Positions 1 through 64,000 of a stretch of DNA of 64,000 nucleotides are shown one piece after another (positions within the stretch are counted from its first letter, which is position 1; each line of letters begins with the position of its first letter). The notes under the pieces are model-generated. The model saw only the letters and a program-made list of their open reading frames with translations, searched no databases and had not been told where the DNA came from. Source of the stretch: Gemmatimonadota bacterium (lineage in GTDB: Bacteria > Gemmatimonadota > Gemmatimonadetes > Gemmatimonadales > Gemmatimonadaceae); the NCBI GenBank assembly GCA_027622655.1, contig JAQBYI010000005.1:1-64000 (forward strand), read 5' to 3'. Position numbers and translations under genes: made by a program.

Positions 1-1
1 G

Positions 2-595
2 GACGGCGGCGGAGCGGGACTTTTCGCCGCCATCGGCGGGCCTGCGGAATACATGAGGGGCAAGAAAGTCGGCGACAAACTTTTCAGCGACCAGTTCACG
101 CTGAAGAGCGACATCGGCAATGCGATGCTCCGTCAGTCGACGATCAACAACGACTTCAAGCCGGCGAAGCCTGTAACCTGGGTGGACAAAGGTGTGCTGG
201 CGGCGATGGGGCCGAACCAGGGCGCCGGGCTCAATCAGAGTCTCGTGCAGGAAGGCTCGGAACTTTCGATCGAGGACATGATCAAGCAGACCCGCCGCGG
301 TCTGCTCGTCTCTTCGTTCTGGTATATCCGTGGCGTGCCGTCGCAGGAAATACCGCTGCTCAACACCGGAATGACGCGCGACGGACTCTTTCTCATCGAA
401 AACGGCGAAATCGCCGGAGCCGTACAGAATTTCCGCTGGAACATGAGCCCCGTTGTCGGCTACTCGAACCTCTCGCTCGTCGGCAAGCCAGTCCCGATGG
501 AGACGGGTGAAGCGTTTGGAAACGGGAATGCCGCGCTTGTGCCACCCGTGCGTATCGAAGAGTTCTACATGACCTCGGTTTCACCTGCGGTCTAA
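2..595 (+). CDS. TldE/PmbA-type protein, C-terminal part (cut by window start)
   Basis: The last 197 residues of a TldD/PmbA-family protein are present. The frame is open from base 2, so the true start lies left of the window. Family members form heterodimeric metallopeptidases in which TldD holds the zinc and TldE/PmbA is the non-catalytic partner. What shows this is the TRDGLFLIENGEI strand pair, the following NFRWNMSP segment and the C-terminal EEFYMTS, all typical of the family's C-terminal barrel. No HExxxH motif is visible in this part, which fits the TldE role. It ends 31 bases before a TldD-like gene on the same strand, so the pair is probably co-transcribed. Whether it has an export signal like its partner cannot be seen. 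Confidence 0.8.
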   Translation, partial: DGGGAGLFAAIGGPAEYMRGKKVGDKLFSDQFTLKSDIGNAMLRQSTINNDFKPAKPVTWVDKGVLAAMGPNQGAGLNQSLVQEGSELSIEDMIKQTRRGLLVSSFWYIRGVPSQEIPLLNTGMTRDGLFLIENGEIAGAVQNFRWNMSPVVGYSNLSLVGKPVPMETGEAFGNGNAALVPPVRIEEFYMTSVSPAV

Positions 596-626
596 GCGGC
601 CTACTCGTCCTTGTCCCTATTCAAAC

Positions 627-2303
627 ATGTCTACTTCTCGCCGTGACTTCCTGAAGGGCACTGCCGGTGTGGCCGCGGTTTCGTTCTGGTCGAACGACAT
701 CGTCTCCGACATTCTCGCCACGTCCCCGTCTGGACGGGTTCTTGAGACGCGCTTCAAGGGGATGGCTGACATCATCCTCGCCGAAGCCAAATCGCTCGGT
801 TGCAGTTACGCCGATGTGCGTTTCACGCTCAATGCCAGTCCTCCTGGCGGTTCAGCGACATTCAGCGCAACCGGCGGCGGACGTGGTGGTGGTGGCGGCG
901 GTGGCGGTCGCGGTGGCGGTCGTGGTGGCGGTCGCGGTGGCGGTCGCGGTGGCGGCGACCAGTTGCGCGAGATTCCTGTCGACGCCGACCGGAAACCTGC
1001 AGGGTTCGGCGTTCGCGTCATCCATGGCGGCGTCTGGGGTTTTGCCAGCAGTCCGATTGTCACGGAAGACGAGATCCGTCGCATCACGCGAATGGCCACC
1101 GAGGTGGCCCGCGCCAGCGCGATTGCAAAGAAGGCCGACATGAAACTCACGCCGGTGCAGAAGTACATCGACAACTATGTGACGCCGTTCGTGAAGCATC
1201 CCACGTCGGTATCGGAAGACGACAAGAAGGCGTGGGCGGAGGCCATTGTCGACAAGGCGAAGGCCGTGCAGGGAGTCACCGCGGTCAACGTGTCGGCGAA
1301 TCATTCATACCAATGGCGCTACTTCGCATCGAGCGAGGGGTCGTACATCGAGCAGGAGCTGTACGTCACCACGCCGTCGATGAGCGTCACTGCGAAGGTC
1401 GGCGACGTTACGCGCACGCGGAACTATCCCGGCGTCGCGTCGTGCGGCGGCTGGGAAGTCGTCGAGCGTACCGATTTTCTCGAGGCCGCAGAGCGCGTTG
1501 CGAATGAAGCCGTCGAGTTCTGCACGGCGAAGCCGCTTGGCTCCAGCGGGCTGCGTGACCTGATCCTCTCGCCGTCGCACGCGATGCTCACGATTCACGA
1601 AATCGTGGCGCACGCAACCGAACTCGACCGCATCGTCGGCTACGAAGCCAACTACGCCGGCACCAGCTTCGTGAAGCTGAGCGACGTTGGCAAACTCAAG
1701 TACGGCTCCAAGCACATGAACATCACCGCCGACAAGACCGATGACGGTATCGGATCGGTGGGCTACGACGATGACGGCGTCAAGACAATGAAGTGGCCGC
1801 TCGTCAAGGAAGGCATACTCGTCGGTTTGCAGACCAATCGAGAGACTGCTCACTACGTGGGCGAGAACTTCAGTCGCGGATGCACATTCGGGAACTCGTG
1901 GCGCGACTATCCGTTCCTCCGAATGCCGAACGTGCATCTCGAGCCCGGCCCCGCCAACTCACCTACGCTGGCCGAAATGATCGCCGACGTGAAGGATGGC
2001 GTGATGATTGATGGGCGCGGCAGCTACTCGATCGACCAGCAGCGGTACAACGGCCAGTTCGGTGGCCACATGTTCTGGGAGATCAAGAACGGAAAGATCA
2101 CGCGGCAGTGCACCGACGTCACATACAACGCCATTACGACCGATTTCTGGGGCAACCTCGACGCCGTCACTGGGCCGAGCGAGTACCAGAAGCACGGCAC
2201 TGGCGGCGACGCCAAGGGTCAGCCAACGCAGACGAACTCCATTTCGCACGGCTCGCCGTACATGCTCGTGCGAAAGATGATGGTGGGGGCGGCGTTCGAC
2301 TGA
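627..2303 (+). CDS. TldD-like metallopeptidase with Tat signal and Gly/Arg-rich insert
   Basis: This 558-residue protein is the catalytic partner of the TldE-like gene just upstream. The zinc motif is HEIVAH (residues 324-329), followed by TELD, matching the HExxxH...E pattern of TldD. The C-terminal half has the family signatures LRMPNVHLEPG and GGHMFWEIKNG. The N-terminus reads SRRDFLKGTAGVAAVSF, a twin-arginine signal, so the protein is probably exported, whereas the well-known E. coli TldD is cytosolic. Residues 83-110 are almost only Gly and Arg. They are encoded by 12-base tandem units (about 900-956) and sit in a loop before the conserved core. TldD/TldE complexes cleave small or unfolded peptides; the substrate here is unknown. 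The family call is firm; the export call rests on the signal alone. Confidence 0.88.
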   Translation: MSTSRRDFLKGTAGVAAVSFWSNDIVSDILATSPSGRVLETRFKGMADIILAEAKSLGCSYADVRFTLNASPPGGSATFSATGGGRGGGGGGGGRGGGRGGGRGGGRGGGDQLREIPVDADRKPAGFGVRVIHGGVWGFASSPIVTEDEIRRITRMATEVARASAIAKKADMKLTPVQKYIDNYVTPFVKHPTSVSEDDKKAWAEAIVDKAKAVQGVTAVNVSANHSYQWRYFASSEGSYIEQELYVTTPSMSVTAKVGDVTRTRNYPGVASCGGWEVVERTDFLEAAERVANEAVEFCTAKPLGSSGLRDLILSPSHAMLTIHEIVAHATELDRIVGYEANYAGTSFVKLSDVGKLKYGSKHMNITADKTDDGIGSVGYDDDGVKTMKWPLVKEGILVGLQTNRETAHYVGENFSRGCTFGNSWRDYPFLRMPNVHLEPGPANSPTLAEMIADVKDGVMIDGRGSYSIDQQRYNGQFGGHMFWEIKNGKITRQCTDVTYNAITTDFWGNLDAVTGPSEYQKHGTGGDAKGQPTQTNSISHGSPYMLVRKMMVGAAFD

Positions 2304-2605
2304 GCCGGGATCGTGTTTCTTGGCAGGAATGGAGGCGGCGGGTCCGGAGTTCGGGCCCGTCGCTTTGTCGTCGCTGCGCTCTGTTCGCCAGGTGCTGGGC
2401 TGCCGGCAGTGCAGCGTAGCGCGGTGCCGAATCGTCAGGCCCGTCAGTCAACCGTTCCTTCTACTCCGCAAAAGGCGAAATCATGAGCTTCACTATCGCG
2501 GCAGTCGCCACATCCATCGCCGGCTTGGCCACCGCTGAGCACGGCCCACCGGCCGTCGGCGTCATCGCGATGTAGTGCTTTTGTCTCCCGTCCATCCGTT
2601 CCAAG
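2304..2605. other. Intergenic stretch with one possible 30-codon ORF
   Basis: About 300 bases lie between tldD and the next ORF. The only coding hint is a 30-codon plus-strand ORF at 2483-2575 beginning MSFTIAAVATSIAG, with AAAGG eight bases before its ATG. It would encode a small hydrophobic peptide, but nothing else supports it. I see no hairpin followed by a T run. Confidence 0.4.
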
Positions 2606-2863
2606 ATGTCGGACCCCGCCATCCCATCCGCCGTGCGTGTTGTCCGCGGCAACTCAGGGGAGCTGACTGTCGACGATCATGATCGAATAGAGAGCTTCAT
2701 CAACCGCTATTCGCTGTATGACCGCAAGACGCTCGATGCGGCGACGTATGTGTGGCTCTGCCTTGATTCCAAGGGGCGCATTGTCGGAACCACCGCGGTG
2801 CGACGCGTCAGACTCGCCGCGGGCGTCGGCGTACACCGTCGGCCGGCTAAGTATTGCTCCTAG
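2606..2863 (+). CDS. Short hypothetical protein, possibly a truncated GNAT-like domain
   Basis: This 85-residue ORF has a convincing first two thirds: amphipathic segments (DRIESFINRYSLYD) and the strand pair YVWLCLDSKGRIVGTTAVR, which looks like the first β-strands of a GNAT acetyltransferase. The acetyl-CoA-binding part is absent. The last 15 residues are basic and unlike the rest, and the stop overlaps the stop of the convergent NHL gene by four bases. No Shine-Dalgarno sequence precedes the ATG. It is either a 3'-truncated remnant or a chance ORF. The GNAT resemblance is weak. Confidence 0.35.
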   Translation: MSDPAIPSAVRVVRGNSGELTVDDHDRIESFINRYSLYDRKTLDAATYVWLCLDSKGRIVGTTAVRRVRLAAGVGVHRRPAKYCS

Positions 2864-4017
2864 CCGGGCGGCTTGACGGCAGAGGCGGGCCTCGTGCCCG
2901 TGAGGATCCACCGCTGGATCCGCCGGCCATTTCCTGCCTCACCGGTATACATCCGGTTTTTCGAATCGATCGCGATCATGTGCGCGCGGATGAACTCGCC
3001 GGCCTGGCGGCCAGGCCTGCCGAACCGATCCAGAATCTGGAGATCTTTCCGGCCCAGGATCCACACCCGCATGTTCGTGCCGTCCATCAGATACAGGATG
3101 CTCTGTTCCGGATCGCGCGAGACCTGCAGGCTGAACCCGCTCCCGGATCCGCGCGTCTCCGGCCGAACGAACTTCTCCATCAGATACTCGCCGTTCTGGC
3201 GAAACACCTGAATGCGGCTGCCACGGCGGTCCGCGACATAAATCAGTCCGTCCTTCGTGCCGACGAGGCCGTGCAGCGTGGAATACTGCTGTGGTGGCTG
3301 GTCCACGTTGACGGGGTATTCGTACCTCTCGGTGTCGCTCGGCGTCTTGCCGTAGGCACCCCAATGACGGATGTACTTGCCCGTGCCGGCGTCGTACACC
3401 ACCACGCGCTTGTTGCGATAGCCGTCGGCGATGAACAGTTCGTTGGTCTTTGGCTCGACGTAGAAGTTGGCGGGCCCTCCGAGATGATCGGGGTCGTTGC
3501 TCCCCTTGTTTACACCCGGCGTGCCGATCGTCATCACGTGCTTGCCGTCCTGCGTGAACTTCATCACGTGGGAGCCATTGCTCGTGCCCATCCACACGAA
3601 GCCGTTGTGGTCGATGTAGATCCCGTGCTCCTGATCGAACCAGGTGTAGCCCTCGCCGGGACCTCCCCAGGACCGCACCACCTTGCCGTCGGGGTCGAGT
3701 TCCAGCACCGGCGGTGCCGGGATGCAGCAGTCGGCAATGGGCGGCTCCACTGCAGCACCGATCTCCTGCGGGGTCAGGCTCGACGGCATGTGGATCACCC
3801 ACAGGTGATCGTTGTCGTCAACGAACAGGCCTCTGATGTCCCCCCAGATCCAGTCGTTCGGAAGCGTCGGCGGCCACGAGGGATCGATCTCGTAGATGGG
3901 CAGGTTGCTGGCCGTTGGCGAGCCAGGAGCCACTTTGGCATTGGCTCCCTGGGCGCCAGCGATGGCGGGCGCGAAAAGCCACACCGCGAGGGCGACGAAC
4001 TTCGGCAACTTGCTCAT
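2860..4017 (-). CDS. Exported NHL-repeat six-bladed β-propeller protein
   Basis: The protein has 385 residues. I start it at MSKLPKFVALAVW rather than the longer frame because GGAAGAGG stands just before this ATG and a clean signal peptide follows, ending at AGAQG. The mature part has repeated propeller blades: WIWGDIRGLFVDDNDHLWV, HGIYIDHNGFVWMG, FIADGYRNKRVVVYD, IYVADRRGSRIQVF and HMIAIDSKNRMYTGE, each with the D-x-x-G/N-x-x-W/Y turn of NHL repeats. Bacterial members are called NHL-repeat or peptidylglycine-lyase-like proteins; the lyase activity is not demonstrated for them. It probably acts in the periplasm or outside the cell in binding or hydrolysis. It stands alone on the minus strand, divergent from the DUF3052 gene. 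Confidence 0.75.
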   Translation of the reverse strand: MSKLPKFVALAVWLFAPAIAGAQGANAKVAPGSPTASNLPIYEIDPSWPPTLPNDWIWGDIRGLFVDDNDHLWVIHMPSSLTPQEIGAAVEPPIADCCIPAPPVLELDPDGKVVRSWGGPGEGYTWFDQEHGIYIDHNGFVWMGTSNGSHVMKFTQDGKHVMTIGTPGVNKGSNDPDHLGGPANFYVEPKTNELFIADGYRNKRVVVYDAGTGKYIRHWGAYGKTPSDTERYEYPVNVDQPPQQYSTLHGLVGTKDGLIYVADRRGSRIQVFRQNGEYLMEKFVRPETRGSGSGFSLQVSRDPEQSILYLMDGTNMRVWILGRKDLQILDRFGRPGRQAGEFIRAHMIAIDSKNRMYTGEAGNGRRIQRWILTGTRPASAVKPPG

Positions 4018-4361
4018 GTTCCTCTTCCGGATAGGAAATTCGATCGGGGGGTTTGGAAAGTATGGCGAGGCTCGGCACCCTGCGCGAGGCGCCTGCGCGA
4101 GGCGCCCGCGCTTGAGACCAGGGCAAACGCATTTGCGTCGTGTGGCTCCGGAATGGATATTCGCTAACGTCGCGCGCCGAACGCCTCGATTCCGATTGTT
4201 CCGCGCGCAGCTCTGCCGTGGCACGGACATCACGAAGACGCGTCCTCACTCGCGAGGAGAGTCACATTACGAATTGCGCTCGCACTAGAATCGTCTGCTG
4301 CTCAGACATTACTTGACGCCACGGCAAGGGGACCGGGCGCACCCCGCGCGGAGAAGCCGCG
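4018..4361. other. Divergent intergenic region with a 13-bp tandem duplication
   Basis: This 344-base region separates the NHL gene (minus) from the DUF3052 gene (plus) and must hold both promoters, but I see no convincing -35/-10 pair. It contains a perfect 13-base direct duplication, TGCGCGAGGCGCC, at 4081-4093 and 4094-4106. No RNA gene or terminator is evident. Confidence 0.5.
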
Positions 4362-4790
4362 TTGACTGATCGAACCCGTTCCGCAACACCCGGATACTCC
4401 GGAACGCCTCTGACGAACAAGTTGGGGATCCAGGACGGCAGTCGAGTACTTCCGCTTGATAGTCCACCGGAGTACGCCGCGATCCTCGGCCCCCTGCCGT
4501 CCGGAGCCCTGCTGGTGGGGCGCGTCGGTGCTGCGGTGGACGTGGCGCACGTCTTTGCCGTCCATCGGGTGAAGCTCATCCGGCACCTGACGCGGCTCCG
4601 TAAATCGCTTCGACCAGATGCCGCGGTGTGGGTGTCGTGGCCGAAGAAATCCGCGAAAGTGCCGACGGATATTACCGAGGATGTCATCCGCGCGGTCGCG
4701 CTACCGATGGGCTTCGTTGATATTAAGGTCTGTGCCGTTACTGATGTGTGGTCTGGCCTGAAACTCGTGGTCAGGAAGGAACTGCGGTAA
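4362..4790 (+). CDS. DUF3052 family protein
   Basis: This 142-residue soluble protein matches DUF3052 along its whole length: the opening YSGTPLTNKLGI, the middle VDVAHVFAVHRVKL, then WVSWPKKSAKVPTDITEDV and the closing VKVCAVTDVWSGLKLVVRK. The family's function is unknown; its members are small α/β proteins without an evident catalytic motif. The start is TTG, supported by GGAG eight bases upstream. The next gene, a 61-residue small protein, begins 60 bases downstream on the same strand, so the two may share a transcript. Confidence 0.85.
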   Translation: MTDRTRSATPGYSGTPLTNKLGIQDGSRVLPLDSPPEYAAILGPLPSGALLVGRVGAAVDVAHVFAVHRVKLIRHLTRLRKSLRPDAAVWVSWPKKSAKVPTDITEDVIRAVALPMGFVDIKVCAVTDVWSGLKLVVRKELR

Positions 4791-4850
4791 GCGCCCTCTG
4801 GACTGCCGACACGGCCGACAACGGGACGCAACTTAGACGAGGTACTGCAA

Positions 4851-5036
4851 ATGGCGGACGCTCTTTCTCGATGGCGCGGCAAGTACGTGACAGTGTTCTA
4901 TGCCGATCGTACGCTGGCCGAGGCCGAAGGCAAGATGTCGGACGTGGACACCTCGGGGATTGTCGTCGACTTGCCGGGCGGCCGCACATTCATCCCGTAT
5001 GTCGCGGTTCTTCACATCGTTGGGCCCAAAGAGTGA
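4851..5036 (+). CDS. Small (61 aa) hypothetical protein, possibly Sm/Hfq-like fold
   Basis: A 61-residue ORF with an ATG preceded by GAGG at eight bases and a coding-like composition. It begins MADALSRWRGKYVTVFYADR, goes on with a turn and GKMSDVDTSGIVVDLPGG, and ends FIPYVAVLHIVGP. A short helix followed by five β-strands, with a final IPYVAVLHI strand, resembles the layout of Hfq (helix, bent strands, last strand YKHAISTVVP). This is pattern resemblance only, because the Hfq signature residues are not all present. It lies between the DUF3052 gene and a signal-peptide-bearing peptidase. I am fairly sure it is a gene and unsure of the fold. Confidence 0.6.
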   Translation: MADALSRWRGKYVTVFYADRTLAEAEGKMSDVDTSGIVVDLPGGRTFIPYVAVLHIVGPKE

Positions 5037-5064
5037 CCGCGCCAACGGCAAGCGGAGCTGTCTT

Positions 5065-6327
5065 GTGAACGCTCGGAAAGGGATCGCCGCGCTGTCGTTG
5101 CTGTCGGTGCTGTTGTTGCTCGCACTGAACGCTCAGATCGCTCAGGCGCAGAAACCGCGCGAACGCGACCTCAAGCTTCCGATCGGCGGCACACCCGGCG
5201 CGCTCGACGCGATTACGGACGTGGCCGGCGTCGAAGTTGGCTCCACGACGCTGATTTCCGGAACCGGGAAACTGGTGGTCGGCAGAGGGCCTGTCCGCAC
5301 AGGTGTGACAGTCGTGCTCCCGCGCGGAAAGGCGAATCCCGATCCCGTCTTTGCAGCGTGGTTCACGCTCAATGGCAATGGAGAAATGACCGGCACGACG
5401 TGGGTGCAGGAGAGCGGGCTGCTCGAGGGCCCCGTCGCGATCACCAACACGCACAGTGTGGGAGTGGTACGCGATGCAATCATCCAATGGGAAAATTCAC
5501 AGAAGAACGCGCTGCAGCCGTGGTGGCTCCCTGTGGTCGCCGAGACCTTCGACGGCCGGCTGAACGACATCAACGGCTTTCACGTCAAACCCGAGCACGT
5601 GATCTCAGCGCTGAACGGCGCAACCGGCGGTATTCCGCGCGAGGGTGCGGTCGGCGGCGGGACGGGAATGGTCTGCCACGGATTCAAGGGCGGCATTGGC
5701 ACGGCGTCGCGTAAGCTTTCGCAGGCGGAGGGCGGATACACAGTTGGCGTCCTCGTCCAATGCAACTATGGCTCGCGCTCCAATCTGCGCATTGCGGGCG
5801 TACCAATCGGTGAAGAGATCCCGGACCTCTTGTCGTGCTTCGCTAATGCCGACGCATTTCCTCCCGGGTCGCCGCGCAGGCGCTGCAGCGCAACGGCCGG
5901 AGGCACCGACGGTGCTGCGGCGCGAGTCGACACCGACGCGGACGCCGATGTGGGTTCGATCATTGTTGTCGTCGCCACCGACGCGCCGCTCCTGCCGCAC
6001 CAGCTCAAGCGAATCGCTACGCGCGTGACGCTCGGCATCGGACGGCAGGGTGGATTTGGCGGCAACAGTTCCGGTGATATCTTCATCGCGTTCTCCACGG
6101 CAAATCCGCGAGCGTGGTTCGACGATCCGCCGGTGAAGTCGCTCCAGATGCTCGCCAATGACCACATGACGCCGCTCTTTCAGGCCACGGCACAGGCGAC
6201 TGAAGCGGCGATCACCAACGCCCTGCTAGCCGCGGAAACCATGACCGGCGCAGACGACTATCGCGTCTTTGCGATGCCCGTAGACCGAATGCTCAACGCG
6301 ATGCGAAAGTACGGAAGGTTACCGTAG
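5065..6327 (+). CDS. P1-family (DmpA/S58) aminopeptidase, exported
   Basis: This 420-residue protein is an Ntn-type L-aminopeptidase/D-Ala-esterase homologue. The start is GTG, chosen because GGAG stands seven bases upstream and a signal peptide follows at once (ALSLLSVLLLLALNAQIAQAQ), placing the enzyme outside the cytoplasm. Family members are made as a precursor that cleaves itself before the nucleophilic serine; the GGNSSGDIFIAFS segment (around residues 333-345) carries it, with Ser336 before Gly-Asp in the expected place. Earlier family blocks are DAITDVAGVEVGSTT, GVTVVLPRG and the PREGAVGGGTGM glycine loop. The usual Gly before the nucleophile is Ser here. It lies among other exported peptidases and probably releases amino acids from peptides. 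Confidence 0.88.
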   Translation: MNARKGIAALSLLSVLLLLALNAQIAQAQKPRERDLKLPIGGTPGALDAITDVAGVEVGSTTLISGTGKLVVGRGPVRTGVTVVLPRGKANPDPVFAAWFTLNGNGEMTGTTWVQESGLLEGPVAITNTHSVGVVRDAIIQWENSQKNALQPWWLPVVAETFDGRLNDINGFHVKPEHVISALNGATGGIPREGAVGGGTGMVCHGFKGGIGTASRKLSQAEGGYTVGVLVQCNYGSRSNLRIAGVPIGEEIPDLLSCFANADAFPPGSPRRRCSATAGGTDGAAARVDTDADADVGSIIVVVATDAPLLPHQLKRIATRVTLGIGRQGGFGGNSSGDIFIAFSTANPRAWFDDPPVKSLQMLANDHMTPLFQATAQATEAAITNALLAAETMTGADDYRVFAMPVDRMLNAMRKYGRLP

Positions 6328-6338
6328 CTTCCGGTCAC

Positions 6339-6391
6339 GCCGACTGCGCGCCGACTGCGCGCCGACTGCGCGTCCACTGCGCGTCCACTGC
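6339..6391. repeat. 11-bp tandem repeat, about five units
   Basis: Three perfect copies of GCCGACTGCGC are followed by two variants reading GTCCACTGCGC, the last one incomplete. They fill the gap between the P1 peptidase stop and the PQQ dehydrogenase start, ending 15 bases before the ATG. Confidence 0.9.
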
Positions 6392-6406
6392 AACCACATC
6401 ATCGCA

Positions 6407-8350
6407 ATGAACCTTCCCGTGCAGAAACTTCGGCGCGCCGCGTTGCTTCTTGTTCTTGTTCCGGCCGTAGCGGCAGCGCAGGCGCAGGCGACGGTGTCGC
6501 CGCCCGCGGGCGAATGGCCGAACTATCACCGCGACCTGGCGAGCACCCGCTACTCGCCGCTTGAACAGATCACGCGCGAGAACGTCTCGCGTCTTCAGGT
6601 CGCGTGGACGTGGAAACCCGACACGGCACAGTCGGCGGCCGTGTACAAGAACGAGAACACGCCGATCATGATTGGCGGCGTGCTCTACTTCACGACGGGG
6701 CTGCGCCGCGACGTGGTGGCCGCCGACCCGAGCACCGGCGCCGAGAAATGGCACTGGCGTTCCGAAGAAGCAGCGGTCCGGTTCGAGAACTCACCTCGTG
6801 TTGGACCGGGCCGGGGCGTTTCGTATTGGACGGACGGGCGCGAGTCGCGAATCTTCGTCGTGACGCCGGGCTTTTTCCTTGTCGCGCTCGACGCGAAAAC
6901 AGGGAAGCAGGTTCCATCGTTCGGTACGAATGGCGTCGTGGACCTCAAGCTCCAGCTGGGCGTCCCGCTCAATCCGGACAGCGCCGTTATCGGCAACAGC
7001 TCGCCGCCAATCGTGTTCGAGAACACGGTCGTGGTCGGGCCTGCGCTACGGGAAGGATCGCGGCCACCGTCGTTTCGCAACGTGCCCGGGCGTGTGATGG
7101 CGTTCGATGCCGTGACCGGCGCCCTCAAGTGGCGGTTCAACACCATTCCGCAATCAGGCGAGTTCGGTAACGATACGTGGCTCGACGGCTCCGCAGAGTA
7201 CACGGGGAATGCCGGCGTCTGGGCGCCGATGACTGTTGACGCGAAACTTGGCTATCTCTATCTCCCCGTCGAAGCAGGCACGGGCGATTACTACGGTGGC
7301 CATCGGCCCGGCGACAATCTCTTCTCGTCGTCGCTCGTATGCCTCGACATGCGCACCGGCAAGCGCGTCTGGCACTTCCAGCTTGTTCATCACGACATCT
7401 GGGATCGCGACGTTCCCACCGCTCCGATTCTCACCGACATCACAGTTGATGGCCGGCTCATCGAAGCCGTGGCCCAGATCACCAAGCAGGGATACACGTA
7501 CGTGTTCGACAGGGTGACGGGGAAACCGGTGTGGCCGATCATCGAGCGCGCTGTGCCCCAGACCGACGTGCCGGGCGAACGCAGCGCACCCACGCAGCCG
7601 ATTCCAACCAAGCCGCCGCCGTTCGACGTGCAGGGCATTACGATCGACGGCCTCATCGACTTCACTCCCGCGCTGCGAGCCGCGGCCATCGAAGCAGTGA
7701 AGCCATTCCGCCTCGGGCAACTGAACACGCCACCGTCTGTCGTGGGCGCACCGGACGGGACGATGGGTACACTTTCCGTTCCCGGCGCCGTGGGAGGCGC
7801 CAACTGGGAGCATGGCTCGTTTGATCCTGAAACGGGCACCCTGTACGTCGGATCGTTCACAAATCCGTTCAACTTTGGTCTTGCCAGCGACTCGGCGCGC
7901 TCGGACATGCGCTACGTCGGCCGTGCAGGGCGCGTGCCGTCCGTCAGTGAGCTTCCACTTCTCAAGCCGCCGTACAATCGCATTACCGCGATTGATCTCA
8001 ATCGTGGCGAGCAACTTTGGATGGTGCCCGGTGGCGACACGCCGGATCGTGTCAAGAACAATCCTGCGCTTGCAGGCTTGACCATTCCCACCACCGGGGC
8101 CCTCACGCGGCCGGCCGTGATGGCCACGAGGACGCTCCTCTTCGCTACCGAAGGCTGGGGAAGTCGCGCGGTGCTCCATGTGCACGACAAGCGCACGGGA
8201 GAGCGAGTCGCGGACATCCCGCTGCCCGGTTCGGTCGGCGGTTCGCCAATGAGCTACATGGTGGACGGACGCCAATACATCGCACTCTGGGTTGGCGTTG
8301 AAGGCAGGATGGCGGCTGAGCTAATCACGCTCGCGCTGCCGCGCGACTAG
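6407..8350 (+). CDS. PQQ-dependent dehydrogenase (quinoprotein β-propeller), exported
   Basis: The 647-residue protein opens with a signal peptide (RAALLLVLVPAVAAAQAQ) and continues as an eight-bladed quinoprotein propeller. Typical family segments are WPNYHRDLASTRYSPL near the N-terminus, the tryptophan-docking motif DAKTGKQVPSFGTNGVVDLK, and LVHHDIWDRDVPTAPILTD, which contributes to the PQQ pocket. The C-terminal WMVPGGDTPDRVKNNP is also characteristic. No CxxCH haem motif is present, so this is the haem-free glucose/alcohol dehydrogenase type, acting in the periplasm and passing electrons to quinone or a cytochrome. No PQQ biosynthesis gene is in the window. A terminator-like hairpin follows. 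The alcohol or sugar substrate cannot be read from the sequence. Confidence 0.88.
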   Translation: MNLPVQKLRRAALLLVLVPAVAAAQAQATVSPPAGEWPNYHRDLASTRYSPLEQITRENVSRLQVAWTWKPDTAQSAAVYKNENTPIMIGGVLYFTTGLRRDVVAADPSTGAEKWHWRSEEAAVRFENSPRVGPGRGVSYWTDGRESRIFVVTPGFFLVALDAKTGKQVPSFGTNGVVDLKLQLGVPLNPDSAVIGNSSPPIVFENTVVVGPALREGSRPPSFRNVPGRVMAFDAVTGALKWRFNTIPQSGEFGNDTWLDGSAEYTGNAGVWAPMTVDAKLGYLYLPVEAGTGDYYGGHRPGDNLFSSSLVCLDMRTGKRVWHFQLVHHDIWDRDVPTAPILTDITVDGRLIEAVAQITKQGYTYVFDRVTGKPVWPIIERAVPQTDVPGERSAPTQPIPTKPPPFDVQGITIDGLIDFTPALRAAAIEAVKPFRLGQLNTPPSVVGAPDGTMGTLSVPGAVGGANWEHGSFDPETGTLYVGSFTNPFNFGLASDSARSDMRYVGRAGRVPSVSELPLLKPPYNRITAIDLNRGEQLWMVPGGDTPDRVKNNPALAGLTIPTTGALTRPAVMATRTLLFATEGWGSRAVLHVHDKRTGERVADIPLPGSVGGSPMSYMVDGRQYIALWVGVEGRMAAELITLALPRD

Positions 8351-8424
8351 GCGCGCGCCCGCTGAGTACCCGCGGAAGTGGCTGCCTCACGGAGGCGATG
8401 CGGAGGGGCGAACGGACGGGAGCG

Positions 8425-8457
8425 CCGGGCCGTAGATTCCTGCGGTCCGGTTTTTTT
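8425..8457 (+). terminator. Rho-independent terminator after PQQ dehydrogenase
   Basis: CCGGGCCG pairs with CGGTCCGG (8443-8450, one G-U pair) around a ten-base loop, and seven T follow directly. It lies 75 bases past the stop and ends 18 bases before the likely start of the M14 gene, which argues against a start for that gene further upstream. Confidence 0.75.
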
Positions 8458-8475
8458 CCCCAGCCTCCCGTCCGA

Positions 8476-11430
8476 ATGCCTTCGACTCGAATCGCTGCCC
8501 CTGCGGTGACGATGCTCCGCCGCGCACTGTTCGCGTTCGCGCTCACGACCGTCTCCTCGCCTGCAGCGCCAGCGCTGGGCGCACAGCAACTCAGCCTTGA
8601 GACGCGCGACCCGAAACAACGGCAGGACGCCGGATTCGAACGTGATTACAAGGCGTGGCTCCTCAATCCGAAGCACGGGAGCCCGCTCGTCGATCACCTA
8701 CCGGTAGTTCCGGGGATCCCGACGCCGAAGGACATCCTCGGCAAGCACGTCGGCGCGCCGAAGACACTTACCTATTATGCCGACCTGCTCAAGTACTACC
8801 GCGCGCTCGCCAAGGCGTCGTCGCGCGTGCAGATCGAAACGATCGGCCGCTCGGACGAGGGCAGAGAACTCGTCGTCGTCTGGGTATCGTCGGAAGCCAA
8901 CATCCGGAAGTTGCCGCAGAATCGCGCAAATCTCGCCAAGATCGCCGACCCTCGCGGCATGTCCGAGTCGCAGGTCCACCGGATCATTGCCGACACCAAG
9001 CCTCACTATCACCTGATGGGCGGCTTGCACAGCGGCGAGACGGGACCGTCGGAAATGCTGATGGAACTCGCCTACCGTCTGGCGACCGAAACGTCGCCGA
9101 TCATCACGCAGATTCGAAATAATGTTTACGTCTCGATAACGCCCGTGGCCGACGCCGACGGCCGGGACCGAAACGTGGATTGGTTCTATCACGGTCTTGA
9201 TGTGGCCGCGGAAACGGCTGCTGCTGCGCCTGCTGCCGGGGATTCGGCAGCTTCGGATACGGCGGCAGCTGCGGATACGGCGGGGGGTGGTCGCGGAGGG
9301 CGCGGAGGGCGCGGAGGGCGGGGAGGCCCCGCCGTCGGGTCGCTCCCGTATTGGGGCCGATACGCATTCCACGACAACAATCGCGACATCAACATCAAGC
9401 TCGTGCAGATGCGGGCCATCGTGGACTGGTACTTCACGGCCCATCCGCCGATCATGCACGACCTGCACGAAGCGCTGCCGCTGATGTACACCTACAGCGG
9501 CGGCATGCCGCAAAACCCGAATCTCGATCCACTTCTCTTCGCCGAGTTGCCCTGGTTTGCGAACTATGAAATGGCGCAGATGACGAAGTGGGGCATGCCC
9601 GGCGTGTACACGAATGCGTTCATGGACGGCTGGTCGCCGGGCTATCTGGGATCGGTGTCGTACAATCACAACGGCCTTATGAAGATGTACGAGACTCAGT
9701 CGGGCCGTGATGTCGATTCGACGACGCTGGCCGCGTCTGGTCGGGGCGGCGCAGGTGGACGCGGCGGTGCGGGCGGGGGCGGTCGTGCGGGTGCTATTCC
9801 CACGGGCCGCGGTGGCGGACAGGACCGCGAGTGGTATCGCGGCATCCAGTACACGCCGGAGGATCTCGCGACGTTCACGCGACGTTCGAACACGAACTAC
9901 ATGCAGACCGGTGTGCTTTCGGCGCTGCAGCTCACGTCGCAGTTCCCGGCGACGGTGCTCGAGAACTTCTACATCAAGACACGCAATTCAATTGAAGAAG
10001 GAAAGACCAAGGCGCCGTTCGGATTCGTTATCCCCGTGCAGCGCGACATGACGAAGGTCGCGGAGTTCATCAACATTCTTCGGATCCAGCGCATCGAGGT
10101 TGGGCGCGCGACCGCGTCATTCACGGTGGACAAGAAGACGTATCCCGCGGGATCGTACGTCGTCAAGCGCGACCAGCCCTACGGACGGCTCGCGAAGAAC
10201 CTGATCGAACGACAGGACTATCCCGACGAGCGCATCAACACTTACGACGACAGCGGCTGGTCGATGGGCCTGGCCATGATGGTTGATGTCGACGAGGTGG
10301 TTGATTCGACGATTCTCAAGGTGGCGACGACGCCCGTTACCACGGTGACACCGAAGGGCACGGTCAAGGCGTCCACCGGCACCGCGGCCGGAATCGCCGT
10401 TGCTCATCTCGGCTCGAACAACATGGCCACGTTCCGTTATCGGCTGAAGGACGTTCCGATGCAGATCGTGGAGAAAGCATTCACGCTCGACGGCGTGGAG
10501 TTTCCGGCGGGCTCGTTCGTCATCACCGATATGTCGAAGGCTGCGGCGGTGCGTTCGGCCGTTGAGGAACTCGGACTCACAGCGTCAACGTTCTCCGCCG
10601 CGCCCACGGTGGCCGCCCACGACGCCGATGCGCCGCGAATCGCGATCTTCACGACCTGGGGCAGTACCCAAAGTCTGGGCTGGTATCGGCTCACGTTCGA
10701 CGAATTCGGAGTTCCATTCGACCTCATCTACAAGGAACAGGTGCAGCAGGGGAATCTGCGCGCCAAGTACGACGTGATCGTGATGGCAGAGCAGAACCTC
10801 GGCAAGACGGCGATGCTCGCGGCGCCTGCGGCGAGGCCGCAACCGTATCAGAAGAGCGACAAATTCAAGTTCCTCGGTATGTACGGGGAGACAGCCGACA
10901 TGTCCGGCGGGCTCGGCCAGATTGGGATTGACGCCATAGCCGCGTTTCTCGAGGCCGGCGGAACGCTCATCGCCACGGGCGATGCTGCCAGACTGCCAAT
11001 CGAGTTCGGCTTCGCCGGAACCGTGGACAAGGCAACAGTGCCCGGGCTCAGGGCGCAGCGGCCGCTCGTGGAGGGTGAGATCGTTCGCCCGGAGAGCCCC
11101 GTTTTCTACGGTTACGCCGACAAGAAGATGCCGGTCAAGTACGTCGGCGGCTCGCCGTTCAAGGTGGGCGTCGCCGACGAAGCCAACGTGCTGGCCCGCT
11201 ATGTGGGTGGCGACGGCTCCGTGCTTTCTGGGCTGATGGTCGGAGCGGACTCGTTGAAGGGCCGCCCGTATGCTGTGGATGTTCCGGCGGCGTACAAGGG
11301 GAAGGGTCGCGTGATGATGTTCTCGAACAACCCGATCTATCGCTGGCAGAATCACGGCGAGTTCAACATGATATTCAACTCGGTGCTGAACTGGAATGAC
11401 GTCGCCAAGCCGGCGCCGATTGTTCCGTAG
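8476..11430 (+). CDS. M14-family zinc carboxypeptidase, exported, with Gly/Arg-rich inserts
   Basis: The protein has about 984 residues. I place the start at 8476; the ATG at 8512 (MLRRALFAFALTTV) is an equally good alternative and leads straight into the signal peptide ending at LGAQQ. Zinc ligands are visible as GGLHSGETGPSE (HxxE at residues 185-188), and a third ligand probably lies in IMHDLHEA. The segment between carries YAFHDNNRDINIK, resembling the substrate-binding NR pair of the family. A run of Gly-Arg repeats (around residues 270-285) is inserted inside the catalytic domain, and a second one follows at about 415-440. The C-terminal third resembles the class-I-glutamine-amidotransferase-like domain of large secreted M14 proteins. 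It probably trims peptides outside the cytoplasm. Confidence 0.87.
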   Translation: MPSTRIAAPAVTMLRRALFAFALTTVSSPAAPALGAQQLSLETRDPKQRQDAGFERDYKAWLLNPKHGSPLVDHLPVVPGIPTPKDILGKHVGAPKTLTYYADLLKYYRALAKASSRVQIETIGRSDEGRELVVVWVSSEANIRKLPQNRANLAKIADPRGMSESQVHRIIADTKPHYHLMGGLHSGETGPSEMLMELAYRLATETSPIITQIRNNVYVSITPVADADGRDRNVDWFYHGLDVAAETAAAAPAAGDSAASDTAAAADTAGGGRGGRGGRGGRGGPAVGSLPYWGRYAFHDNNRDINIKLVQMRAIVDWYFTAHPPIMHDLHEALPLMYTYSGGMPQNPNLDPLLFAELPWFANYEMAQMTKWGMPGVYTNAFMDGWSPGYLGSVSYNHNGLMKMYETQSGRDVDSTTLAASGRGGAGGRGGAGGGGRAGAIPTGRGGGQDREWYRGIQYTPEDLATFTRRSNTNYMQTGVLSALQLTSQFPATVLENFYIKTRNSIEEGKTKAPFGFVIPVQRDMTKVAEFINILRIQRIEVGRATASFTVDKKTYPAGSYVVKRDQPYGRLAKNLIERQDYPDERINTYDDSGWSMGLAMMVDVDEVVDSTILKVATTPVTTVTPKGTVKASTGTAAGIAVAHLGSNNMATFRYRLKDVPMQIVEKAFTLDGVEFPAGSFVITDMSKAAAVRSAVEELGLTASTFSAAPTVAAHDADAPRIAIFTTWGSTQSLGWYRLTFDEFGVPFDLIYKEQVQQGNLRAKYDVIVMAEQNLGKTAMLAAPAARPQPYQKSDKFKFLGMYGETADMSGGLGQIGIDAIAAFLEAGGTLIATGDAARLPIEFGFAGTVDKATVPGLRAQRPLVEGEIVRPESPVFYGYADKKMPVKYVGGSPFKVGVADEANVLARYVGGDGSVLSGLMVGADSLKGRPYAVDVPAAYKGKGRVMMFSNNPIYRWQNHGEFNMIFNSVLNWNDVAKPAPIVP

Positions 11431-11482
11431 TGAGTTTCTGTGACGGCGACGATCCCAGCTCTACCCAACTGAGGAGACTTTC

Positions 11483-14400
11483 GTGCAGCCATTTGTGAGT
11501 TCTTGCCGACGCCTGGCGACGGCTGCGTCGCTCGCGCTGGTAGCTCTGGTCGTGTCCGTTGCTTCGCAGGCTGGCGCTCAAGCCGCCGGCACACCCACGG
11601 TCGTGCGCGCAGACCAGGGAGTCGGTGGAGCGAAGAAGATTCTGAGCGTTGATGACTACGACAAGTGGCGCACAGTCGAAGGTACTCAGATTTCGGCCGA
11701 CGGGCGTTGGGTGGCGGCCGTACTCCGTCATGCGAACGTTCCGCGGAATGAGTCCAAGCCCGAACTGCATCTCCGTGATGTCGACACCGATGCGAGTGTC
11801 GTCATCGCACACGCGTCGAATCCACTGATTTCTTCCGATTCGCGCTGGATTGCATATCAGGTTGACTCAATGCCGCAGCGCGCAGCCGGACGCGGCGGAC
11901 GCGCGGGGGGTGCCGCCGACGCGCCTGCCGATACGGGTGCGACGCCAGCACAAACCGGCGGCGCGCGCGGTCGGGGTGCCGCGCCGACTCCGCTTCGCCG
12001 CTACGAACTCCGTGAACTTGCGACCGGTGCGACGCAGGCGTGGAAGGACATTCAGAGCGCGACCTTCGCCGAAACATCTAAACATCTCGTCCTTCGACGC
12101 GCGGTGCCGGGAGCGGCAGAGCCTGCAGCCGGGCGGGGCGGAGCTCCCGGTGGGGGCGGAGGTGGCGGCGGTCGCGGCGGCAGTGACGCGAGTTCGACCA
12201 AGCCACGCGGCGTGGATGTCATTCTTGTCGATCTCTCTACGGGCCGGACCCAGTTGCTCGGCAGCGTCGGCGACATCGAGTTCAACCGGCTCGGGGACAT
12301 GCTGGCATACGACGTGGATGCGGCAGTCGACGACGCCAACGGGCTCTTCGTGATCGATTTCAACACTGGCCGTACGCACGCTCTCGACAACGGCGCGAAG
12401 CGCTATTCGCGTCTTGAGTGGTCGGCAGATGGCGAAGGGCTCGCGGTGCTCAAAGGGAGCCCGGTCGAGCGCATGCGGGAGCGGACCAACGTACTCGTGG
12501 CGTTTCCCAGCGTGCGCGCGGCCATCGAGAACCCGACGCTTGCGCCGGCGATGCTCGATGCGGCAAAGGCCACTGGTTGGGAAAGAGGATGGGTGCTGAG
12601 CGAGCGCGCACCGCTCGCATGGAGTGAGGACAAGCAGCGCGTCTTCTTTGGCGCGAAGATGCAGGTTCCCGTGGCCGACACGGGCCGCCGCCCCAGTACG
12701 GACTCCATCGCCGACGTTGACGTCTGGCGCACGGAAGACACGCGCATTCAGTCGGCTCAGATGATTCGGGCTAGCCAGGAACAGAATTTCACTTTCACCC
12801 AGGCATTCGAAATCGGCGCCGGAAAATTCGTACGCCTTGCCGACACCACGATGAGGGCGCTCGAAGTCTCGCTCGACGGCAAGTGGGCGGTGGGGCGCGA
12901 CACGCGGGAATACTTCTCGGACTACAAGCCGGCGGCCGCGGATTTCTACCGCGTGAACACGACGACAGGTGAGCGGACCCTGATGCTCAAGGCGCAGCTC
13001 ACGGCTGTGGGGAGCGTCAGTGGCATTTCGCCCGATGGTCGGACCTTTCTCTACTGGAAAGACAGCAAGTATCAGGCGTTTGATCTCGACGCCGGTTCAT
13101 CGCGGACGATCGGCGGCAAGACGGCGCCAAGTTTCATTGACCGGGAATACGATCATCCCGGCCCGAAGCCGGCGTACGGTGTCGTTGCGTGGACGCCGGA
13201 TGGCAAGGGCGTCGTCGTGGAAGACCGCTACGACGTTTGGTTGCTCCCGCTCGACGGGTCGGATGGCGCGCGAAACATCACGCAGGGGCTCGGTGCCAAG
13301 GGCGAAACACACTTCCGCTGGTTCCGCGCAGATCCCGTAAGCGAAACGGATCCCCGTGCCGCCCGGTCGGCGCGCGAAATCGATCTTTCGAAGCCGGTGA
13401 CTTTCGCCACGTACGGCGAATTCACCAAGAAGGCAGGATTCGCCCGTCTCGATGCCGGCAAGATCACCGAACTCGTCTACGACGATGCGGCGTACAGCAC
13501 GCCGGTTCGTGCGGCCAAGGCGGATCGTTTCCTGTTCACCCGCCAGACGTTCGCCGAATTCCCGGATGTTCGGGTGTCCGGGCTCGGATTCTCCGACTCA
13601 AGGACGCTCACGAACGCGAATCCGCAGCAGGCCGAGTTCAAGTGGGGGAGGCGCATCCTGTTCGACTACAAGATCAAGGACGGCCGAAAGTTGCAGGGCC
13701 TGCTGACGCTCCCCGAGGACTACAAACAGGGTGAGAAGCGTCCGATGATCGTGAGTTTCTACGAAAAGAACTCACAAAACATGAATCGATACACTGCTCC
13801 GAGTTTCCTCACGGGGATGGGTTCGCTCCCTATCGAGGCCGTGAGTCGCGGCTACATCACGATGCTCGCCGACATCCACTTCCATACGGGATCGTCGCAC
13901 AGTGACATGCTGGAAGCGGTGGAAGCGGCAACGCGCAAGGTGATTGAAATGGGGTATGTCGACCCCGCCAAGATCGCCGTGCACGGACACAGCTATGGTG
14001 GAGAGGGCGCGGCCTTTATCGGCACGCGCTCCAAGCTCTTCGCCGCAGTTGGAATGGGCGCGGGGGTAACGGATCTCTATTCCGATTTCAGCCAGTCTTG
14101 GGGCTGGAGCTATCAGGTTGAGGGCGGCAGCGGCGAGAACGGCAACCAGTACTACCTGTACGGACAGGGGCGCTGGGGCGTCTCGCCTTGGGACGATCCG
14201 GAGTTGTATCGCTCCGAGTCGGCGCTCGCGAACGCTCCGAATGCTTCGGCGCCGTTTCTCATCATGCATGGGACTGCCGATCCAACTGTCGCGTTCAGCG
14301 AAGGGATGAACTTCTACAACGCGCTTCGCTACAACGGCAAGAACGCCGTGATGCTCGCGTATCCCGGCGAAGGACACGGATTGCGCGGCCTTGCCAATCG

Positions 14401-14521
14401 GCGCGACCTCACGGAGCGGTACTTCCAGTTCTTCGACCACTATCTGAAGGGCGCGCCGGCTCCGAAGTGGATGACTGACGGAGTGCCGTTCCTGGCGAAG
14501 AAGCTGCCGATCGTGCCGTAA
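11483..14521 (+). CDS. S9-family prolyl oligopeptidase-like peptidase, exported
   Basis: The protein has 1012 residues, starts at GTG with GAGGAG seven bases upstream, and has a signal peptide (SLALVALVVSVASQAGAQ). A long N-terminal propeller region is followed by an α/β-hydrolase domain with a complete triad: Ser837 in GHSYGGEGA, Asp933 in HGTADPTVAF and His965 in GEGHGL. These fit the S9 dipeptidyl/acylaminoacyl peptidase group. At 1012 residues it is longer than the usual 600-800. Part of the excess is two low-complexity inserts rich in Gly, Arg and Ala, near residues 135-170 and 213-240. Its stop overlaps the next start as TAATG, so translation of the downstream membrane-protein gene is probably coupled to it. 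Confidence 0.9.
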   Translation: MQPFVSSCRRLATAASLALVALVVSVASQAGAQAAGTPTVVRADQGVGGAKKILSVDDYDKWRTVEGTQISADGRWVAAVLRHANVPRNESKPELHLRDVDTDASVVIAHASNPLISSDSRWIAYQVDSMPQRAAGRGGRAGGAADAPADTGATPAQTGGARGRGAAPTPLRRYELRELATGATQAWKDIQSATFAETSKHLVLRRAVPGAAEPAAGRGGAPGGGGGGGGRGGSDASSTKPRGVDVILVDLSTGRTQLLGSVGDIEFNRLGDMLAYDVDAAVDDANGLFVIDFNTGRTHALDNGAKRYSRLEWSADGEGLAVLKGSPVERMRERTNVLVAFPSVRAAIENPTLAPAMLDAAKATGWERGWVLSERAPLAWSEDKQRVFFGAKMQVPVADTGRRPSTDSIADVDVWRTEDTRIQSAQMIRASQEQNFTFTQAFEIGAGKFVRLADTTMRALEVSLDGKWAVGRDTREYFSDYKPAAADFYRVNTTTGERTLMLKAQLTAVGSVSGISPDGRTFLYWKDSKYQAFDLDAGSSRTIGGKTAPSFIDREYDHPGPKPAYGVVAWTPDGKGVVVEDRYDVWLLPLDGSDGARNITQGLGAKGETHFRWFRADPVSETDPRAARSAREIDLSKPVTFATYGEFTKKAGFARLDAGKITELVYDDAAYSTPVRAAKADRFLFTRQTFAEFPDVRVSGLGFSDSRTLTNANPQQAEFKWGRRILFDYKIKDGRKLQGLLTLPEDYKQGEKRPMIVSFYEKNSQNMNRYTAPSFLTGMGSLPIEAVSRGYITMLADIHFHTGSSHSDMLEAVEAATRKVIEMGYVDPAKIAVHGHSYGGEGAAFIGTRSKLFAAVGMGAGVTDLYSDFSQSWGWSYQVEGGSGENGNQYYLYGQGRWGVSPWDDPELYRSESALANAPNASAPFLIMHGTADPTVAFSEGMNFYNALRYNGKNAVMLAYPGEGHGLRGLANRRDLTERYFQFFDHYLKGAPAPKWMTDGVPFLAKKLPIVP

Positions 14522-15073
14522 TGGAGCCGGACATCGTATCGCCGCTGGTCGAGAACCTCGGCACAGCGGTCGTCGCGGTGGGTGCGCTCGGCGCTGCCGC
14601 GTTCGGTATCGTCGAAGCGTCCAAGTGGATCGGATTCGTGGGCGAGGCAGGGTTTGGCGCGTACACTGCGCCAGGGTGCGCGGGTTGGACTCAACGCGCG
14701 CAACGCCGCCGACGTCGCGCAGTTCCTTGGTGTGGTGGATGGAGCGGCGCTCGCCGCCGCCGTTGCGGCCGCCGAGCGGGGTGACGAACTCACGCCGGCG
14801 GAGCGGGGAATTATCGGCCGCTATGAATTGGCAGTTGACGCACGAATCGACGCCGCACTCATCATGGCACAGGCGCGTTACGTAGGCGTCGTGCGAATGC
14901 TCTCGTCGCTGGTCGCTGTCGCCATCGCTCTCGTAGTCGGCCGGATGATGGAAGATGTTTCGTTGACCACTGCGGCGATTGTGGGAATCGCGGCTGTCCC
15001 GCTCGCACCAATCGCGAAAGACGTCGCGTCCGGAATCCAGGCTGCGAGCAAGGCGATGCGAGGCCGCGTCTGA
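14521..15073 (+). pseudogene. Hypothetical membrane protein interrupted by a frameshift
   Basis: Two adjoining frames read as one protein. The first starts at the ATG overlapping the S9 stop (MEPDIVSPLVENLGTAVVAV) and makes sense up to GEAGFGAYT near 14665. The second continues with LRQGARVGLNARNAADVAQF and runs to the stop at 15073. A one-base shift around 14660-14680 joins them. The joined product would have about 183 residues: a hydrophobic N-terminal segment, an acidic middle (AERGDELTPAERGI) and two C-terminal membrane segments (SSLVAVAIALVVG, TAAIVGIAAVPLAPIA). I do not recognise the family. A real mutation and a sequencing error are equally possible. Confidence 0.65.
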
Positions 15074-15192
15074 TCTTCTTTGCGGATTTCCGCGAGCGCA
15101 GCTCCGGCGGAGCGGTAGTTCCCGGGAGAATCGTCCGCCCGCCGTTCGCTGACGCAGGCGCCACGGAACTCGCGCTCAGCATCCAGACGCGC

Positions 15193-15897
15193 GTGGTCTA
15201 CGTCGTGCACGGATTCAACGTGGACCGCCCGTCCGGTCACGAATCGCTTTTTGCGTTTGCGCAGCGGTTGGCATCGCGTACGCCGGATGCGGCGTATGTA
15301 GCCGTGACTTGGCCGGGCCACAGCTGGGCCGGGCCGGCGAGCTATCCGTTGGAGGGCAATGACGCCGACGATTCGGCGGTCGAACTCGCGCGCTTCATCG
15401 ACCGAGTACATCCCGCCGGGACCGAACTCTCATTCGTCACGCACAGCCTCGGCGCGCGCGTTGTGTTGGGTGCGGTCCGTCGCTTGGCTCCCGGGCGGTA
15501 TCCGCTGACTGAGGTCTGCACGATGGCCGCGGCGGTAGATGACTTCAGCGTGAGTATCCCATCGGCGTATCGCGCGGAGGTCGAGCGCGCGGGACGCGTG
15601 GCCGTGCTGGCGTCGGAACGTGACGCGGTGCTGCGGCTCGCCTACCCGCTTGGCGATTTCCTCCAGTCGTTTCTATTCTTCTGGAAGGACGTGCCCGGCC
15701 TGGCGCTGGGATATCACGGGCCACGCGCCGCGCCGAACAGGCCGATTCCGGCCAACGTGCGGCATACCCAGATTCCGCGCGCGGTGGGCGCTGGACACGG
15801 TGACTACTTGTTTTCGGGGACGCCGAACGCTCGTCAGGCTCGCGCCGCTGCGTTTGCAGCAGCGGTAGTCGCGCGGGATGCGGCGCCTGAGTACTAG
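15193..15897 (+). CDS. α/β hydrolase, DUF900-like
   Basis: This hydrolase-fold protein of about 234 residues shows the oxyanion strand VVYVVHGFNVDRPSG, a nucleophile elbow THSLGARVVLGA (Ser in T-H-S-L-G) and a late GAGHGDYLF that may supply the His. This resembles DUF900 and other putative bacterial lipases/esterases of unknown substrate. The start is uncertain. The GTG used here leaves the first strand almost at the N-terminus, while the frame stays open upstream to a CTG at 15070 that overlaps the previous stop (CTGA) and has GAGG before it. That longer form would add 41 residues (IFFADFRERSSGG...). It has no signal peptide in either form. Confidence 0.72.
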   Translation: MVYVVHGFNVDRPSGHESLFAFAQRLASRTPDAAYVAVTWPGHSWAGPASYPLEGNDADDSAVELARFIDRVHPAGTELSFVTHSLGARVVLGAVRRLAPGRYPLTEVCTMAAAVDDFSVSIPSAYRAEVERAGRVAVLASERDAVLRLAYPLGDFLQSFLFFWKDVPGLALGYHGPRAAPNRPIPANVRHTQIPRAVGAGHGDYLFSGTPNARQARAAAFAAAVVARDAAPEY

Positions 15898-15956
15898 GCA
15901 CGCCTCCGAAGTCACCCGTGTGGTTCGCACGCAAGGACGACCGGCGTGCGCGTGAG

Positions 15957-16148
15957 CTACTCCGCCGCTGGCGGGCCGTCCGGTTGCCTTTCCTGGGTGC
16001 CGTCTGGGGCGAAGTTCTGCTCGCCGCCGGAGTCTGCTGCCCGCGCTTCGTTCGCTCGATCGAGCTTGCGCTCGGCTTTTTCCTTCCGTTTCTGTTCCTT
16101 CGCCTGCTCTCGCTGCCGCTTCTTGAAACTGAAATTCGGTTTGGCCAC
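15957..16148 (-). CDS. Small highly charged protein (63 aa)
   Basis: A 63-residue ORF beginning with GTG, preceded by a strong GGAGGG about six bases upstream. The sequence opens MAKPNFSFKKRQREQAKEQ and continues as a Lys/Arg/Glu-rich probable coiled coil, then a Gly/Pro-rich tail. Short proteins with this opening are widespread conserved hypotheticals in bacteria; no function is known to me. It is the only minus-strand gene in this part, convergent with the α/β hydrolase gene. Confidence 0.72.
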   Translation of the reverse strand: MAKPNFSFKKRQREQAKEQKRKEKAERKLDRANEARAADSGGEQNFAPDGTQERQPDGPPAAE

Positions 16149-16220
16149 TCGCTCCCTCCGGGTTGGTCACGCAACATAGCCCATTGCATCTGGCGATGTG
16201 CAGTTGCTTGAGCGAAGCTC

Positions 16221-16583
16221 GTGCGCCGTGACACTAAGCATCCGATGATCCAGTCGCGCGAGCGCTGGCCACATTGGTACACCGTCGTCCTACTATGCGG
16301 GGCTGCGGTGTTCATTTCGTGCATCGACCGCACGAACATTTCGGTCGCCTCGATCGCGATGCAGGAGCAGTTCAGCTGGACCGAGACGCCCAAAGGGTAC
16401 GTGCTCTCGTCGTTCTTCGTCGGCTACGTACGCGAGTGCGGATGGCCGAGCCCATTCTACATCTTCGGGTCGGATCGAGTGAGGCCGTCCGGTGCCGCGA
16501 TCCCGGAGCGAGCTCATACGGTAGGTTCGCGGTGGTCTGGATCCGGCGTGGCGTACGGGAGGTGTACACCGCCGGCCCGGTGA
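16221..16583 (+). pseudogene. Remnant of an MFS transporter (N-terminal fragment)
   Basis: The first 70 codons read as the start of an MFS permease of the anion:cation symporter type: HWYTVVLLCGAAVFISCIDR (first membrane helix), TNISVASIAMQEQF, then KGYVLSSFFVGY. Right after this the sequence becomes arginine- and proline-rich and no longer membrane-like, and the frame stops at 16583. None of the other frames continues the transporter. About ten helices are missing, so this is a decayed fragment. The likely original start is GTG 16221 or ATG 16245. Confidence 0.7.
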
Positions 16584-16706
16584 TCCCCTCTTTACAGCGA
16601 AACAGCTTGGTTGCACCGTTATAGTCTGAAACCAGCGGTCTGTTCGTCAGCGGCCGCCCCCAGCCCGTTCCCGCATCATAGGGGCACGCGCCCTTCCGGA
16701 GGTCCG

Positions 16707-19664
16707 ATGTCACGCTTTCGCCGTTCCGTCAATCTCGCCGCGTTCACGCTGCTCGCGGCATCCACCCTTTTCGCGCAGGGCGGACAGCCCGAGGCGCCGC
16801 AACCGGCGCCGGTGAACGCGGCGACCAATCCAGCGCTACGCGGCTTCAGTTGGCGCGCCATCGGCCCGATCGGCCAGGGCGGTCGCGTAGACGACATCGC
16901 AGTCGTCGAGAGCGATCCCCAGGTGTTCTACGTCGGATTTGCCACGGCCGGCGTGTGGAAGACGAGCGACAACGGGATCAACTTCGCGCCGATATTCGAC
17001 ACGTACTCGACGCACTCCATCGGTGACATTGCCATCGCTCCGTCGAATCCCGACGTCGTCTATGTTGGCACCGGCGAACCGAACAACCGGCAGAGTTCCT
17101 CGTTTGGCGACGGCGTGTTCAAAACGACCGACGGCGGCAAGACATTCACGAACGTAGGGCTTCGTGAAACGCAGTCCATCGCGCGCGTCGTCGTACATCC
17201 GACCAACCCCGACATAGTCTGGGTGGCTGCGAACGGCCACCTGTTCGGGTCGAACCCGGAGCGCGGCGTATTCAAGACCACTAACGGCGGTCGGACCTGG
17301 CAACACGTGCTCGCGGTGGACGAAAACACGGGCGCCACCGACATAGTGATTCATCCGACCAATCCGAACATTCTGTTCGCCGCGACATACACGCGCCGGC
17401 GCACGGTGTTTGGTTTCGCGTCCGGCGGCCCCGGTAGCGGAATCTGGCGCAGTACCAATGGCGGTTCGAGCTGGAGCCGCGTCACGGGCAACGGCCTTCC
17501 GGCCGGCACTATGGGGCGAATCGGCCTCGACTTCGCGCGGTCGAACCCCGACGTGATTTATGCCCAGATTGAGGTGGCGCCGGACAAGGAGCCAGTCGAC
17601 GCCGCTGCTCTCGCGGCAGCCGGACGCGGCGGTCGCGGCGGGGGCGGTGGGGGATTCGGACAGCAGGAGCAGCCGTCGGACGACAAAGTGAGCGGAATCT
17701 GGCGGTCGAACAACGGCGGGCGCACGTGGGCGTTCCAGAGCAACCAGAACAACCGCCCGATGTACTACTCACAGATTCGCGTCGACCCGAGCGACGAAAA
17801 CACGGTCTACGTGGGTGGGGCCAGCCCCGCGAAGTCTACCGACGGCGCAAAGACCTTTACCCAGCTCACCGGATTCGGGCACGGCGACCATCACGCTATA
17901 TGGATCAATCCGCGCAACTCGCGACACGTGATGTACGGAAACGATGGCTCGCTCGACATCTCGTACGACGGCGCCGAAACGTGGGAGTCCATCCGCACGT
18001 GGGCGGTAGGTCAGCCGTATCATGCCTCCGTGGACATGCGGCGGCCGTACTATGTGTGCGCCGGCCTGCAGGACAACGGGACCTGGTGTGGTCCGAGTTC
18101 CGTGCGCTCCGGGCCGATCCTCGCGCAGGATTGGTATCGGGTGGGCGGCGGAGACGGCTTCTACACGGCTGTGGATCCGACCGACTTCCTGACGATGTAC
18201 GCCGAGTCGCAGGACGGAAACATGAATCGCGTTGACCTGCGAAACGGAACGAGCACCAGCATCCGTCCGCGCCCGGGTTCGCGCAGCGTTGACACGCCAC
18301 CGCCCGGTGGCGGTGGTGGAGGTCGCGGCGGTCGTGGCGGGTCGCCAACGGTCTTTCCGGAAACAGATGAACCGGTCAGCGTGCGGTTCAACTGGAACAC
18401 GCCCCTGGTGCTCTCGCCGCATGACCCGAGCACGGTCTACGTGGCCGGAAACCGCCTGTTCATCTCGCGCGATCGCGGCGCCACGTGGCGGATGACCGAC
18501 GACCTCACCAAGGGCCTCGATCGCCAGGAACGTGAGATCGCCGGCATGAAGGGCACGCTCCCCGGATGCAGTCGCGCGCGTGTCGGCCAGTGCATCATGT
18601 CGAAGAACGACGGTACGTCGATGTGGGGTACAGCAGTCTCGTTCGGCGAGTCGGCTGTGGTGCCCGGCGTGCTGTGGGTGGGCACGGACGACGGACACAT
18701 CCAGGTTTCGCGCGACAACGGCGCAACGTGGACCGAGGTCGGCAAGAACGTCCCCGGCGGCACCAAGGAGTACTACATCTCCCGAATCGAGCCGTCGCAT
18801 TTCGACGCAGCTACGGCGTATGCCTCCGTGGACGGCCACAAGAGCGATGATCTCAAGCCGTACGTTTTCGTGACGCGAAACTACGGCGAGACCTGGACGT
18901 CCATTACGTCAAACCTTCCGGACCGCGGCAACGTGAACACAATCCGTCAGGATCCGCGCAACCGCAACCTGCTCTACGCCGGCACGGAGTTCGGGTTCTT
19001 CGTGTCGCTCGACGAGGGGCGTACGTGGAGCAAGTTCATGACCGGCCTCCCCGTCGTGCGCGTTGACGACGTACTGGTTCATCCACGCGACAACGACCTC
19101 GTGCTTGCGACGCACGGTCGCAGCGTGCAGGTGATGGACGACATCACGGCGCTGCAGCAGATGACGCCCGAAGCGATGGCGCAGGATGTCGTGCTCTTCG
19201 AGCCCCGAAATGCGGTCGCGTGGAAGAATGACATGCGCATGTCCCGCAACGTTCCCGGCGCGAAGAACTTCCGTGGCGAGACCGCACCGCGCGGTTCGGC
19301 GATTTCGTACTATCTGAAGAGCGTACCGGCCGGCGCCGTTACGCTGACGATTCGCGACGTCGCTACGGGTGCCGAGTTCCGAACGCTCGACGCGACCAAG
19401 CTGCAGGGGTTGAATCGGATCCAGTGGGATCTGTGCAGCGACGTCCGTCCGATTGATCCGGCGCAAGGTTTCGGTGGATTTGGCGGCGGTGGCGGCGGGT
19501 GCTTCCCGCCAGGCGGCGGCCGTGGCGGCGGCCGTGGCGGTGCGCCAGCCGGTGTCGCACAGATGGCGAGCCCGGGTTCGTTCTCCGTGACGCTCACAGT
19601 GGGCGGCCGGAACTTCAGCAAGAGCCTCACGGTGCTCGAAGACATCTGGATGGAGCAGCGATAG
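16707..19664 (+). CDS. Large exported BNR/Asp-box (VPS10-like) β-propeller protein
   Basis: The 985-residue protein starts at an ATG with GGAGG five bases upstream and has a signal peptide (VNLAAFTLLAASTLFAQG). At least eight Asp-box motifs (S-x-D-x-G-x-T-W) are readable, including TTDGGKTF, TTNGGRTW, STNGGSSW, SNNGGRTW, SRDRGATW, SRDNGATW and SLDEGRTW. This gives a sortilin/VPS10 or glycosyl-hydrolase-type propeller. The C-terminal 150 residues (VTLTIRDVATGAEF, GLNRIQWDLC) resemble a FlgD-like immunoglobulin fold. Three Gly/Arg-rich inserts lie near residues 304-320, 530-547 and 922-950. The annotation often used, glycosyl hydrolase, is not proven by any catalytic residue seen here. Carbohydrate or protein binding outside the cytoplasm is the more careful reading. 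Confidence 0.85.
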   Translation: MSRFRRSVNLAAFTLLAASTLFAQGGQPEAPQPAPVNAATNPALRGFSWRAIGPIGQGGRVDDIAVVESDPQVFYVGFATAGVWKTSDNGINFAPIFDTYSTHSIGDIAIAPSNPDVVYVGTGEPNNRQSSSFGDGVFKTTDGGKTFTNVGLRETQSIARVVVHPTNPDIVWVAANGHLFGSNPERGVFKTTNGGRTWQHVLAVDENTGATDIVIHPTNPNILFAATYTRRRTVFGFASGGPGSGIWRSTNGGSSWSRVTGNGLPAGTMGRIGLDFARSNPDVIYAQIEVAPDKEPVDAAALAAAGRGGRGGGGGGFGQQEQPSDDKVSGIWRSNNGGRTWAFQSNQNNRPMYYSQIRVDPSDENTVYVGGASPAKSTDGAKTFTQLTGFGHGDHHAIWINPRNSRHVMYGNDGSLDISYDGAETWESIRTWAVGQPYHASVDMRRPYYVCAGLQDNGTWCGPSSVRSGPILAQDWYRVGGGDGFYTAVDPTDFLTMYAESQDGNMNRVDLRNGTSTSIRPRPGSRSVDTPPPGGGGGGRGGRGGSPTVFPETDEPVSVRFNWNTPLVLSPHDPSTVYVAGNRLFISRDRGATWRMTDDLTKGLDRQEREIAGMKGTLPGCSRARVGQCIMSKNDGTSMWGTAVSFGESAVVPGVLWVGTDDGHIQVSRDNGATWTEVGKNVPGGTKEYYISRIEPSHFDAATAYASVDGHKSDDLKPYVFVTRNYGETWTSITSNLPDRGNVNTIRQDPRNRNLLYAGTEFGFFVSLDEGRTWSKFMTGLPVVRVDDVLVHPRDNDLVLATHGRSVQVMDDITALQQMTPEAMAQDVVLFEPRNAVAWKNDMRMSRNVPGAKNFRGETAPRGSAISYYLKSVPAGAVTLTIRDVATGAEFRTLDATKLQGLNRIQWDLCSDVRPIDPAQGFGGFGGGGGGCFPPGGGRGGGRGGAPAGVAQMASPGSFSVTLTVGGRNFSKSLTVLEDIWMEQR

Positions 19665-19711
19665 ACTCTCGCAACGGCGCTTCATGATCAGCTGAGCGCA
19701 ACGCCTCGATA

Positions 19712-19747
19712 ACAACGCCGGCAGCGAACGATCGCTGCCGGCGTTGT
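19712..19747 (+). terminator. Perfect 16-bp hairpin after the BNR/VPS10 gene
   Basis: ACAACGCCGGCAGCGA pairs perfectly with TCGCTGCCGGCGTTGT around the loop ACGA, 48 bases past the stop. No T run follows, so it may act as a Rho-type or factor-aided terminator or protect the mRNA 3' end. Confidence 0.7.
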
Positions 19748-19893
19748 GTCGTTCGGCGGGCCGTATGAGCTCGATCGGATTGCCCTCGCTCCGTGAGGCC
19801 GATCGCGGGGCGCAGTCTCACGCCTCGGACTAGTTTGCGTCACCAACTTGTATTCTCTAACCGGCTCCGTCACCCCTGGAATCGATTAAGGCA

Positions 19894-20847
19894 TTGCCCG
19901 CCGCGCTGTTCGTGCTCGGCGCCTTGTTGTCGCTCACGCCGCTTGCGACGCCGGCGCTCGCACTGGCTGCCGGTATCGCGCTCGCACTCACGATCGGTAA
20001 CCCCTGGCCCGCGCTCACGAACCTGTTCAGCGGGCGACTCCTGCAAGTCTCCATTGTCGGACTCGGCTTCGGGATTCCGCTCGGGAGTATCGTTTCAACC
20101 GGATCGACAGGCGTGCTGTACACCGTGGCTCTGCTCGTCGGCGTTTTTGCCGTCGGGCTCGCGCTCGCACGTTGGATGGCGGTAGACCGCACACTCGCGT
20201 TGCTCGTGACGGCTGGGACCGGCATATGCGGAGGCAGCGCCATCGCCGCTCTCGGGCCGGCCCTCGGCGCGCGCCGCGAAGCGATGAGTGTTGCGCTGGC
20301 CACGGTTTTCGTGCTCAACGGCGTGGCGCTCTACGCTTTTCCACCGATCGGTCACCTGTTCGGCTTGAGTCAACATCAGTTCGGCGTCTGGGCAGCGCTG
20401 GCGATTCACGACACGAGCTCGGTGGTCGGTGCGGCCGCGAGCTACGGTGCTGTCGCGCTCAACGAAGCGACGATTCTCAAGCTCTCTCGCGCTCTCTGGA
20501 TCATTCCGATAGTGTTGATCGTGCCGGCGATCGTGCGGCGTGGCGCGGGGCACGAGCCGGTTGGTTCTGCGAGCGCCCGCGGCCCGCTCCCCATCCCGTG
20601 GTTCATCGTGGCGTTCGTGCTGGCATCCGTGTTCCGGGCACTTGCGCCGGCAGACGCGCTGCCATGGTTCGACGCTGTCAGCCGTTCGGCACGCACAGCG
20701 CTCGTGCTCACTCTCTTCTTGATAGGTGCCGGGCTGAGCCGTGCGCAGCTTCGGGAGGTGGGCGTGCGTCCGTTTGTGCACGGAACGCTGCTCTGGATTG
20801 CGGTATCCGCGGCTACGCTGACGGCCGTACGCTGGGGTATCGTGTAG
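19894..20847 (+). CDS. UPF0324 (YeiH-type) membrane protein, putative sulfate exporter family
   Basis: This 317-residue integral membrane protein of about ten helices carries the UPF0324 signatures GRLLQVSIVGLGFGIPL, TAGTGICGGSAIAALGPAL and AIHDTSSVVGAAASYG. Family members are described as putative sulfate exporters; the substrate is not established. The start is unclear: TTG at 19894 is used, with AAGG only two bases before it, and the frame is open upstream only to 19861. A hairpin terminator separates it from the preceding gene, and rsmD follows after 28 bases. Confidence 0.85.
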   Translation: MPAALFVLGALLSLTPLATPALALAAGIALALTIGNPWPALTNLFSGRLLQVSIVGLGFGIPLGSIVSTGSTGVLYTVALLVGVFAVGLALARWMAVDRTLALLVTAGTGICGGSAIAALGPALGARREAMSVALATVFVLNGVALYAFPPIGHLFGLSQHQFGVWAALAIHDTSSVVGAAASYGAVALNEATILKLSRALWIIPIVLIVPAIVRRGAGHEPVGSASARGPLPIPWFIVAFVLASVFRALAPADALPWFDAVSRSARTALVLTLFLIGAGLSRAQLREVGVRPFVHGTLLWIAVSAATLTAVRWGIV

Positions 20848-20875
20848 CCATGGCACAAACCTCGTTGGTCAGGGC

Positions 20876-21394
20876 GTGAGAATCGTAGGCGGCAAATTCG
20901 CCGACCGCGACCTCCTGGGGCCGAGCGACTTTCGCGTGCGGCCAACTGCGGAGCACGTTCGGGCGGCGCTGCTCGACATGCTCGCAGCAGACCTGGCAGA
21001 CATTCGCGTGCTGGACTTGTTCGCGGGCACCGGTGCGCTCGGACTCGAGGCGATTTCGCGCGGCGCCAAGAGCGTCGACTTTGTCGAAACACGCCCGTCG
21101 AGCCTGCACGCGCTCAAGTCCAACATCGCGACGCTCCGCCTGCGTGATCGTACGCGCGTGTTCAAGAAGGACGCAGTGCAGTTTGCTGCCGCGCTCACTG
21201 CGCCGGATCACTACGGCCTGACGTTCGCAGACCCTCCGTATGAATCGCGCCAGCTCGACCGCGTGATCGCAAGCTGGGAGGCAAACAAGTTCTCACCGGT
21301 GCTTGCCGTTGAGCACGCGGCCAAGCACGTGCTTCCGCCCGGGGCCCAGCGCATGGACTTCGACGACTCGGCGGTCACGATCTACCGCCGCTGA
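20876..21394 (+). CDS. rsmD: 16S rRNA (guanine966-N2)-methyltransferase
   Basis: At 172 residues it has the usual RsmD length. It opens MRIVGGKFADRDL, followed by VRPTAEHVRAALLDML, the SAM-binding VLDLFAGTGALGLEAISRGA and the catalytic FADPPYES (N/DPPY motif of base-amino methyltransferases). RsmD methylates G966 of 16S rRNA in the small-subunit P site. The start is GTG. It ends three bases before the convergent DUF4159 gene's stop. The common neighbour coaD is not present here. Confidence 0.92.
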   Translation: MRIVGGKFADRDLLGPSDFRVRPTAEHVRAALLDMLAADLADIRVLDLFAGTGALGLEAISRGAKSVDFVETRPSSLHALKSNIATLRLRDRTRVFKKDAVQFAAALTAPDHYGLTFADPPYESRQLDRVIASWEANKFSPVLAVEHAAKHVLPPGAQRMDFDDSAVTIYRR

Positions 21395-21397
21395 CGC

Positions 21398-22138
21398 TCA
21401 CGTCATCGCGTAGACGACGAGGTTTACCGCGAACTTGGTGTTGTCCCTCGTCCGGAACCGCTTGTTGCGCCAGGAGTAGTCCCACTCGCAGCTGTAGTCC
21501 TGATTCGTGTACACCACGCCGAGCCGGCCACGACGTTCGATGCCGCGCACATAGTCGTGGATCACGTTGTCGCCCCAACCATTGATTTCGTGGCTCGTGC
21601 GCGGTGGGCCGTCAAAGGCGAAGAAAGACCGGTAAACGGGATGTCGCCGTGCGACCTTCGCCAGTGTGCCGCCGCCCGGAAAGGTCCGGCGCATTTCCGC
21701 TTCGAACGACTGCGCAAAAAGGCCGTTCACATCGTGATTGCAGTCGTCTGAAAAGAGAAGACCGCCGTTTTCCACGAATCGTTGGAGGCCTGTTCGCTCG
21801 CGCGCGCTGAACCGCACCAACTTGTGGCCGGTCATGAACAGGAAGGGGAACGCGTCGATTTCCGTGGAATCGGCTGAAATCACGACTTCCTGTTGTTGCA
21901 CCGGGATCGTGGTGTACTGCATCACCGAGTCGAGAACGTTCGCGGCGACTTTCGGGTTGTAATCCCAGTCACCCGAGTCGTAGCGGAGCCGCGCGAAGAC
22001 GAACTCCGAGCCGCGTGGTGCGCCGCCACGGCGAAGGCCACCCTGTTGGCCCTGCGCCTGTACGATCAGTGGCGCGCCCGCGAGCACGCCGGTCGCCATG
22101 CCAAGCTGTCGTAGGAACGTGCGGCGGGATGAAGTCAT
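21398..22138 (-). CDS. DUF4159 protein with Tat signal
   Basis: The 246-residue protein begins SSRRTFLRQLGMATGVLAGA, a twin-arginine signal that ends near VQAQG, so it is probably exported folded. The rest is a DUF4159 domain: FVFARLRYDSGDWDYNP, the strand FPFLFMTGHKLVRFS, then LQRFVENGGLLFSDDCNHD and HPVYRSFFAFDGPP. These resemble glutamine-amidotransferase-like folds in which ThuA-type proteins also fall. Its function is unknown. It is the last gene of a minus-strand run, 128 bases after the amidohydrolase. Confidence 0.85.
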   Translation of the reverse strand: MTSSRRTFLRQLGMATGVLAGAPLIVQAQGQQGGLRRGGAPRGSEFVFARLRYDSGDWDYNPKVAANVLDSVMQYTTIPVQQQEVVISADSTEIDAFPFLFMTGHKLVRFSARERTGLQRFVENGGLLFSDDCNHDVNGLFAQSFEAEMRRTFPGGGTLAKVARRHPVYRSFFAFDGPPRTSHEINGWGDNVIHDYVRGIERRGRLGVVYTNQDYSCEWDYSWRNKRFRTRDNTKFAVNLVVYAMT

Positions 22139-22266
22139 GGTAGTGAATCTCGTGTACGATAGCGCCTGAAACCCGCAATGGCACCGGCTGAGCTGGATTC
22201 AGGTCCGGCCGGCGCGAAGTTGAGGCTCTGCTCGCGCCCGGCTCGCCTACTTGATGCCTGAAGGGC

Positions 22267-23589
22267 CTACGGCGCGAGGTAGATCGCCCCGTTCTTCATC
22301 ACAAAGCGGACGTTCTCGGCGCGCGCCCGCGTGATGTCCGTTGTGGGGTCACCGCTCACGGCGATCAGGTCTGCCCAGAGCCCCGCGCGCACGCTTCCGA
22401 TTCGGTTTTCCATATGCAGCACCTTGGCATTTACGCTCGTGGCCGAACGGAGTGCCGCCACGGGCGTCATCCCGTACTTCACCATCAGTTCGAGCTCAAG
22501 TGCTTCAGTGCCGTGCGTGAATACGCCGACATCGCTCCCGGCGCAGATCGTGACTCCGGCCTCGAGCGCGGCCTTGAACGACGCTCGCTTGCGCTGAACT
22601 CCCGCCGGCTCAGGCTGCGTCGCCGTATTCCATCCGGCGTATTGGGCAGTCGAATAGCCCGCTGCCAGCGTAGGGCAGAGCGCCACTCCTTCGCGCTTCA
22701 TCAGGGCGAGTACTTCCGGAGTGGCACCATCGCCGTGTTCGATATTTTCGACGCCGGCCACGATTGCGCGCCGCATTCCTTCGGGAGTAGACGCGTGCGC
22801 AACGACCGCGCGGCCCGATGAGCGCGCCGTTTCAACCATCGCGCGCAACTCGGCCTCAGAGAATCCCGGCATTGCCTCGCCGTTCGGTCCCCAGCGGTAG
22901 TCGGCGTACACCTTGATCCAATCGGCGCCGCGCGCGATCTGCTCGCGCGTCACGCGAATCACGTCCTCGGGGCCATTAGCTTCCTGCGCGCCAATCGGTG
23001 GATCGAACGAAAAGTCAACGCGACGCGGCGCGTAGCTACCGGTCGCGACGATCGCACGGGTCGTGACGAGCATGCGCGGGCCGGGAATGATTCCCTGTGC
23101 CACCGACTGCTTCAGTCCCACGTCGGCGTCGCCGGCGCCTTCGGTGCCGAGGTCACGAATCGTCGTCCATCCGGCCATCAGTGTGTTGCGAAGGTGGTTC
23201 GTCGCCCGCGCGACTCGCACCACAAGCGGTTCGCGCAGCACCTGGTCGGTCCACGGCGATTCGTCGTACGGGTGCAGCAGCACGTGGGAATGGTTCTCGA
23301 TCAGCCCGGGCATGAGCGTGGTGCCGGGAAGGTCGATCATTCGGGCACCAGGAGGGGACCCAACTGTGGCAGCTGGGCCTACGGCGGCGATGCTGTTGCC
23401 ACGTACCAGAACGGTCCAGCCGGATCGTGGCGCGTCGGCAACGCCGTCCCAAACCGCAGCCGGGCGGATGAGTATCAGCGAATCGGCGTTCCCGCCGCTA
23501 CCGACAGCTACGCCGCGTTGCGCATCGGACGGCAGCGCTGTCGCGCCGATCGCAGCGACACAAACCAGCGCACTCGTTACGCGGCGCAT
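22267..23589 (-). CDS. Exported amidohydrolase-family enzyme (imidazolonepropionase/prolidase-like)
   Basis: The 440-residue protein is placed at the ATG that follows GAGGG by five bases; a signal peptide ([16 protein letters not shown]) follows. The amidohydrolase fold is visible in [14 protein letters not shown] (metal-binding HxH), [35 protein letters not shown] and the closing [18 protein letters not shown]. This group contains secreted Xaa-Pro dipeptidases and related hydrolases acting on amide bonds; the substrate cannot be told. The gene lies eight bases after the DUF502 gene and is clearly in one operon with it. Confidence 0.87.
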
Positions 23590-23597
23590 GCCGGCCC

Positions 23598-24152
23598 TCA
23601 CTTCAGTTTGGGGAAGTCGACCACGCCACCCGACACGACGAACGCCATGAAATCGGAACTCGACGTGTCCAGTCGCTGAACGCGCGACGAAGGCACGACA
23701 CACGTCCACCCGGCTATTGAGTACGAAAACGGCAGATACACGACGACCGTGTCCGCGCTCTCGAGGATGGCGAGCGAATCCTGCGTAATGAAACCGAGCG
23801 CTCGTACGGCGCCGTCCGCCGACATGGTCACGATCACTGGCTTGTCGAATCGCTTCTTCTCGCCGACGAACGCGCCGATCAGATCCTTCGTCGCGTTATA
23901 CACGATCCGCACCAGCGGAAGCTTCTCAATCGTGTTCTCAACTGCCGCCAGCAGACCTCGCGTGACGAGGTTCGACCCGAGGAACCCGACAACGGTGATC
24001 AGCGCGAGCGTCAGCACGAAACCCACGCCGGGAGTCGAGATGCCAAGAAGTCGGTCGAGCGAAACGAAGATCTGCCACACGAGCCACGCCGTAACCACGG
24101 CGGGAACTGTGATCAGGAGTCCCCTGATGAAATAGACGAGGAGACGCTTCAT
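23598..24152 (-). CDS. DUF502 integral membrane protein
   Basis: This 184-residue protein starts at an ATG with CAGG upstream. It has two membrane segments: [20 protein letters not shown] and [20 protein letters not shown]. Between and after them stand DUF502 hallmarks such as [53 protein letters not shown] and [10 protein letters not shown]. Function is unknown in bacteria; the plant homologues are LIKE COV membrane proteins. It sits between a cytochrome c gene and the amidohydrolase, on the same strand. Confidence 0.88.
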
Positions 24153-24240
24153 CCTGCCTCGGGGTGGGGGAACCGGCGGTAGCCGGACGGTGGCGCGCTG
24201 CTGAGGCGCCGATTCGCCCTGAAAGCTAACGCCGTCACGG

Positions 24241-25159
24241 CTATCTGTTTCCGAACTCCTTCGCCGGTACACCGCGCAGGAACTCCCACACGGCCTTGAT
24301 CTCGACGTCCGTCATCTCTTTGCTCCAGCGAATGGGCATGGCTACGTTCACCTCCGAACCGTCGGGGCGCAGGCCGGTGCGCAAAGGCGTGTTGAAAGCC
24401 GTTTCGGAGTAGCGACCGATTCCCGTCGGCGTGAGGTTCGCCGCAGGCGGCCAACTCGGATCGCCGGCTGGGATCGGCCCGCCCGACAGCGTCTCACCGT
24501 GGCATCCGTGGCAGCCACCGACGCGCGCGATGTACGCTCCGTAATCAGCCGTCGGGCCTTCCGGTGGCGCGATCCGGTATGGGCATCGAATGGTCGATCC
24601 GATTGGCATCGAGCATCGGAAGCGCGCCGGCGACCATCAGTGCGCGGGCGACCGGGCCTACGGTCAACGGTTCACGCCGCCGGTCGACTGCCGGGAGCGA
24701 TCGCAGATACGCGATCACCGCCGCGAGGTCGGGTTCGCTGAAGTACGAATACTCGTACGACGGCATCATGAAGAGCTTGCGTCCTTTCGGGTCTACGCCG
24801 TGGCGCAAGGCGTGGGCGATCTCGGCGTCGGTTCGATTGGCAGCAGCGCCGCCGGGCGTGAGGTTTGCCGAAGTCCAGCGGCCGATCGGCGCCACGTCGA
24901 ATACCGTCGTGCCTCCCAGATCGTCGCCGTGGCAGTCCGCACACTTGCCGATTGCGCGCGCCAGATGACGCCCGCGCGCGATCGACGCAGAGTCCGTCGG
25001 CACCGTAATCGGCTGTACGACAATCGCCATCGTCGCCCCGAGTATGCGCTGGCTCATTATGTAGACGGCGACGGCCGCAACGGCCGCAACGGCCGCAACG
25101 ACCGCGATAACTACGAGCGCGCCCAGCCCGTAGCCGATGCGCCGAATAACTGGTTTCAC
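24241..25159 (-). pseudogene. Membrane-anchored dihaem cytochrome c, interrupted by a frameshift
   Basis: Two minus-strand frames make one protein. The first starts at a GTG preceded by GGAGGG, has one membrane helix with VAAVAAV repeats and the haem motif CADCH, and reads through LPMLDANRIDHSMP. The second continues with IAPPEGPTADYGAYIARV, has a second haem motif CHGCH and stops at 24241. They join with a one-base shift near 24575-24585. The intact product of about 305 residues would be an electron-transfer protein on the outer face of the membrane, similar to the cytochrome subunits of alcohol or aldehyde dehydrogenases. Both halves are well conserved, so the shift is either recent or a sequencing error. 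Confidence 0.75.
25071..25106. repeat. 9-bp tandem repeat inside the cytochrome c membrane anchor
   Basis: Four perfect copies of ACGGCCGCA, followed by one degenerate copy. On the coding (minus) strand they give the alternating Val-Ala-Ala stretch of the N-terminal helix, so copy number changes would lengthen the helix without breaking the frame. Confidence 0.9.
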
Positions 25160-25326
25160 TGAGTTGCCCTCCAAACACGGGAACGTTCACGCGACTCGCG
25201 GGCCCTAGTGTCCGGCGACAATCGACGGCGACAATACGGTAGCAGCGCAGTGCCCCGCGCGCGAGTGGTCGCCGGAATCAATGTGAGGTACCGCTAGGTG
25301 CCCGCCGTCCCTACAATTCAGTCCTG

Positions 25327-27414
25327 ATGAGCACCACCCTTCCAATCGACGACGCGGCGGAACGCGCCGCAGCGCCTCACGACCCCAAGCAGTCGCCCAT
25401 TGCGGTATCCGGCGACCCGGCCGTGGCACCAGCGTCAGCCGCCGCCGCGAACGGAGCCGCCACAGCGTCGGGCGCGGTTTCAGGCGCTCAAAAACCAGAC
25501 GCGTGGACGATTGCCGCGGCCAAGGCTGCGTACAACGTGGAAGGCTGGGGAATTGGCTACTTCGATATCAATGACGCCGGGCACGTCGTCGTGCACCCGG
25601 ACAAAGCGCGACCCGACCGCACGGTCGATCTGTACGAACTCGCCCGCGACCTCGAAGCTCAGGGCGTTGCCCTCCCCGTATTGCTCCGGTTTTCCGACAT
25701 CCTGCGCAGTCGCCTCGAACAACTCGACGAGACGTTTCGCGCCGCGATTCAGGAATTTGAGTACGCCGGCACATACACAACGGTCTACCCGATCAAGGTC
25801 AACCAGCAGCGCCATGTGGTGGAGGAGATCGTCGAGTTCGGCGCGAAGTCCGGCGTGGGGCTCGAGTGCGGATCGAAGCCGGAACTGCAGGCGGTGCTCG
25901 CGCTGCGGGAAACCACCGACCAGCTCATCGTGTGCAACGGCTACAAGGACGAGGAGTTCATGCGCCTCGCCCTTATGGGACAAAAACTCGGGCACCGCGT
26001 CTTCATCGTCATTGAGCAACTCAGCGAACTCGATGTGCTGTTGAAGGTGGCCGAGCAGATCGGCGTGGAACCCACCATTGGCGTGCGAATAAAGCTCAGT
26101 ACGGAAGGGAGCGGTCGCTGGGCGCAGTCGGGCGGCGAGAAATCGAAGTTCGGCCTGGGCCCGTCGCAACTGATGCAAGTCGTCGAGAAACTGCAGGCTG
26201 CGAATCGTCTCGACATCGTCAAGCTGATTCATTGTCACCTCGGCTCGCAGATCACAGACATCCGCTTCATCAAGCGCGGTCTCCAGGAACTGGCGCGCTA
26301 CTACGTGGAATTGCGTACACTCGGCCTCGATATCACGCACGTGGACGTTGGCGGTGGGCTCGGCGTGGACTACGATGGTTCGCAGTCCACGGCGCAGGCG
26401 AGCGTCAACTACTCGCTGCAGGAATACGCGAACGACATCGTCTACACGCTCGCCGAGACCTGCCGTGACCACGAAGTGCCGATGCCGTGCATCATCAGTG
26501 AGTCAGGGCGGGCGCTGACGGCACACCACGCGATGCTCCTGCTAAGCGTGATCGACGTTGAGTCGTCGTTAGATCCACAAGTGCCCGCGCTCGGAGAGGA
26601 CGCGCACCCGCTACTGCTCGAGATGGCTGACGACCTAAAGGTTGCCTCCGGCAAGAAAGTTTCGATGCGCCGAATGCGCGAGATCTATCACGACGCGATG
26701 TTCGACAAGGAACGCGCGCAGGCATTGTTCAACTCCGGCGTACTCTCGCTCGCGGGGCGGGCCAACGCTGAGCGCCTCTACCTGGGTACGATCAACCATA
26801 TCGCCCGCATGGCGCGCCGTCACCGCAAGGCGTTCGAGGACATTCTCTCCGATCTCGACGCGGCGCTCGTGGACCGCTACTTCGTCAACTTCTCGCTCTT
26901 TCAGTCGCTGCCCGACGCGTGGGCCATCGACCAGCTCTTCCCGATCATGCCGATCCACAGGCTCGACGAGGAGCCGTCACGACGCGGCACGATTCAGGAC
27001 GTGAGTTGCGATTCCGATGGAAAGATCGACCGGTTCATCGGTGGGAAGGACGGGCAGCCTTCGCTCGCGCTGCATCCGTTCCACGACGACGGTGATCCCT
27101 ACCTCCTTGGCGTGTTCCTCACTGGCGCATATCAGGAAATCCTGGGCGACTTGCACAACCTGTTCGGCGATACGAATGCCGTACACGTGCGACTCTCCGC
27201 CACTGGGTACGAAGTGACCGATCTCGTGCACGGTGACACGGTTACCGAAGTACTCAACTATGTGCAGTACCGTGCGTCGGACTTGCTCACGACGTTTCGG
27301 CGAAAGGTGCAGGCCGCGAGCACGCTGTCTCGCGAGGAAGCCAACATGTTCATCGCCGAGTACGTCGCCGGACTCGAAGGCTATACGTACCTCGAAGGCG
27401 ACGCGGCCAGGTAG
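25327..27414 (+). CDS. speA: Biosynthetic arginine decarboxylase
   Basis: This 695-residue PLP enzyme turns arginine into agmatine, the first step of a polyamine route. The core opens with YNVEGWGIGYFDIN, and Lys157 in TVYPIKVNQQ is the expected PLP-binding residue. Further hallmarks are VVEEIVEFGAKSGVGLECGS, KFGLGPSQL, KLIHCHLGSQITDIRFIK, DVGGGLGVDYDGS and the C-terminal half ending GLEGYTYLEGDAA. The first 55 residues are an Ala/Pro-rich extension not seen in the core family. No agmatinase or agmatine deiminase is next to it. A CPA2 antiporter gene starts at the base after its stop, suggesting one transcript; arginine decarboxylation consumes protons, so a shared pH role is possible. Confidence 0.93.
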   Translation: MSTTLPIDDAAERAAAPHDPKQSPIAVSGDPAVAPASAAAANGAATASGAVSGAQKPDAWTIAAAKAAYNVEGWGIGYFDINDAGHVVVHPDKARPDRTVDLYELARDLEAQGVALPVLLRFSDILRSRLEQLDETFRAAIQEFEYAGTYTTVYPIKVNQQRHVVEEIVEFGAKSGVGLECGSKPELQAVLALRETTDQLIVCNGYKDEEFMRLALMGQKLGHRVFIVIEQLSELDVLLKVAEQIGVEPTIGVRIKLSTEGSGRWAQSGGEKSKFGLGPSQLMQVVEKLQAANRLDIVKLIHCHLGSQITDIRFIKRGLQELARYYVELRTLGLDITHVDVGGGLGVDYDGSQSTAQASVNYSLQEYANDIVYTLAETCRDHEVPMPCIISESGRALTAHHAMLLLSVIDVESSLDPQVPALGEDAHPLLLEMADDLKVASGKKVSMRRMREIYHDAMFDKERAQALFNSGVLSLAGRANAERLYLGTINHIARMARRHRKAFEDILSDLDAALVDRYFVNFSLFQSLPDAWAIDQLFPIMPIHRLDEEPSRRGTIQDVSCDSDGKIDRFIGGKDGQPSLALHPFHDDGDPYLLGVFLTGAYQEILGDLHNLFGDTNAVHVRLSATGYEVTDLVHGDTVTEVLNYVQYRASDLLTTFRRKVQAASTLSREEANMFIAEYVAGLEGYTYLEGDAAR

Positions 27415-28677
27415 ATGCACGACCTCGCCCCACTCCTGCTGAGCCTCGCGGCCCTCATCATCGGCACCAAGCTGATGGCGGAGGTTTCGCAGCGCTTTGG
27501 CCAGCCGGCGGTGCTGGGCGAGCTGATCGCGGGCGTACTGCTCGGGCCGAGCGTACTGGGCCTGATCTCGGCCGAAGACGAGGTGCTAAGTGCCCTCGCT
27601 GGTATCGGCGTTCTCGTGCTCTTGTTCGAGATTGGATTGCACACCGACATGAAGGCGCTGCGTAAGGTCGGTGGTCAGGCCACGACCGTGGCAGTGGTAG
27701 GCGTGGTACTACCGTTCGTCGCGGGATTCTACGCTACGAAGGCGATGGGATTCAGTCAGATCGAGTCGTTGGTCGCAGGGGCCGCGCTGACGGCTACATC
27801 GATCGGAATTTCGGCCCGCGTACTGCGCGACATCGACCGGCTCGACACCGACGAAGGACAGATCGTCCTCGGCGCCGCTGTCCTCGACGATCTCATCGGC
27901 CTTGTTATTCTGTCGGTTGTAGCTGGCCTCGCGGCTGGCGAGGGCATCACGGCCCTTGGTGTGATTCGAACGAGCGGACTGGCGATCGGTTTTGTGGCCA
28001 TCGCCATCGCGGTGGGATCATTCGCCGTTCCCCCGATATTCCGTGTTTTGGAGCGACTTCGCTCAACCGGAGCTTTGGGGTTGTTCGCCCTGGCGTTTGC
28101 GTTTTCGCTTGCAACGATTGCCGAAGTGAGTGGCTCCGCAATGATTGTGGGCGCACTTGCCGCCGGCGTCGTGCTGCACAGCACGCCGCAGCGCACCGAG
28201 ATCGAGCGCAGCGTCACGCAGCTCGGCTACTTCTTCGTTCCGATTTTCTTTGCGGTCGTCGGCGCTTCTGTTGATCTGCGCGCGCTTTCGGATCCACGGG
28301 CACTGAAGGTGGGCGCCGTGCTCACGGTTGTTGGCATTCTAGGCAAGCTGGCCTCTGGCTTTGCGCTTCGAAATTTTGAGGGCAATCGCTGGCTCATTGG
28401 CGTGGCGATGATCCCGCGCGGAGAGGTAGGCCTTATTTTCGCCCAGGTGGGCCTGACGACCGGCGCGATCGCCGCCGGAGAGTTTGGCGCCATCATGCTC
28501 ATGGTGGTGGCCACCACGTTGATTACGCCGCCCTGGCTAAGCGCGATCACGCGCACGAAGGCCAAGTCCAATGCGCCGGCGTTGTTCGACGGCCTTTCCG
28601 ATCTCGTGTCCGGCGTCCGCAAAACCGCTCGTCGTGCTACGAAACCGGTTTCGCGCGACAGCATCAAGGATGAGTGA
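27415..28677 (+). CDS. CPA2-family cation:proton antiporter
   Basis: A 420-residue membrane protein of 12-13 helices, matching Na+/H+ exchangers of the KefB/NapA group: VLGELIAGVLLGPSVLGL, VLVLLFEIGLHTD, the core TATSIGISARVLRD, VLDDLIGLVILSVV (paired Asp of the transport site) and RGEVGLIFAQVGL. There is no RCK/TrkA-N domain after the membrane part, unlike Kef proteins; the tail is only a basic stretch. Its ATG directly follows the speA stop, so the two are probably translated from one mRNA. Which ion is exchanged is not certain. Confidence 0.88.
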   Translation: MHDLAPLLLSLAALIIGTKLMAEVSQRFGQPAVLGELIAGVLLGPSVLGLISAEDEVLSALAGIGVLVLLFEIGLHTDMKALRKVGGQATTVAVVGVVLPFVAGFYATKAMGFSQIESLVAGAALTATSIGISARVLRDIDRLDTDEGQIVLGAAVLDDLIGLVILSVVAGLAAGEGITALGVIRTSGLAIGFVAIAIAVGSFAVPPIFRVLERLRSTGALGLFALAFAFSLATIAEVSGSAMIVGALAAGVVLHSTPQRTEIERSVTQLGYFFVPIFFAVVGASVDLRALSDPRALKVGAVLTVVGILGKLASGFALRNFEGNRWLIGVAMIPRGEVGLIFAQVGLTTGAIAAGEFGAIMLMVVATTLITPPWLSAITRTKAKSNAPALFDGLSDLVSGVRKTARRATKPVSRDSIKDE

Positions 28678-28733
28678 AGAAAACCCCGATTTGAGGGTTC
28701 ACAGTTGACGGCCGACAGCCAACGGTAAACAAG

Positions 28734-28772
28734 CGCGGGGCAGGAATCCGAATCGGACTCCTGCCCCGTGCA
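28734..28772. terminator. Bidirectional hairpin terminator between antiporter and SOD genes
   Basis: CGGGGCAGGAATCCG pairs with CGGACTCCTGCCCCG through 14 of 15 positions with a three-base loop, plus outer pairs. It lies between two convergent genes and can serve both. Only short T/A stretches flank it. Confidence 0.75.
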
Positions 28773-28803
28773 CGTTGTGAGCCTTCAGCTGTGGGCCGTC
28801 AAC

Positions 28804-28816
28804 CGTCAGCCGTGAA
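28804..28816. repeat. CCGTCAGCCGTGA repeat copy downstream of the SOD gene
   Basis: One copy of the 13-mer, within a larger set of related words such as GCCGTCAACCGTC (28796-28808). Two more copies lie upstream of the same gene. Confidence 0.6.
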
Positions 28817-28835
28817 CTCGCCGTTGGTGTTGTTG

Positions 28836-29441
28836 TTATCTCGCTGCAGCGTATCGTGCCGCTACGTCGTCCCAGTTCACCACGTTCCACCACGCGGCAA
28901 CGTAGTCCGGCCGGCGGTTCTGGTACTTCAGGTAGTACGCGTGCTCCCAAACGTCGAGGCCGAGGATCGCGTTTTTTCCTTCCATGAGCGGGTTGTCCTG
29001 ATTCGGCGTGCTCTCGATTGATAGCTTCCCGCCGCTCGCCACTACCCACGCCCAACCCGAACCGAATCGGCCGGCCGCGGCAGCCGCGAACTTCTCCTTG
29101 AGCCCGTCAACACCGCCGAAGGCTGCCGTTATCGCATCAGCGAGCTTGCCCGACGGCTCGCTCCCACCAGTCTTCATCTGCTGCCAGAACATCGAATGGT
29201 TCCAGTGGCCACCGCCGTTGTTGCGCACGGCAGTACGAACGGCCTCCGGTACTTTCGCGATGTTGCGGCAGAGGTCGTCGAGCGACCAACTCGCAAGCTC
29301 CGGCGCCTTCTCGATGGCCGCATTCACGTTATTGACGTAGGCCTGATGATGCTTGCCATGATGGATCTGCATCGTTTGCGCATCAATGTGCGGCTCGAGC
29401 GCGGCAAACTCGTAGGGAAGGGCGGGAAGGGCGTGGGCCAT
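28836..29441 (-). CDS. sodA: Superoxide dismutase, Mn-type by sequence
   Basis: The 201-residue enzyme disproportionates superoxide in the cytoplasm (no signal peptide). Metal ligands are His27 ([12 protein letters not shown]), His82 ([10 protein letters not shown]), Asp163 and His167 ([13 protein letters not shown]). The active-site glutamine is supplied by the C-terminal domain (Gln148 in TPNQDNPL) while position 77 is Gly; this arrangement is typical of manganese rather than iron enzymes, though cambialistic use is possible. It is the last gene of a minus-strand run after dedA. Copies of one 13-base repeat flank it on both sides. Confidence 0.93.
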
Positions 29442-29489
29442 GGCTTTGAGCTCGCGGAAAGGTTTGGTGGGAAAACTACTACGAGTGAA

Positions 29490-29517
29490 CCGTCAGCCGT
29501 GAAACCGTCAGCCGTCA
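29490..29517. repeat. Two CCGTCAGCCGT repeat copies upstream of the SOD gene
   Basis: Two copies sit 15 bases apart (29490 and 29505) in the 66-base gap between the DedA and SOD genes. They match the copy at 28804 on the other side of the SOD gene. Confidence 0.6.
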
Positions 29518-30143
29518 ACCCGCTTTTGTCGCTGCTTCAGCCAGGCGATCCCGGCCGGCATAAGCGACAGCGCTACGATCACGACGATAAGCCCTTCGAT
29601 GTGCTCGCCCACAATGGGGAACTGCGTTGCGAGCACGTACCCGATCAGCAGCATCGACCATACCCAGGCCACGCCGCCAACGATGTTGTAAAAAAGAAAC
29701 GTCGCCGGCTTCATGTCGGCCATGCCTGCAACAACCGGCGCGAACGTGCGAATGATAGGCATGAACCGCGCAATCACGATCGTCTTGCCGCCGTGTCGGT
29801 CGTAGTACGCCTGCGCCTGTTCGATGTGCTTTCGTTTGAACCAGCGCGAATCGGGACGCGAGTAGAGTGCCTGCCCAGTTCGCCGCCCAATGAAAAACGA
29901 TACCTGATTCCCGACCACAGACGCGATCGTGCACAGGATTCCAAGCGTGACCACGTTCAGTTGTATCGGGCCGTCGGCCTTCGATGCGAGCAGCCCGGCG
30001 GTCACGAGCAGCGAGTCGCCGGGGAGAAAGGGAAACAGCAGTCCCGTCTCGACAAACACGATGGTGGTGATGCCAACTGTGCCCACGGCCGTGATAAGGG
30101 CAGTCGGATCGCGCAAGTAGTCGAGGAGTTCGCCTATGCCCAT
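29508..30143 (-). CDS. DedA-family membrane protein
   Basis: This protein of about 211 residues has the DedA/SNARE-associated (VTT) domain: FVETGLLFPFLPGDSLLVTAG, GNQVSFFIGRRTG, then FYNIVGGVAWVWSMLLIGY, with the conserved acidic Glu and the re-entrant ARFMPIIRTFAPVVAGM. DedA proteins are flippases for undecaprenyl phosphate or phospholipids. I start at the ATG giving MGIGELLDYLRD instead of the longer frame; no clear Shine-Dalgarno sequence is seen. It follows the MatC-like permease by 72 bases on the same strand. Confidence 0.88.
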   Translation of the reverse strand: MGIGELLDYLRDPTALITAVGTVGITTIVFVETGLLFPFLPGDSLLVTAGLLASKADGPIQLNVVTLGILCTIASVVGNQVSFFIGRRTGQALYSRPDSRWFKRKHIEQAQAYYDRHGGKTIVIARFMPIIRTFAPVVAGMADMKPATFLFYNIVGGVAWVWSMLLIGYVLATQFPIVGEHIEGLIVVIVALSLMPAGIAWLKQRQKRVDG

Positions 30144-30215
30144 TGGATGACTGGTCGGGGTCGCGCGAATACTAACCGCTGGCGCGTCCCACCCGGGCAT
30201 GCATGGTGTGTCGCG

Positions 30216-31520
30216 CTACAGGCGCGAGAAGGCGCCGGCGAGAAGTTGGCTCAGTACGCCACCAACGACGGCCATCGAAAGGCCCCATATCATCATCTGC
30301 TTGAACAGACGTCGCGACTCGACCGGGTCCGCCACCGCCGCCACGCAGAGGGCACCAAGCGTGGAGAGTGGCGACACGTCCACGAGCGACGAGCCGACGT
30401 TGATGCTCAGCGCCACTGCGAGCGGATCGCCTCCGCCAACTTTGGCCACCAGTGCGGGTACCGTCGGAAGGAACGCAGGCAATACGACGCCCGAGGTGCT
30501 GCTCCACGTGGAGATCAGGCCGGTGATGAACGCGATGGATCCGTTGAGCGTGTTCGGAGTTGCGAGCTTGGCGAGCAGCGTGGTAAAAAGATCCATTCCG
30601 CCCGATTTCTCGAGCACGCCAATCAGAACGCTGATTCCGCATACCATCACGATCACGCCCCACGGCATGCGCCGGATGGCGGCAGACTCGTCACTCGCGC
30701 CGAGCAGCGCGATCACGGCCGCGGCGCCAAACGCCGCGAGACCAACGTTCACCTTGAACCACACCACAGCCACGATCCACAATCCAATCACCGAAATGGA
30801 AGCCCATTGCGCGCTCGTCAGTGGGCTGGCTTCGTCGGCAGCGGCTGGCGCCTGGCGGCCGTGAGTCGCGCCCACCACCGAATCTTCGACGGCCGGAGCA
30901 CCGACGGCCGGAGCGCCCCCCTTCGACAACCCGCCCAGCATCAGATATGCGAAAAGGCCCACGATCGCGTGCGCCGCGAAGTTCGCGAACCACACCTTGA
31001 ACTCATTTCCGCCGAGGCCGGCCTCGAGCATCTTCGTGTTGGCTATCACGCCGACGGCGCTCACCGGCGACAGGTTTCCCGCGTTCGCGCCGTTGGCGAC
31101 CATAAGCGCGGTCAGGAATCTCGGGACGCCGGCCCGTACGCCGATCGCCATCGCCAACGGAGCGACAAGCGCAACGGCCGAAATGGCACCCGGCCCGACC
31201 GACGACACGGCGCCGGCGAGAACGAAAAACACGATCGGCAATACGTGGCGGTTTCCGCCGACCAGTCGCACCAACTTGTGCGTCAGGCGTTCGAGTGCAC
31301 CGTTCGCTTCGGCAAGCGCGAAGAGCAGGGTGACACCGGCAAGCATCAGGAAGAGCGTTACCGGGAAACCGGCTGCTACCGCACTCGCTTGCCAGCCGGC
31401 GTGATAGACGCCGATCAACCACGCGAACGCAATCGCCAGCACGCCGACGTTGATGCGTGACGTGCACGAGAGGACAATCGCGACCGCGAGCGCAATCAGA
31501 GACGAAACGGCTGGAGTCAC
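30216..31520 (-). CDS. SLC13/MatC-like dicarboxylate permease
   Basis: A 434-residue protein of about 12 membrane helices. The N-terminal half looks like the MatC_N domain of malonate/dicarboxylate carriers: TSRINVGVLAIAFAWLIGVY, GVTLLFALAEANGALE, KLVRLVGGNRHVLPIVFF, SSVGPGAISAVALVAPLAM and NGANAGNLSPVSAVGVI. The C-terminal half has the expected TSGVVLPAFLPTVPALV and VDVSPLSTLGALC. The start is GTG and overlaps the stop of the upstream ligase as GTGA. That coupling supports a matBC-like unit in which the permease imports a dicarboxylate and the ligase activates it. Malonate is the best guess, not a proven substrate. Confidence 0.75.
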   Translation of the reverse strand: MTPAVSSLIALAVAIVLSCTSRINVGVLAIAFAWLIGVYHAGWQASAVAAGFPVTLFLMLAGVTLLFALAEANGALERLTHKLVRLVGGNRHVLPIVFFVLAGAVSSVGPGAISAVALVAPLAMAIGVRAGVPRFLTALMVANGANAGNLSPVSAVGVIANTKMLEAGLGGNEFKVWFANFAAHAIVGLFAYLMLGGLSKGGAPAVGAPAVEDSVVGATHGRQAPAAADEASPLTSAQWASISVIGLWIVAVVWFKVNVGLAAFGAAAVIALLGASDESAAIRRMPWGVIVMVCGISVLIGVLEKSGGMDLFTTLLAKLATPNTLNGSIAFITGLISTWSSTSGVVLPAFLPTVPALVAKVGGGDPLAVALSINVGSSLVDVSPLSTLGALCVAAVADPVESRRLFKQMMIWGLSMAVVGGVLSQLLAGAFSRL

Positions 31521-33037
31521 TCGGCTGTCCAGGGCGGGAGGAGGTGCTTCTGAATTTTCCCCAGAGCGGTGCGGGGGAGCGCGTCGACGCGCACGAACGC
31601 ACGCGGCACCTTGAATGATGCAATCGCCGAAGAGCACGCATCGCGCAACGTATCGTCGGTGACTCCGCCGTCGGTCACAACGTAGGCAATCGGAACTTCC
31701 CCGCGCCGCCGGTCCGGCGCGCCAACGACGGCCACCTCGCGCACGCCGGGCATCTCCAGCAAAACGTCCTCGATTTCGCGCGGGTAAATATTGAATCCGC
31801 CTGAAATGATCAGGTCGGTCGCACGTCCGCGCAGCGTGTAGTAGCCGTCAGCGGACCGCTCCGCGATATCACCCGTCCGAAACCATCCGTCGCGAAACGC
31901 GCGCGCCGTTGCGTCGCCGTTGCGCCAGTACTCGGCGAAAACATTGGGCCCGCGCACTTCGAGCTCGCCCGTGGTGCCGTCGGCCACGGGCGAGCCTGCC
32001 GAGTCGACGATGCGAGCGTGGACGTTCGCGAAGGGCACGCCGACGCTTCCCGCGCGGCGCTCGCCGTCGTAGGGATTCCCGAGGCTCATGAGCGTTTCGC
32101 TCATGCCGTAGCGTTCGAGAATCGTATGCCCGAAACGGCCCGCAAACGCCTCGTGCACGTGCGCAGGAAGCGGTGCCGACCCCGAAATGAAGATCCGACC
32201 ATGAGATCCGATGGGCGTAGTGGTCTCGGCGCTCCACTCGAGCATCCGCAAGTAGATCGTCGGCACGCCGAAGAACATCGTTGGGCGAAAATCGTCAAAC
32301 CACTCGACCGCTCGGCTGGCTTCGAACCGCTCGGTGAGTCGCATCAGACAGCCGCTACCAAGCCACGAGCAGACGCCGTTACCCAATCCGTGGACGTGAA
32401 AAAGCGGCAGTACGGCGAGGTAGCGATCGTCGGCTGTGATCTTCCACGCGTCGATGAGGTTCGCCGCGTTGGCTCGGAGATTCCCGCGCGACAGTACCGC
32501 TCCCTTCGCGCGTCCCGTCGTACCTGACGTGTAGATGATTATCGCCGGAGCGTCGTCCGACTCATTCGCCGAACCCGCACTTCCAAGTGCAGTTGCACTT
32601 TCTGTTTGTTCTGCGGTCAACATCGCGCGTTCCGACCCCAGCTCCGCCGCGAGCGCTTCGATCTCAACCGCTGGCGCGTCCGCCGCGAACAGCGGTCGGT
32701 TGGACTCCGTCGTCACGATCAACGCCGGCGCCGAGTCCTCCACGATGTGACTCAACTCCCGGCCGCGATACATCACGTTGACGGGAACGAAGATCACGCC
32801 GAGCCGCAGGCACGCGAGAAAGAGTTCAATGAACTCGACGCAGTTCGCCAGGTGCACGACGCATCGGTCGCCTGCTCGTAGATCGCGGGCGCTCAACGCC
32901 GCGGCCATGCGATCCGCCCGTGCGTTGATCTCACCGAACGTGAGCACTTCGCGCGTACCGTCCGGGTGCACGAACTCAAGCGCCGGCTTTTCCGCCCGCG
33001 CGATCAGGCTCGAATTGAACATCTCGGTGAGCGACAT
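31517..33037 (-). CDS. AMP-forming acyl-CoA synthetase, malonyl-CoA ligase (MatB)-like
   Basis: A 506-residue adenylate-forming ligase. The start MSLTEMFNSSLIARAE is preferred over the longer frame. The core motifs are present: the phosphate loop IIYTSGTTGRAKGAVLS, LPLFHVHGLGNGV, YGMSETLMSLG, GWFRTGDIAE, and the C-terminal LPRTALGKIQKHLLPPW with the catalytic lysine in GKIQK. The reaction is acid + ATP + CoA to acyl-CoA + AMP + PPi. The block around LFHVHGL and the coupled MatC-like carrier point to malonate or a related short dicarboxylate, but short- or medium-chain fatty acids cannot be excluded. It is divergent from the TrmJ-like gene. Confidence 0.85.
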   Translation of the reverse strand: MSLTEMFNSSLIARAEKPALEFVHPDGTREVLTFGEINARADRMAAALSARDLRAGDRCVVHLANCVEFIELFLACLRLGVIFVPVNVMYRGRELSHIVEDSAPALIVTTESNRPLFAADAPAVEIEALAAELGSERAMLTAEQTESATALGSAGSANESDDAPAIIIYTSGTTGRAKGAVLSRGNLRANAANLIDAWKITADDRYLAVLPLFHVHGLGNGVCSWLGSGCLMRLTERFEASRAVEWFDDFRPTMFFGVPTIYLRMLEWSAETTTPIGSHGRIFISGSAPLPAHVHEAFAGRFGHTILERYGMSETLMSLGNPYDGERRAGSVGVPFANVHARIVDSAGSPVADGTTGELEVRGPNVFAEYWRNGDATARAFRDGWFRTGDIAERSADGYYTLRGRATDLIISGGFNIYPREIEDVLLEMPGVREVAVVGAPDRRRGEVPIAYVVTDGGVTDDTLRDACSSAIASFKVPRAFVRVDALPRTALGKIQKHLLPPWTAE

Positions 33038-33167
33038 CGCGCGCCGAATATGGGGCACCGGTGTGCCGCGCGACACCGTCTCGCTACTTTCGGATGTGCG
33101 CTGCGAGCGCGTGATGCAGCGCGCCGTACCACGCTACCGTTCACCACCCGCCGTCTCTTCCATATTC

Positions 33168-33929
33168 GTGTCGTCAATCCTTTCGAACATCGTCGTCGTT
33201 CTGCACAAGCCGCAGGATCCCATCAACATCGGCGCGACCGTGCGCGCGATGAAGAACATGGGTGTCCAAACTCTTCGGCTCGTGCAGCCGTGCCCGTACG
33301 ACCCGTGGCGTATCGAAGGGGTAGCGCACGGCACGCGCGACGTCGTTGCGAATGTGCGGCACTTCGATACACTCGAAGCCGCCGTGGCGGATTGCGTTTT
33401 CGTGGCGGCGTTTGCCGGCAAGCGGCGCGCCGCGAAATGGCCCACCGCCGCGCCGCGCGAAGCTGCGGATCGCCTGCTGAGCGCGTCGGCTGATGGCCCG
33501 GTGGCCGTCGTCTTCGGCCAGGAAGACCACGGGCTTTCGGGCGAATCGCTCGACAAGGCCGGACTGGTCGTCATGATTCCCACCACCGAGCACGCGTCCC
33601 TGAATCTTGCGCAGGCCGTCCTGGTGGCGCTCTATGAACTCCATCTGGCCGCCGGCGACGCCACTCGCGTGCTCGCCCCGCCGAAGCGCGAGGCCCCTCC
33701 CGCGCCGCATGAGGAGTGGGAGCGCTTCTTTGCCGACGCAGCCCGGACGTTGGCCGCGCTTGATTTTTTCAAGACGCGGAGTGAAGAAATGGTGATGCGT
33801 TCCGTCCGGTCTCTGGCCGCTCGCGCGGCTCCTGACGAGCGCGAGCTGAAAATGATGCGATCGATGTGTATCGAAGTCCTGAGGACTATCGAAAGGGTGC
33901 GCAACGATGCGCTACGGAAGCGGGATTGA
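33168..33929 (+). CDS. SPOUT-class RNA 2'-O-methyltransferase, TrmJ-like
   Basis: About 253 residues. The SPOUT knot is clear: [21 protein letters not shown] at the start, [15 protein letters not shown] in the middle and [20 protein letters not shown] at the end of the domain. The C-terminal extension ([34 protein letters not shown]) is like that of TrmJ, which methylates position 32 of tRNAs. The GTG used here has no clear ribosome site. Longer frames run back into the divergent ligase gene and are not credible. It is the last gene before the complex III operon. Confidence 0.82.
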
Positions 33930-34017
33930 CGCGCGGCTGCCGGCCCAAGCAAAACCATTTGCGCCATCTCTTGCGTAGGTCTGTAGCGCCATGACATTTT
34001 TGCTCGTGCCAATGCCT

Positions 34018-34033
34018 TGTGAACATTTTCACA
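34018..34033. promoter_or_regulatory. Perfect CRP/FNR-family operator palindrome upstream of actA
   Basis: TGTGA-ACATTT-TCACA is a perfect inverted repeat matching the CRP consensus TGTGA-N6-TCACA at all ten conserved positions. It stands 45 bases before the actA start, in the only non-coding gap before the complex III operon. A CRP/FNR-type regulator is therefore expected to control this operon. Whether it activates or represses cannot be told, since no -10/-35 pair is certain. Confidence 0.7.
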
Positions 34034-34078
34034 TGAGTTCGCGGTGATCCGGATTCCCCCACCAAACGGTCACGCGTG

Positions 34079-34798
34079 ATGACGCGACCACCTCGCTGGG
34101 TCATCATTCCTGTTGTCGCCGCGCTTACGCTTGCGGCGTCAATCATTACTGCGTCCGCTCGCGCGCCTCAGGGCGCGGCGCCGGCTGCAGGTGCCCAGGA
34201 GACGCTCACGCAGCAGGCCAATCGCGAAGCGGCTGGCAAGGCCGCGCGCGGTCCGTTCGCGTATTCCGGTGCTTCCGGATATACGAACTACCTCGGCGGT
34301 GGCGTAGGGCGCTCACCGGCGCAGCCGATAGCGTTCCCGCATCCGGTGCACGTCAATACGCTCAAGCTCGACTGCGTCTACTGCCATTTTTCCGCGTTCA
34401 AGTCACCGGATCCGGGCATGCCCGCCGTCGGCACCTGCATGGGGTGCCATCTGCTTGTTGCCGGCGACCGGCCGGAAATACAAAAACTCGCCGAGTACTC
34501 CACCAAGCAGCAGCCGATTCCGTGGGTGCGTATTCACAAGGTCCCGGAATACGTGCACTTCCCGCATATGCGTCATGTGAACGCCGGCGTGACGTGCCAA
34601 AGCTGCCACGGCCAAGTGAACAACATGCAGCAGGTGTTCCAGTACGCGTCCCTCAACATGGGATGGTGCGTGAGCTGCCATGTGAAGGGCTATTCGCCGG
34701 CTGACGGCATGCGCGCCGCTGGAATTGTCCCGGACTCTGCCGCGCTCGCCGAACCGCGCAAGCGCGCGACGTACGACTGTTCCAACTGCCATTACTAG
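34079..34798 (+). CDS. actA: Alternative complex III pentahaem cytochrome c subunit ActA
   Basis: A 239-residue protein with an N-terminal membrane anchor/signal (WVIIPVVAALTLAASIITAS) and five CxxCH haem motifs: CVYCH, CMGCH, CQSCH, CVSCH and CSNCH. This matches the pentahaem ActA subunit of the quinol:cytochrome c oxidoreductase called alternative complex III (ACIII). It is the first gene of actABCDEF. The ATG used is preceded directly by GTG at 34076, an alternative start one codon longer. A perfect CRP-like palindrome stands upstream. The haems are attached on the outer side of the membrane, presumably by the ccm system encoded 8 kb downstream. Confidence 0.92.
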   Translation: MTRPPRWVIIPVVAALTLAASIITASARAPQGAAPAAGAQETLTQQANREAAGKAARGPFAYSGASGYTNYLGGGVGRSPAQPIAFPHPVHVNTLKLDCVYCHFSAFKSPDPGMPAVGTCMGCHLLVAGDRPEIQKLAEYSTKQQPIPWVRIHKVPEYVHFPHMRHVNAGVTCQSCHGQVNNMQQVFQYASLNMGWCVSCHVKGYSPADGMRAAGIVPDSAALAEPRKRATYDCSNCHY

Positions 34799-34805
34799 GG
34801 CGACG

Positions 34806-37800
34806 ATGAGCACTGAAACGAAAGACCTGGCCGTCGCCGATGTCGTGCAGGAACCGGTTCGGCGTCGCGACTTCCTGAAGGTCCTCGGCGTAGGAGGTGC
34901 TGCCGCGGCCACCGTCGGCTGCTACAGCGACCAGGTCGAGAAGCTCATCCCGTACGTCGCGTCGCCCGACAACACCGTTCCCGGCGTCTCCACCTACTAT
35001 GCCTCAACCTGCCGCGAATGCGCAGTAGGGTGTGGCATCATCGTCGAGACACGCGACGGTCGCGCTATCAAGATCGAGGGCAATCCCGACCATCCGGTGA
35101 ACGAGGGAGCGTTGTGCGCGCGCGGGCAGTCGGCGCTGCAGGGGCTCTACAACCCGGATCGTTTCCGCGGACCGATGAAGCGGCAGGGCGACACGCTCGT
35201 GCCAACCACGTGGGAAGACGCGATCACGCTCCTCTCCACCGGCCTTGCCGGAGTCAGGAGCGGCGGCGGCGCGTCCGGTGCAGTCTTCATCAACCAGCAT
35301 GAGCAGGGTTCGTTTTCGGGGTTCGTCGACCAGTGGCTCGCCGGTTTCGGAATGCCGGCGCACCTCTCTGTGGACGCCGAAGCGCCGCTCTCGTCGATCG
35401 CCGCGAACCGGCAGACGTTGGGGGTCGCATGGCCTGCGTACGATTTTGGCGCTGCCAAGCTCATCGTGTCGTTCGAGGCCGACTACCTCGATGCCTGGGG
35501 ACTGACGGTACCGCAGCAACTGGCGTTCGCCGAAGCTCGGGCCAAGATCGACGGCGCACCGCGCGTGGTATATGTCGGCGCGCGTCGTTCGCTTACCGGA
35601 CTCAACGCTGACACGTGGATTCCTGCACGGCCCGGGTCACTTCAGGCAGTCGCTGAAGCTATTGGCGCAGCGATCACGGGGCGCGGCAACGCGTCGCTGG
35701 CATCCGCCGCCGAACAGGCTGGCGTCCCGCTCGAATCGCTCGAATCGCTGGTCGTCGAGCTCAGGGACTCAAAGCCAAGCCTGCTGCTGGCCGGAGGCGC
35801 TGACGCCAACGCGACGGCGACGGCGGTAGCTGTCAACGAACTCAATCGCGCGCTCGGCAATGTTGGCGCAACGATCAAGCCGGCCGAAGGTTCGCAGGCG
35901 TACGACGGACTCTCTTCTCACAGCGCACTGCGCGACGCGGCCGATCGCATGGCTGCGGGTCGCGTGACGGTCGCATTTGTCCGCGGTGCAAACCCGGCGC
36001 ACACAATGCCCGGAATGGCGAACTTCGCCGAGGCGTTCGCCCGGGTCCCGTTCAAGGTGTCGTTCTCGAGTTACCCCGACGCAACGACCGACATGTGCGA
36101 CCTCGTCCTCCCGGACAATCACTCGCTCGAAAGTTGGGGTGACGCCGAGCCGGTTCGTGGTACGCTGACGCTGCAGCAGCCGACGATGGATCCCGTGTTC
36201 AACACGAGGGCCACGGCCGATGTGCTGATTGCCGTCGCAAAAGCCGATGCCCAGATGGCTGGTCGGTATCCGGTCGACTACCGCGCATTCATCGTTGGGC
36301 GTGTTGGCGGTGCTGCCGCATTGGCGAGCGCACTCCCGACGGGGATTACGCGCGGGTCTGCGCTTAGCGCGGCGGCACCCAAGTCCGTTGCGGCCCGCGG
36401 CGCGGGTGCGACCGGGCAGGGTGACTATTTCCTTCATGTCTATCAGTCGCCGGTTGTGGGCGACGGACGTGGTGCCAACAAGCCGTGGCTGCAGGAGCTT
36501 CCCGACCCGGTCACGAAGATTGCGTGGCAGACCGTCGTCGAACTGCACCCGGAGACTGCGCGCAAGCTGTCACTTGTCTCGGGCGATCACGTGACGGTGT
36601 CGTCGGCCGGCGGATCGATCACGGCGCCGGTGTACTTGTACATCGGTATCCGACCAGACACGATCGGTGTGGCGACGGGGCGCGGTCACACGTCGTACGG
36701 CCGCTACGCTGCCGGATGCGGTGCCAACGCCATGTCGCTGCTCGGCGTTGTCGAGGATGCACGTTCCGGACAGTTCGCGCTTTCCGGTGGTCGCGCCAGC
36801 ATCGCCAAGGCAGTCGGAACAGCGCGTCTTGTCACAACGGAAGGTTCTGCGCGGCAGCACGACCGCGGCATTGCCCAGGCGATCACGATCGACCAGTTCA
36901 GGGCGGGTGAAGGTGTCGAACATCCCCATGTATTCCCCGGTCAGGCGAGCACGGAGTTCCTTCCCGGCCTCCGCGCGCCCGTAGCCAACGACGCTCAGGG
37001 CGACCTGGGCGATCCGCTCTCTACCCAGAAGGGTCAGTACGATCCGGCACACTGGAGCGGCGCAGCCAAACGTCGCTGGGCCATGGTCGTCGACCTCGCC
37101 CGTTGCACTGGCTGTTCCGCGTGCGTCACGGCGTGCTACGCTGAGAACAACATCCCCACCGTCGGTGCGCCGTGGCAGGGGCCGCAGTTCTGGCCCGATC
37201 GTACGGGATTCGGCGCGAACGTGACTCGCAATCGCGAAATGGCGTGGATTCGCCTCGAACGCTACTTCGAGATCGACCGCGAGCCGAAGGACGTGGAGTT
37301 CGATCCCGACTTCGACACGCGTGTGATTCCGATGATGTGCCAGCATTGCGGGAATGCGCCCTGCGAGCCGGTCTGTCCGGTTTACGCGACTTACCACTCG
37401 CCGGACGGCTTGAACGTGCAGGTCTACAACCGCTGCGTCGGAACCCGCTACTGCTCGAACGGCTGCCCGTACAAAGTTCGCTACTTCAATTGGTTCGGAT
37501 TCGGTGAGCCGGACCGTGCGCAGTACGCGTTCCCGGAGCCGCTCAATTGGCAGCTCAACCCCGATGTGACGGTGCGCGGCAAGGGCGTCATGGAGAAGTG
37601 TACGTTCTGCGTGCAGCGTATCCGTGAGTCGGAAAACCGTGCACGACTCGAGGACCGGGAGCTCGAGCCGGACGAGTTCACGGTAGCGTGTGCACAGGCG
37701 TGTCCGTCGCGCGCCATCACGTTCGGCGACGCTGCAGACGAGCAATGGGCGGTTTCGCGCCTCGTCGAAAATGAGCGCGCGTACCACGTGTTCGAGGAGC

Positions 37801-37883
37801 TCAACACCTTCACAGCCGTGGTCTACCTGCGAAAGGTCAACCATCCGTCGCCCGGTGGAAACACCGCGACGGCCCGGGCATAG
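34806..37883 (+). CDS. actB: Alternative complex III iron-sulfur subunit ActB (fused B1-B2)
   Basis: The 1025-residue protein starts at ATG with AGGG upstream, seven bases after actA. It has a Tat signal (VRRRDFLKVLGVGGAAAATV). The B1 half resembles molybdopterin oxidoreductases and has an intact C-x2-C-x3-C-x27-C motif at residues 69, 72, 76 and 104 (CRECAVGCG...LCARG). The B2 half, from about residue 760, is ferredoxin-like with many cysteines: CTGCSACVTAC (from Cys767), CQHCGNAPCEPVC, RYCSNGCPYK, CTFCV and CAQACP. These bind the iron-sulfur clusters that carry electrons from quinol towards the ActA and ActE haems. In known ACIII the B1 part holds no molybdenum. Confidence 0.93.
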   Translation: MSTETKDLAVADVVQEPVRRRDFLKVLGVGGAAAATVGCYSDQVEKLIPYVASPDNTVPGVSTYYASTCRECAVGCGIIVETRDGRAIKIEGNPDHPVNEGALCARGQSALQGLYNPDRFRGPMKRQGDTLVPTTWEDAITLLSTGLAGVRSGGGASGAVFINQHEQGSFSGFVDQWLAGFGMPAHLSVDAEAPLSSIAANRQTLGVAWPAYDFGAAKLIVSFEADYLDAWGLTVPQQLAFAEARAKIDGAPRVVYVGARRSLTGLNADTWIPARPGSLQAVAEAIGAAITGRGNASLASAAEQAGVPLESLESLVVELRDSKPSLLLAGGADANATATAVAVNELNRALGNVGATIKPAEGSQAYDGLSSHSALRDAADRMAAGRVTVAFVRGANPAHTMPGMANFAEAFARVPFKVSFSSYPDATTDMCDLVLPDNHSLESWGDAEPVRGTLTLQQPTMDPVFNTRATADVLIAVAKADAQMAGRYPVDYRAFIVGRVGGAAALASALPTGITRGSALSAAAPKSVAARGAGATGQGDYFLHVYQSPVVGDGRGANKPWLQELPDPVTKIAWQTVVELHPETARKLSLVSGDHVTVSSAGGSITAPVYLYIGIRPDTIGVATGRGHTSYGRYAAGCGANAMSLLGVVEDARSGQFALSGGRASIAKAVGTARLVTTEGSARQHDRGIAQAITIDQFRAGEGVEHPHVFPGQASTEFLPGLRAPVANDAQGDLGDPLSTQKGQYDPAHWSGAAKRRWAMVVDLARCTGCSACVTACYAENNIPTVGAPWQGPQFWPDRTGFGANVTRNREMAWIRLERYFEIDREPKDVEFDPDFDTRVIPMMCQHCGNAPCEPVCPVYATYHSPDGLNVQVYNRCVGTRYCSNGCPYKVRYFNWFGFGEPDRAQYAFPEPLNWQLNPDVTVRGKGVMEKCTFCVQRIRESENRARLEDRELEPDEFTVACAQACPSRAITFGDAADEQWAVSRLVENERAYHVFEELNTFTAVVYLRKVNHPSPGGNTATARA

Positions 37884-37895
37884 GAGGCGCGAACG

Positions 37896-39314
37896 ATGGC
37901 AACGCTCGCACAGCCCGACCTGACGAACGAACCGAAGCGGCCCAACATCGCCAAGGCCGGCCTCCAGCTCCCGGCGGTAAAGGACTACGCTCAGGTCGAT
38001 CGCGAAATCATGGCTACGCTGCGCCCCACCAAGGCGTGGTTTACGCTTCTAATGGCGTCCATGACGTGCCTGGCGATCGGCGCGGCTTCCTGGATCTACC
38101 AGATCTACGCAGGGCTCGGCGTGGCCGGCTATTCACCGCCGGTGATGTGGGGCGTGTACATCATCACCTTCGTGTTCTGGATCGGTATTGGTCATGCCGG
38201 AACGCTGATTTCGGCGATTCTCTACCTGTTCCGCGCCGGATTCCGAACCACGATTTACCGCTGCGCCGAAGCCATGACGGTCTTTGCCGTCATGACGGCC
38301 GGACTCTTCCCGATCATTCATATCGGGCGGCCGTGGAAGTTCTTCTGGCTCATTCCGTATCCGAACTGGCGGCTGCTCTGGCCGAACTTCAAGTCACCGC
38401 TTGTGTGGGACGTCTTCGCCATTTCGACGTACCTCACTATTTCAGTGACCTTCCTCTTCATCGGTCTCTTGCCCGACATCGCCACGCTGCGTGATGCCGA
38501 GAAGAACCCGATGAAGAAGCAGCTCCTCTCGATACTGTCGTTCGGATGGCGAAACAGCGAGAACGAATGGCGTCACTTTGCGCGCGCGTACCTGTTTCTC
38601 GCCGCGTTCTCGACGCCCCTGGTGCTGTCGGTACACTCGGTCGTGTCGTTCGACTTCTCGATGGCGCTCGTGCCCGGCTGGCACACGACCATCTTCGCGC
38701 CCTATTTCGTTGCCGGCGCAATCTTCTCGGGAATGGGGATGGTCTTCACGATCATCATCCCGATCCGGAAATATTTCAAGCTTGAGCATTACGTCACGCT
38801 CAACGTCATGGACGCTGGAGCAAAGCTCACGCTCTTCACGTCGATGGTCGTCGGATGCGCTTATCTCGTGGAGTTCTTCATCGCGTGGTACAGCGGCGTG
38901 CAGGTGGAGCAGGACTACTTCTGGAACCGCGTGTTCGGCCAGTGGTGGTATGCCGCCTGGATCATGCTCACCTGCAACATGATCCTCCCGCTCTCTCTGT
39001 TCTCGCAGAAGCTGCGCCGCAATCCTGCGTGGCTGTTTGTACTCTCGCTCTTCATCAACATCGGCATGTGGTACGAGCGCTTCGTTATCATCGTGCCGGG
39101 CCTTTCGCATGAGTTCGTGCCGTGGCAATGGTCGGGATATCGCCCGACATTCATCGACATGGGCATCCTCATCGGTTCGTTCGGCTGGTTCTTCATGTGG
39201 TTCCTGCTCTTTATCAAGCAACTCCCGGTGATTGCGATCGCCGAAGTCAAGGAAATCGTGCCGCCGCGCCTCAGGCGGGCGGCGAGTTCAGCCTCGCACG
39301 GCGGAGGGCACTGA
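37896..39314 (+). CDS. actC: Alternative complex III NrfD-like quinol-binding subunit ActC
   Basis: A 472-residue membrane protein with about ten helices, similar to NrfD/PsrC. Typical stretches are LLMASMTCLAIGAASWIYQI, VMWGVYIITFVFWIGIGHAG (in the quinol-site region), GLFPIIHIGRPWKFFWLIP and NFKSPLVWDVFAISTYL. In ACIII, ActC and its paralogue ActF form the membrane core; ActC binds quinol. It follows actB by 12 bases with a ribosome site (GGAGG) between them. The C-terminus ends with a short basic tail. Confidence 0.93.
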   Translation: MATLAQPDLTNEPKRPNIAKAGLQLPAVKDYAQVDREIMATLRPTKAWFTLLMASMTCLAIGAASWIYQIYAGLGVAGYSPPVMWGVYIITFVFWIGIGHAGTLISAILYLFRAGFRTTIYRCAEAMTVFAVMTAGLFPIIHIGRPWKFFWLIPYPNWRLLWPNFKSPLVWDVFAISTYLTISVTFLFIGLLPDIATLRDAEKNPMKKQLLSILSFGWRNSENEWRHFARAYLFLAAFSTPLVLSVHSVVSFDFSMALVPGWHTTIFAPYFVAGAIFSGMGMVFTIIIPIRKYFKLEHYVTLNVMDAGAKLTLFTSMVVGCAYLVEFFIAWYSGVQVEQDYFWNRVFGQWWYAAWIMLTCNMILPLSLFSQKLRRNPAWLFVLSLFINIGMWYERFVIIVPGLSHEFVPWQWSGYRPTFIDMGILIGSFGWFFMWFLLFIKQLPVIAIAEVKEIVPPRLRRAASSASHGGGH

Positions 39315-39315
39315 G

Positions 39316-39819
39316 ATGGCACAGGGTATGCTCGGCGCCTTTCTCGAAATCGACGCGGCTTGCGACGCCATCGCGGAGCTCAAGAAGCAGAACGTCGGCA
39401 AGATTACCGTGTTCACACCAACGCCGCGGCACGAGTTTGAGAACGCGCTCCAGCCGCCGAAGAGCCCGGTCCGCCGGTACACGCTCGTTGGTGCGCTGTC
39501 GGGCGCCATTTTCGGCTATTGGATCGCCATCTGGGGATCGAACTACTGGCCGATGGTTGTGGGCGGCAAGGCGATCTCGTCGTGGATCCCGTACACGATT
39601 TTTTCATTCGAACTGATGGTGCTCGTCGGTGGACTCTCGACGGTGGCTGGACTGTTCATACATTCGCGAATCCCGCGTCTCACCATGACGGTCGGATACG
39701 ATCCGCGATTCTCCGGATCGTACTATGGCGTCTGGGTCGAGTGCCTCCCTGAGCGCCTCAAGGACGCCGAGACGATTCTGCGTGATGCCGGGGCTGAGGA
39801 GGTGCGCGGTGAGCAATAA
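39316..39819 (+). CDS. actD: Alternative complex III subunit ActD (DUF3341)
   Basis: This 167-residue protein is placed at an ATG that has GGAGG eight bases upstream, inside the end of actC. It begins with a soluble ferredoxin-like domain (MLGAFLEIDAACDAIAELKK, FTPTPRHEFENAL) and has two membrane helices (GALSGAIFGYWIAIW, TIFSFELMVLVGGLSTVAG), the layout of DUF3341/ActD. It contributes to the membrane arm of ACIII and holds no cofactor. The stop lies 11 bases inside actE. Confidence 0.92.
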   Translation: MAQGMLGAFLEIDAACDAIAELKKQNVGKITVFTPTPRHEFENALQPPKSPVRRYTLVGALSGAIFGYWIAIWGSNYWPMVVGGKAISSWIPYTIFSFELMVLVGGLSTVAGLFIHSRIPRLTMTVGYDPRFSGSYYGVWVECLPERLKDAETILRDAGAEEVRGEQ

Positions 39820-40516
39820 CCTCCGGGCGCGGACCTGCGCCCTCATCGTGCTCGTACCGCTGGCATCGGCGTGCAGCTGGTTCACCGACTTCAAGCAGCA
39901 GCCGTCGGTGGGCACCTGGCAGCATTTCAGTAGTGATTCGGCAGCGGGGCGGGGATTCCGCGGCAATCCTGCAGGCAGCGTACCAACGACTGGCTCTACG
40001 GTACCTGGCTTCATGATCAGCTACTCGAACTTCCCGGTAACGGTCGATTCATTCAGCGTCGTGCGTAATCCCGTCGCAGTTGACGGACGCTCACTCGAAA
40101 ACGGTCGCAAGTACTACGCGATCAATTGCGCGGTCTGCCACGGTGACGTCGGTGACGGCAATGGCGCGCTCAAGCAGGCGAGCGCGCTGTACGGATTCGC
40201 GCCGCCTATCATCTCCGATATCGCGAAGAACTACAGCGACGGATATATCTGGGGCATCATGCGCAACGGCCGCGGCATCATGCCTTCGTACAACCGTATC
40301 GAAGACATGGACCGCTGGGACGTCGTCAACTACATACGGGGCCTGCAGGGCAAGCTTGCTCAGCCCGTACCGACCGGTCCGCTCGGCATGCCTGGCGAAA
40401 CGGGTAGCAAGCTTCCCGGCGCGACGCGAATCGGGCCCACCGTGCCGTCGGCGTTTGCCAGGCCAACGCAGGGACAGATGACCGGAGTTGACCGGAGACC
40501 GGAGGGACGGCCATGA
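39809..40516 (+). CDS. actE: Alternative complex III monohaem cytochrome c lipoprotein ActE
   Basis: A 235-residue protein starting at GTG with GAGGAGG upstream and overlapping actD by 11 bases. The signal ends at a lipobox-like LASAC (Cys22), so it is probably lipid-anchored. One haem motif, CAVCH (residues 107-111), and a later GIMPSYNRI supplying the Met ligand make it a class I cytochrome c. In ACIII this subunit passes electrons to the next carrier or to the terminal oxidase. The last residues overlap the actF start as ATGA. Confidence 0.92.
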   Translation: MSNNLRARTCALIVLVPLASACSWFTDFKQQPSVGTWQHFSSDSAAGRGFRGNPAGSVPTTGSTVPGFMISYSNFPVTVDSFSVVRNPVAVDGRSLENGRKYYAINCAVCHGDVGDGNGALKQASALYGFAPPIISDIAKNYSDGYIWGIMRNGRGIMPSYNRIEDMDRWDVVNYIRGLQGKLAQPVPTGPLGMPGETGSKLPGATRIGPTVPSAFARPTQGQMTGVDRRPEGRP

Positions 40517-41844
40517 GCGCACACGGCTCGATGGCCCCTCCGACGCGCGAGCGCGTGATCGCAGCCGGCTCGCCAATGCTCGGCGCGCGGACCCGCCAGT
40601 TCGCGCTGGTCTTGGCCATGCTGGGAATGGGCGCGTTCGTCTACGGGATTACCACCGGGAGCGACCGGGCGTGGCGTGCGTTCCACGTCAACTGGTTGTT
40701 CTTCACGCTCGTATCGTCGGCGGGCGTCATGTTCGTCGCAGTCCAGCGAATCACCACCGCGCGCTGGTCCCGCGGGATCATCCGGTTCGTTGAGGGCTAC
40801 GTAGCGTTCCTTCCGTTCGCCTGGATCGGGCTCGTGGTGATGGTCCTGTTCGGCAAGGGACACATCTACCCGTGGTGGAATGCGCTGTCGTCGCTGCCCC
40901 ACGAGAAACAGGTCTATCTCGGCCATCAGTTCTTTGCGCTACGTTCGATCGGCGCCTTCACGCTCATTGCTGCGCTGCAGCTCTGGTACGTCTGGACGTC
41001 GGTACGGCTCGACGTCGGTGTGTCGCCTGAGGGAGGGGCGTCGTGGGCGGCCGGAATCCGGGCCCGCATGCGATCCGCGTTCGGCGCAGAACGTCGCGAG
41101 CTGCACAGCACGCATTCTCTGCAGGGCAAGCTGGCCGTCTATATGGCGATCATCTGGGCGTTCGGCTGGATTGTGCTGGCATGGGATCAGTCGATGACGC
41201 TCGACCCATGGTTCTTCAGTACCATGTACGGCTGGCAGGTGTTCATGGGCGGCTGGCTCGTCTCGCTGATGCTGCTTGCCGGGCTCCTTCGCTACTGGCG
41301 GACACGGCTTGCCGCTGAGGACATCGTCACCGAGGCACACTACCACGACGTCGGCAAGCTGGGCTTCGGCTTTACCGCGTTCTGGGGATACATCACGTTC
41401 GCTCAGTTCCTGGTGATCTGGTACGGAAACGTCGCTGAAGAAACACACTTCTTCACGATGCGCCTGACCAACGCGTGGACGAACTGGACTGTCGCGATTG
41501 TCGTGCTGGCCTTCGTGCTCCCGTTCTTCGGTCTGCTGTCGGTCAAGGCAAAGCTGTATTCGCCCGTGATGCTGTTCTTTGCTGCCTGCAGCGCTGTCGG
41601 GATCTGGATTCAGCGATACATCGAGGTCTATCCCGCATCGTACGGCGCCGTGTCGAACGCACCGTTCGGCGTGTGGGAAGTGCTGATCACGCTCGGCTTC
41701 CTCGGAGTTTGGGTCTTCAGCTACTCGTCGTTCATGGATGCGTTCCCCAAGTTCCGGGTGTTTCTGCTTACGTCGGAGTTCCGCGACGAGGTGCAGGTGC
41801 CGGTGGACGCCGAGACCATGGAGCCGCTGCCGGCGCACGAATAG
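40513..41844 (+). CDS. actF: Alternative complex III membrane subunit ActF
   Basis: The 443-residue protein has about ten membrane helices and is the paralogue of ActC. Family-like segments are AFHVNWLFFTLVSSAGVMF, SLQGKLAVYMAIIWAFGWIV, GWQVFMGGWLVSLMLLAGLL and AFWGYITFAQFLVIWYGNVA. Translation is coupled to actE by an ATGA overlap. It ends the operon: a strong hairpin follows 110 bases later, and no actG or cytochrome oxidase genes are next to it, unlike many ACIII loci. Confidence 0.92.
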   Translation: MSAHGSMAPPTRERVIAAGSPMLGARTRQFALVLAMLGMGAFVYGITTGSDRAWRAFHVNWLFFTLVSSAGVMFVAVQRITTARWSRGIIRFVEGYVAFLPFAWIGLVVMVLFGKGHIYPWWNALSSLPHEKQVYLGHQFFALRSIGAFTLIAALQLWYVWTSVRLDVGVSPEGGASWAAGIRARMRSAFGAERRELHSTHSLQGKLAVYMAIIWAFGWIVLAWDQSMTLDPWFFSTMYGWQVFMGGWLVSLMLLAGLLRYWRTRLAAEDIVTEAHYHDVGKLGFGFTAFWGYITFAQFLVIWYGNVAEETHFFTMRLTNAWTNWTVAIVVLAFVLPFFGLLSVKAKLYSPVMLFFAACSAVGIWIQRYIEVYPASYGAVSNAPFGVWEVLITLGFLGVWVFSYSSFMDAFPKFRVFLLTSEFRDEVQVPVDAETMEPLPAHE

Positions 41845-41871
41845 GCCGACCGTCGGACCGCGCGATGTTGG

Positions 41872-41916
41872 CCGCAGAGCGCGCAGAGCGCGCAGAGCGC
41901 GCAGAGCACGCAGAGC
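41872..41916. repeat. 9-bp tandem repeat after actF
   Basis: Five units of GCGCAGAGC (three perfect, the first CCGCAGAGC, the last ACGCAGAGC). It is non-coding and lies between the actF stop and the operon terminator. Confidence 0.9.
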
Positions 41917-41952
41917 ACGCCGAAAAGCTGCGAAGCGCTGACTGATGTGAGA

Positions 41953-41988
41953 AAAGCGGGGGGCGGAACCTGGTTCCGCCCCCGCTTT
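41953..41988 (+). terminator. Strong terminator of the act operon
   Basis: AAAGCGGGGGGCGGAACC pairs with GGTTCCGCCCCCGCTTT, with one bulged G and a one-base spacer between the arms (in practice a small loop). Its GC-rich stem is flanked by A on the left and T on the right, the usual form of a bidirectional terminator. Confidence 0.8.
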
Positions 41989-42005
41989 AGTTCCCATTCG
42001 TATTT

Positions 42006-42112
42006 GCTGTTGTCGTTGTTGTCGTTGTTGTCGTTGTTGTCGTTGTTGTCGTTGCTGTCTGTTGTTCTGTTGTTCTGTTGTCGTGTCTGTGTGATCTGTG
42101 TGATCTGTGTGT
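42006..42112. repeat. T/G-rich tract of three different short tandem repeats
   Basis: First come six units of GTTGTTGTC (42006-42059, four perfect), then two of TGTTGTTC (42060-42075), then two and a part of TCTGTGTGA (42086-42112). On the plus strand the whole tract is almost free of A. It encodes nothing that I can recognise. Confidence 0.88.
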
Positions 42113-42407
42113 TCTGCGGCCACCTTCAAGTCCCGACCTTGGTCACGCGCACACTGACCGTCACACGCCCGCGAATGTTCGATTTCCGCCACACTCTCCG
42201 CACTTGGGCCGATCGGCCATTCGGGCGGTGGCCACACCGTTCCAGGGTCCACAGAACTGGTAGGGAAGTGTAAGGGTTGTGCTGACAGCAGTTTGCGAGT
42301 CGAAGGTCATACTGAATGTGTAATTACGAACCCGCTCCGAGGCTGCGGAACCGGCAATCGGGGTACCAGTGACGGCGACGCCAACGCGATATATTGCAAG
42401 CACCTAC
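42113..42407. other. Gene-poor stretch upstream of tRNA-Ala, possible antisense gene remnant
   Basis: Nothing clear is encoded on the plus strand. On the minus strand an open frame (42403 down to 42161) includes YTFSMTFDSQTAVSTTLTLP and a shifted frame goes on to GRVTVSVRVTKVGT with a stop at 42126. Together they look like the C-terminal end of a secreted or pilin-like protein, but both the start and a ribosome site are missing. I treat it as a possible remnant only. Confidence 0.3.
42390..42395 (+). promoter_or_regulatory. Possible -10 box of tRNA-Ala
   Basis: TATATT lies 13 bases before the tRNA 5' end, in an otherwise GC-rich stretch. No good -35 sequence is seen at the right distance, so this is tentative. 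Confidence 0.35.
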
Positions 42408-42480
42408 GGGGCGGTAGCTCAGCTGGGAGAGCACCTGGTTTGCAACCAGGGGGTCGCCGGTTCGATCCCGGTCCGCTCCA
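42408..42480 (+). tRNA. tRNA-Ala (anticodon UGC)
   Basis: The 73-base cloverleaf is complete. The acceptor arm GGGGCGG pairs with CCGCTCC and contains the G3-U70 pair that identifies alanine tRNAs. The D-arm is GCTC-AGCTGGGA-GAGC, the anticodon stem-loop CTGGT-TTGCAAC-CAG reads UGC, and the T-arm has GGTTCGATCC. CCA is not encoded; A73 is followed by TCA. It stands alone, not in an rRNA operon, 14 bases before ccmA. Confidence 0.95.
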
Positions 42481-42493
42481 TCATTTTCAACCC

Positions 42494-43216
42494 GTGCATT
42501 CCATAGATACCGAACTCGCCGTTGACGCCACTGGGGTCGCCCGGCGCTTTGGTGCCCGCTGGGTGCTTCGCGGTGCTTCGCTTACGCTGCGAACCGGTGA
42601 GGCCGCCGGCCTCGTCGGGGCGAACGGTTCCGGAAAGAGCACTCTGCTCAGAATCCTGTGCACACTGCTTCGGCCTACGGCTGGAACTGCGCGGATATTC
42701 GGCGCCGATGTAGTGCAGGACCCCGACTTGGTGCGCGCTTCGATTGGGTTCTTCTCCCCGATCCCGGGGGTGTACGATGACCTGACTGCCCGCGAGAATC
42801 TCTTGTTCGCGGCGACGATGCTGGGGCGACCGAAGCGTACAGCGGACGAGACGCTCGAGCGCGTTGGGCTCACGCACGTGTCGAATGAGCGCGTGCGTGG
42901 CTTCTCGAGCGGAATGCTCAGGCGGCTAGCGCTGGCGCGCCTGCTCGTGCACTCACCGCGCCTTTTGTTGCTCGACGAGCCGTACAACAACTTCGACGTG
43001 TCGGGCATTGCGCTCGTGAACGAGCTGATTCGCGAAACGCTCGCTCGCGGAGGCGCGGCGCTCGTCGTTGTGCACGACGTGGCCTCGGCCGTTCCGGTGG
43101 TCGGCCCATGGTTCACGCTGCGCGACGGAATCGTTGTACCGTCGTCCGGGATTCCGCTGGGGATACCGTCGCCAACACCCGCCCTCGCGATGGCGTCTGC
43201 TGGTGGAACGCGCTGA
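42494..43216 (+). CDS. ccmA: Haem exporter ATP-binding protein CcmA
   Basis: A 240-residue ABC ATPase. Walker A is VGANGSGKST, the signature is RGFSSGMLRRLALAR (degenerate), Walker B is RLLLLDEPYNNFD and the switch His is in VVVHDVAS. It begins with GTG, since any longer frame would run through the tRNA gene. Together with CcmB and CcmC it forms the transporter part of System I cytochrome c maturation, releasing haem-loaded CcmE. Its stop overlaps the ccmB start (TGATG). The start codon has no clear ribosome site. Confidence 0.88.
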   Translation: MHSIDTELAVDATGVARRFGARWVLRGASLTLRTGEAAGLVGANGSGKSTLLRILCTLLRPTAGTARIFGADVVQDPDLVRASIGFFSPIPGVYDDLTARENLLFAATMLGRPKRTADETLERVGLTHVSNERVRGFSSGMLRRLALARLLVHSPRLLLLDEPYNNFDVSGIALVNELIRETLARGGAALVVVHDVASAVPVVGPWFTLRDGIVVPSSGIPLGIPSPTPALAMASAGGTR

Positions 43217-43902
43217 TGGCGTTGCGCGACGAGTGGCATCGCGCGCGAGCGGTTGCGTGGAAGGATCTTACGGCGGAGCGGAGGTCAAAGGCAGGTTTCA
43301 ACGCTGTGGCGGCGCTCGCGGTAACGATTCTGGTGTTGTTCGGCTTCGCGCTCGGACCCGACTCGGAGGCGATTCGCGCGGCGGCACCTGGCGCGCTCTG
43401 GCTCGCGGCCCTCTTTGCCGGCGTGCTCGCGTTCAATCGGTCGTACCAGATGGAACTCGACGGCGGCGCCCTCGAGCCATTGCTCATGTACCCGGGCGCG
43501 AGGCGAGCACTGTTCGCCGGCAAGTTGATGGCGAACTTTGTCTTCGTCCTGCTCCTGCTTGTCATCGTCATTGCTACGAGTCTTGTGCTTTTTCAAGTCG
43601 CCGTGCCACCGACGTGGCCCGCGCTTCTGATTGTCGTACTGCTCGGCGCCGTGGGGCTCGTGACACTTGGGACGTTCTACGCGGCCATGGCGAGCCGAAG
43701 TCGGGCGCGCGAAGTGCTTCTTCCGCTTCTCCTGTTTCCGATGTTGGTGCCGGTGCTCTTGGCGGCCATTCAGGCGACCAAGGCGCTGCTCGTTGGCGGC
43801 GCCATGAATGATGCCGGTGCCTGGACGAGCCTCTTGGTGGCGTACGACGTGATCTTTCTAATCCTGACCTTTCTTGCGTTTGACTATGTCATTGAGGCCT
43901 GA
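43216..43902 (+). CDS. ccmB: Haem exporter membrane protein CcmB
   Basis: A 228-residue, six-helix protein with the CcmB pattern: DEWHRARAVAWKDLTAERRS, then ALFAGVLAFNRSYQMELDGG, GALEPLLMYPGARRALFAGK, and LLPLLLFPMLVPVLLAAIQAT. It is the permease partner of CcmA and acts in the inner membrane in haem delivery to CcmE. The start ATG overlaps the ccmA stop. The gene lies 15 bases before ccmC. Confidence 0.92.
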   Translation: MALRDEWHRARAVAWKDLTAERRSKAGFNAVAALAVTILVLFGFALGPDSEAIRAAAPGALWLAALFAGVLAFNRSYQMELDGGALEPLLMYPGARRALFAGKLMANFVFVLLLLVIVIATSLVLFQVAVPPTWPALLIVVLLGAVGLVTLGTFYAAMASRSRAREVLLPLLLFPMLVPVLLAAIQATKALLVGGAMNDAGAWTSLLVAYDVIFLILTFLAFDYVIEA

Positions 43903-43917
43903 TCAGGGAAACTCACC

Positions 43918-44640
43918 ATGACTTCCGCTGTCGCGAATTCTCCGTTCGAAGCCCCAAAGTCCGGGCGCTGGCTGCTCTTCGGCTGGTTGGCTTTCGCATA
44001 TCTGATTGCCGCGCAAGCGATCTCGATCGCCATCTCGCCTCCCGATCGCGACATGGGCGACCTGCAGAAGATCCTGTACATCCACGTGCCGGCGGCGTGG
44101 AACATGGGTATTTGTTACTTCCTCGTCGCGATCTACAGCATGCGATACCTCTGGAAGCGCGACGAACGCGATGACCTGAAGGCAGCGGCGGCGGCCGAAG
44201 TGGGAACGCTCTTGAACGGGCTCACGCTTGTGCTGGGAATGATCTGGGGCCGCCCGACATGGGGCGTTTGGTGGGCGTGGGACGCACGTCTGACGTCAAC
44301 GTTGGTGATGTTCCTCATCTTTGCCGGATACCTCGCGCTGCGGGCGTTTGTTGACGAGCCGGAGCGCAGGGCACAGTGGAGCGCGGCCGCCGGACTGTTC
44401 GGTGCAATCAACTATCCCATCGTTTACATGTCCGTCCGTTGGTGGCGAACACTGCATCAGGTACAGTCCACGCCGGACACGCTCGACCCGAGTTACGCGT
44501 TGAGCCTGCGGCTCAACGCCTTCGCAATCCTGTTCATTGCCATATTCTTCATTCGCCGTCGCTATGAAGCGGCGCTTACGGAACGAGTCGCCGAACATGA
44601 GCTGCAAGCGGCTGTTCTTGGAGGGTCATCCCGTGGTTAG
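43918..44640 (+). CDS. ccmC: Haem-handling protein CcmC
   Basis: A 240-residue protein with six membrane helices. The tryptophan-rich haem-handling motif WGVWWAWDARLTS is intact, and conserved histidines lie on either side (ILYIHVPAAWN and WWRTLHQVQS). CcmC loads haem onto CcmE on the outer face of the membrane. The gene has its own start after a short gap, and its 3' end overlaps ccmD by eight bases. Confidence 0.93.
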   Translation: MTSAVANSPFEAPKSGRWLLFGWLAFAYLIAAQAISIAISPPDRDMGDLQKILYIHVPAAWNMGICYFLVAIYSMRYLWKRDERDDLKAAAAAEVGTLLNGLTLVLGMIWGRPTWGVWWAWDARLTSTLVMFLIFAGYLALRAFVDEPERRAQWSAAAGLFGAINYPIVYMSVRWWRTLHQVQSTPDTLDPSYALSLRLNAFAILFIAIFFIRRRYEAALTERVAEHELQAAVLGGSSRG

Positions 44641-44776
44641 CAACGTCTATTTCGTCGTCGGAGCGTACGCTGTGTCGTGGATCGTTCTGCTGGCGTACCT
44701 GTTCCGGGTTCAATCGCTGCTGCGCCGGTCGCGAGCGGCGCTTGCCCACGCTCGCTCGGCCGGAGGTGCGACGTGA
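44633..44776 (+). CDS. ccmD: CcmD-type small membrane protein
   Basis: A 47-residue protein with one membrane helix (FVVGAYAVSWIVLLAYLFRV) and a basic C-terminus. It starts at GTG with GGAGGG seven bases upstream, inside the end of ccmC, and ends overlapping ccmE. Its size, topology and place between ccmC and ccmE identify it as CcmD, which helps release haem-bound CcmE from the CcmABC complex. Sequence conservation in this family is very low, so the call rests mainly on context. Confidence 0.82.
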   Translation: MVSNVYFVVGAYAVSWIVLLAYLFRVQSLLRRSRAALAHARSAGGAT

Positions 44777-44820
44777 ACACGCCCGTGAACACGCCCGCGA
44801 ACACGCCCGCGAACACGCCC
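44773..44820 (+). repeat. 12-bp tandem repeat at the start of ccmE
   Basis: Four units: GTGAACACGCCC twice and GCGAACACGCCC twice. They encode the (V/A)NTP repeats at the CcmE N-terminus. The first two units each begin with an in-frame GTG, so there are two possible start codons. Confidence 0.92.
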
Positions 44821-45273
44821 GCGCGGCGGCGCGTCAAACCGGGCATCGTTGCAGCTATCGTCGTGCTTGTCGGGGCGTTTGGCTGGCTCATCTGGGGCGG
44901 CCTCGACAGCAACGTGGTGTACTTCCTCGAACCGCACGAACTCCTCGCCAAAGGCGTCAGCGGCGTCGACGTGCCCGTCCGTCTTGGCGGTCAGGTAAAG
45001 CCTGGATCAGTGAAGTGGGACGAAGTCAGCAGCGACCTGCAGTTCGAGATCACCGATACCACCGGCATGATCGTTCGCGTGCGATCGACTGGCGTGCCTC
45101 CGCAGATGTTTCGGGATGCGATGGGTGTCGTGGTGGAAGGACGCCTTGGATCGGACACGCTGTTCCACAGCACGAGTCTGATGATCAAGCATTCCAATGA
45201 GTATCGCGCGCCGAAGGAGGGTGAGCAGCCCAAGGAGATGTACAAGTCCCTGATGAAGGTGCCTGGCGCGTGA
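44773..45273 (+). CDS. ccmE: Periplasmic haem chaperone CcmE
   Basis: The protein has 166 residues. GTG overlaps the ccmD stop (GTGA) and has GGAGG upstream. After an unusual N-terminal stretch of four Asn-Thr-Pro repeats comes a membrane anchor (GIVAAIVVLVGAFGWLIW) and the OB-fold haem chaperone. His140 and Tyr144 in KHSNEYRAP form the HxxxY motif that binds haem covalently, as His130/Tyr134 do in E. coli. CcmE receives haem from CcmC and hands it to CcmF. The repeats sit in the cytoplasmic tail and are not part of the known function. Confidence 0.93.
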   Translation: MNTPVNTPANTPANTPARRRVKPGIVAAIVVLVGAFGWLIWGGLDSNVVYFLEPHELLAKGVSGVDVPVRLGGQVKPGSVKWDEVSSDLQFEITDTTGMIVRVRSTGVPPQMFRDAMGVVVEGRLGSDTLFHSTSLMIKHSNEYRAPKEGEQPKEMYKSLMKVPGA

Positions 45274-47225
45274 CACGACTGGTTGCTGTGGACGCGCTCT
45301 GGTTTGCGCTGATCGCATGCGCGGTCGGAGGCATCGTCGCTCCGATCGCCATCGCGCGCGGCAAACGGCAGTGGCTACCGTTCGCGCAGGCCGCGGTCTA
45401 CGCCAACTTCGCACTTGTTACGATCGCTACCGGTGCGATGATGTGGGCGTTGGCGACGCACGATTTCTCGATTTCCTACGTCGCGCAGGTCGGTAGTCGG
45501 GCGACGCCGCTCTTCTATACCGTGATCTCGCTCTGGGGAGCGCTCGAGGGGTCGATCCTGTTCTGGGCCTGGGTGCTGGCGCTGTACAGCGCCATTGTCG
45601 TGTACACCAATCGCAACCGTCCCGGGAATCTCGTTCCTTATGCCGCGTCGGCGCTGCTCATCATCGCGCTCTTCTTTCACATTTTGCTCGTTGGCCCGGC
45701 CAACCCTTTCCATCTGGTGAGTCCGGTGCCGTTGGACGGACCGGGGCCGAATCCCCTCCTACAGAATCACATCCTGATGGCGGTGCATCCGCCCCTGTTG
45801 TACCTCGGATACGTAGGGATGTCGGTACCGTTCGCGTTCGCCGTCGGCGCTCTGCTATCGGGTGAGGCCGGGAGCGACGGCTGGATCCGGCTAACTCGGC
45901 GCTGGACGCTCCTCGCGTGGGCTTTTCTTGCTGCCGCGATCATCGCTGGCATGTGGTGGTCTTACGAGGTCCTCGGCTGGGGCGGTTACTGGGCTTGGGA
46001 TCCCGTCGAAAACGCGTCGTTCATTCCGTTTCTGACCGCGACCGCATTCCTGCATTCCGTAATGGTTCAGGAGCGCCGCGGGATGCTCAAGTTGTGGAAC
46101 ATCAACCTTGTAGTCGGCACGTTCGCGCTCACAATCCTCGGGACGTTTCTCACGCGCAGCGGCATCATCTCGTCGGTGCACGCTTTCACGCAGGGCACCA
46201 TCGGCTATTACTTCCTCGCGTTCATCGCGGTTGTATTGATCGGATCGGCGATCCTCATCGCAGGCAACTCTGACAGCCTGCGAACCGACGGCCGCTTCGA
46301 CGCGCCGGTTGCGCGCGAGTCCGTGTTCCTGCTGAACAACCTGCTGCTCACGGTATTCATGTTCACCGTGCTCGTCGGAACGCTCTTCCCGTTGGTGGCG
46401 GAGGCGGCGCGCGGAGTGAAGGTCAGCGTTGGCGAGCCGTTCTTCAATCGCATGACGCTCCCGGTGATCGTCGCTTTGCTCTTCCTCATGGGCGTCGGAC
46501 CGGCTCTCCCCTGGAAGCGGGGTTCTATCGAAGATCTGAAGGTGAAGATGATCCCCGGCACGATCGTCGGCGTGATTCTCGCGGCGATCGTCCTTCTGCT
46601 CGGTACTCGAAACGTGTATGGCGTCCTCGCGTTCGCCTTTGCGGGGTTCGCCGGCACGCTGAACATCGGTGAGTACGTCATCGGTGTGCGGGCGCGCCGT
46701 GCGGCCCATGGCGAGAGTGTGCTGACAGCGCTGCGCAGGTTGTTTGGAGCCAACCAGCGTCGCTACGGCGGCTACGTGGCGCACCTCGGCATCATCGTCG
46801 TGGCGGTCGGCATCGCCGCGAGCTCGACTTTTCGCACGGAACGAGAGGCCACACTCAAGCCGGGCGAGACGATGACGCTTGGCAAAGTGACCGCGCGCCT
46901 CAAGGACGTATGGGGCCGGAATGAGCCGCAGCGCGATGTCATCGGCGCGACGGTCGAACTCCTGGCTGCCAGCGGCGAGCCCTACGCCGTTCTGTCGCCC
47001 CGGATGAACATCTATCCGATGTCTGATCAGCCGATTCCCACGCCCGACGTCCGGAGTACGCCGTTCGGCGACACGTACATGAACCTCATGTCGTTTCGCG
47101 AGGACGGATCCTCCGCAACGATCAAGATCATCAACGAGCCGCTCGTGCCGTGGATATGGTTCGGCGGTGGCGTGATCTGCCTTGGAGCGTTGATCTCCGG
47201 CTGGCCCACGCGGAGGTCTGCGTGA
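45270..47225 (+). CDS. ccmF: Cytochrome c haem lyase CcmF
   Basis: A 651-residue protein of about 15 helices. The haem-handling motif WGGYWAWDPVENASFIPFL is intact. Other CcmF blocks include TLWGALEGS-like VISLWGALEGSILFW, HPPLLYLGYVGMSVPFAFA, LGTFLTRSGIISSVHAF and a periplasmic C-terminal domain (TLKPGETMTLGKVTARLKDV). CcmF joins haem from CcmE to CxxCH motifs of apocytochromes. GTG start, overlapping ccmE by four bases. The next gene also overlaps by GTGA. Confidence 0.94.
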   Translation: MTRLVAVDALWFALIACAVGGIVAPIAIARGKRQWLPFAQAAVYANFALVTIATGAMMWALATHDFSISYVAQVGSRATPLFYTVISLWGALEGSILFWAWVLALYSAIVVYTNRNRPGNLVPYAASALLIIALFFHILLVGPANPFHLVSPVPLDGPGPNPLLQNHILMAVHPPLLYLGYVGMSVPFAFAVGALLSGEAGSDGWIRLTRRWTLLAWAFLAAAIIAGMWWSYEVLGWGGYWAWDPVENASFIPFLTATAFLHSVMVQERRGMLKLWNINLVVGTFALTILGTFLTRSGIISSVHAFTQGTIGYYFLAFIAVVLIGSAILIAGNSDSLRTDGRFDAPVARESVFLLNNLLLTVFMFTVLVGTLFPLVAEAARGVKVSVGEPFFNRMTLPVIVALLFLMGVGPALPWKRGSIEDLKVKMIPGTIVGVILAAIVLLLGTRNVYGVLAFAFAGFAGTLNIGEYVIGVRARRAAHGESVLTALRRLFGANQRRYGGYVAHLGIIVVAVGIAASSTFRTEREATLKPGETMTLGKVTARLKDVWGRNEPQRDVIGATVELLAASGEPYAVLSPRMNIYPMSDQPIPTPDVRSTPFGDTYMNLMSFREDGSSATIKIINEPLVPWIWFGGGVICLGALISGWPTRRSA

Positions 47226-47818
47226 ACTGGCGACGCGCGTCTATCGCAGTGTTGGGTGCCGTGCCTGTCATTGCGCTGTTTGCGTGGGGGCTGACGCGCG
47301 ATCCGAACGAGATCGTTTCGCCACTTCCTGGGCGCCAGGCGCCAACGTTCGCACTTGGAGTGTTCGCGTCCGGGGAGGGAACGCTTGCGCGCCCGGTCGG
47401 CGACACGATTGCGCTCGACCGGATGCGCGGGCAGGTCGTCGTCCTAAACTTCTGGGCGTCGTGGTGCCTTGCGTGTCTCGACGAACACGCGGAATTGTCG
47501 GCGGCGGCGCTTCGCTACGCAGAACGTCCCGTACAGTTCGTCGGCGTGCTGTACAACGACGTGGCGGCGGCGGGCACCAACTGGATCGCCCGACAGGGCG
47601 GGCAGGCGTATCCGTCTGTTTTGGATCCCGGCGCTCGCACGGCCATTGACTACGGTCTCTATGGCGTGCCAGAGACTTTCGTCATCGACGGGGCAGGTCG
47701 TGTGGTCTACAAACACATCGGGCCGGTGAGTGCAGCACTGCTCCGGATGAAGATCGATTCGCTTCTGGCCGCGAGCGCCGTCGCTCCGGCCGCGCCGGCA
47801 CTGGACGGCCCGCGGTGA
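47222..47818 (+). CDS. ccmG: Thiol:disulfide oxidoreductase CcmG/DsbE
   Basis: A 198-residue thioredoxin-fold protein anchored by an N-terminal helix (IAVLGAVPVIALFAWGL). The active site is WCLAC (Cys82, Cys85) after VVLNFWAS, and the cis-Pro region is YGVPETFVIDGAGRVVYKHIG. It keeps the cysteines of apocytochromes reduced for haem attachment. GTG start, four-base overlap with ccmF. The C-terminal tail is rich in Ala and Pro. Confidence 0.92.
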   Translation: MNWRRASIAVLGAVPVIALFAWGLTRDPNEIVSPLPGRQAPTFALGVFASGEGTLARPVGDTIALDRMRGQVVVLNFWASWCLACLDEHAELSAAALRYAERPVQFVGVLYNDVAAAGTNWIARQGGQAYPSVLDPGARTAIDYGLYGVPETFVIDGAGRVVYKHIGPVSAALLRMKIDSLLAASAVAPAAPALDGPR

Positions 47819-48408
47819 TCGTTCGGTCCGTTCCCCCGCTGCGTGGTACGATGAGCCGCGTCGCTCTCGGGATCGTTGCGGTTGCGGCCATGCTGTTGGC
47901 AGCACCGGTTGCACGTGCTCAGTCCGCAGCCCAGACAGCGAAGGACGCGGCATCGCAGGCGCCGGCTGCCGTACGACCGCCACCCGGCGGTACGATCAGT
48001 GCGGCCGATTCTGTGCTGGAAGCGCGTACATCTGCACTGGCGTCGACACTGCGTTGCCCGGTCTGTCAGGGCCTCTCCATTCAGGACTCGCCGTCGGAAC
48101 TCGCGCAGCAGATGCGAAGCGTCGTTCGCGACCACCTTGCTGCCGGCAAGACTGACCGTGAGGTGCGAGCGTACTTCATCTCCAAGTACGGCGAGTGGAT
48201 TCTCCTCTCCCCTCAGCCGTACGGCTTCAATCTGCTCGTGTATGCGCTCCCTGTCTTCCTGCTGGTCGGTGGTCTTGGTTTTGTCGTGATGAAGGTCCGG
48301 AGTTGGACGGCAGTTTCAGCGAATGGTGTCGCGGCGGAGGGTGCTGCTGCGGCAATCGCGGGGCAGGCGTCCGAACCGGAGCAGGGGACGGCTTCTCCGG
48401 TCGACTAG
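47815..48408 (+). CDS. ccmH: Apocytochrome c reductase subunit CcmH
   Basis: The protein has 197 residues. It has a signal peptide (VALGIVAVAAMLLAAPVARAQ), then the CcmH motif LRCPVCQGLSIQDSPSELA (Cys81, Cys84), a three-helix bundle and a C-terminal membrane anchor (LLVYALPVFLLVGGLGFVVM). It works with CcmG to reduce the CxxCH cysteines and to present the apocytochrome to CcmF. The GTG overlapping ccmG is used; ATG at 47851 is an alternative. No CcmI (TPR) gene follows, which ends the ccm run. Confidence 0.92.
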   Translation: MIVRSVPPLRGTMSRVALGIVAVAAMLLAAPVARAQSAAQTAKDAASQAPAAVRPPPGGTISAADSVLEARTSALASTLRCPVCQGLSIQDSPSELAQQMRSVVRDHLAAGKTDREVRAYFISKYGEWILLSPQPYGFNLLVYALPVFLLVGGLGFVVMKVRSWTAVSANGVAAEGAAAAIAGQASEPEQGTASPVD

Positions 48409-48457
48409 GCTCAGAGCAGCGTCAAATGCGGCTATCACACCAGCATCCTCAAAAAAC

Positions 48458-48919
48458 ATGACGATCGAATCAGGCGCTCAGGCCCCGGATTTCAGTCTGC
48501 CGTCCACCAGCGGTGCCCCGAGTTCGCTCGCGCAGCATCGGGGGCAGCGAAACGTTCTTATCGCCTTCTTCCCGCTCGCATTTACCGGCACGTGCACGGC
48601 GGAACTGTGCGCGTTCACAGAAGACTACGCCGAATTCGAATCGCGCGACGTTGCCGTGATTCCGATCAGTGTGGATTCGGTGCCGACGCTCAGAGAGTTC
48701 AAGGCGAAGCACGCGATGGCGGTTGAAATGGCGAGCGATTTCAGGCGGGATGTGTCGCGCGCGTACGGAGTGCTCAACGAGGAGAAATTCTCGTCCAACC
48801 GGGCCTACTTTCTCGTCGACAAGCTCGGGATCATCCGCTGGGTACACGTGGAATCCGTGAACGGACAGCGTCGCGAGAACGCGGAGATCCTGGCCGCGAT
48901 CGCTGCGCTCCCCGCGTAG
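48458..48919 (+). CDS. AhpE-like peroxiredoxin
   Basis: A 153-residue AhpC/TSA-family enzyme. The peroxidatic cysteine is Cys46 in PLAFTGTCTAELC; Cys51 is a second cysteine in the same helix. The following IPISVDSVPTLREFKAKH and VNEEKF-like LNEEKFSSNRAYFLVDKLGII match the one-cysteine AhpE/BCP group. It reduces hydroperoxides in the cytoplasm using thiol donors. I start at the ATG after the A-run (AAAAAACATG) because upstream codons belong to the ccmH tail region. Confidence 0.88.
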   Translation: MTIESGAQAPDFSLPSTSGAPSSLAQHRGQRNVLIAFFPLAFTGTCTAELCAFTEDYAEFESRDVAVIPISVDSVPTLREFKAKHAMAVEMASDFRRDVSRAYGVLNEEKFSSNRAYFLVDKLGIIRWVHVESVNGQRRENAEILAAIAALPA

Positions 48920-49033
48920 TTGGCCGATCGGGTTACGGCTCCGCTTCTCCGCCTTGTCGCTCACAGCCGTGTCCCGTAGCTTCAGCCGGACGACGGTACG
49001 CGGGTCCGCTGCGTCACCGCCGGCCGACTGACG

Positions 49034-50602
49034 ATGACCTCCAGCACTCACACTTCCCCGAGCGGCGCGCCGTCGACGTCGACGCGCGTGCTCGATGCGT
49101 TGGCCGGCATCATCGCCGAGCTCGCAGGCGAACGCGCGCTCGAAACTTCGCTTGCCGCGTCGCTTGAGTCGCTTAGATCAGCGCTCGGTGCAGAAGAAGC
49201 AGCGATCTGGCTTCTATCGGCGGCCGGGATGGTGCGTGCGTGGGGGTCTGGGCCTGAACAGGTCGGCGGAGATGCCGTACGGTCGATCATCGCGGACGAG
49301 CGCTGGGATTCGGACGGCGTCGTGGCGGCAAGGATTTCGGGCGGCGAACAACGTTCGGGCGCGCTCGTGGTTCGGGTGACGCGCGCGCTCGAGCCGGAAG
49401 AACGAACCCTCGTGAGTGCCGTGGCGAACATTCTCGCCCCTGAACTGGCGCATGCCGAGAAGAGTCGCCGACTCGAGGTCGAAGTCGAGGTGCGAACGGC
49501 CGAAATTGACCGGGAGCGCCGTTTCACCGACAAGATTATTGACTCCCTCCCCGTCGGCCTCTACGTAATCGACCGCGAGTTCCGGATTCAAGCGTGGAAC
49601 CGCAAGCGTGAGACCGGCATGCAGGGCGTGTCGCGTGAGGAAGCTCTCGGCCGAACGATCTTCGAGATTCTGCATCGGCAGCCGTCGGACATGCTGCGCC
49701 GCGAGTTCGATGATGTATTCGCCACAGGCCGTATTCAGGAATATCAAATGGAGTCGCTCGCGACGGGCGAGCTGCGCACATATCGCATTTCGAAGATTCC
49801 CATGCGGCTCGGCGACTCCGGCGTGACGCATGTCATCACGATCGGCGAAGACGTCACCGACTGGAAGGAAGCGCAAACGCGATTTGCACACGCTGAAAAG
49901 CTCGCCGCGATCGGCCAACTTGCCGCGGGCGTCATGCACGAGATCAACAATCCGTTGGCCACAATCGCTGCGATTGCCGAAAGTCTCCAGTTCAAGGTGG
50001 ACGACGCCGCAAAGGCGGGTGCCGTGTTTTCGCCCGACGTCCACGAGTATCTGCACATCATCGACAACGAAGTGTCTCGCTGCAAGCAGATCGTCGACGG
50101 CCTGCTCGATTTCAGCCGTCCGAAGTTGCCGTTGCGCGAACGGGTGGACCTGAACGAGGTGGTGCAGCGCACGATGCTGCTGCTCAAGCATCACGTCCGG
50201 TTCAAACGACTCACGGTGAATACCGAGCTCGCGTCCGATATCCCGCGTGTGCCGAAGGCGAGCGCGGAGCAGCTCGTTCAGGTCCTCATGGCACTCCTGC
50301 TCAACGCGATGGACGCCATGGTGGACCGGCGCGGCGCGGTGACGATTCGCACGATTCGCGGTCCCACTGCCGGAGAAGGTGTCATCGCCGAAGTCTCCGA
50401 CCAAGGGTCGGGCATTCCGCGAAGCGAACTCACCAAGATCTTTGAGCCGTTTTACACGACGAAGGACGCCGGCAAGGGCACCGGCCTCGGTCTTTCCATT
50501 TGCTATGGCATTGTGCAGGACCACGGCGGTCGCTTGGAAGTGGACAGCGTGGTCGGGCAAGGGAGCACGTTCCGAGTGTTCCTGCCGAGCGTGGATCTGT
50601 GA
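49034..50602 (+). CDS. Soluble GAF-PAS sensor histidine kinase (NtrB-like core)
   Basis: A 522-residue kinase without membrane helices. Domains in order: a GAF-like sensor (about 15-140), a short coiled coil, a PAS domain (about 168-285; SLPVGLYVIDREFRIQAWN), the dimerisation helix with His302 in VMHEINNPLATI, and the ATPase domain with DQGSGIP and GKGTGLGLSICYG. The HEINNPL form of the H-box is typical of NtrB/HK4-type kinases, whose usual partners are not OmpR-type regulators. It is nevertheless 22 bases before an OmpR-type regulator gene. The signal is probably internal, such as redox or a small ligand. Confidence 0.9.
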   Translation: MTSSTHTSPSGAPSTSTRVLDALAGIIAELAGERALETSLAASLESLRSALGAEEAAIWLLSAAGMVRAWGSGPEQVGGDAVRSIIADERWDSDGVVAARISGGEQRSGALVVRVTRALEPEERTLVSAVANILAPELAHAEKSRRLEVEVEVRTAEIDRERRFTDKIIDSLPVGLYVIDREFRIQAWNRKRETGMQGVSREEALGRTIFEILHRQPSDMLRREFDDVFATGRIQEYQMESLATGELRTYRISKIPMRLGDSGVTHVITIGEDVTDWKEAQTRFAHAEKLAAIGQLAAGVMHEINNPLATIAAIAESLQFKVDDAAKAGAVFSPDVHEYLHIIDNEVSRCKQIVDGLLDFSRPKLPLRERVDLNEVVQRTMLLLKHHVRFKRLTVNTELASDIPRVPKASAEQLVQVLMALLLNAMDAMVDRRGAVTIRTIRGPTAGEGVIAEVSDQGSGIPRSELTKIFEPFYTTKDAGKGTGLGLSICYGIVQDHGGRLEVDSVVGQGSTFRVFLPSVDL

Positions 50603-50624
50603 TGAATCGTGCCCGGCGGGCCAC

Positions 50625-51299
50625 GTGAAAGTGCTCGTCGTTGAGGATGATCCGACCGTTGGGCGGTTCATCAAGCGCGGGTTGGAGGAGCAGCGCTATA
50701 CGGTAGACCTCGTCACAGACGGCGAAGAGGGTGAACGACTCGCTGCGTCTGCGTCGCAGCCGTATGATCTGGTGGTGCTCGATCTGCGCTTGCCGAAGCG
50801 ATCGGGGATCGAGGTCTTGCGCAATCTGAGGGCCAAGGGATTCGAGCAACCAGTGCTGGTGCTGACTGCGCAGGACGCCGTGGATGCAAAGGTTGAAACT
50901 CTGCGAGCCGGCGCCGATGACTATGTCACCAAACCGTTCGCGTTCGAGGAACTGCTCGCCCGGGTGGAGGCGTTGTCGCGCCGACCGCGGTCAATCGCCG
51001 CGCCCATTATCAAGGTGGCTGACCTTGCGCTCGACATCGATTCGCACGAGGTCTCGCGCGGCGGCCGGGCGATTGACCTCACGCCGAAGGAGTTCCTCGT
51101 GCTTGAGTACCTCATGCGGCACGCGGGCAAGGTGATGAGCCGCACGCTGATCACGGAATACGCGTGGGGGTATCACTTCGATTCCGGTACGAACATCGTT
51201 GACGTAGTCATCAATCACCTGCGCAAAAAGGTCGATGGCTCCGGAAGGAAGAAGCTCATCACGACTGTGCGCGGTGTCGGCTACGTGATCAAGGGGTAG
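50625..51299 (+). CDS. OmpR-family response regulator
   Basis: A 224-residue regulator. The receiver domain begins VKVLVVEDDPTVGRFIKRGL, with the phosphorylated Asp53 in VVLDLRLPKRSG and the lysine in DYVTKPFAFEELLAR. A winged helix follows (IDLTPKEFLVLEYLMRHAGK, HFDSGTNIVDVVINHLRKKV). The start is GTG. It is flanked by two sensor kinases on the same strand: the soluble one upstream and a membrane one six bases downstream. The latter is the usual cognate type. Target genes are unknown; the tonB-exbBD cluster is nearest downstream. Confidence 0.92.
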   Translation: MKVLVVEDDPTVGRFIKRGLEEQRYTVDLVTDGEEGERLAASASQPYDLVVLDLRLPKRSGIEVLRNLRAKGFEQPVLVLTAQDAVDAKVETLRAGADDYVTKPFAFEELLARVEALSRRPRSIAAPIIKVADLALDIDSHEVSRGGRAIDLTPKEFLVLEYLMRHAGKVMSRTLITEYAWGYHFDSGTNIVDVVINHLRKKVDGSGRKKLITTVRGVGYVIKG

Positions 51300-51305
51300 C
51301 GGTCC

Positions 51306-52829
51306 GTGGCGTCGGTCCGATCGCGGATGACGACTGCATACGGTGCGGCGATGCTGGCGGCGCTGGGCGGGTTCGCGGCGTTAACGGCCACTGGCCGCTA
51401 CGCCGCGGCCGAGCGTGACCTCACGGAGCTGGTCACCACCAGAGCGTCGCTCGCGGAGCGTATCATCGAGCGAGCTGGTGTGGGGAGCGTCACGCTCGGC
51501 GCCGACGGTAGCACGCTGAGCGCCGGCGTGCGGTCGCTTCTGGACGAGTTTTCGGGATACTACGTAATCATTACCGATGATGGCGGCCGCACGCTCTACA
51601 GATCCGACGCGATGCGGCGCCTGTACGTCGCCGGGTACTATCCGGACTCTGTGAACCTTTCGAGTGCGGCCGCCGAGCCCTACAGGAACGACTACGATTC
51701 GGTTCGAACGGCTGCTTTCAGTCTGCAGGCCAGCGGTGGGCGGCGCAGAGTCCGGCTCACCACGGGAGAGATTTTGATGACGGCGCGAGTCGCGGATCCG
51801 CCGCCGCCGGGACGCGTGAGCCGGATAGCGGTGGGAGTGTCGACGCAGCGCCTTCGCGACGTGACAACACAAACGCTGGCCCTGCTCGCCTTGGCCGGCC
51901 CGCTAATCATCGTAGCCGCTCTTTGGCTGGCTTGGCTGGCAACAGGAAAGCTGCTGGACCCCATCGATCGCATGGTCGACGACGTCGCGGCGATCGCCGA
52001 CGGTCGGTCGCTCCACCGGCGCGTCGTGCTTGAAGTCGACGCGCGCGACGAATTCGGCCGGCTCGCGCAGACGGTAAACGAGATGATCGGGCGGCTCGAA
52101 ACGTCCTTTGCCTCACTGCGCCGGTTCACCGCCGACGCCAGTCACGAGCTGCGTACGCCGCTCGCAGTCATCAGGGCGGATGTCGAACGCGCGATGACCA
52201 CGCCGCAGAACTCACACGAGCAAGCCGTAGCGCTCGAGGAGGCTCTGCAGGAAGTGTCGCGAATGACCGGGCTCGTCGAATCGCTGCTTACCCTCGCCCG
52301 CGCGGACGAGGGACGATTCGCCCTCGTTCACGAGCCCGTCCCGCTTGAGCCGATGATGCGCGAGGTCGCTGAGACGGCCGCGATTCTGGGCGAAGAAATG
52401 GGAATCACGGTGCGCATGCCGCGCATTGAGTCGGCCACGGTGTCCGGCGATCCCGTCCGGTTGCGCCAGCTGTTTCTCAACCTCGCCACGAACGCCATCA
52501 AGTACACCCCGCAAAACGGCACAGTTGAGATTTCACTTGAAACACGGCACGACGAGGCGATCGTCACGGTCAAGGATGACGGTATCGGGATAGCCGCGGC
52601 CGACCTTCCGTTCATTTTTGACCGCTTCTGGCGCGTTGACCGCGCCCGCTCCCGCACGGAAGGCGCCGGAGTGGGCCTCGGATTGGCGATTTGCCAGTGG
52701 ATTGCCCACGCACACGACGGGCGAATCGACGTCGCTTCGCGCCTCGGAAGGGGGTCCGCGTTCACTATCGTCCTCCCGCTCGCCCAAAATGCAATGGAAA
52801 CACCTAACACCGGCTTAAGCATTTCTTAA
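51306..52829 (+). CDS. Membrane sensor histidine kinase with HAMP domain
   Basis: The 507-residue protein starts at GTG six bases after the regulator. An N-terminal helix (TTAYGAAMLAALGGFAALTA), a periplasmic sensor of about 150 residues (FSGYYVIITDDGGRTLYRS) and a second helix (LALLALAGPLIIVAALWLAWL) precede a HAMP domain, the H-box with His280 in ASHELRTPLAVIRADVE, and the ATPase domain (LFLNLATNAIKYTP, DDGIGIAAADLP, GAGVGLGLAICQW). This is the classical partner of an OmpR-type regulator. What it senses outside the cell is unknown. Confidence 0.92.
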   Translation: MASVRSRMTTAYGAAMLAALGGFAALTATGRYAAAERDLTELVTTRASLAERIIERAGVGSVTLGADGSTLSAGVRSLLDEFSGYYVIITDDGGRTLYRSDAMRRLYVAGYYPDSVNLSSAAAEPYRNDYDSVRTAAFSLQASGGRRRVRLTTGEILMTARVADPPPPGRVSRIAVGVSTQRLRDVTTQTLALLALAGPLIIVAALWLAWLATGKLLDPIDRMVDDVAAIADGRSLHRRVVLEVDARDEFGRLAQTVNEMIGRLETSFASLRRFTADASHELRTPLAVIRADVERAMTTPQNSHEQAVALEEALQEVSRMTGLVESLLTLARADEGRFALVHEPVPLEPMMREVAETAAILGEEMGITVRMPRIESATVSGDPVRLRQLFLNLATNAIKYTPQNGTVEISLETRHDEAIVTVKDDGIGIAAADLPFIFDRFWRVDRARSRTEGAGVGLGLAICQWIAHAHDGRIDVASRLGRGSAFTIVLPLAQNAMETPNTGLSIS

Positions 52830-52924
52830 TCTTCTCGCTATTACGGACGCTACCGCTGCACTGTACTTTCCTCTCCATAGGCAGACAGTCGCGCGTCCGT
52901 GTATCTCACGCACGAGGTGCCATT

Positions 52925-53602
52925 TTGTTTAGCAATCTGCTCGAATCCAAGCCGCAGAAGCCGAGAACCACCGGTAGCACGGTCATGAGCGTCGTGTTTC
53001 ACACGGCGGTTATCGTGTTTGCGATTAACGCCACGCTGCAGGCGACGCAGGAGAAGGAACAGGTTGAGGAGAAGATCGACTTCGTCGAGGTGAAGAAGGA
53101 CGAGCCACCTCCGCCGAAGCCGCCGCCGCAAGAGGCGCCGCCGCCGCCCCAGAGCTTCCAGGTGCTCACGGCCCCGGTTGACATCCCCAACGTGCTCCCG
53201 GATATCGACCTTACCGCGAAGCTGACCAACGAAGCCGATTTTTCGGGCAAGGGCGTTCAGTCAGCAACGGCGGTAGTCGCTGCGGCACCCACCGGCGATC
53301 AGCCGTACTTCGAGTTCATGGTCGAGAAGCCAGTGGCCGAGGCTTCGAATACATCGCGTCCACGTTACCCCGACATCCTCAAGTCGGCCGGCGTCGAAGG
53401 TCAAGTCGTCGCGCAGTTCGTGGTGGACACCCTTGGTCGAATTGAGCCGGGATCGTTCAAGGTACTCTCGACTACACACGCACTGTTTGAGGCCGCGGTT
53501 CGCTCTGCGGTCTCCGGAATGCGGTTCATTCCGGCCGAGGTCGGCGACAAGCGTGTTCGTCAGCTCGTGCAGCAGCCGTTCGTGTTCGCAATCGCCAAGT
53601 AA
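52925..53602 (+). CDS. tonB: TonB energy transducer
   Basis: A 225-residue protein. The TTG start is supported by GAGG eight bases upstream. It has one N-terminal membrane helix (MSVVFHTAVIVFAINATL), a Pro-rich spacer (EPPPPKPPPQEAPPPPQ) and a TonB C-terminal domain beginning RPRYPDILKSAGVEGQVVAQF. It links the proton-driven ExbB-ExbD motor to outer-membrane TonB-dependent receptors. The motor genes follow directly on the same strand. No receptor gene is in the window. Confidence 0.9.
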   Translation: MFSNLLESKPQKPRTTGSTVMSVVFHTAVIVFAINATLQATQEKEQVEEKIDFVEVKKDEPPPPKPPPQEAPPPPQSFQVLTAPVDIPNVLPDIDLTAKLTNEADFSGKGVQSATAVVAAAPTGDQPYFEFMVEKPVAEASNTSRPRYPDILKSAGVEGQVVAQFVVDTLGRIEPGSFKVLSTTHALFEAAVRSAVSGMRFIPAEVGDKRVRQLVQQPFVFAIAK

Positions 53603-53641
53603 TCCCGCACCCCCTAATCGTTCTCAGGAGACGCCGCTTCA

Positions 53642-54373
53642 ATGGAACTCTCACTTATTGAGCTGTATGGCACGATGGGCTATTTCGCCAAGGGTATCGT
53701 GTTCACCCTGGCCGGTATGTCGATCTGGTCGCTGACCGTGACGATCCAGAAGTGGTGGTTCCTGCGCAGCGCGCAGGCGCAGACGCGCAAGTTCGCGCCG
53801 GAGTTCTCGCAGTTCCTCGAGGAAGACAACCTCACGGAGGCGATCAACCTCGCCGGCACGTACAAGAAGTCGCACGTGGCCCGCGTTCTCGGCAACGCGC
53901 TGGATGAGATCAAGCCCCTCATTGCGGACGGCTCGGTGACCGTCGCCGACATCAACTCTGCGGAACGCGCGATCGAGCGCGAAATGCTGATGACGATCGT
54001 GCTCATCAAGCGCGGCCTTGGCATTCTCGCCACCGTCGGCTCGACAGCTCCATTCGTCGGACTGCTCGGCACCACGATGGGTATCGTCAACGCCTTCACC
54101 GGCATGGCGCAGTCGGGCGGCGGCGGCCTCGGCGCGATTTCGGCCGGTATCGCCGAGGCGCTGATCACCACCGCGTTCGGCCTCCTCGTAGCTATCCCGG
54201 CCGTGTGGGCGTACAACTACTTCCAGACGAAGGTCGACAACATCACGGCCGAAATGACGTATTCGTCGAAGGAAATGATTGACTACCTCATCAAGGGCGT
54301 CTCCGGTGAGTTCGGCCGCAGCCGCTTCACGCGTGAGTTCAACACGGCCGCGCAGAACGCGGCCAAGATCTAA
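53642..54373 (+). CDS. exbB: MotA/TolQ/ExbB proton channel protein
   Basis: A 243-residue protein with three membrane helices. An N-terminal helix (YFAKGIVFTLAGMSIWSLTV), the cytoplasmic middle, and then the conserved channel part GILATVGSTAPFVGLLGTTMGIVNAF and EALITTAFGLLVAIPAVWAY identify it as ExbB. It forms the pentameric stator of the TonB motor with ExbD. It starts 39 bases after tonB, with CAGGAG upstream. Confidence 0.92.
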   Translation: MELSLIELYGTMGYFAKGIVFTLAGMSIWSLTVTIQKWWFLRSAQAQTRKFAPEFSQFLEEDNLTEAINLAGTYKKSHVARVLGNALDEIKPLIADGSVTVADINSAERAIEREMLMTIVLIKRGLGILATVGSTAPFVGLLGTTMGIVNAFTGMAQSGGGGLGAISAGIAEALITTAFGLLVAIPAVWAYNYFQTKVDNITAEMTYSSKEMIDYLIKGVSGEFGRSRFTREFNTAAQNAAKI

Positions 54374-54408
54374 AGCCGTCGGATACCCACCTTCAGCAGA
54401 GGGACCCG

Positions 54409-54891
54409 ATGAGCGTACAGCTAACCCAGGAAGAAGTAAAATCGGAACCGAACATGGTGCCGATGATCGATATCATGCTCGTGCTCCTGATCATCTTCAT
54501 GATCGTGATTCCGGCGCTCCTTGCCGGATTCAACGCGATTCCGCCGGAAGGGCAGAACGTCAAGCCGCATCCGAATGAGGACGAGGACATCATTCTCGGC
54601 ATCGACGCGGACGGCAAGTTCTACCTCGACAAGGAGCCGTTCACCGATGAGGCGATCGCCGTCGCCATCCGGGCCAAGTTCGATGTCCGGACGACGGACA
54701 AGATCATGTTCATCAAGGCTGATCGAAATCTGAAGTACGACCGTGTGATGGAGGCCATGGACATTGCGTCCAATCAGGGCGTGCGCGTAGCGGCGTTGAT
54801 CACCGACCAGACCAAGGGCACGACGTCCCTTATCGAAGCGGATAACGCTGGTCAGGATCTCGGCATCGGCAAGAAGGGAGGAACTCCATAA
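54409..54891 (+). CDS. exbD: ExbD-family protein (first copy)
   Basis: A 160-residue protein with one membrane helix that contains the proton-carrying Asp (EPNMVPMIDIMLVLLIIFM) and a periplasmic domain (FYLDKEPFTDEAIAVAIRAK, DKIMFIKADRNLKYDRVMEA). It is the ExbD rotor/peptidoglycan-binding partner of ExbB. The last 20 residues are a Gly/Lys-rich tail. Its stop overlaps the start of a second ExbD gene (TAATG). Confidence 0.92.
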   Translation: MSVQLTQEEVKSEPNMVPMIDIMLVLLIIFMIVIPALLAGFNAIPPEGQNVKPHPNEDEDIILGIDADGKFYLDKEPFTDEAIAVAIRAKFDVRTTDKIMFIKADRNLKYDRVMEAMDIASNQGVRVAALITDQTKGTTSLIEADNAGQDLGIGKKGGTP

Positions 54892-55307
54892 TGGGAATGA
54901 GCGTTGGCAAGGCCGGCGGATACAATTCCGAGCCGAACATGGTGCCGATGATCGACATCCTTCTCGTGCTGCTCATCATCTTCATGATGATCATCCCGAT
55001 GGGCCGCAAGGCGTTCGACGTGCAGTTGCCCGATCCCACGGCGGAGAAGCCACCGCCGAACAAGAAGGTCAACCAGATCGTGCTTGAAGTGAATCCCGGC
55101 GAGCAGTACCTGATCAACAAGACGCCGTACAGCAAGAACGAGTTGTACAAGGCGATGGTCGACATTTACGCAGATCGGCCGGAAAAGATCTTGTTCATCA
55201 AGGGCGACCCGGAAGTCCTCTATCAGGACGTGATTTTCGGCATGGATCAGGCTCGCGGGGCAGGCGTCAAGGTCATCGGCGCCACGCCGAGAGCGCCGAG
55301 CAAGTAA
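54891..55307 (+). CDS. exbD: ExbD-family protein (second copy)
   Basis: A 138-residue paralogue of the preceding gene, with the same NMVPMIDILLVLLIIFM helix but a different periplasmic domain (YLINKTPYSKNELYKAMVDI). Its start overlaps the first copy's stop, so the two are made together and may form a mixed dimer in one stator. A strong hairpin follows 18 bases after the stop. Confidence 0.92.
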   Translation: MGMSVGKAGGYNSEPNMVPMIDILLVLLIIFMMIIPMGRKAFDVQLPDPTAEKPPPNKKVNQIVLEVNPGEQYLINKTPYSKNELYKAMVDIYADRPEKILFIKGDPEVLYQDVIFGMDQARGAGVKVIGATPRAPSK

Positions 55308-55325
55308 CGCTGAACTTGGAGATGC

Positions 55326-55364
55326 GATGCGACCGGTGAACCTTTCGGGTTCACCGGTCGTATC
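55326..55364 (+). terminator. Strong hairpin between the second exbD and the TonB-like gene
   Basis: CGACCGGTGAACC pairs perfectly with GGTTCACCGGTCG, and four outer pairs extend it to a 17-bp stem with a five-base loop. The sequence ATTTTA follows. It ends 11 bases before the next ATG, so besides termination it could also control ribosome access to that gene. Confidence 0.75.
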
Positions 55365-55375
55365 ATTTTAAGACG

Positions 55376-56188
55376 ATGACACTCGCACCAACCCGGGCAC
55401 CCGGGCCCCGCCGCCGCTACAGGCCGCCGATAGGCATTCCGCTTCCCAGGCAGAGGACGGCCGGCAGCGCTTTGGTGTCGTTTCTGGTGCATGCGCTCAT
55501 CGTCTTGCTGCTCATTGGTCCGTTCGTCGCGCACGACCTGATCGTGTCACAGAACGAAGGTGCCGGTGGTCGGGGGCCGGCGGGCGGCGGCGGAGGGGGG
55601 CGACGCGGCTCAGGTGCTGCTGAGCGTGCGACGTATATCGAGGTGGCCCCGCCTCCACCACCGGTAGTGCGACGGCCCTCGACTCAGCCGCAGCTCGAAA
55701 CACCTCTGCCGGTTGTGAGGCCGCCGGAGCCTGCAACGCCGGTTCCGCCGACGGCGCAGCCACTCTTGGTGCCAACTACCTCTCCCATCGCTGGCGCAGG
55801 AACAGGCGGTACCGGCAACGACGGGTCAGCCGGCAACGGCCCTGGTAGCGGCGGCGGTCGGGGCTCCGGGATTGGTTCCGGGACTGGCTCTGGGGTCGGG
55901 CCGGGAACCGGCGGGGGCTCAGGTAGGGTGTACCCGCCAACAGTGACTCATCTGGCTATGCTCCCGGTGCCGGTTCCGTCGAAGGTCCGGCCCTACACGC
56001 TGGTGGCCGTGTTCGAAGTCGATGAGACAGGGCGCGCGCGACTCCTTCAGTTCAACGAGTCCAAAGACTCGGGATACAACAAGAAGCTTCGCGCTATGCT
56101 TGCAGAAATCCGCTTTCGCCCTGCGGTCACGGCTGACGGGACCCCGGTCCGCGACACCACGACCATTACCGCCACGGCGCGGTTGTAG
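55376..56188 (+). CDS. TonB-like protein with Gly/Arg-rich and Pro-rich linkers
   Basis: A 270-residue protein with one membrane helix (ALVSFLVHALIVLLLIGPFV), a long linker and a small C-terminal domain (YTLVAVFEVDETGRARLLQF...LAEIRFRPAV) that resembles the TonB C-terminus but lacks its usual YP start. The linker has a Gly-Arg stretch (GGRGPAGGGGGGRRG), Pro-rich parts and a Gly/Ser repeat (GIGSGTGSGVGPGTGGGSG). Its place right after exbBDD suggests a second energy transducer for the same motor. The hairpin upstream may give it separate control. Confidence 0.78.
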   Translation: MTLAPTRAPGPRRRYRPPIGIPLPRQRTAGSALVSFLVHALIVLLLIGPFVAHDLIVSQNEGAGGRGPAGGGGGGRRGSGAAERATYIEVAPPPPPVVRRPSTQPQLETPLPVVRPPEPATPVPPTAQPLLVPTTSPIAGAGTGGTGNDGSAGNGPGSGGGRGSGIGSGTGSGVGPGTGGGSGRVYPPTVTHLAMLPVPVPSKVRPYTLVAVFEVDETGRARLLQFNESKDSGYNKKLRAMLAEIRFRPAVTADGTPVRDTTTITATARL

Positions 56189-56205
56189 CCGCGCGTCCGG
56201 AGGCC

Positions 56206-56230
56206 TACCCACTCCTCTGCAGGGTGGGTA
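56206..56230 (+). terminator. Weak hairpin after the TonB-like gene
   Basis: TACCCAC pairs with GTGGGTA around an 11-base loop; ACTTTT follows. Stem is short, so this is a tentative terminator. Confidence 0.4.
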
Positions 56231-56328
56231 ACTTTTCAGGATTGTACGCAAACCGTAGCGCCGTAAGGGATGGCGTGGCGGCCGCAGGCGGCGCATGCCG
56301 CTTTCCGACTCCCGATTTTCCCCACCTA

Positions 56329-58506
56329 ATGTCACTCTCGACTTTGCTCTGGTTTGTGCTTGGCGGCAGCGCCGGCGCGCTCGTTTTTGCCGTCGTTCTT
56401 GCGCGGTGGGTGCTTGCCCGCGACACGGGCACACCTGAAATGCGCGTGATCTCAGACGCCATTCAGGAGGGCGCGGAGGCGTACCTCCGTCGCCAGAATC
56501 GCACCATCGCGCTCCTCGCCGTGTTGGTCGCGGCTGCGTTGGCGATTGGCTACGGCGTCCTGCGTCAATCGATGCCGGGCGACCCGGTCAGCGACCGCAC
56601 GATGCTCGCGTTCTACATCACGCTTTCGTTCCTTCTTGGCGCGCTCTCCTCAGGCGTTGCCGGCTACATCGGAATGTGGGTGTCGATCCGAACGAACATC
56701 CGCGTCGCTGCAGCGGCGACCACTTCGCTGAACGCGGCACTCCAGACCGCACTCCGCGGCGGTGCTGTCAGCGGCCTCTTCACGGTCGCTATGTCGCTGC
56801 TCGGCGTCGGCGGTCTGTTCGCCGTGCTGACTTCGTTCGCACCGGAAGGCGTTGAGGCAGGCGTCTGGGTTCAGAAGATCCCGTTCGTCATCGTCGGCTA
56901 CGGATTTGGCGCGAGTTTTGTCGCGCTCTTCGCGCAGCTGGGTGGCGGCATCTACACCAAGGCCGCTGACGTCGGCGCCGACCTTGTTGGCAAGGTCGAA
57001 GCGGGAATCCCTGAGGACGATCCGCGGAACCCGGCCGTGATTGCCGATCTCGTTGGCGACAACGTTGGCGATTGTGCAGGACGCGGAGCCGACCTTTTTG
57101 AGTCGATCGCGGCTGAGAATATCGGCGCAATGATCCTCGGCGTCGTGCTCTATCAGGCATTCGGTGTGGCCGGCATTCTCTTCCCTCTGGTGGTTGGCGC
57201 TGCGGGCATCGCCGCGTCGATCGTCGGAATCATGTCGGTCAAGACCAACGAGACCGAAGATCCGATGCGGGCGCTCAACCGCGGGTTCTATCTGACTACG
57301 GCGTTGGTGTCGGTCGCGATCTTCTTCATCTGCAAGACGCTGCTGGTGACGCCGGACGCGCCGGGCGCGTGGTGGTACTTCTTCCTCTGCGCTATGGTGG
57401 GCGTGGCCACATCGGTCGCGTTCGTGTTCATCACTCAGTACTACACGGAATACCGGTACCGTCCCGTGCAGACCATTGCCGACGCGTCGAAGACCGGCCC
57501 GGCGACGAACATCATCATGGGAATCTCGGTCGGCATGGAGTCAACGGTGATGCCGGTGATCACGATCGCCGTCGCGCTTGTTTCGAGCTTCATGCTCGGG
57601 CGCGCAAGCGGCATCGTTGTTGATGGCGAGGCCGCCGGCGGCCTGTTTGGCACGGCTGTTGCCACGATGGGAATGCTCGGTTCCGCCGGCTACATCCTTG
57701 CCATGGACGTCTTCGGCCCGATCACGGACAACGCCGGTGGCATCGTCGAGATGTCGAAGCAGCCGCCGGAAGTGCGCGAAAAGACAGATCGACTCGATTC
57801 GGTCGGTAACACGACCAAGGCGCTCACGAAGGGGTATGCGATTGGATCGGCGGCCCTTGCCGCCTTCCTGCTCTTTTCCGCCTACCTCGACGAAGTCCGC
57901 AACTACACTGGCGAAGTGCTGACCGTCGACCTCTCGAAGCCTCAGGTGTTCGTGGCTGGGCTGCTCGGCGCGATGCTCGTTTTCTGGTTCAGCTCGCTCG
58001 CCATTCGAGCCGTGAGTGCCGCGGCGCAGAGCGTGATCGCGGAAGTCCGGCGGCAGTTCAAAGAGAAGCCGGGCATCATGGCTGGCACCGACAAGCCCGA
58101 TTATGGCGCCTGCGTTGATATCGTGACCAAGGGTGCGCTGCGCGCCATGGTCCTTCCCGGCGCACTGGTGGTCTTGTTCCCGGTGGTCGTGGGCGTGCTC
58201 TTCAAGCAGCTGGGCGGTCCAGGCGAGCGGCTCGGGGCGGAGGCGGTCGCCGCGTTCCTGATGGTCGCGACGATCACCGGCATCCTGATGGCTGGCTTCA
58301 TGAACAACGGCGGTGGGGCCTGGGATAACGCCAAGAAGTTCATCGAAACCGGTGCGCACGGCGGCAAGAATTCCGACGCCCACAGGGCGGCCGTCGTCGG
58401 CGACACGGTTGGCGATCCCTTCAAGGACACGGCAGGACCGTCGTTGCACGTACTCATTAAACTGCTCTCAACGATTACCCTCGTGCTCGCACCGTTGTTC
58501 ATCTAG
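56329..58506 (+). CDS. hppA: Proton-translocating membrane pyrophosphatase
   Basis: A 725-residue protein of 16 helices that couples PPi hydrolysis to ion pumping. The signature DVGADLVGKVEAGIPEDDPRN and the Asp-rich VIADLVGDNVGDCAGRGADL are intact, as is the C-terminal GDTVGDPFKDTAGPSLHVLI. The determinant of K+ dependence reads GNTTKA, with Lys where K+-dependent enzymes have Ala (GNTTAA), so this should be the K+-independent, proton-pumping type. The ATG at 56329 is used (MSLSTLLWFVL); the upstream frame is implausible. No clear ribosome site. The symporter gene follows after 26 bases. Confidence 0.93.
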   Translation: MSLSTLLWFVLGGSAGALVFAVVLARWVLARDTGTPEMRVISDAIQEGAEAYLRRQNRTIALLAVLVAAALAIGYGVLRQSMPGDPVSDRTMLAFYITLSFLLGALSSGVAGYIGMWVSIRTNIRVAAAATTSLNAALQTALRGGAVSGLFTVAMSLLGVGGLFAVLTSFAPEGVEAGVWVQKIPFVIVGYGFGASFVALFAQLGGGIYTKAADVGADLVGKVEAGIPEDDPRNPAVIADLVGDNVGDCAGRGADLFESIAAENIGAMILGVVLYQAFGVAGILFPLVVGAAGIAASIVGIMSVKTNETEDPMRALNRGFYLTTALVSVAIFFICKTLLVTPDAPGAWWYFFLCAMVGVATSVAFVFITQYYTEYRYRPVQTIADASKTGPATNIIMGISVGMESTVMPVITIAVALVSSFMLGRASGIVVDGEAAGGLFGTAVATMGMLGSAGYILAMDVFGPITDNAGGIVEMSKQPPEVREKTDRLDSVGNTTKALTKGYAIGSAALAAFLLFSAYLDEVRNYTGEVLTVDLSKPQVFVAGLLGAMLVFWFSSLAIRAVSAAAQSVIAEVRRQFKEKPGIMAGTDKPDYGACVDIVTKGALRAMVLPGALVVLFPVVVGVLFKQLGGPGERLGAEAVAAFLMVATITGILMAGFMNNGGGAWDNAKKFIETGAHGGKNSDAHRAAVVGDTVGDPFKDTAGPSLHVLIKLLSTITLVLAPLFI

Positions 58507-58532
58507 ACCTGACTCCAACCGGCGGTCCAGCA

Positions 58533-59858
58533 ATGTCGGAATCGATCGGCAACACCGGCAAGGGCATGAAGCTGCATACCAAGATCCTCCTCGCCCTCGT
58601 CGTTGGCGGCGCGGTAGGGGTCGCGGCGAATCTGCAGCTCGGCGGGGATGCGGCCTCGGTGGTGTGGGTGAACAAGTATCTCGCGGGTCCGGCCGGGCAG
58701 ATATTTCTGCGCCTGTTGTTCATGATCGTAATGCCGCTCGTTTTTGCGTCCATCGCGCTCGGCGTCGCCGGGCTCGGCGACCTGCGCAAGGTCGGACGCG
58801 TCGGCGGGAAAGCGATCGGCTACTTCATGGGCACGACCTTTCTGGCCGCCTCCTTCGGCCTCGCGCTTGTGCAAGTGGTCAAGCCGGGCTCGCGGGTTCC
58901 CGAGAGCGTCAAGGCCGAGTTGATGGCGACGTACGCCGATGACGCGTCTACGAAGATCGACCTGCAGGCCACCGGCGGCTTCGGGATCGAGACGTTTGTC
59001 AACATCGTCACGCGAAACCCGGTGAAATCAGCGGCTGACGGCGACATGCTGGGCGTGATCTTCTTTGCCCTGATGTTCGGGGCTGCGCTCACGCTGATGA
59101 ACCCGGAACGCGCGAAGCCGATGATCGATGTCCTGAATGCCCTAAACGACGTCGTGATTCTGATAGTCGGGATGGCCATGAAGCTCGCACCGTTCGGTGT
59201 AGCCGGGCTCATATTTGGCGTGACGTCACGATTCGGCTTTGCGCTGCTGCAGCCACTCGCAGGCTACGTCCTGGTCGTGATGGGCGCGCTGATTTTGCAC
59301 CTCGCGATCAATCTATCGCTCATTCTCCGCTTCGTGATGGGTATCAGCCCGGTGCTGTACTTCACACGCGTACGCTCGGCGCTCATCACGGCGTTTTCGA
59401 CGAGCTCGAGCAGTGCGACCCTTCCGGCCGCGCTCAAGGCTGCGGAGGACGACCTTGGCGTTCCGCCGACGATCGCGGGCTTCGTGCTTCCGCTCGGATC
59501 GACGATGTGCATGAACGGCACGTCGATTTTCGAGGGAATCACGGTCATCTTTCTTTGCCAGGTGTTCGGCGTCGACCTTACGTTTGGCATGATGATCGTT
59601 GTCATCATCATGTCGGTGATCACGGCGATCGGGGCGGCCGGCGTTCCGGGCGGTTCCATTCCGCTTCTGGTTGGAATTCTGGCAATCGTGGGTGTGCCCG
59701 GTGAAGGCATCGCCATCGTCCTCGGCGTGGATCGCATTCTGGATATGAGCCGCACAACGGTGAATGTGGCCGGAGATATTTCTGCGACGCTTTTTGTCGC
59801 GAAATCTGAAGGTCTGTGGGATGCGAGCATGGTTCCAGTGAGGGAACGGGCGGCCTAA
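58533..59858 (+). CDS. Dicarboxylate/amino acid:cation symporter (DAACS family)
   Basis: A 441-residue protein with eight helices and two re-entrant loops. The hallmarks are FLRLLFMIVMPLVFASIALG, the serine-rich AFSTSSSSATLPAALKAAE, LPLGSTMCMNGTSIFEG and GVPGGSIPLLVGIL, followed by the substrate-binding LGVDRILDMSRTTVNVAGD. The group includes GltP/GltT and DctA. The TTVNVAGD motif occurs in both glutamate/aspartate and C4-dicarboxylate carriers, so the substrate stays open. It starts 26 bases after the pyrophosphatase. Confidence 0.9.
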   Translation: MSESIGNTGKGMKLHTKILLALVVGGAVGVAANLQLGGDAASVVWVNKYLAGPAGQIFLRLLFMIVMPLVFASIALGVAGLGDLRKVGRVGGKAIGYFMGTTFLAASFGLALVQVVKPGSRVPESVKAELMATYADDASTKIDLQATGGFGIETFVNIVTRNPVKSAADGDMLGVIFFALMFGAALTLMNPERAKPMIDVLNALNDVVILIVGMAMKLAPFGVAGLIFGVTSRFGFALLQPLAGYVLVVMGALILHLAINLSLILRFVMGISPVLYFTRVRSALITAFSTSSSSATLPAALKAAEDDLGVPPTIAGFVLPLGSTMCMNGTSIFEGITVIFLCQVFGVDLTFGMMIVVIIMSVITAIGAAGVPGGSIPLLVGILAIVGVPGEGIAIVLGVDRILDMSRTTVNVAGDISATLFVAKSEGLWDASMVPVRERAA

Positions 59859-59959
59859 CAAGCCGCAGCGACTGTTTATCGATCCATCGACATCGTGCGG
59901 GCTCGCGACGATGACGGCATCGTTGGCCCCGACGCGATCAACCCTTTAGTCTGCCGGCC

Positions 59960-61480
59960 ATGAACTCCCTGTTCGCCCGCAAGCCGATCGCCGAGCTGGT
60001 GCCGGAGGGTTCAGAGGGCACGGGGCTCCGCCGCACGCTCACGACGATCGACCTCGTCGCACTGTCAATCGGTGCTGTGATCGGCGCCGGCATCTTTTCA
60101 TCCATCGGCACCGCCGCCGCCGGACAGATGGCCGCCGACGGCGTGACGGTCATCCGGTACGGCGCCGGACCGGCGCTGGTCCTCTCCTTCCTGCTGCTTG
60201 GCGCTATTTGCGCGCTCGCGGCGCTCTGTTACGCCGAGTTGGCGGCCATGATTCCGCAGGCCGGGAGCGCATACGCCTACTCCTACGCGACGCTCGGCGA
60301 GGTCGTGGCGTGGATCATCGGCTGGGACCTGATCCTCGAGTACGCAGTCGGAAACGTGGCCGTGGCCATCAGCTGGAGCGGGTATTTCGTCTCACTCCTT
60401 TCGGGGTTCGGCATCGAGATCCCCGGCTGGCTTGCACATGGCTACCGTGAGATTCTTCTTGCCGCACCGGACTCGCCGCTCAAGGCTCTGATGACCGAGG
60501 CGCCGCAGATCGCCGGCATTCCGGTACTGCTCAACGTCCCGGCATTCCTGATCGTCGCGGCCATCACCTGGCTCCTGGTCATCGGCGTAAAGGAGAGCAT
60601 GCGCGTCAACAAGGCGATGGTGATCGTCAAACTCGTCGTCCTGGCCGTGTTCATACTCGTCGGCGTTCAGCACATCGACATGGCCAACTACACGCCATAC
60701 GCTCCAAACGGATTCCGCGGAATTCACCAGGGCGCAGCAATCGTCTTTTTCGCATACATCGGATTTGACGCCATTTCGACAGCCGCTGAGGAAACCAAGG
60801 ATCCGCAACGCACCATGCCTCGGGGCATCCTCCTCGGCCTATTGGTATGCACGATCATCTACGTCGCCGTCGGGGCCGTTGCGACGGGCATCGTTCCCTA
60901 CAAGCAGTTGCTGGCGAACGATCCGCTCGCCGCCGCATTCGACCAAGCTGGCCTGCAGCAGTTCACGTGGTTCATCTCGCTCGGAGCGGTAGTGGCGACT
61001 AGTGCCGTTCTCCTCGTGTTTCAGTACGGTGGGCCGCGGATCTTGATGGCGATGGCCCGCGACGGCCTCCTGCCCGCATGGGCGGCAAAGATCCATCCGA
61101 AGTACCGCACGCCCCACGTGATGACGATGTTCACCGGGGCGATTGTTGCCTGCTGGGCCCTGATCGGCGATGCCGGTGAAACGTATGACCTGACGAACAT
61201 CGGTACGCTCTTCGCCTTTACGATCGTGGCGGTCGGTGTCATGGTGCTGCGAAAGCTCGAGCCGGACCGGCACCGGCCGTTCCGCATCAAGTACGTCTGG
61301 CTCGTGGCCAGCGTCGCCGCAGCTGCGTGCATCTTCGTGATGCTCGGGCTTCCGAGGCAGGCGTGGGAGCGGTTCGCCATCTGGCTGGCCCTTGGCCTCG
61401 CGGTCTACTTCCTGTATGGGCGCAAGCGTTCGCACCTGCGTCGCGCGCGCGATTCCGCGGCAGCCAGTGGTGGCGAGTAG
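59960..61480 (+). CDS. APC-family permease, cationic amino acid transporter type
   Basis: A 506-residue transporter with about 12-14 helices, similar to the CAT/YfnA group: IDLVALSIGAVIGAGIFSSI, YAELAAMIPQAGSAYAYSYA, IGWDLILEYAVGNVAVAISW, FFAYIGFDAISTAAEETKDP and RTMPRGILLGLLVCTIIYVA. CAT-type members carry arginine, lysine or neutral amino acids. An arginase/cyclodeaminase pair lies 0.8 kb downstream on the opposite strand, which would fit an arginine route, but this is inference. The region just after its stop holds a short tandem repeat. Confidence 0.88.
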   Translation: MNSLFARKPIAELVPEGSEGTGLRRTLTTIDLVALSIGAVIGAGIFSSIGTAAAGQMAADGVTVIRYGAGPALVLSFLLLGAICALAALCYAELAAMIPQAGSAYAYSYATLGEVVAWIIGWDLILEYAVGNVAVAISWSGYFVSLLSGFGIEIPGWLAHGYREILLAAPDSPLKALMTEAPQIAGIPVLLNVPAFLIVAAITWLLVIGVKESMRVNKAMVIVKLVVLAVFILVGVQHIDMANYTPYAPNGFRGIHQGAAIVFFAYIGFDAISTAAEETKDPQRTMPRGILLGLLVCTIIYVAVGAVATGIVPYKQLLANDPLAAAFDQAGLQQFTWFISLGAVVATSAVLLVFQYGGPRILMAMARDGLLPAWAAKIHPKYRTPHVMTMFTGAIVACWALIGDAGETYDLTNIGTLFAFTIVAVGVMVLRKLEPDRHRPFRIKYVWLVASVAAAACIFVMLGLPRQAWERFAIWLALGLAVYFLYGRKRSHLRRARDSAAASGGE

Positions 61481-61503
61481 CGGCGAATAGCGGCGAATAG
61501 CGG
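61471..61503. repeat. 10-bp tandem repeat at the permease stop
   Basis: Three near-identical units (TGGCGAGTAG, then CGGCGAATAG twice, then CGG). The first unit contains the TAG stop of the permease gene, and each further unit holds another in-frame-spaced TAG. Confidence 0.8.
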
Positions 61504-61535
61504 CGGCGTCCCGACCGCTTGAACCAGGAGAGCAG

Positions 61536-62219
61536 ATGACCGGTAAGATCGTTTCGTTTCCGTCCAACGGACGAAGTGCGCAAGGGTATCTCGCACTTCC
61601 CGAATCCGGTAACGGTCCGGGACTCGTCGTCATTCAGGAGTGGTGGGGTCTTGTGGACCACATCACGGCACTCGCCGATCGATTCGCGGCCGCGGGTTTC
61701 GTCGCGCTCGCGCCGGACATGTATCACGGCGAAAAGACGACAAGCCCGGATCAGGCCGGAAAGCTCCTGATGGCGCTAAACATTGCTGCGGCCGGCAAGG
61801 ATCTGCGGGGAGCGCTGAGTTACCTCCGGAACCACGACGCGGTGGCACCGAAAAAGACGGGCGTGCTCGGGTTCTGCATGGGCGGGCAGCTCGCGCTGTA
61901 CGCTGCGCAGGAGCATCCTGACGTCGTCGACGCCGCGGTGGACTTCTACGGGATTCACCCGAAGGTGACCATCGAGCCCGCTCGCCTGAAGCCGCCGGTG
62001 CTCGGACATTTCGGGCTCAGGGACGAAAGCGTACCAACGGCCACGGTCGAGGCGCTTGCGGAGGCTGTTCGCAGTTCGGGCGGCACGTTCGAAATCCACC
62101 AGTATGACGCCGGCCACGCGTTCTTCAATGACTCGCGGCCGCAGGTGTTCGACGCGGATTGTGCGCGCGTCGCGTGGGACCGGACGCTGGCGTTTCTTGG
62201 CCGCCACCTGCGCGACTGA
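61536..62219 (+). CDS. Dienelactone hydrolase-family protein
   Basis: A 227-residue α/β hydrolase. The nucleophile is Cys114 in GFCMGGQLALYAAQ, and the Asp (FGLRDESVP) and His (YDAGHAFFND) of the triad are present. The start QGYLALPESG and VIQEWWGLVDH match the family, which includes carboxymethylenebutenolidase. It has no signal peptide. The gene has its own ribosome site (CAGGAGAG) and stands alone between the APC permease and the convergent arginine genes. The true substrate is probably not a dienelactone but cannot be told. Confidence 0.9.
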   Translation: MTGKIVSFPSNGRSAQGYLALPESGNGPGLVVIQEWWGLVDHITALADRFAAAGFVALAPDMYHGEKTTSPDQAGKLLMALNIAAAGKDLRGALSYLRNHDAVAPKKTGVLGFCMGGQLALYAAQEHPDVVDAAVDFYGIHPKVTIEPARLKPPVLGHFGLRDESVPTATVEALAEAVRSSGGTFEIHQYDAGHAFFNDSRPQVFDADCARVAWDRTLAFLGRHLRD

Positions 62220-62270
62220 ACTGGCGTTGGCGCGAAACCCGGGCCGCCACGACGACCTGGACGGCGCAGA

Positions 62271-63374
62271 CTAGGGTTGTTGGACCGCTTCTTCAACGAC
62301 GGCGCGCAGGATACTCATGAAGTCCTGAGCGTTGGTAACCACGCCCACCGCCTGGTGCGTGCCGCGGTCCTTCAGCTTGCTCACGAGAAACTCCGACGCG
62401 TCCACGGAAATCGTCGGGAGTTCGCGGAGAGTCTGGTCGGCGGCCTCGTAGTATGCGGGGAGCATGTTCCCTACGGCGATCGAATGCAGCGCCGTCGCCA
62501 CCATCACGGCCATCGTAGCTCGCACACAGTGGGCGCGCATGGCGTCCTGCCCGGCAATCGCATCCGTGATGACGTCGGGAAGCGGTCCGTCGTCGCGAAT
62601 CGATCCGCAGAGCACGAACGGCACGTGCTCGACGACACACGCGTGCATGATGCCTCCAGTGACAATGCCTGTTGTCACGGCGTCTGCGATCGAACCGGCA
62701 CGCCGCACGGCGTTTATCGCGCGCATGTGCGCCGAGTGACCGCCCTCGGTCGGCGCGCCCTCGCTGGTCATTCCCAGTGTCGTGCCGACGACCGACGCCT
62801 CGATGTCGTGAACGGCGACGGCGTTGCCGGCGAGCACGGCCTGCACGAAACCATTGCGAATGAACCAGACCATATTGTCGCGCGCCCGAGAGTGTACGAG
62901 CGCCGGTCCGGCCACCCAGATGATATACCCGCCTCGCCGTTTCTCGTCGACGAGCATCTGGGCGAGGCGACCATAGTCGATCGGTTTCTCCCTGGAAACC
63001 TGACTCTGCATGAAATGGAAATCTCCGCCCGCCGCTCCAGGGGCGGTGAACCCCGACGCATGCACGAGCACTCCCTCACTTCCGTCTTCTGTTCGGCCCA
63101 CAACTACCTCATCGCCGCGCTGCACGCGGCGCCCTTCACGCGCCCACCACGCGCCGTCCTCGTCGCGGACGAGGCACGCGTCCATGCGCGGTTGGCGCGG
63201 CATGGACCAGCTGCCGTCCGGGTTCTTGACGTATGTCGGCAGATTGGTCGTGGCGAAAAAACCGTCGGGCAGGACCCCGTCGCGCTCCACCCGCGCGGTC
63301 TGCGCCGCCGGAGCTTTGGTCAGCCGCGCCGTAGTGAAGTCCGGAACCCGATAGCCGGGCGTCTTGCGGGCCAT
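62271..63374 (-). CDS. LOR/SDH-domain protein, archaeal-type ornithine cyclodeaminase
   Basis: The 367-residue protein matches the LOR/SDH conserved-region family (TIGR00300), whose archaeal members are ornithine cyclodeaminases giving proline and ammonia. Typical segments are PDGFFATTNLPTYVK, FHFMQSQVSREKP, IIWVAGPALVHSRARDN, VQAVLAGNAVAVHDIEAS, SAHMRAINAVRRAGS, GGIMHACVVEHVPFVLCGSI and TALHSIAVGNMLPAYY. The nucleotide/Rossmann-type part lies in the middle. The same domain forms the C-terminal half of the cyanobacterial AgrE/ArgZ enzymes; their N-terminal arginine-hydrolysing domain is absent here. Instead, an arginase gene precedes it and overlaps by ATGA, so the two steps are split over two genes. 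Earlier annotation as lysine-oxoglutarate reductase would be misleading. Confidence 0.78.
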   Translation of the reverse strand: MARKTPGYRVPDFTTARLTKAPAAQTARVERDGVLPDGFFATTNLPTYVKNPDGSWSMPRQPRMDACLVRDEDGAWWAREGRRVQRGDEVVVGRTEDGSEGVLVHASGFTAPGAAGGDFHFMQSQVSREKPIDYGRLAQMLVDEKRRGGYIIWVAGPALVHSRARDNMVWFIRNGFVQAVLAGNAVAVHDIEASVVGTTLGMTSEGAPTEGGHSAHMRAINAVRRAGSIADAVTTGIVTGGIMHACVVEHVPFVLCGSIRDDGPLPDVITDAIAGQDAMRAHCVRATMAVMVATALHSIAVGNMLPAYYEAADQTLRELPTISVDASEFLVSKLKDRGTHQAVGVVTNAQDFMSILRAVVEEAVQQP

Positions 63375-64000
63375 CAGAGGATGCGCTTGCCGAACGCGCT
63401 CAGCGTGAGTTGCGCCGCGAGGTCGGCCGTGCGGTTATGCGTATCAATCACCGGGTTTACCTCGACGACATCGAGTCCCGCGAGCCGCCCCGTGTCGGCG
63501 AGGAGTTCCATCACGAGGTGTGCCTCGCGAAATGTCATGCCGCCGGGCACGGGGGTACCTACTCCAGGCGCCGCTGCAGGATCAACAACGTCGAGGTCCA
63601 AGGAAGCCCAGAGCGCCGTCGTCTCGCGAGAGGCGGAGGCAATGGCTTCGTTCACGACGGCGCGCACGCCGCGCTCATCGAGCGCGCGCATCGTAAATGT
63701 CGGAATCGACCAGGCCTCGATGTGGACACGCTCCGCATCATCCAGATCGCGAACGCCGAGCAAGGCGACGTCCGAAGCACGAATCGCCGGCGCTGGGCCA
63801 GCGACGCTCGCCAGCGGACCGTCGCCGTGTCCCAGCAGGTGGGCGAGCGGCATGCCGTGCACATTTCCGGACCTGGATGAGCTCGGTGTGTTCACGTCGC
63901 CGTGTGCGTCGATCCAGATCACACCGAGTCGGCCACCCTTCGCGGCGAAATGGGCCGCAGCGCCAGCGATTGAACCGGCCGCCACCGAATGATCGCCGCC
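63374..64000 (-). CDS. Arginase/formiminoglutamase-family enzyme (cut by window end)
   Basis: The last 208 residues are visible; the start lies beyond the right edge. All metal motifs in this part are intact: GGDHSVAAGS at the edge (first His), WIDAHGDVN with GNVHGMPLAHLLG, and SLDLDVVDPAAAPGVGTPVPGG. The length after GGDHS and the GVGTPVPGG loop are those of true arginases (RocF) rather than agmatinases. The reaction is arginine to ornithine and urea. Its stop overlaps the start of the ornithine cyclodeaminase-like gene, so the pathway would continue to proline. Confidence 0.85.
   Translation of the reverse strand, partial: GGDHSVAAGSIAGAAAHFAAKGGRLGVIWIDAHGDVNTPSSSRSGNVHGMPLAHLLGHGDGPLASVAGPAPAIRASDVALLGVRDLDDAERVHIEAWSIPTFTMRALDERGVRAVVNEAIASASRETTALWASLDLDVVDPAAAPGVGTPVPGGMTFREAHLVMELLADTGRLAGLDVVEVNPVIDTHNRTADLAAQLTLSAFGKRIL

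Follow-up and report, generated by a model that had tools for sequence, protein, structure and literature searches.

A conserved arginase gene paired with a predicted ornithine cyclodeaminase gene in Gemmatimonadota

At one end of a 64,000 nt stretch of a Gemmatimonadota contig (the whole stretch that was analysed, here called the window), an arginase gene runs into a second gene, which encodes a predicted ornithine cyclodeaminase (ODC_var). The locus raises the question of whether the two proteins act one after the other, taking arginine through ornithine to proline, and which cofactor the second enzyme would use. The features of the locus are listed in Table 1.

Table 1. Features of the arginase/ODC_var locus and its surroundings (window positions unless a contig is named).
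Feature	Position	Strand	Basis
Permease, BcaP-like	59960-61480	+	BcaP 530 bits, CAT TIGR00906 333 bits, both under cut-off
Dienelactone-hydrolase gene, between permease and pair	61536-62219	+	ORF/domain call
ODC_var, predicted ornithine cyclodeaminase (ArgZ/AgrE C-terminal, deoxyhypusine-synthase-like fold), 367 aa, ATG start	62271..63374	-	NF052526, PF21570/PF21571, model
Lys333 in SKLKDRG, candidate catalytic lysine	62376..62378	-	46/46 sequences; also in 3c2q, AgrE
HSRAR, ODC_var residues 161-165, in place of HTGGG of AgrE/3c2q	62880..62894	-	alignment to 3c2q/6lrf
TGATG stop/start overlap, arginase stop and ODC_var start	63372..63376	-	sequence, spacing survey
Arginase, C-terminal 208 of 303 aa in window; open at window edge	63374..64000	-	TIGR01229, 1cev alignment
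NagK-like kinase and SSS sodium:solute symporter, upstream of arginase	C98:64289-66732 (L001:4290-6733)	same as arginase	beyond window end

Both open reading frames were found where the first-pass annotation had placed them, and the overlap it described between the arginase stop and the start of the second gene is present, with one base, at 63374, common to the two codons. This arrangement likely couples the translation of the two genes. The arginase gene extends past the window to C98:64285 (contig C98, 78 kb). The complete protein scores over the cut-off of the arginase equivalog TIGR01229 (284.9 vs 227.6 bits) and aligns end to end with the arginase 1cev, whose Mn-ligand motifs it likewise contains; GGDHS (96), DAHGD (126) and LDLDVVD (229) are all intact.

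ODC_var scores over the cut-off of NF052526 (451.4 vs 440 bits), with residues 1-361 matching profile positions 1-362 of 364. No sequence difference sets it apart from this family, whose function is putative and whose title in NCBIfam is 'putative NPN-dependent ornithine cyclodeaminase', NPN being nickel-pincer nucleotide. It also matches PF21570 (258 bits) and PF21571 (38 bits), which describe the C-terminal regions of ArgZ. The first-pass annotation had called the overlapping gene an archaeal-type member of the LOR/SDH family. It had the superfamily right but not the family: the score against the archaeal family TIGR00300 is under the cut-off (304.3 vs 410.8 bits), with a match that begins at profile position 79, and PF04455, the LOR/SDH region itself, falls short of significance at 15.2 bits against 23.5 and is matched only at profile positions 72-99, its last 28. 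The profile of the bifunctional AgrE/ArgZ proteins, NF052231, matches with its C-terminal half alone (247.9 vs 1025 bits).

An AlphaFold model of ODC_var, built from 46 homologues, had a pLDDT of 87.4. The best Foldseek matches of this model were 3c2q from Methanococcus maripaludis (E = 1.8e-37) and the AgrE structures 6lrf, 6lrg and 6lrh (∼1e-29 to 1e-32 for AgrE/ArgZ), and the next fold neighbour was deoxyhypusine synthase. ODC_var has the fold and most invariant residues in common with the archaeal 3c2q, at 37-40% identity by structure, but is without most of the N-terminal LOR/SDH region. The alignment of the 46 homologues contains 57 invariant columns, which include N184, H189, D190, E192, H213, H216, R260-D261-D262, H297, N303, D325, K333, D336 and R337. 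Where AgrE has HTGGG, ODC_var has HSRAR, and this difference is a conserved one (R165 in 46/46 sequences, R163 and H161 in 45/46 each). Judging from the deoxyhypusine-synthase-type fold, HSRAR is probably the cofactor loop, and by analogy with deoxyhypusine synthase the loop may contact the cofactor, so that the ODC_var pocket may differ from that of AgrE. Conservation makes Lys333 a candidate for the catalytic lysine. No cysteine is conserved across the ODC_var family; the four in the window protein (67, 246, 256 and 283) are all variable, and Cys264 of AgrE, mutated in PDB entry 6lrh, precedes the stretch that aligns to ODC_var (residues 368 on). The lack of a catalytic cysteine, which the first-pass annotation would have counted against the enzyme, thus has no bearing on this family.

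ODC_var was found in 144 of 346 genomes of the phylum. An arginase gene lies directly adjacent on the same strand in 28 of the 105 ODC_var loci examined there, the nearest ODC_var start being mostly at -3 to +30 from the arginase stop. These 28 sequences come from six genera of the window's family and group as a single clade in the ODC tree, with support 100. The pair also recurs beyond the phylum: five Desulfobacterota/Geobacter-type genomes have it tightly packed in reversed order, ODC_var then arginase, and one Clostridiales genome has the two genes tail to tail. With these pairs counted, arginase linkage needs three changes on the ODC tree, which suggests that the coupling arose independently about three times. 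Good evidence that the two genes are functionally coupled comes from their re-assembly in different orders. The pair is therefore conserved and real, and chance adjacency in a single genome can practically be dismissed given 28 loci in six genera and six loci in other phyla. Together with the family match, this linkage bears out the central claim that arginase is coupled to an ornithine cyclodeaminase of the AgrE/ArgZ C-terminal type.

The related named loci come from Gemmatimonadota and are for the most part Gemmatimonadaceae MAGs. Myxococcus and Corallococcus have members of the family with 66-68% identity to the window protein, and homologues at ∼41-47% identity are found in Desulfobacterota/Geobacter-type bacteria, Clostridia, Spirochaetes and others. 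On the tree the Myxococcus and Corallococcus sequences (L137, L139, L141, L158) nest inside those of Gemmatimonadaceae, which suggests horizontal transfer. The Corallococcus protein has an N-terminal extension (773-aa open frame), which we considered as a second arginine-hydrolase fusion and rejected, as no domain was found in it.

In most unlinked loci of the phylum (L046-L085) ODC_var often has priA on one side and a FUR-family regulator on the other, and a DsbD/CcdA-type membrane protein is encoded downstream; loci of this type from some genera continue with pyruvoyl arginine decarboxylase and agmatinase. In four Desulfobacterota-type loci (L164, L165, L178, L185) ODC_var adjoins, and is convergent with, carbamate kinase, beyond which lies a ∼445-aa protein without a clear Pfam family. 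Where the neighbours of ODC_var are informative, they belong to arginine metabolism.

A CAT-type permease near the pair had been proposed to supply arginine. We rejected it as the supplier, since it is on the opposite strand with a gene in between, scores nearer to the branched-chain permease BcaP and accompanies the pair in only the two closest relatives. More of the linked genomes have an SSS symporter next to the pair than have the permease there; in genus g2 many genomes carry such a symporter on the upstream side of arginase, often as its immediate neighbour. Should a transporter be part of the module, this symporter is a more plausible choice than the permease.

The genome that contains the window (G000, completeness 99.67%) has no match to the classical ornithine cyclodeaminase/mu-crystallin family PF02423, an absence that the first-pass annotation had anticipated along with that of ornithine aminotransferase. 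The latter holds in part only. None of the seven class-III aminotransferase matches in the genome is an ornithine aminotransferase equivalog, but one of them is of the PRK05769 type (572 bits, cut-off 552) and could, by its family, act on ornithine to some extent. With class-III aminotransferases present, the missing equivalog is not decisive.

An absence that we had not expected is that of ProC (TIGR00112), which is missing from the window genome, from all 14 genomes of its genus and from 28/28 arginase-linked genomes. ODC_var and ProC avoid each other in the phylum: among the 346 genomes 15 have both, 129 ODC_var only, 86 ProC only and 116 neither (odds ratio 0.16, from related genomes whose counts are not phylogenetically independent). 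Put differently, ProC is missing in 129 of 144 genomes with ODC_var vs 116 of 202 without it. This avoidance, together with the lack of ProC in the linked genomes, suggests a role of ODC_var in proline supply.

The 116 genomes without ProC and ODC_var show that another source of proline exists. They weaken the argument for ODC_var as the only proline route, and we do not claim that it is essential. Five of the 14 genomes of the window's own genus (G027, G057, G173, G236, G315) are likewise without both. Such genomes may take up proline as auxotrophs or make it with another enzyme.

The two-step chemistry is already known with other enzymes. The noc region of Ti plasmids encodes an arginase and an ornithine cyclodeaminase of family PF02423 (PMC4575208, citing Sans et al. 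1987), and an arginase plus ornithine cyclodeaminase route is also described for haloarchaea (PMC3102087). Both use the same two steps with a separate arginase; the Ti enzyme belongs to the family that is absent from the window genome. The cyanobacterial AgrE/ArgZ proteins (NF052231; 6lrf-6lrh, 6juy) have the same ODC fold at ∼34% and 31% identity and the same net route from arginine to proline with ornithine as the intermediate (PMC8262935). Their first step is catalyzed by a fused arginine dihydrolase that yields CO2 and ammonium, whereas the separate arginase of the window would yield urea. This contrast between a fused domain and a separate gene had been drawn correctly in the first-pass annotation; its remark that such a pair is little described is true of the NF052526-type enzyme and not of the arginase and ornithine cyclodeaminase route as such, which is old. 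The present locus adds a form of the route in which an NF052526 enzyme is encoded apart from the arginase, the repeated assembly of this pair, the lack of ProC, and a set of genomes that lends itself to a natural test of the cofactor.

From the families, the fold, the conserved linkage and the missing genes we infer that the pair probably forms a coupled arginine to ornithine to proline module that supplies proline and nitrogen. The Mn-dependent arginase would convert L-arginine to L-ornithine and urea, and ODC_var would convert ornithine to L-proline and ammonium by hydride-transfer deamination and cyclisation, with NPN made by LarB, LarC and LarE encoded elsewhere in the genome, or with NAD, as the cofactor. 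Neither ornithine aminotransferase nor P5C reductase would be needed. As ProC is missing in the window genome and in all linked relatives, the module probably supplies proline besides nitrogen and is not confined to breaking down arginine, and it offers a concrete hypothesis for the proline source of ProC-less Gemmatimonadota. A purely catabolic use, in which arginine is taken for nitrogen and proline is oxidised to glutamate through proline dehydrogenase, following the AgrE-PutA pattern, would fit the usual role of arginase, the position of the SSS symporter upstream in the window's contig and in many g2 genomes, and the way AgrE of cyanobacteria works (PMC8262935). We regard it as rather unlikely, because with ProC absent no known proline-forming enzyme would be left without ODC_var. 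It is more doubtful still that ODC_var acts on another diamine or amino acid, such as lysine or 2,4-diaminobutyrate, and that arginase merely shares its operon. The N-terminus and cofactor loop do differ from TIGR00300, against which the score of 304 bits is under the cut-off, and NF052526 is annotated only putatively, but the family has become associated with ornithine and arginine genes repeatedly and independently, in several arrangements and phyla.

Within the proposed module the cofactor is contested, with NPN and NAD about evenly placed. The window genome encodes the NPN synthesis proteins LarB (276 bits), LarC (392 bits) and LarE (282 bits), all over cut-off, and is without LarA. It thus shows the 'orphan' lar pattern; larB, larE and larC without larA occur in about 15% of genomes analysed, and the cyanobacterial client protein was 'yet-to-be-identified' in 2024 (PMC11796402). 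For such genomes the locus offers a small, separable, arginase-coupled candidate client. TIGR00300 is named 'nickel-pincer nucleotide-dependent' in NCBIfam 20.0, and NF052526 putatively so. In all 28 arginase-linked genomes larBC is present and LarA absent. We scored a genome as larBC-positive on finding LarC; the 20 ODC-positive genomes that had no LarC were scored positive if they had LarB. Across the 346 genomes, 129 have both ODC_var and larBC, 15 ODC_var only, 42 larBC only and 160 neither (odds ratio 33; p ∼8e-40, a value not to be taken literally because the genomes are related). Where ODC_var loci were queried for lar genes, none was seen beside ODC_var, and none of the papers searched links nickel-pincer with ornithine cyclodeaminase.

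The co-occurrence is not strict, as 15 of the 144 ODC_var genomes, from five genera, have neither larB nor larC (G012, G016, G030, G044, G074, G081, G123, G142, G164, G214, G270, G277, G295, G302, G319). They include the one-contig genome G074 and several that are at least 98% complete, and the larBC state changes six times on the ODC tree. In these genomes ODC_var keeps essentially all of its invariant residues: each position that is at least 98% invariant is retained by no fewer than 80% of the 15 genomes, a share that is 90% or higher everywhere except at G93 and V154. We found no sequence signature that splits larBC-positive from larBC-less ODC_var. Intact enzymes in larBC-less genomes are unexplained if ODC_var strictly needs NPN. 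They argue instead for the same reaction with NAD, as in AgrE, which was crystallised with ornithine and NAD+ (PDB entry 6lrg); LarB, LarC and LarE would then serve another enzyme, for example the GSU2086-family protein of the same genome, which tracks larBC equally strongly. The naming of TIGR00300, the co-occurrence with larBC and the uniform larBC-positive, LarA-less state of the linked genomes all speak against NAD, as does the replacement of HTGGG by HSRAR, owing to which AgrE-like NAD binding cannot be assumed. On balance we give NAD a little less than an even chance.

A combined history is conceivable but unlikely. In it ODC_var would have outlived repeated loss of NPN synthesis, using NPN in larBCE lineages and NAD in the fifteen genomes that lack larBC, and would have taken the place of ProC in the arginase-linked lineages, where an organonickel enzyme would make proline from arginine. 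Close relatives would then share one hydride-transfer reaction but use either of two nicotinate-derived cofactors for it. Genomes with and without larBC that encode the same enzyme form a natural contrast set for the question of NPN or NAD.

Twelve genomes encode larB and larC with no ODC_var, GSU2086-family protein or LarA found (G020, G050, G104, G131, G166, G184, G209, G235, G294, G314, G323, G327). The GSU2086-family protein of the window genome (NF052581, 397 bits) is encoded at G000:C62:13525-14433 (L211:4885-5964), and the family scores over cut-off in 152 genomes of the phylum. It is a distant relative of ODC_var with a common HDxE motif (hhalign probability 89) and tracks larB/larC with an odds ratio of 30; 19 larBC-positive genomes without ODC_var or LarA contain it. 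The family is a candidate for a second non-LarA nickel-pincer client. In 15 of 17 GSU2086 contexts the gene is preceded by a conserved same-strand gene that scores as a glycosyltransferase-2/DUF3108 fusion.
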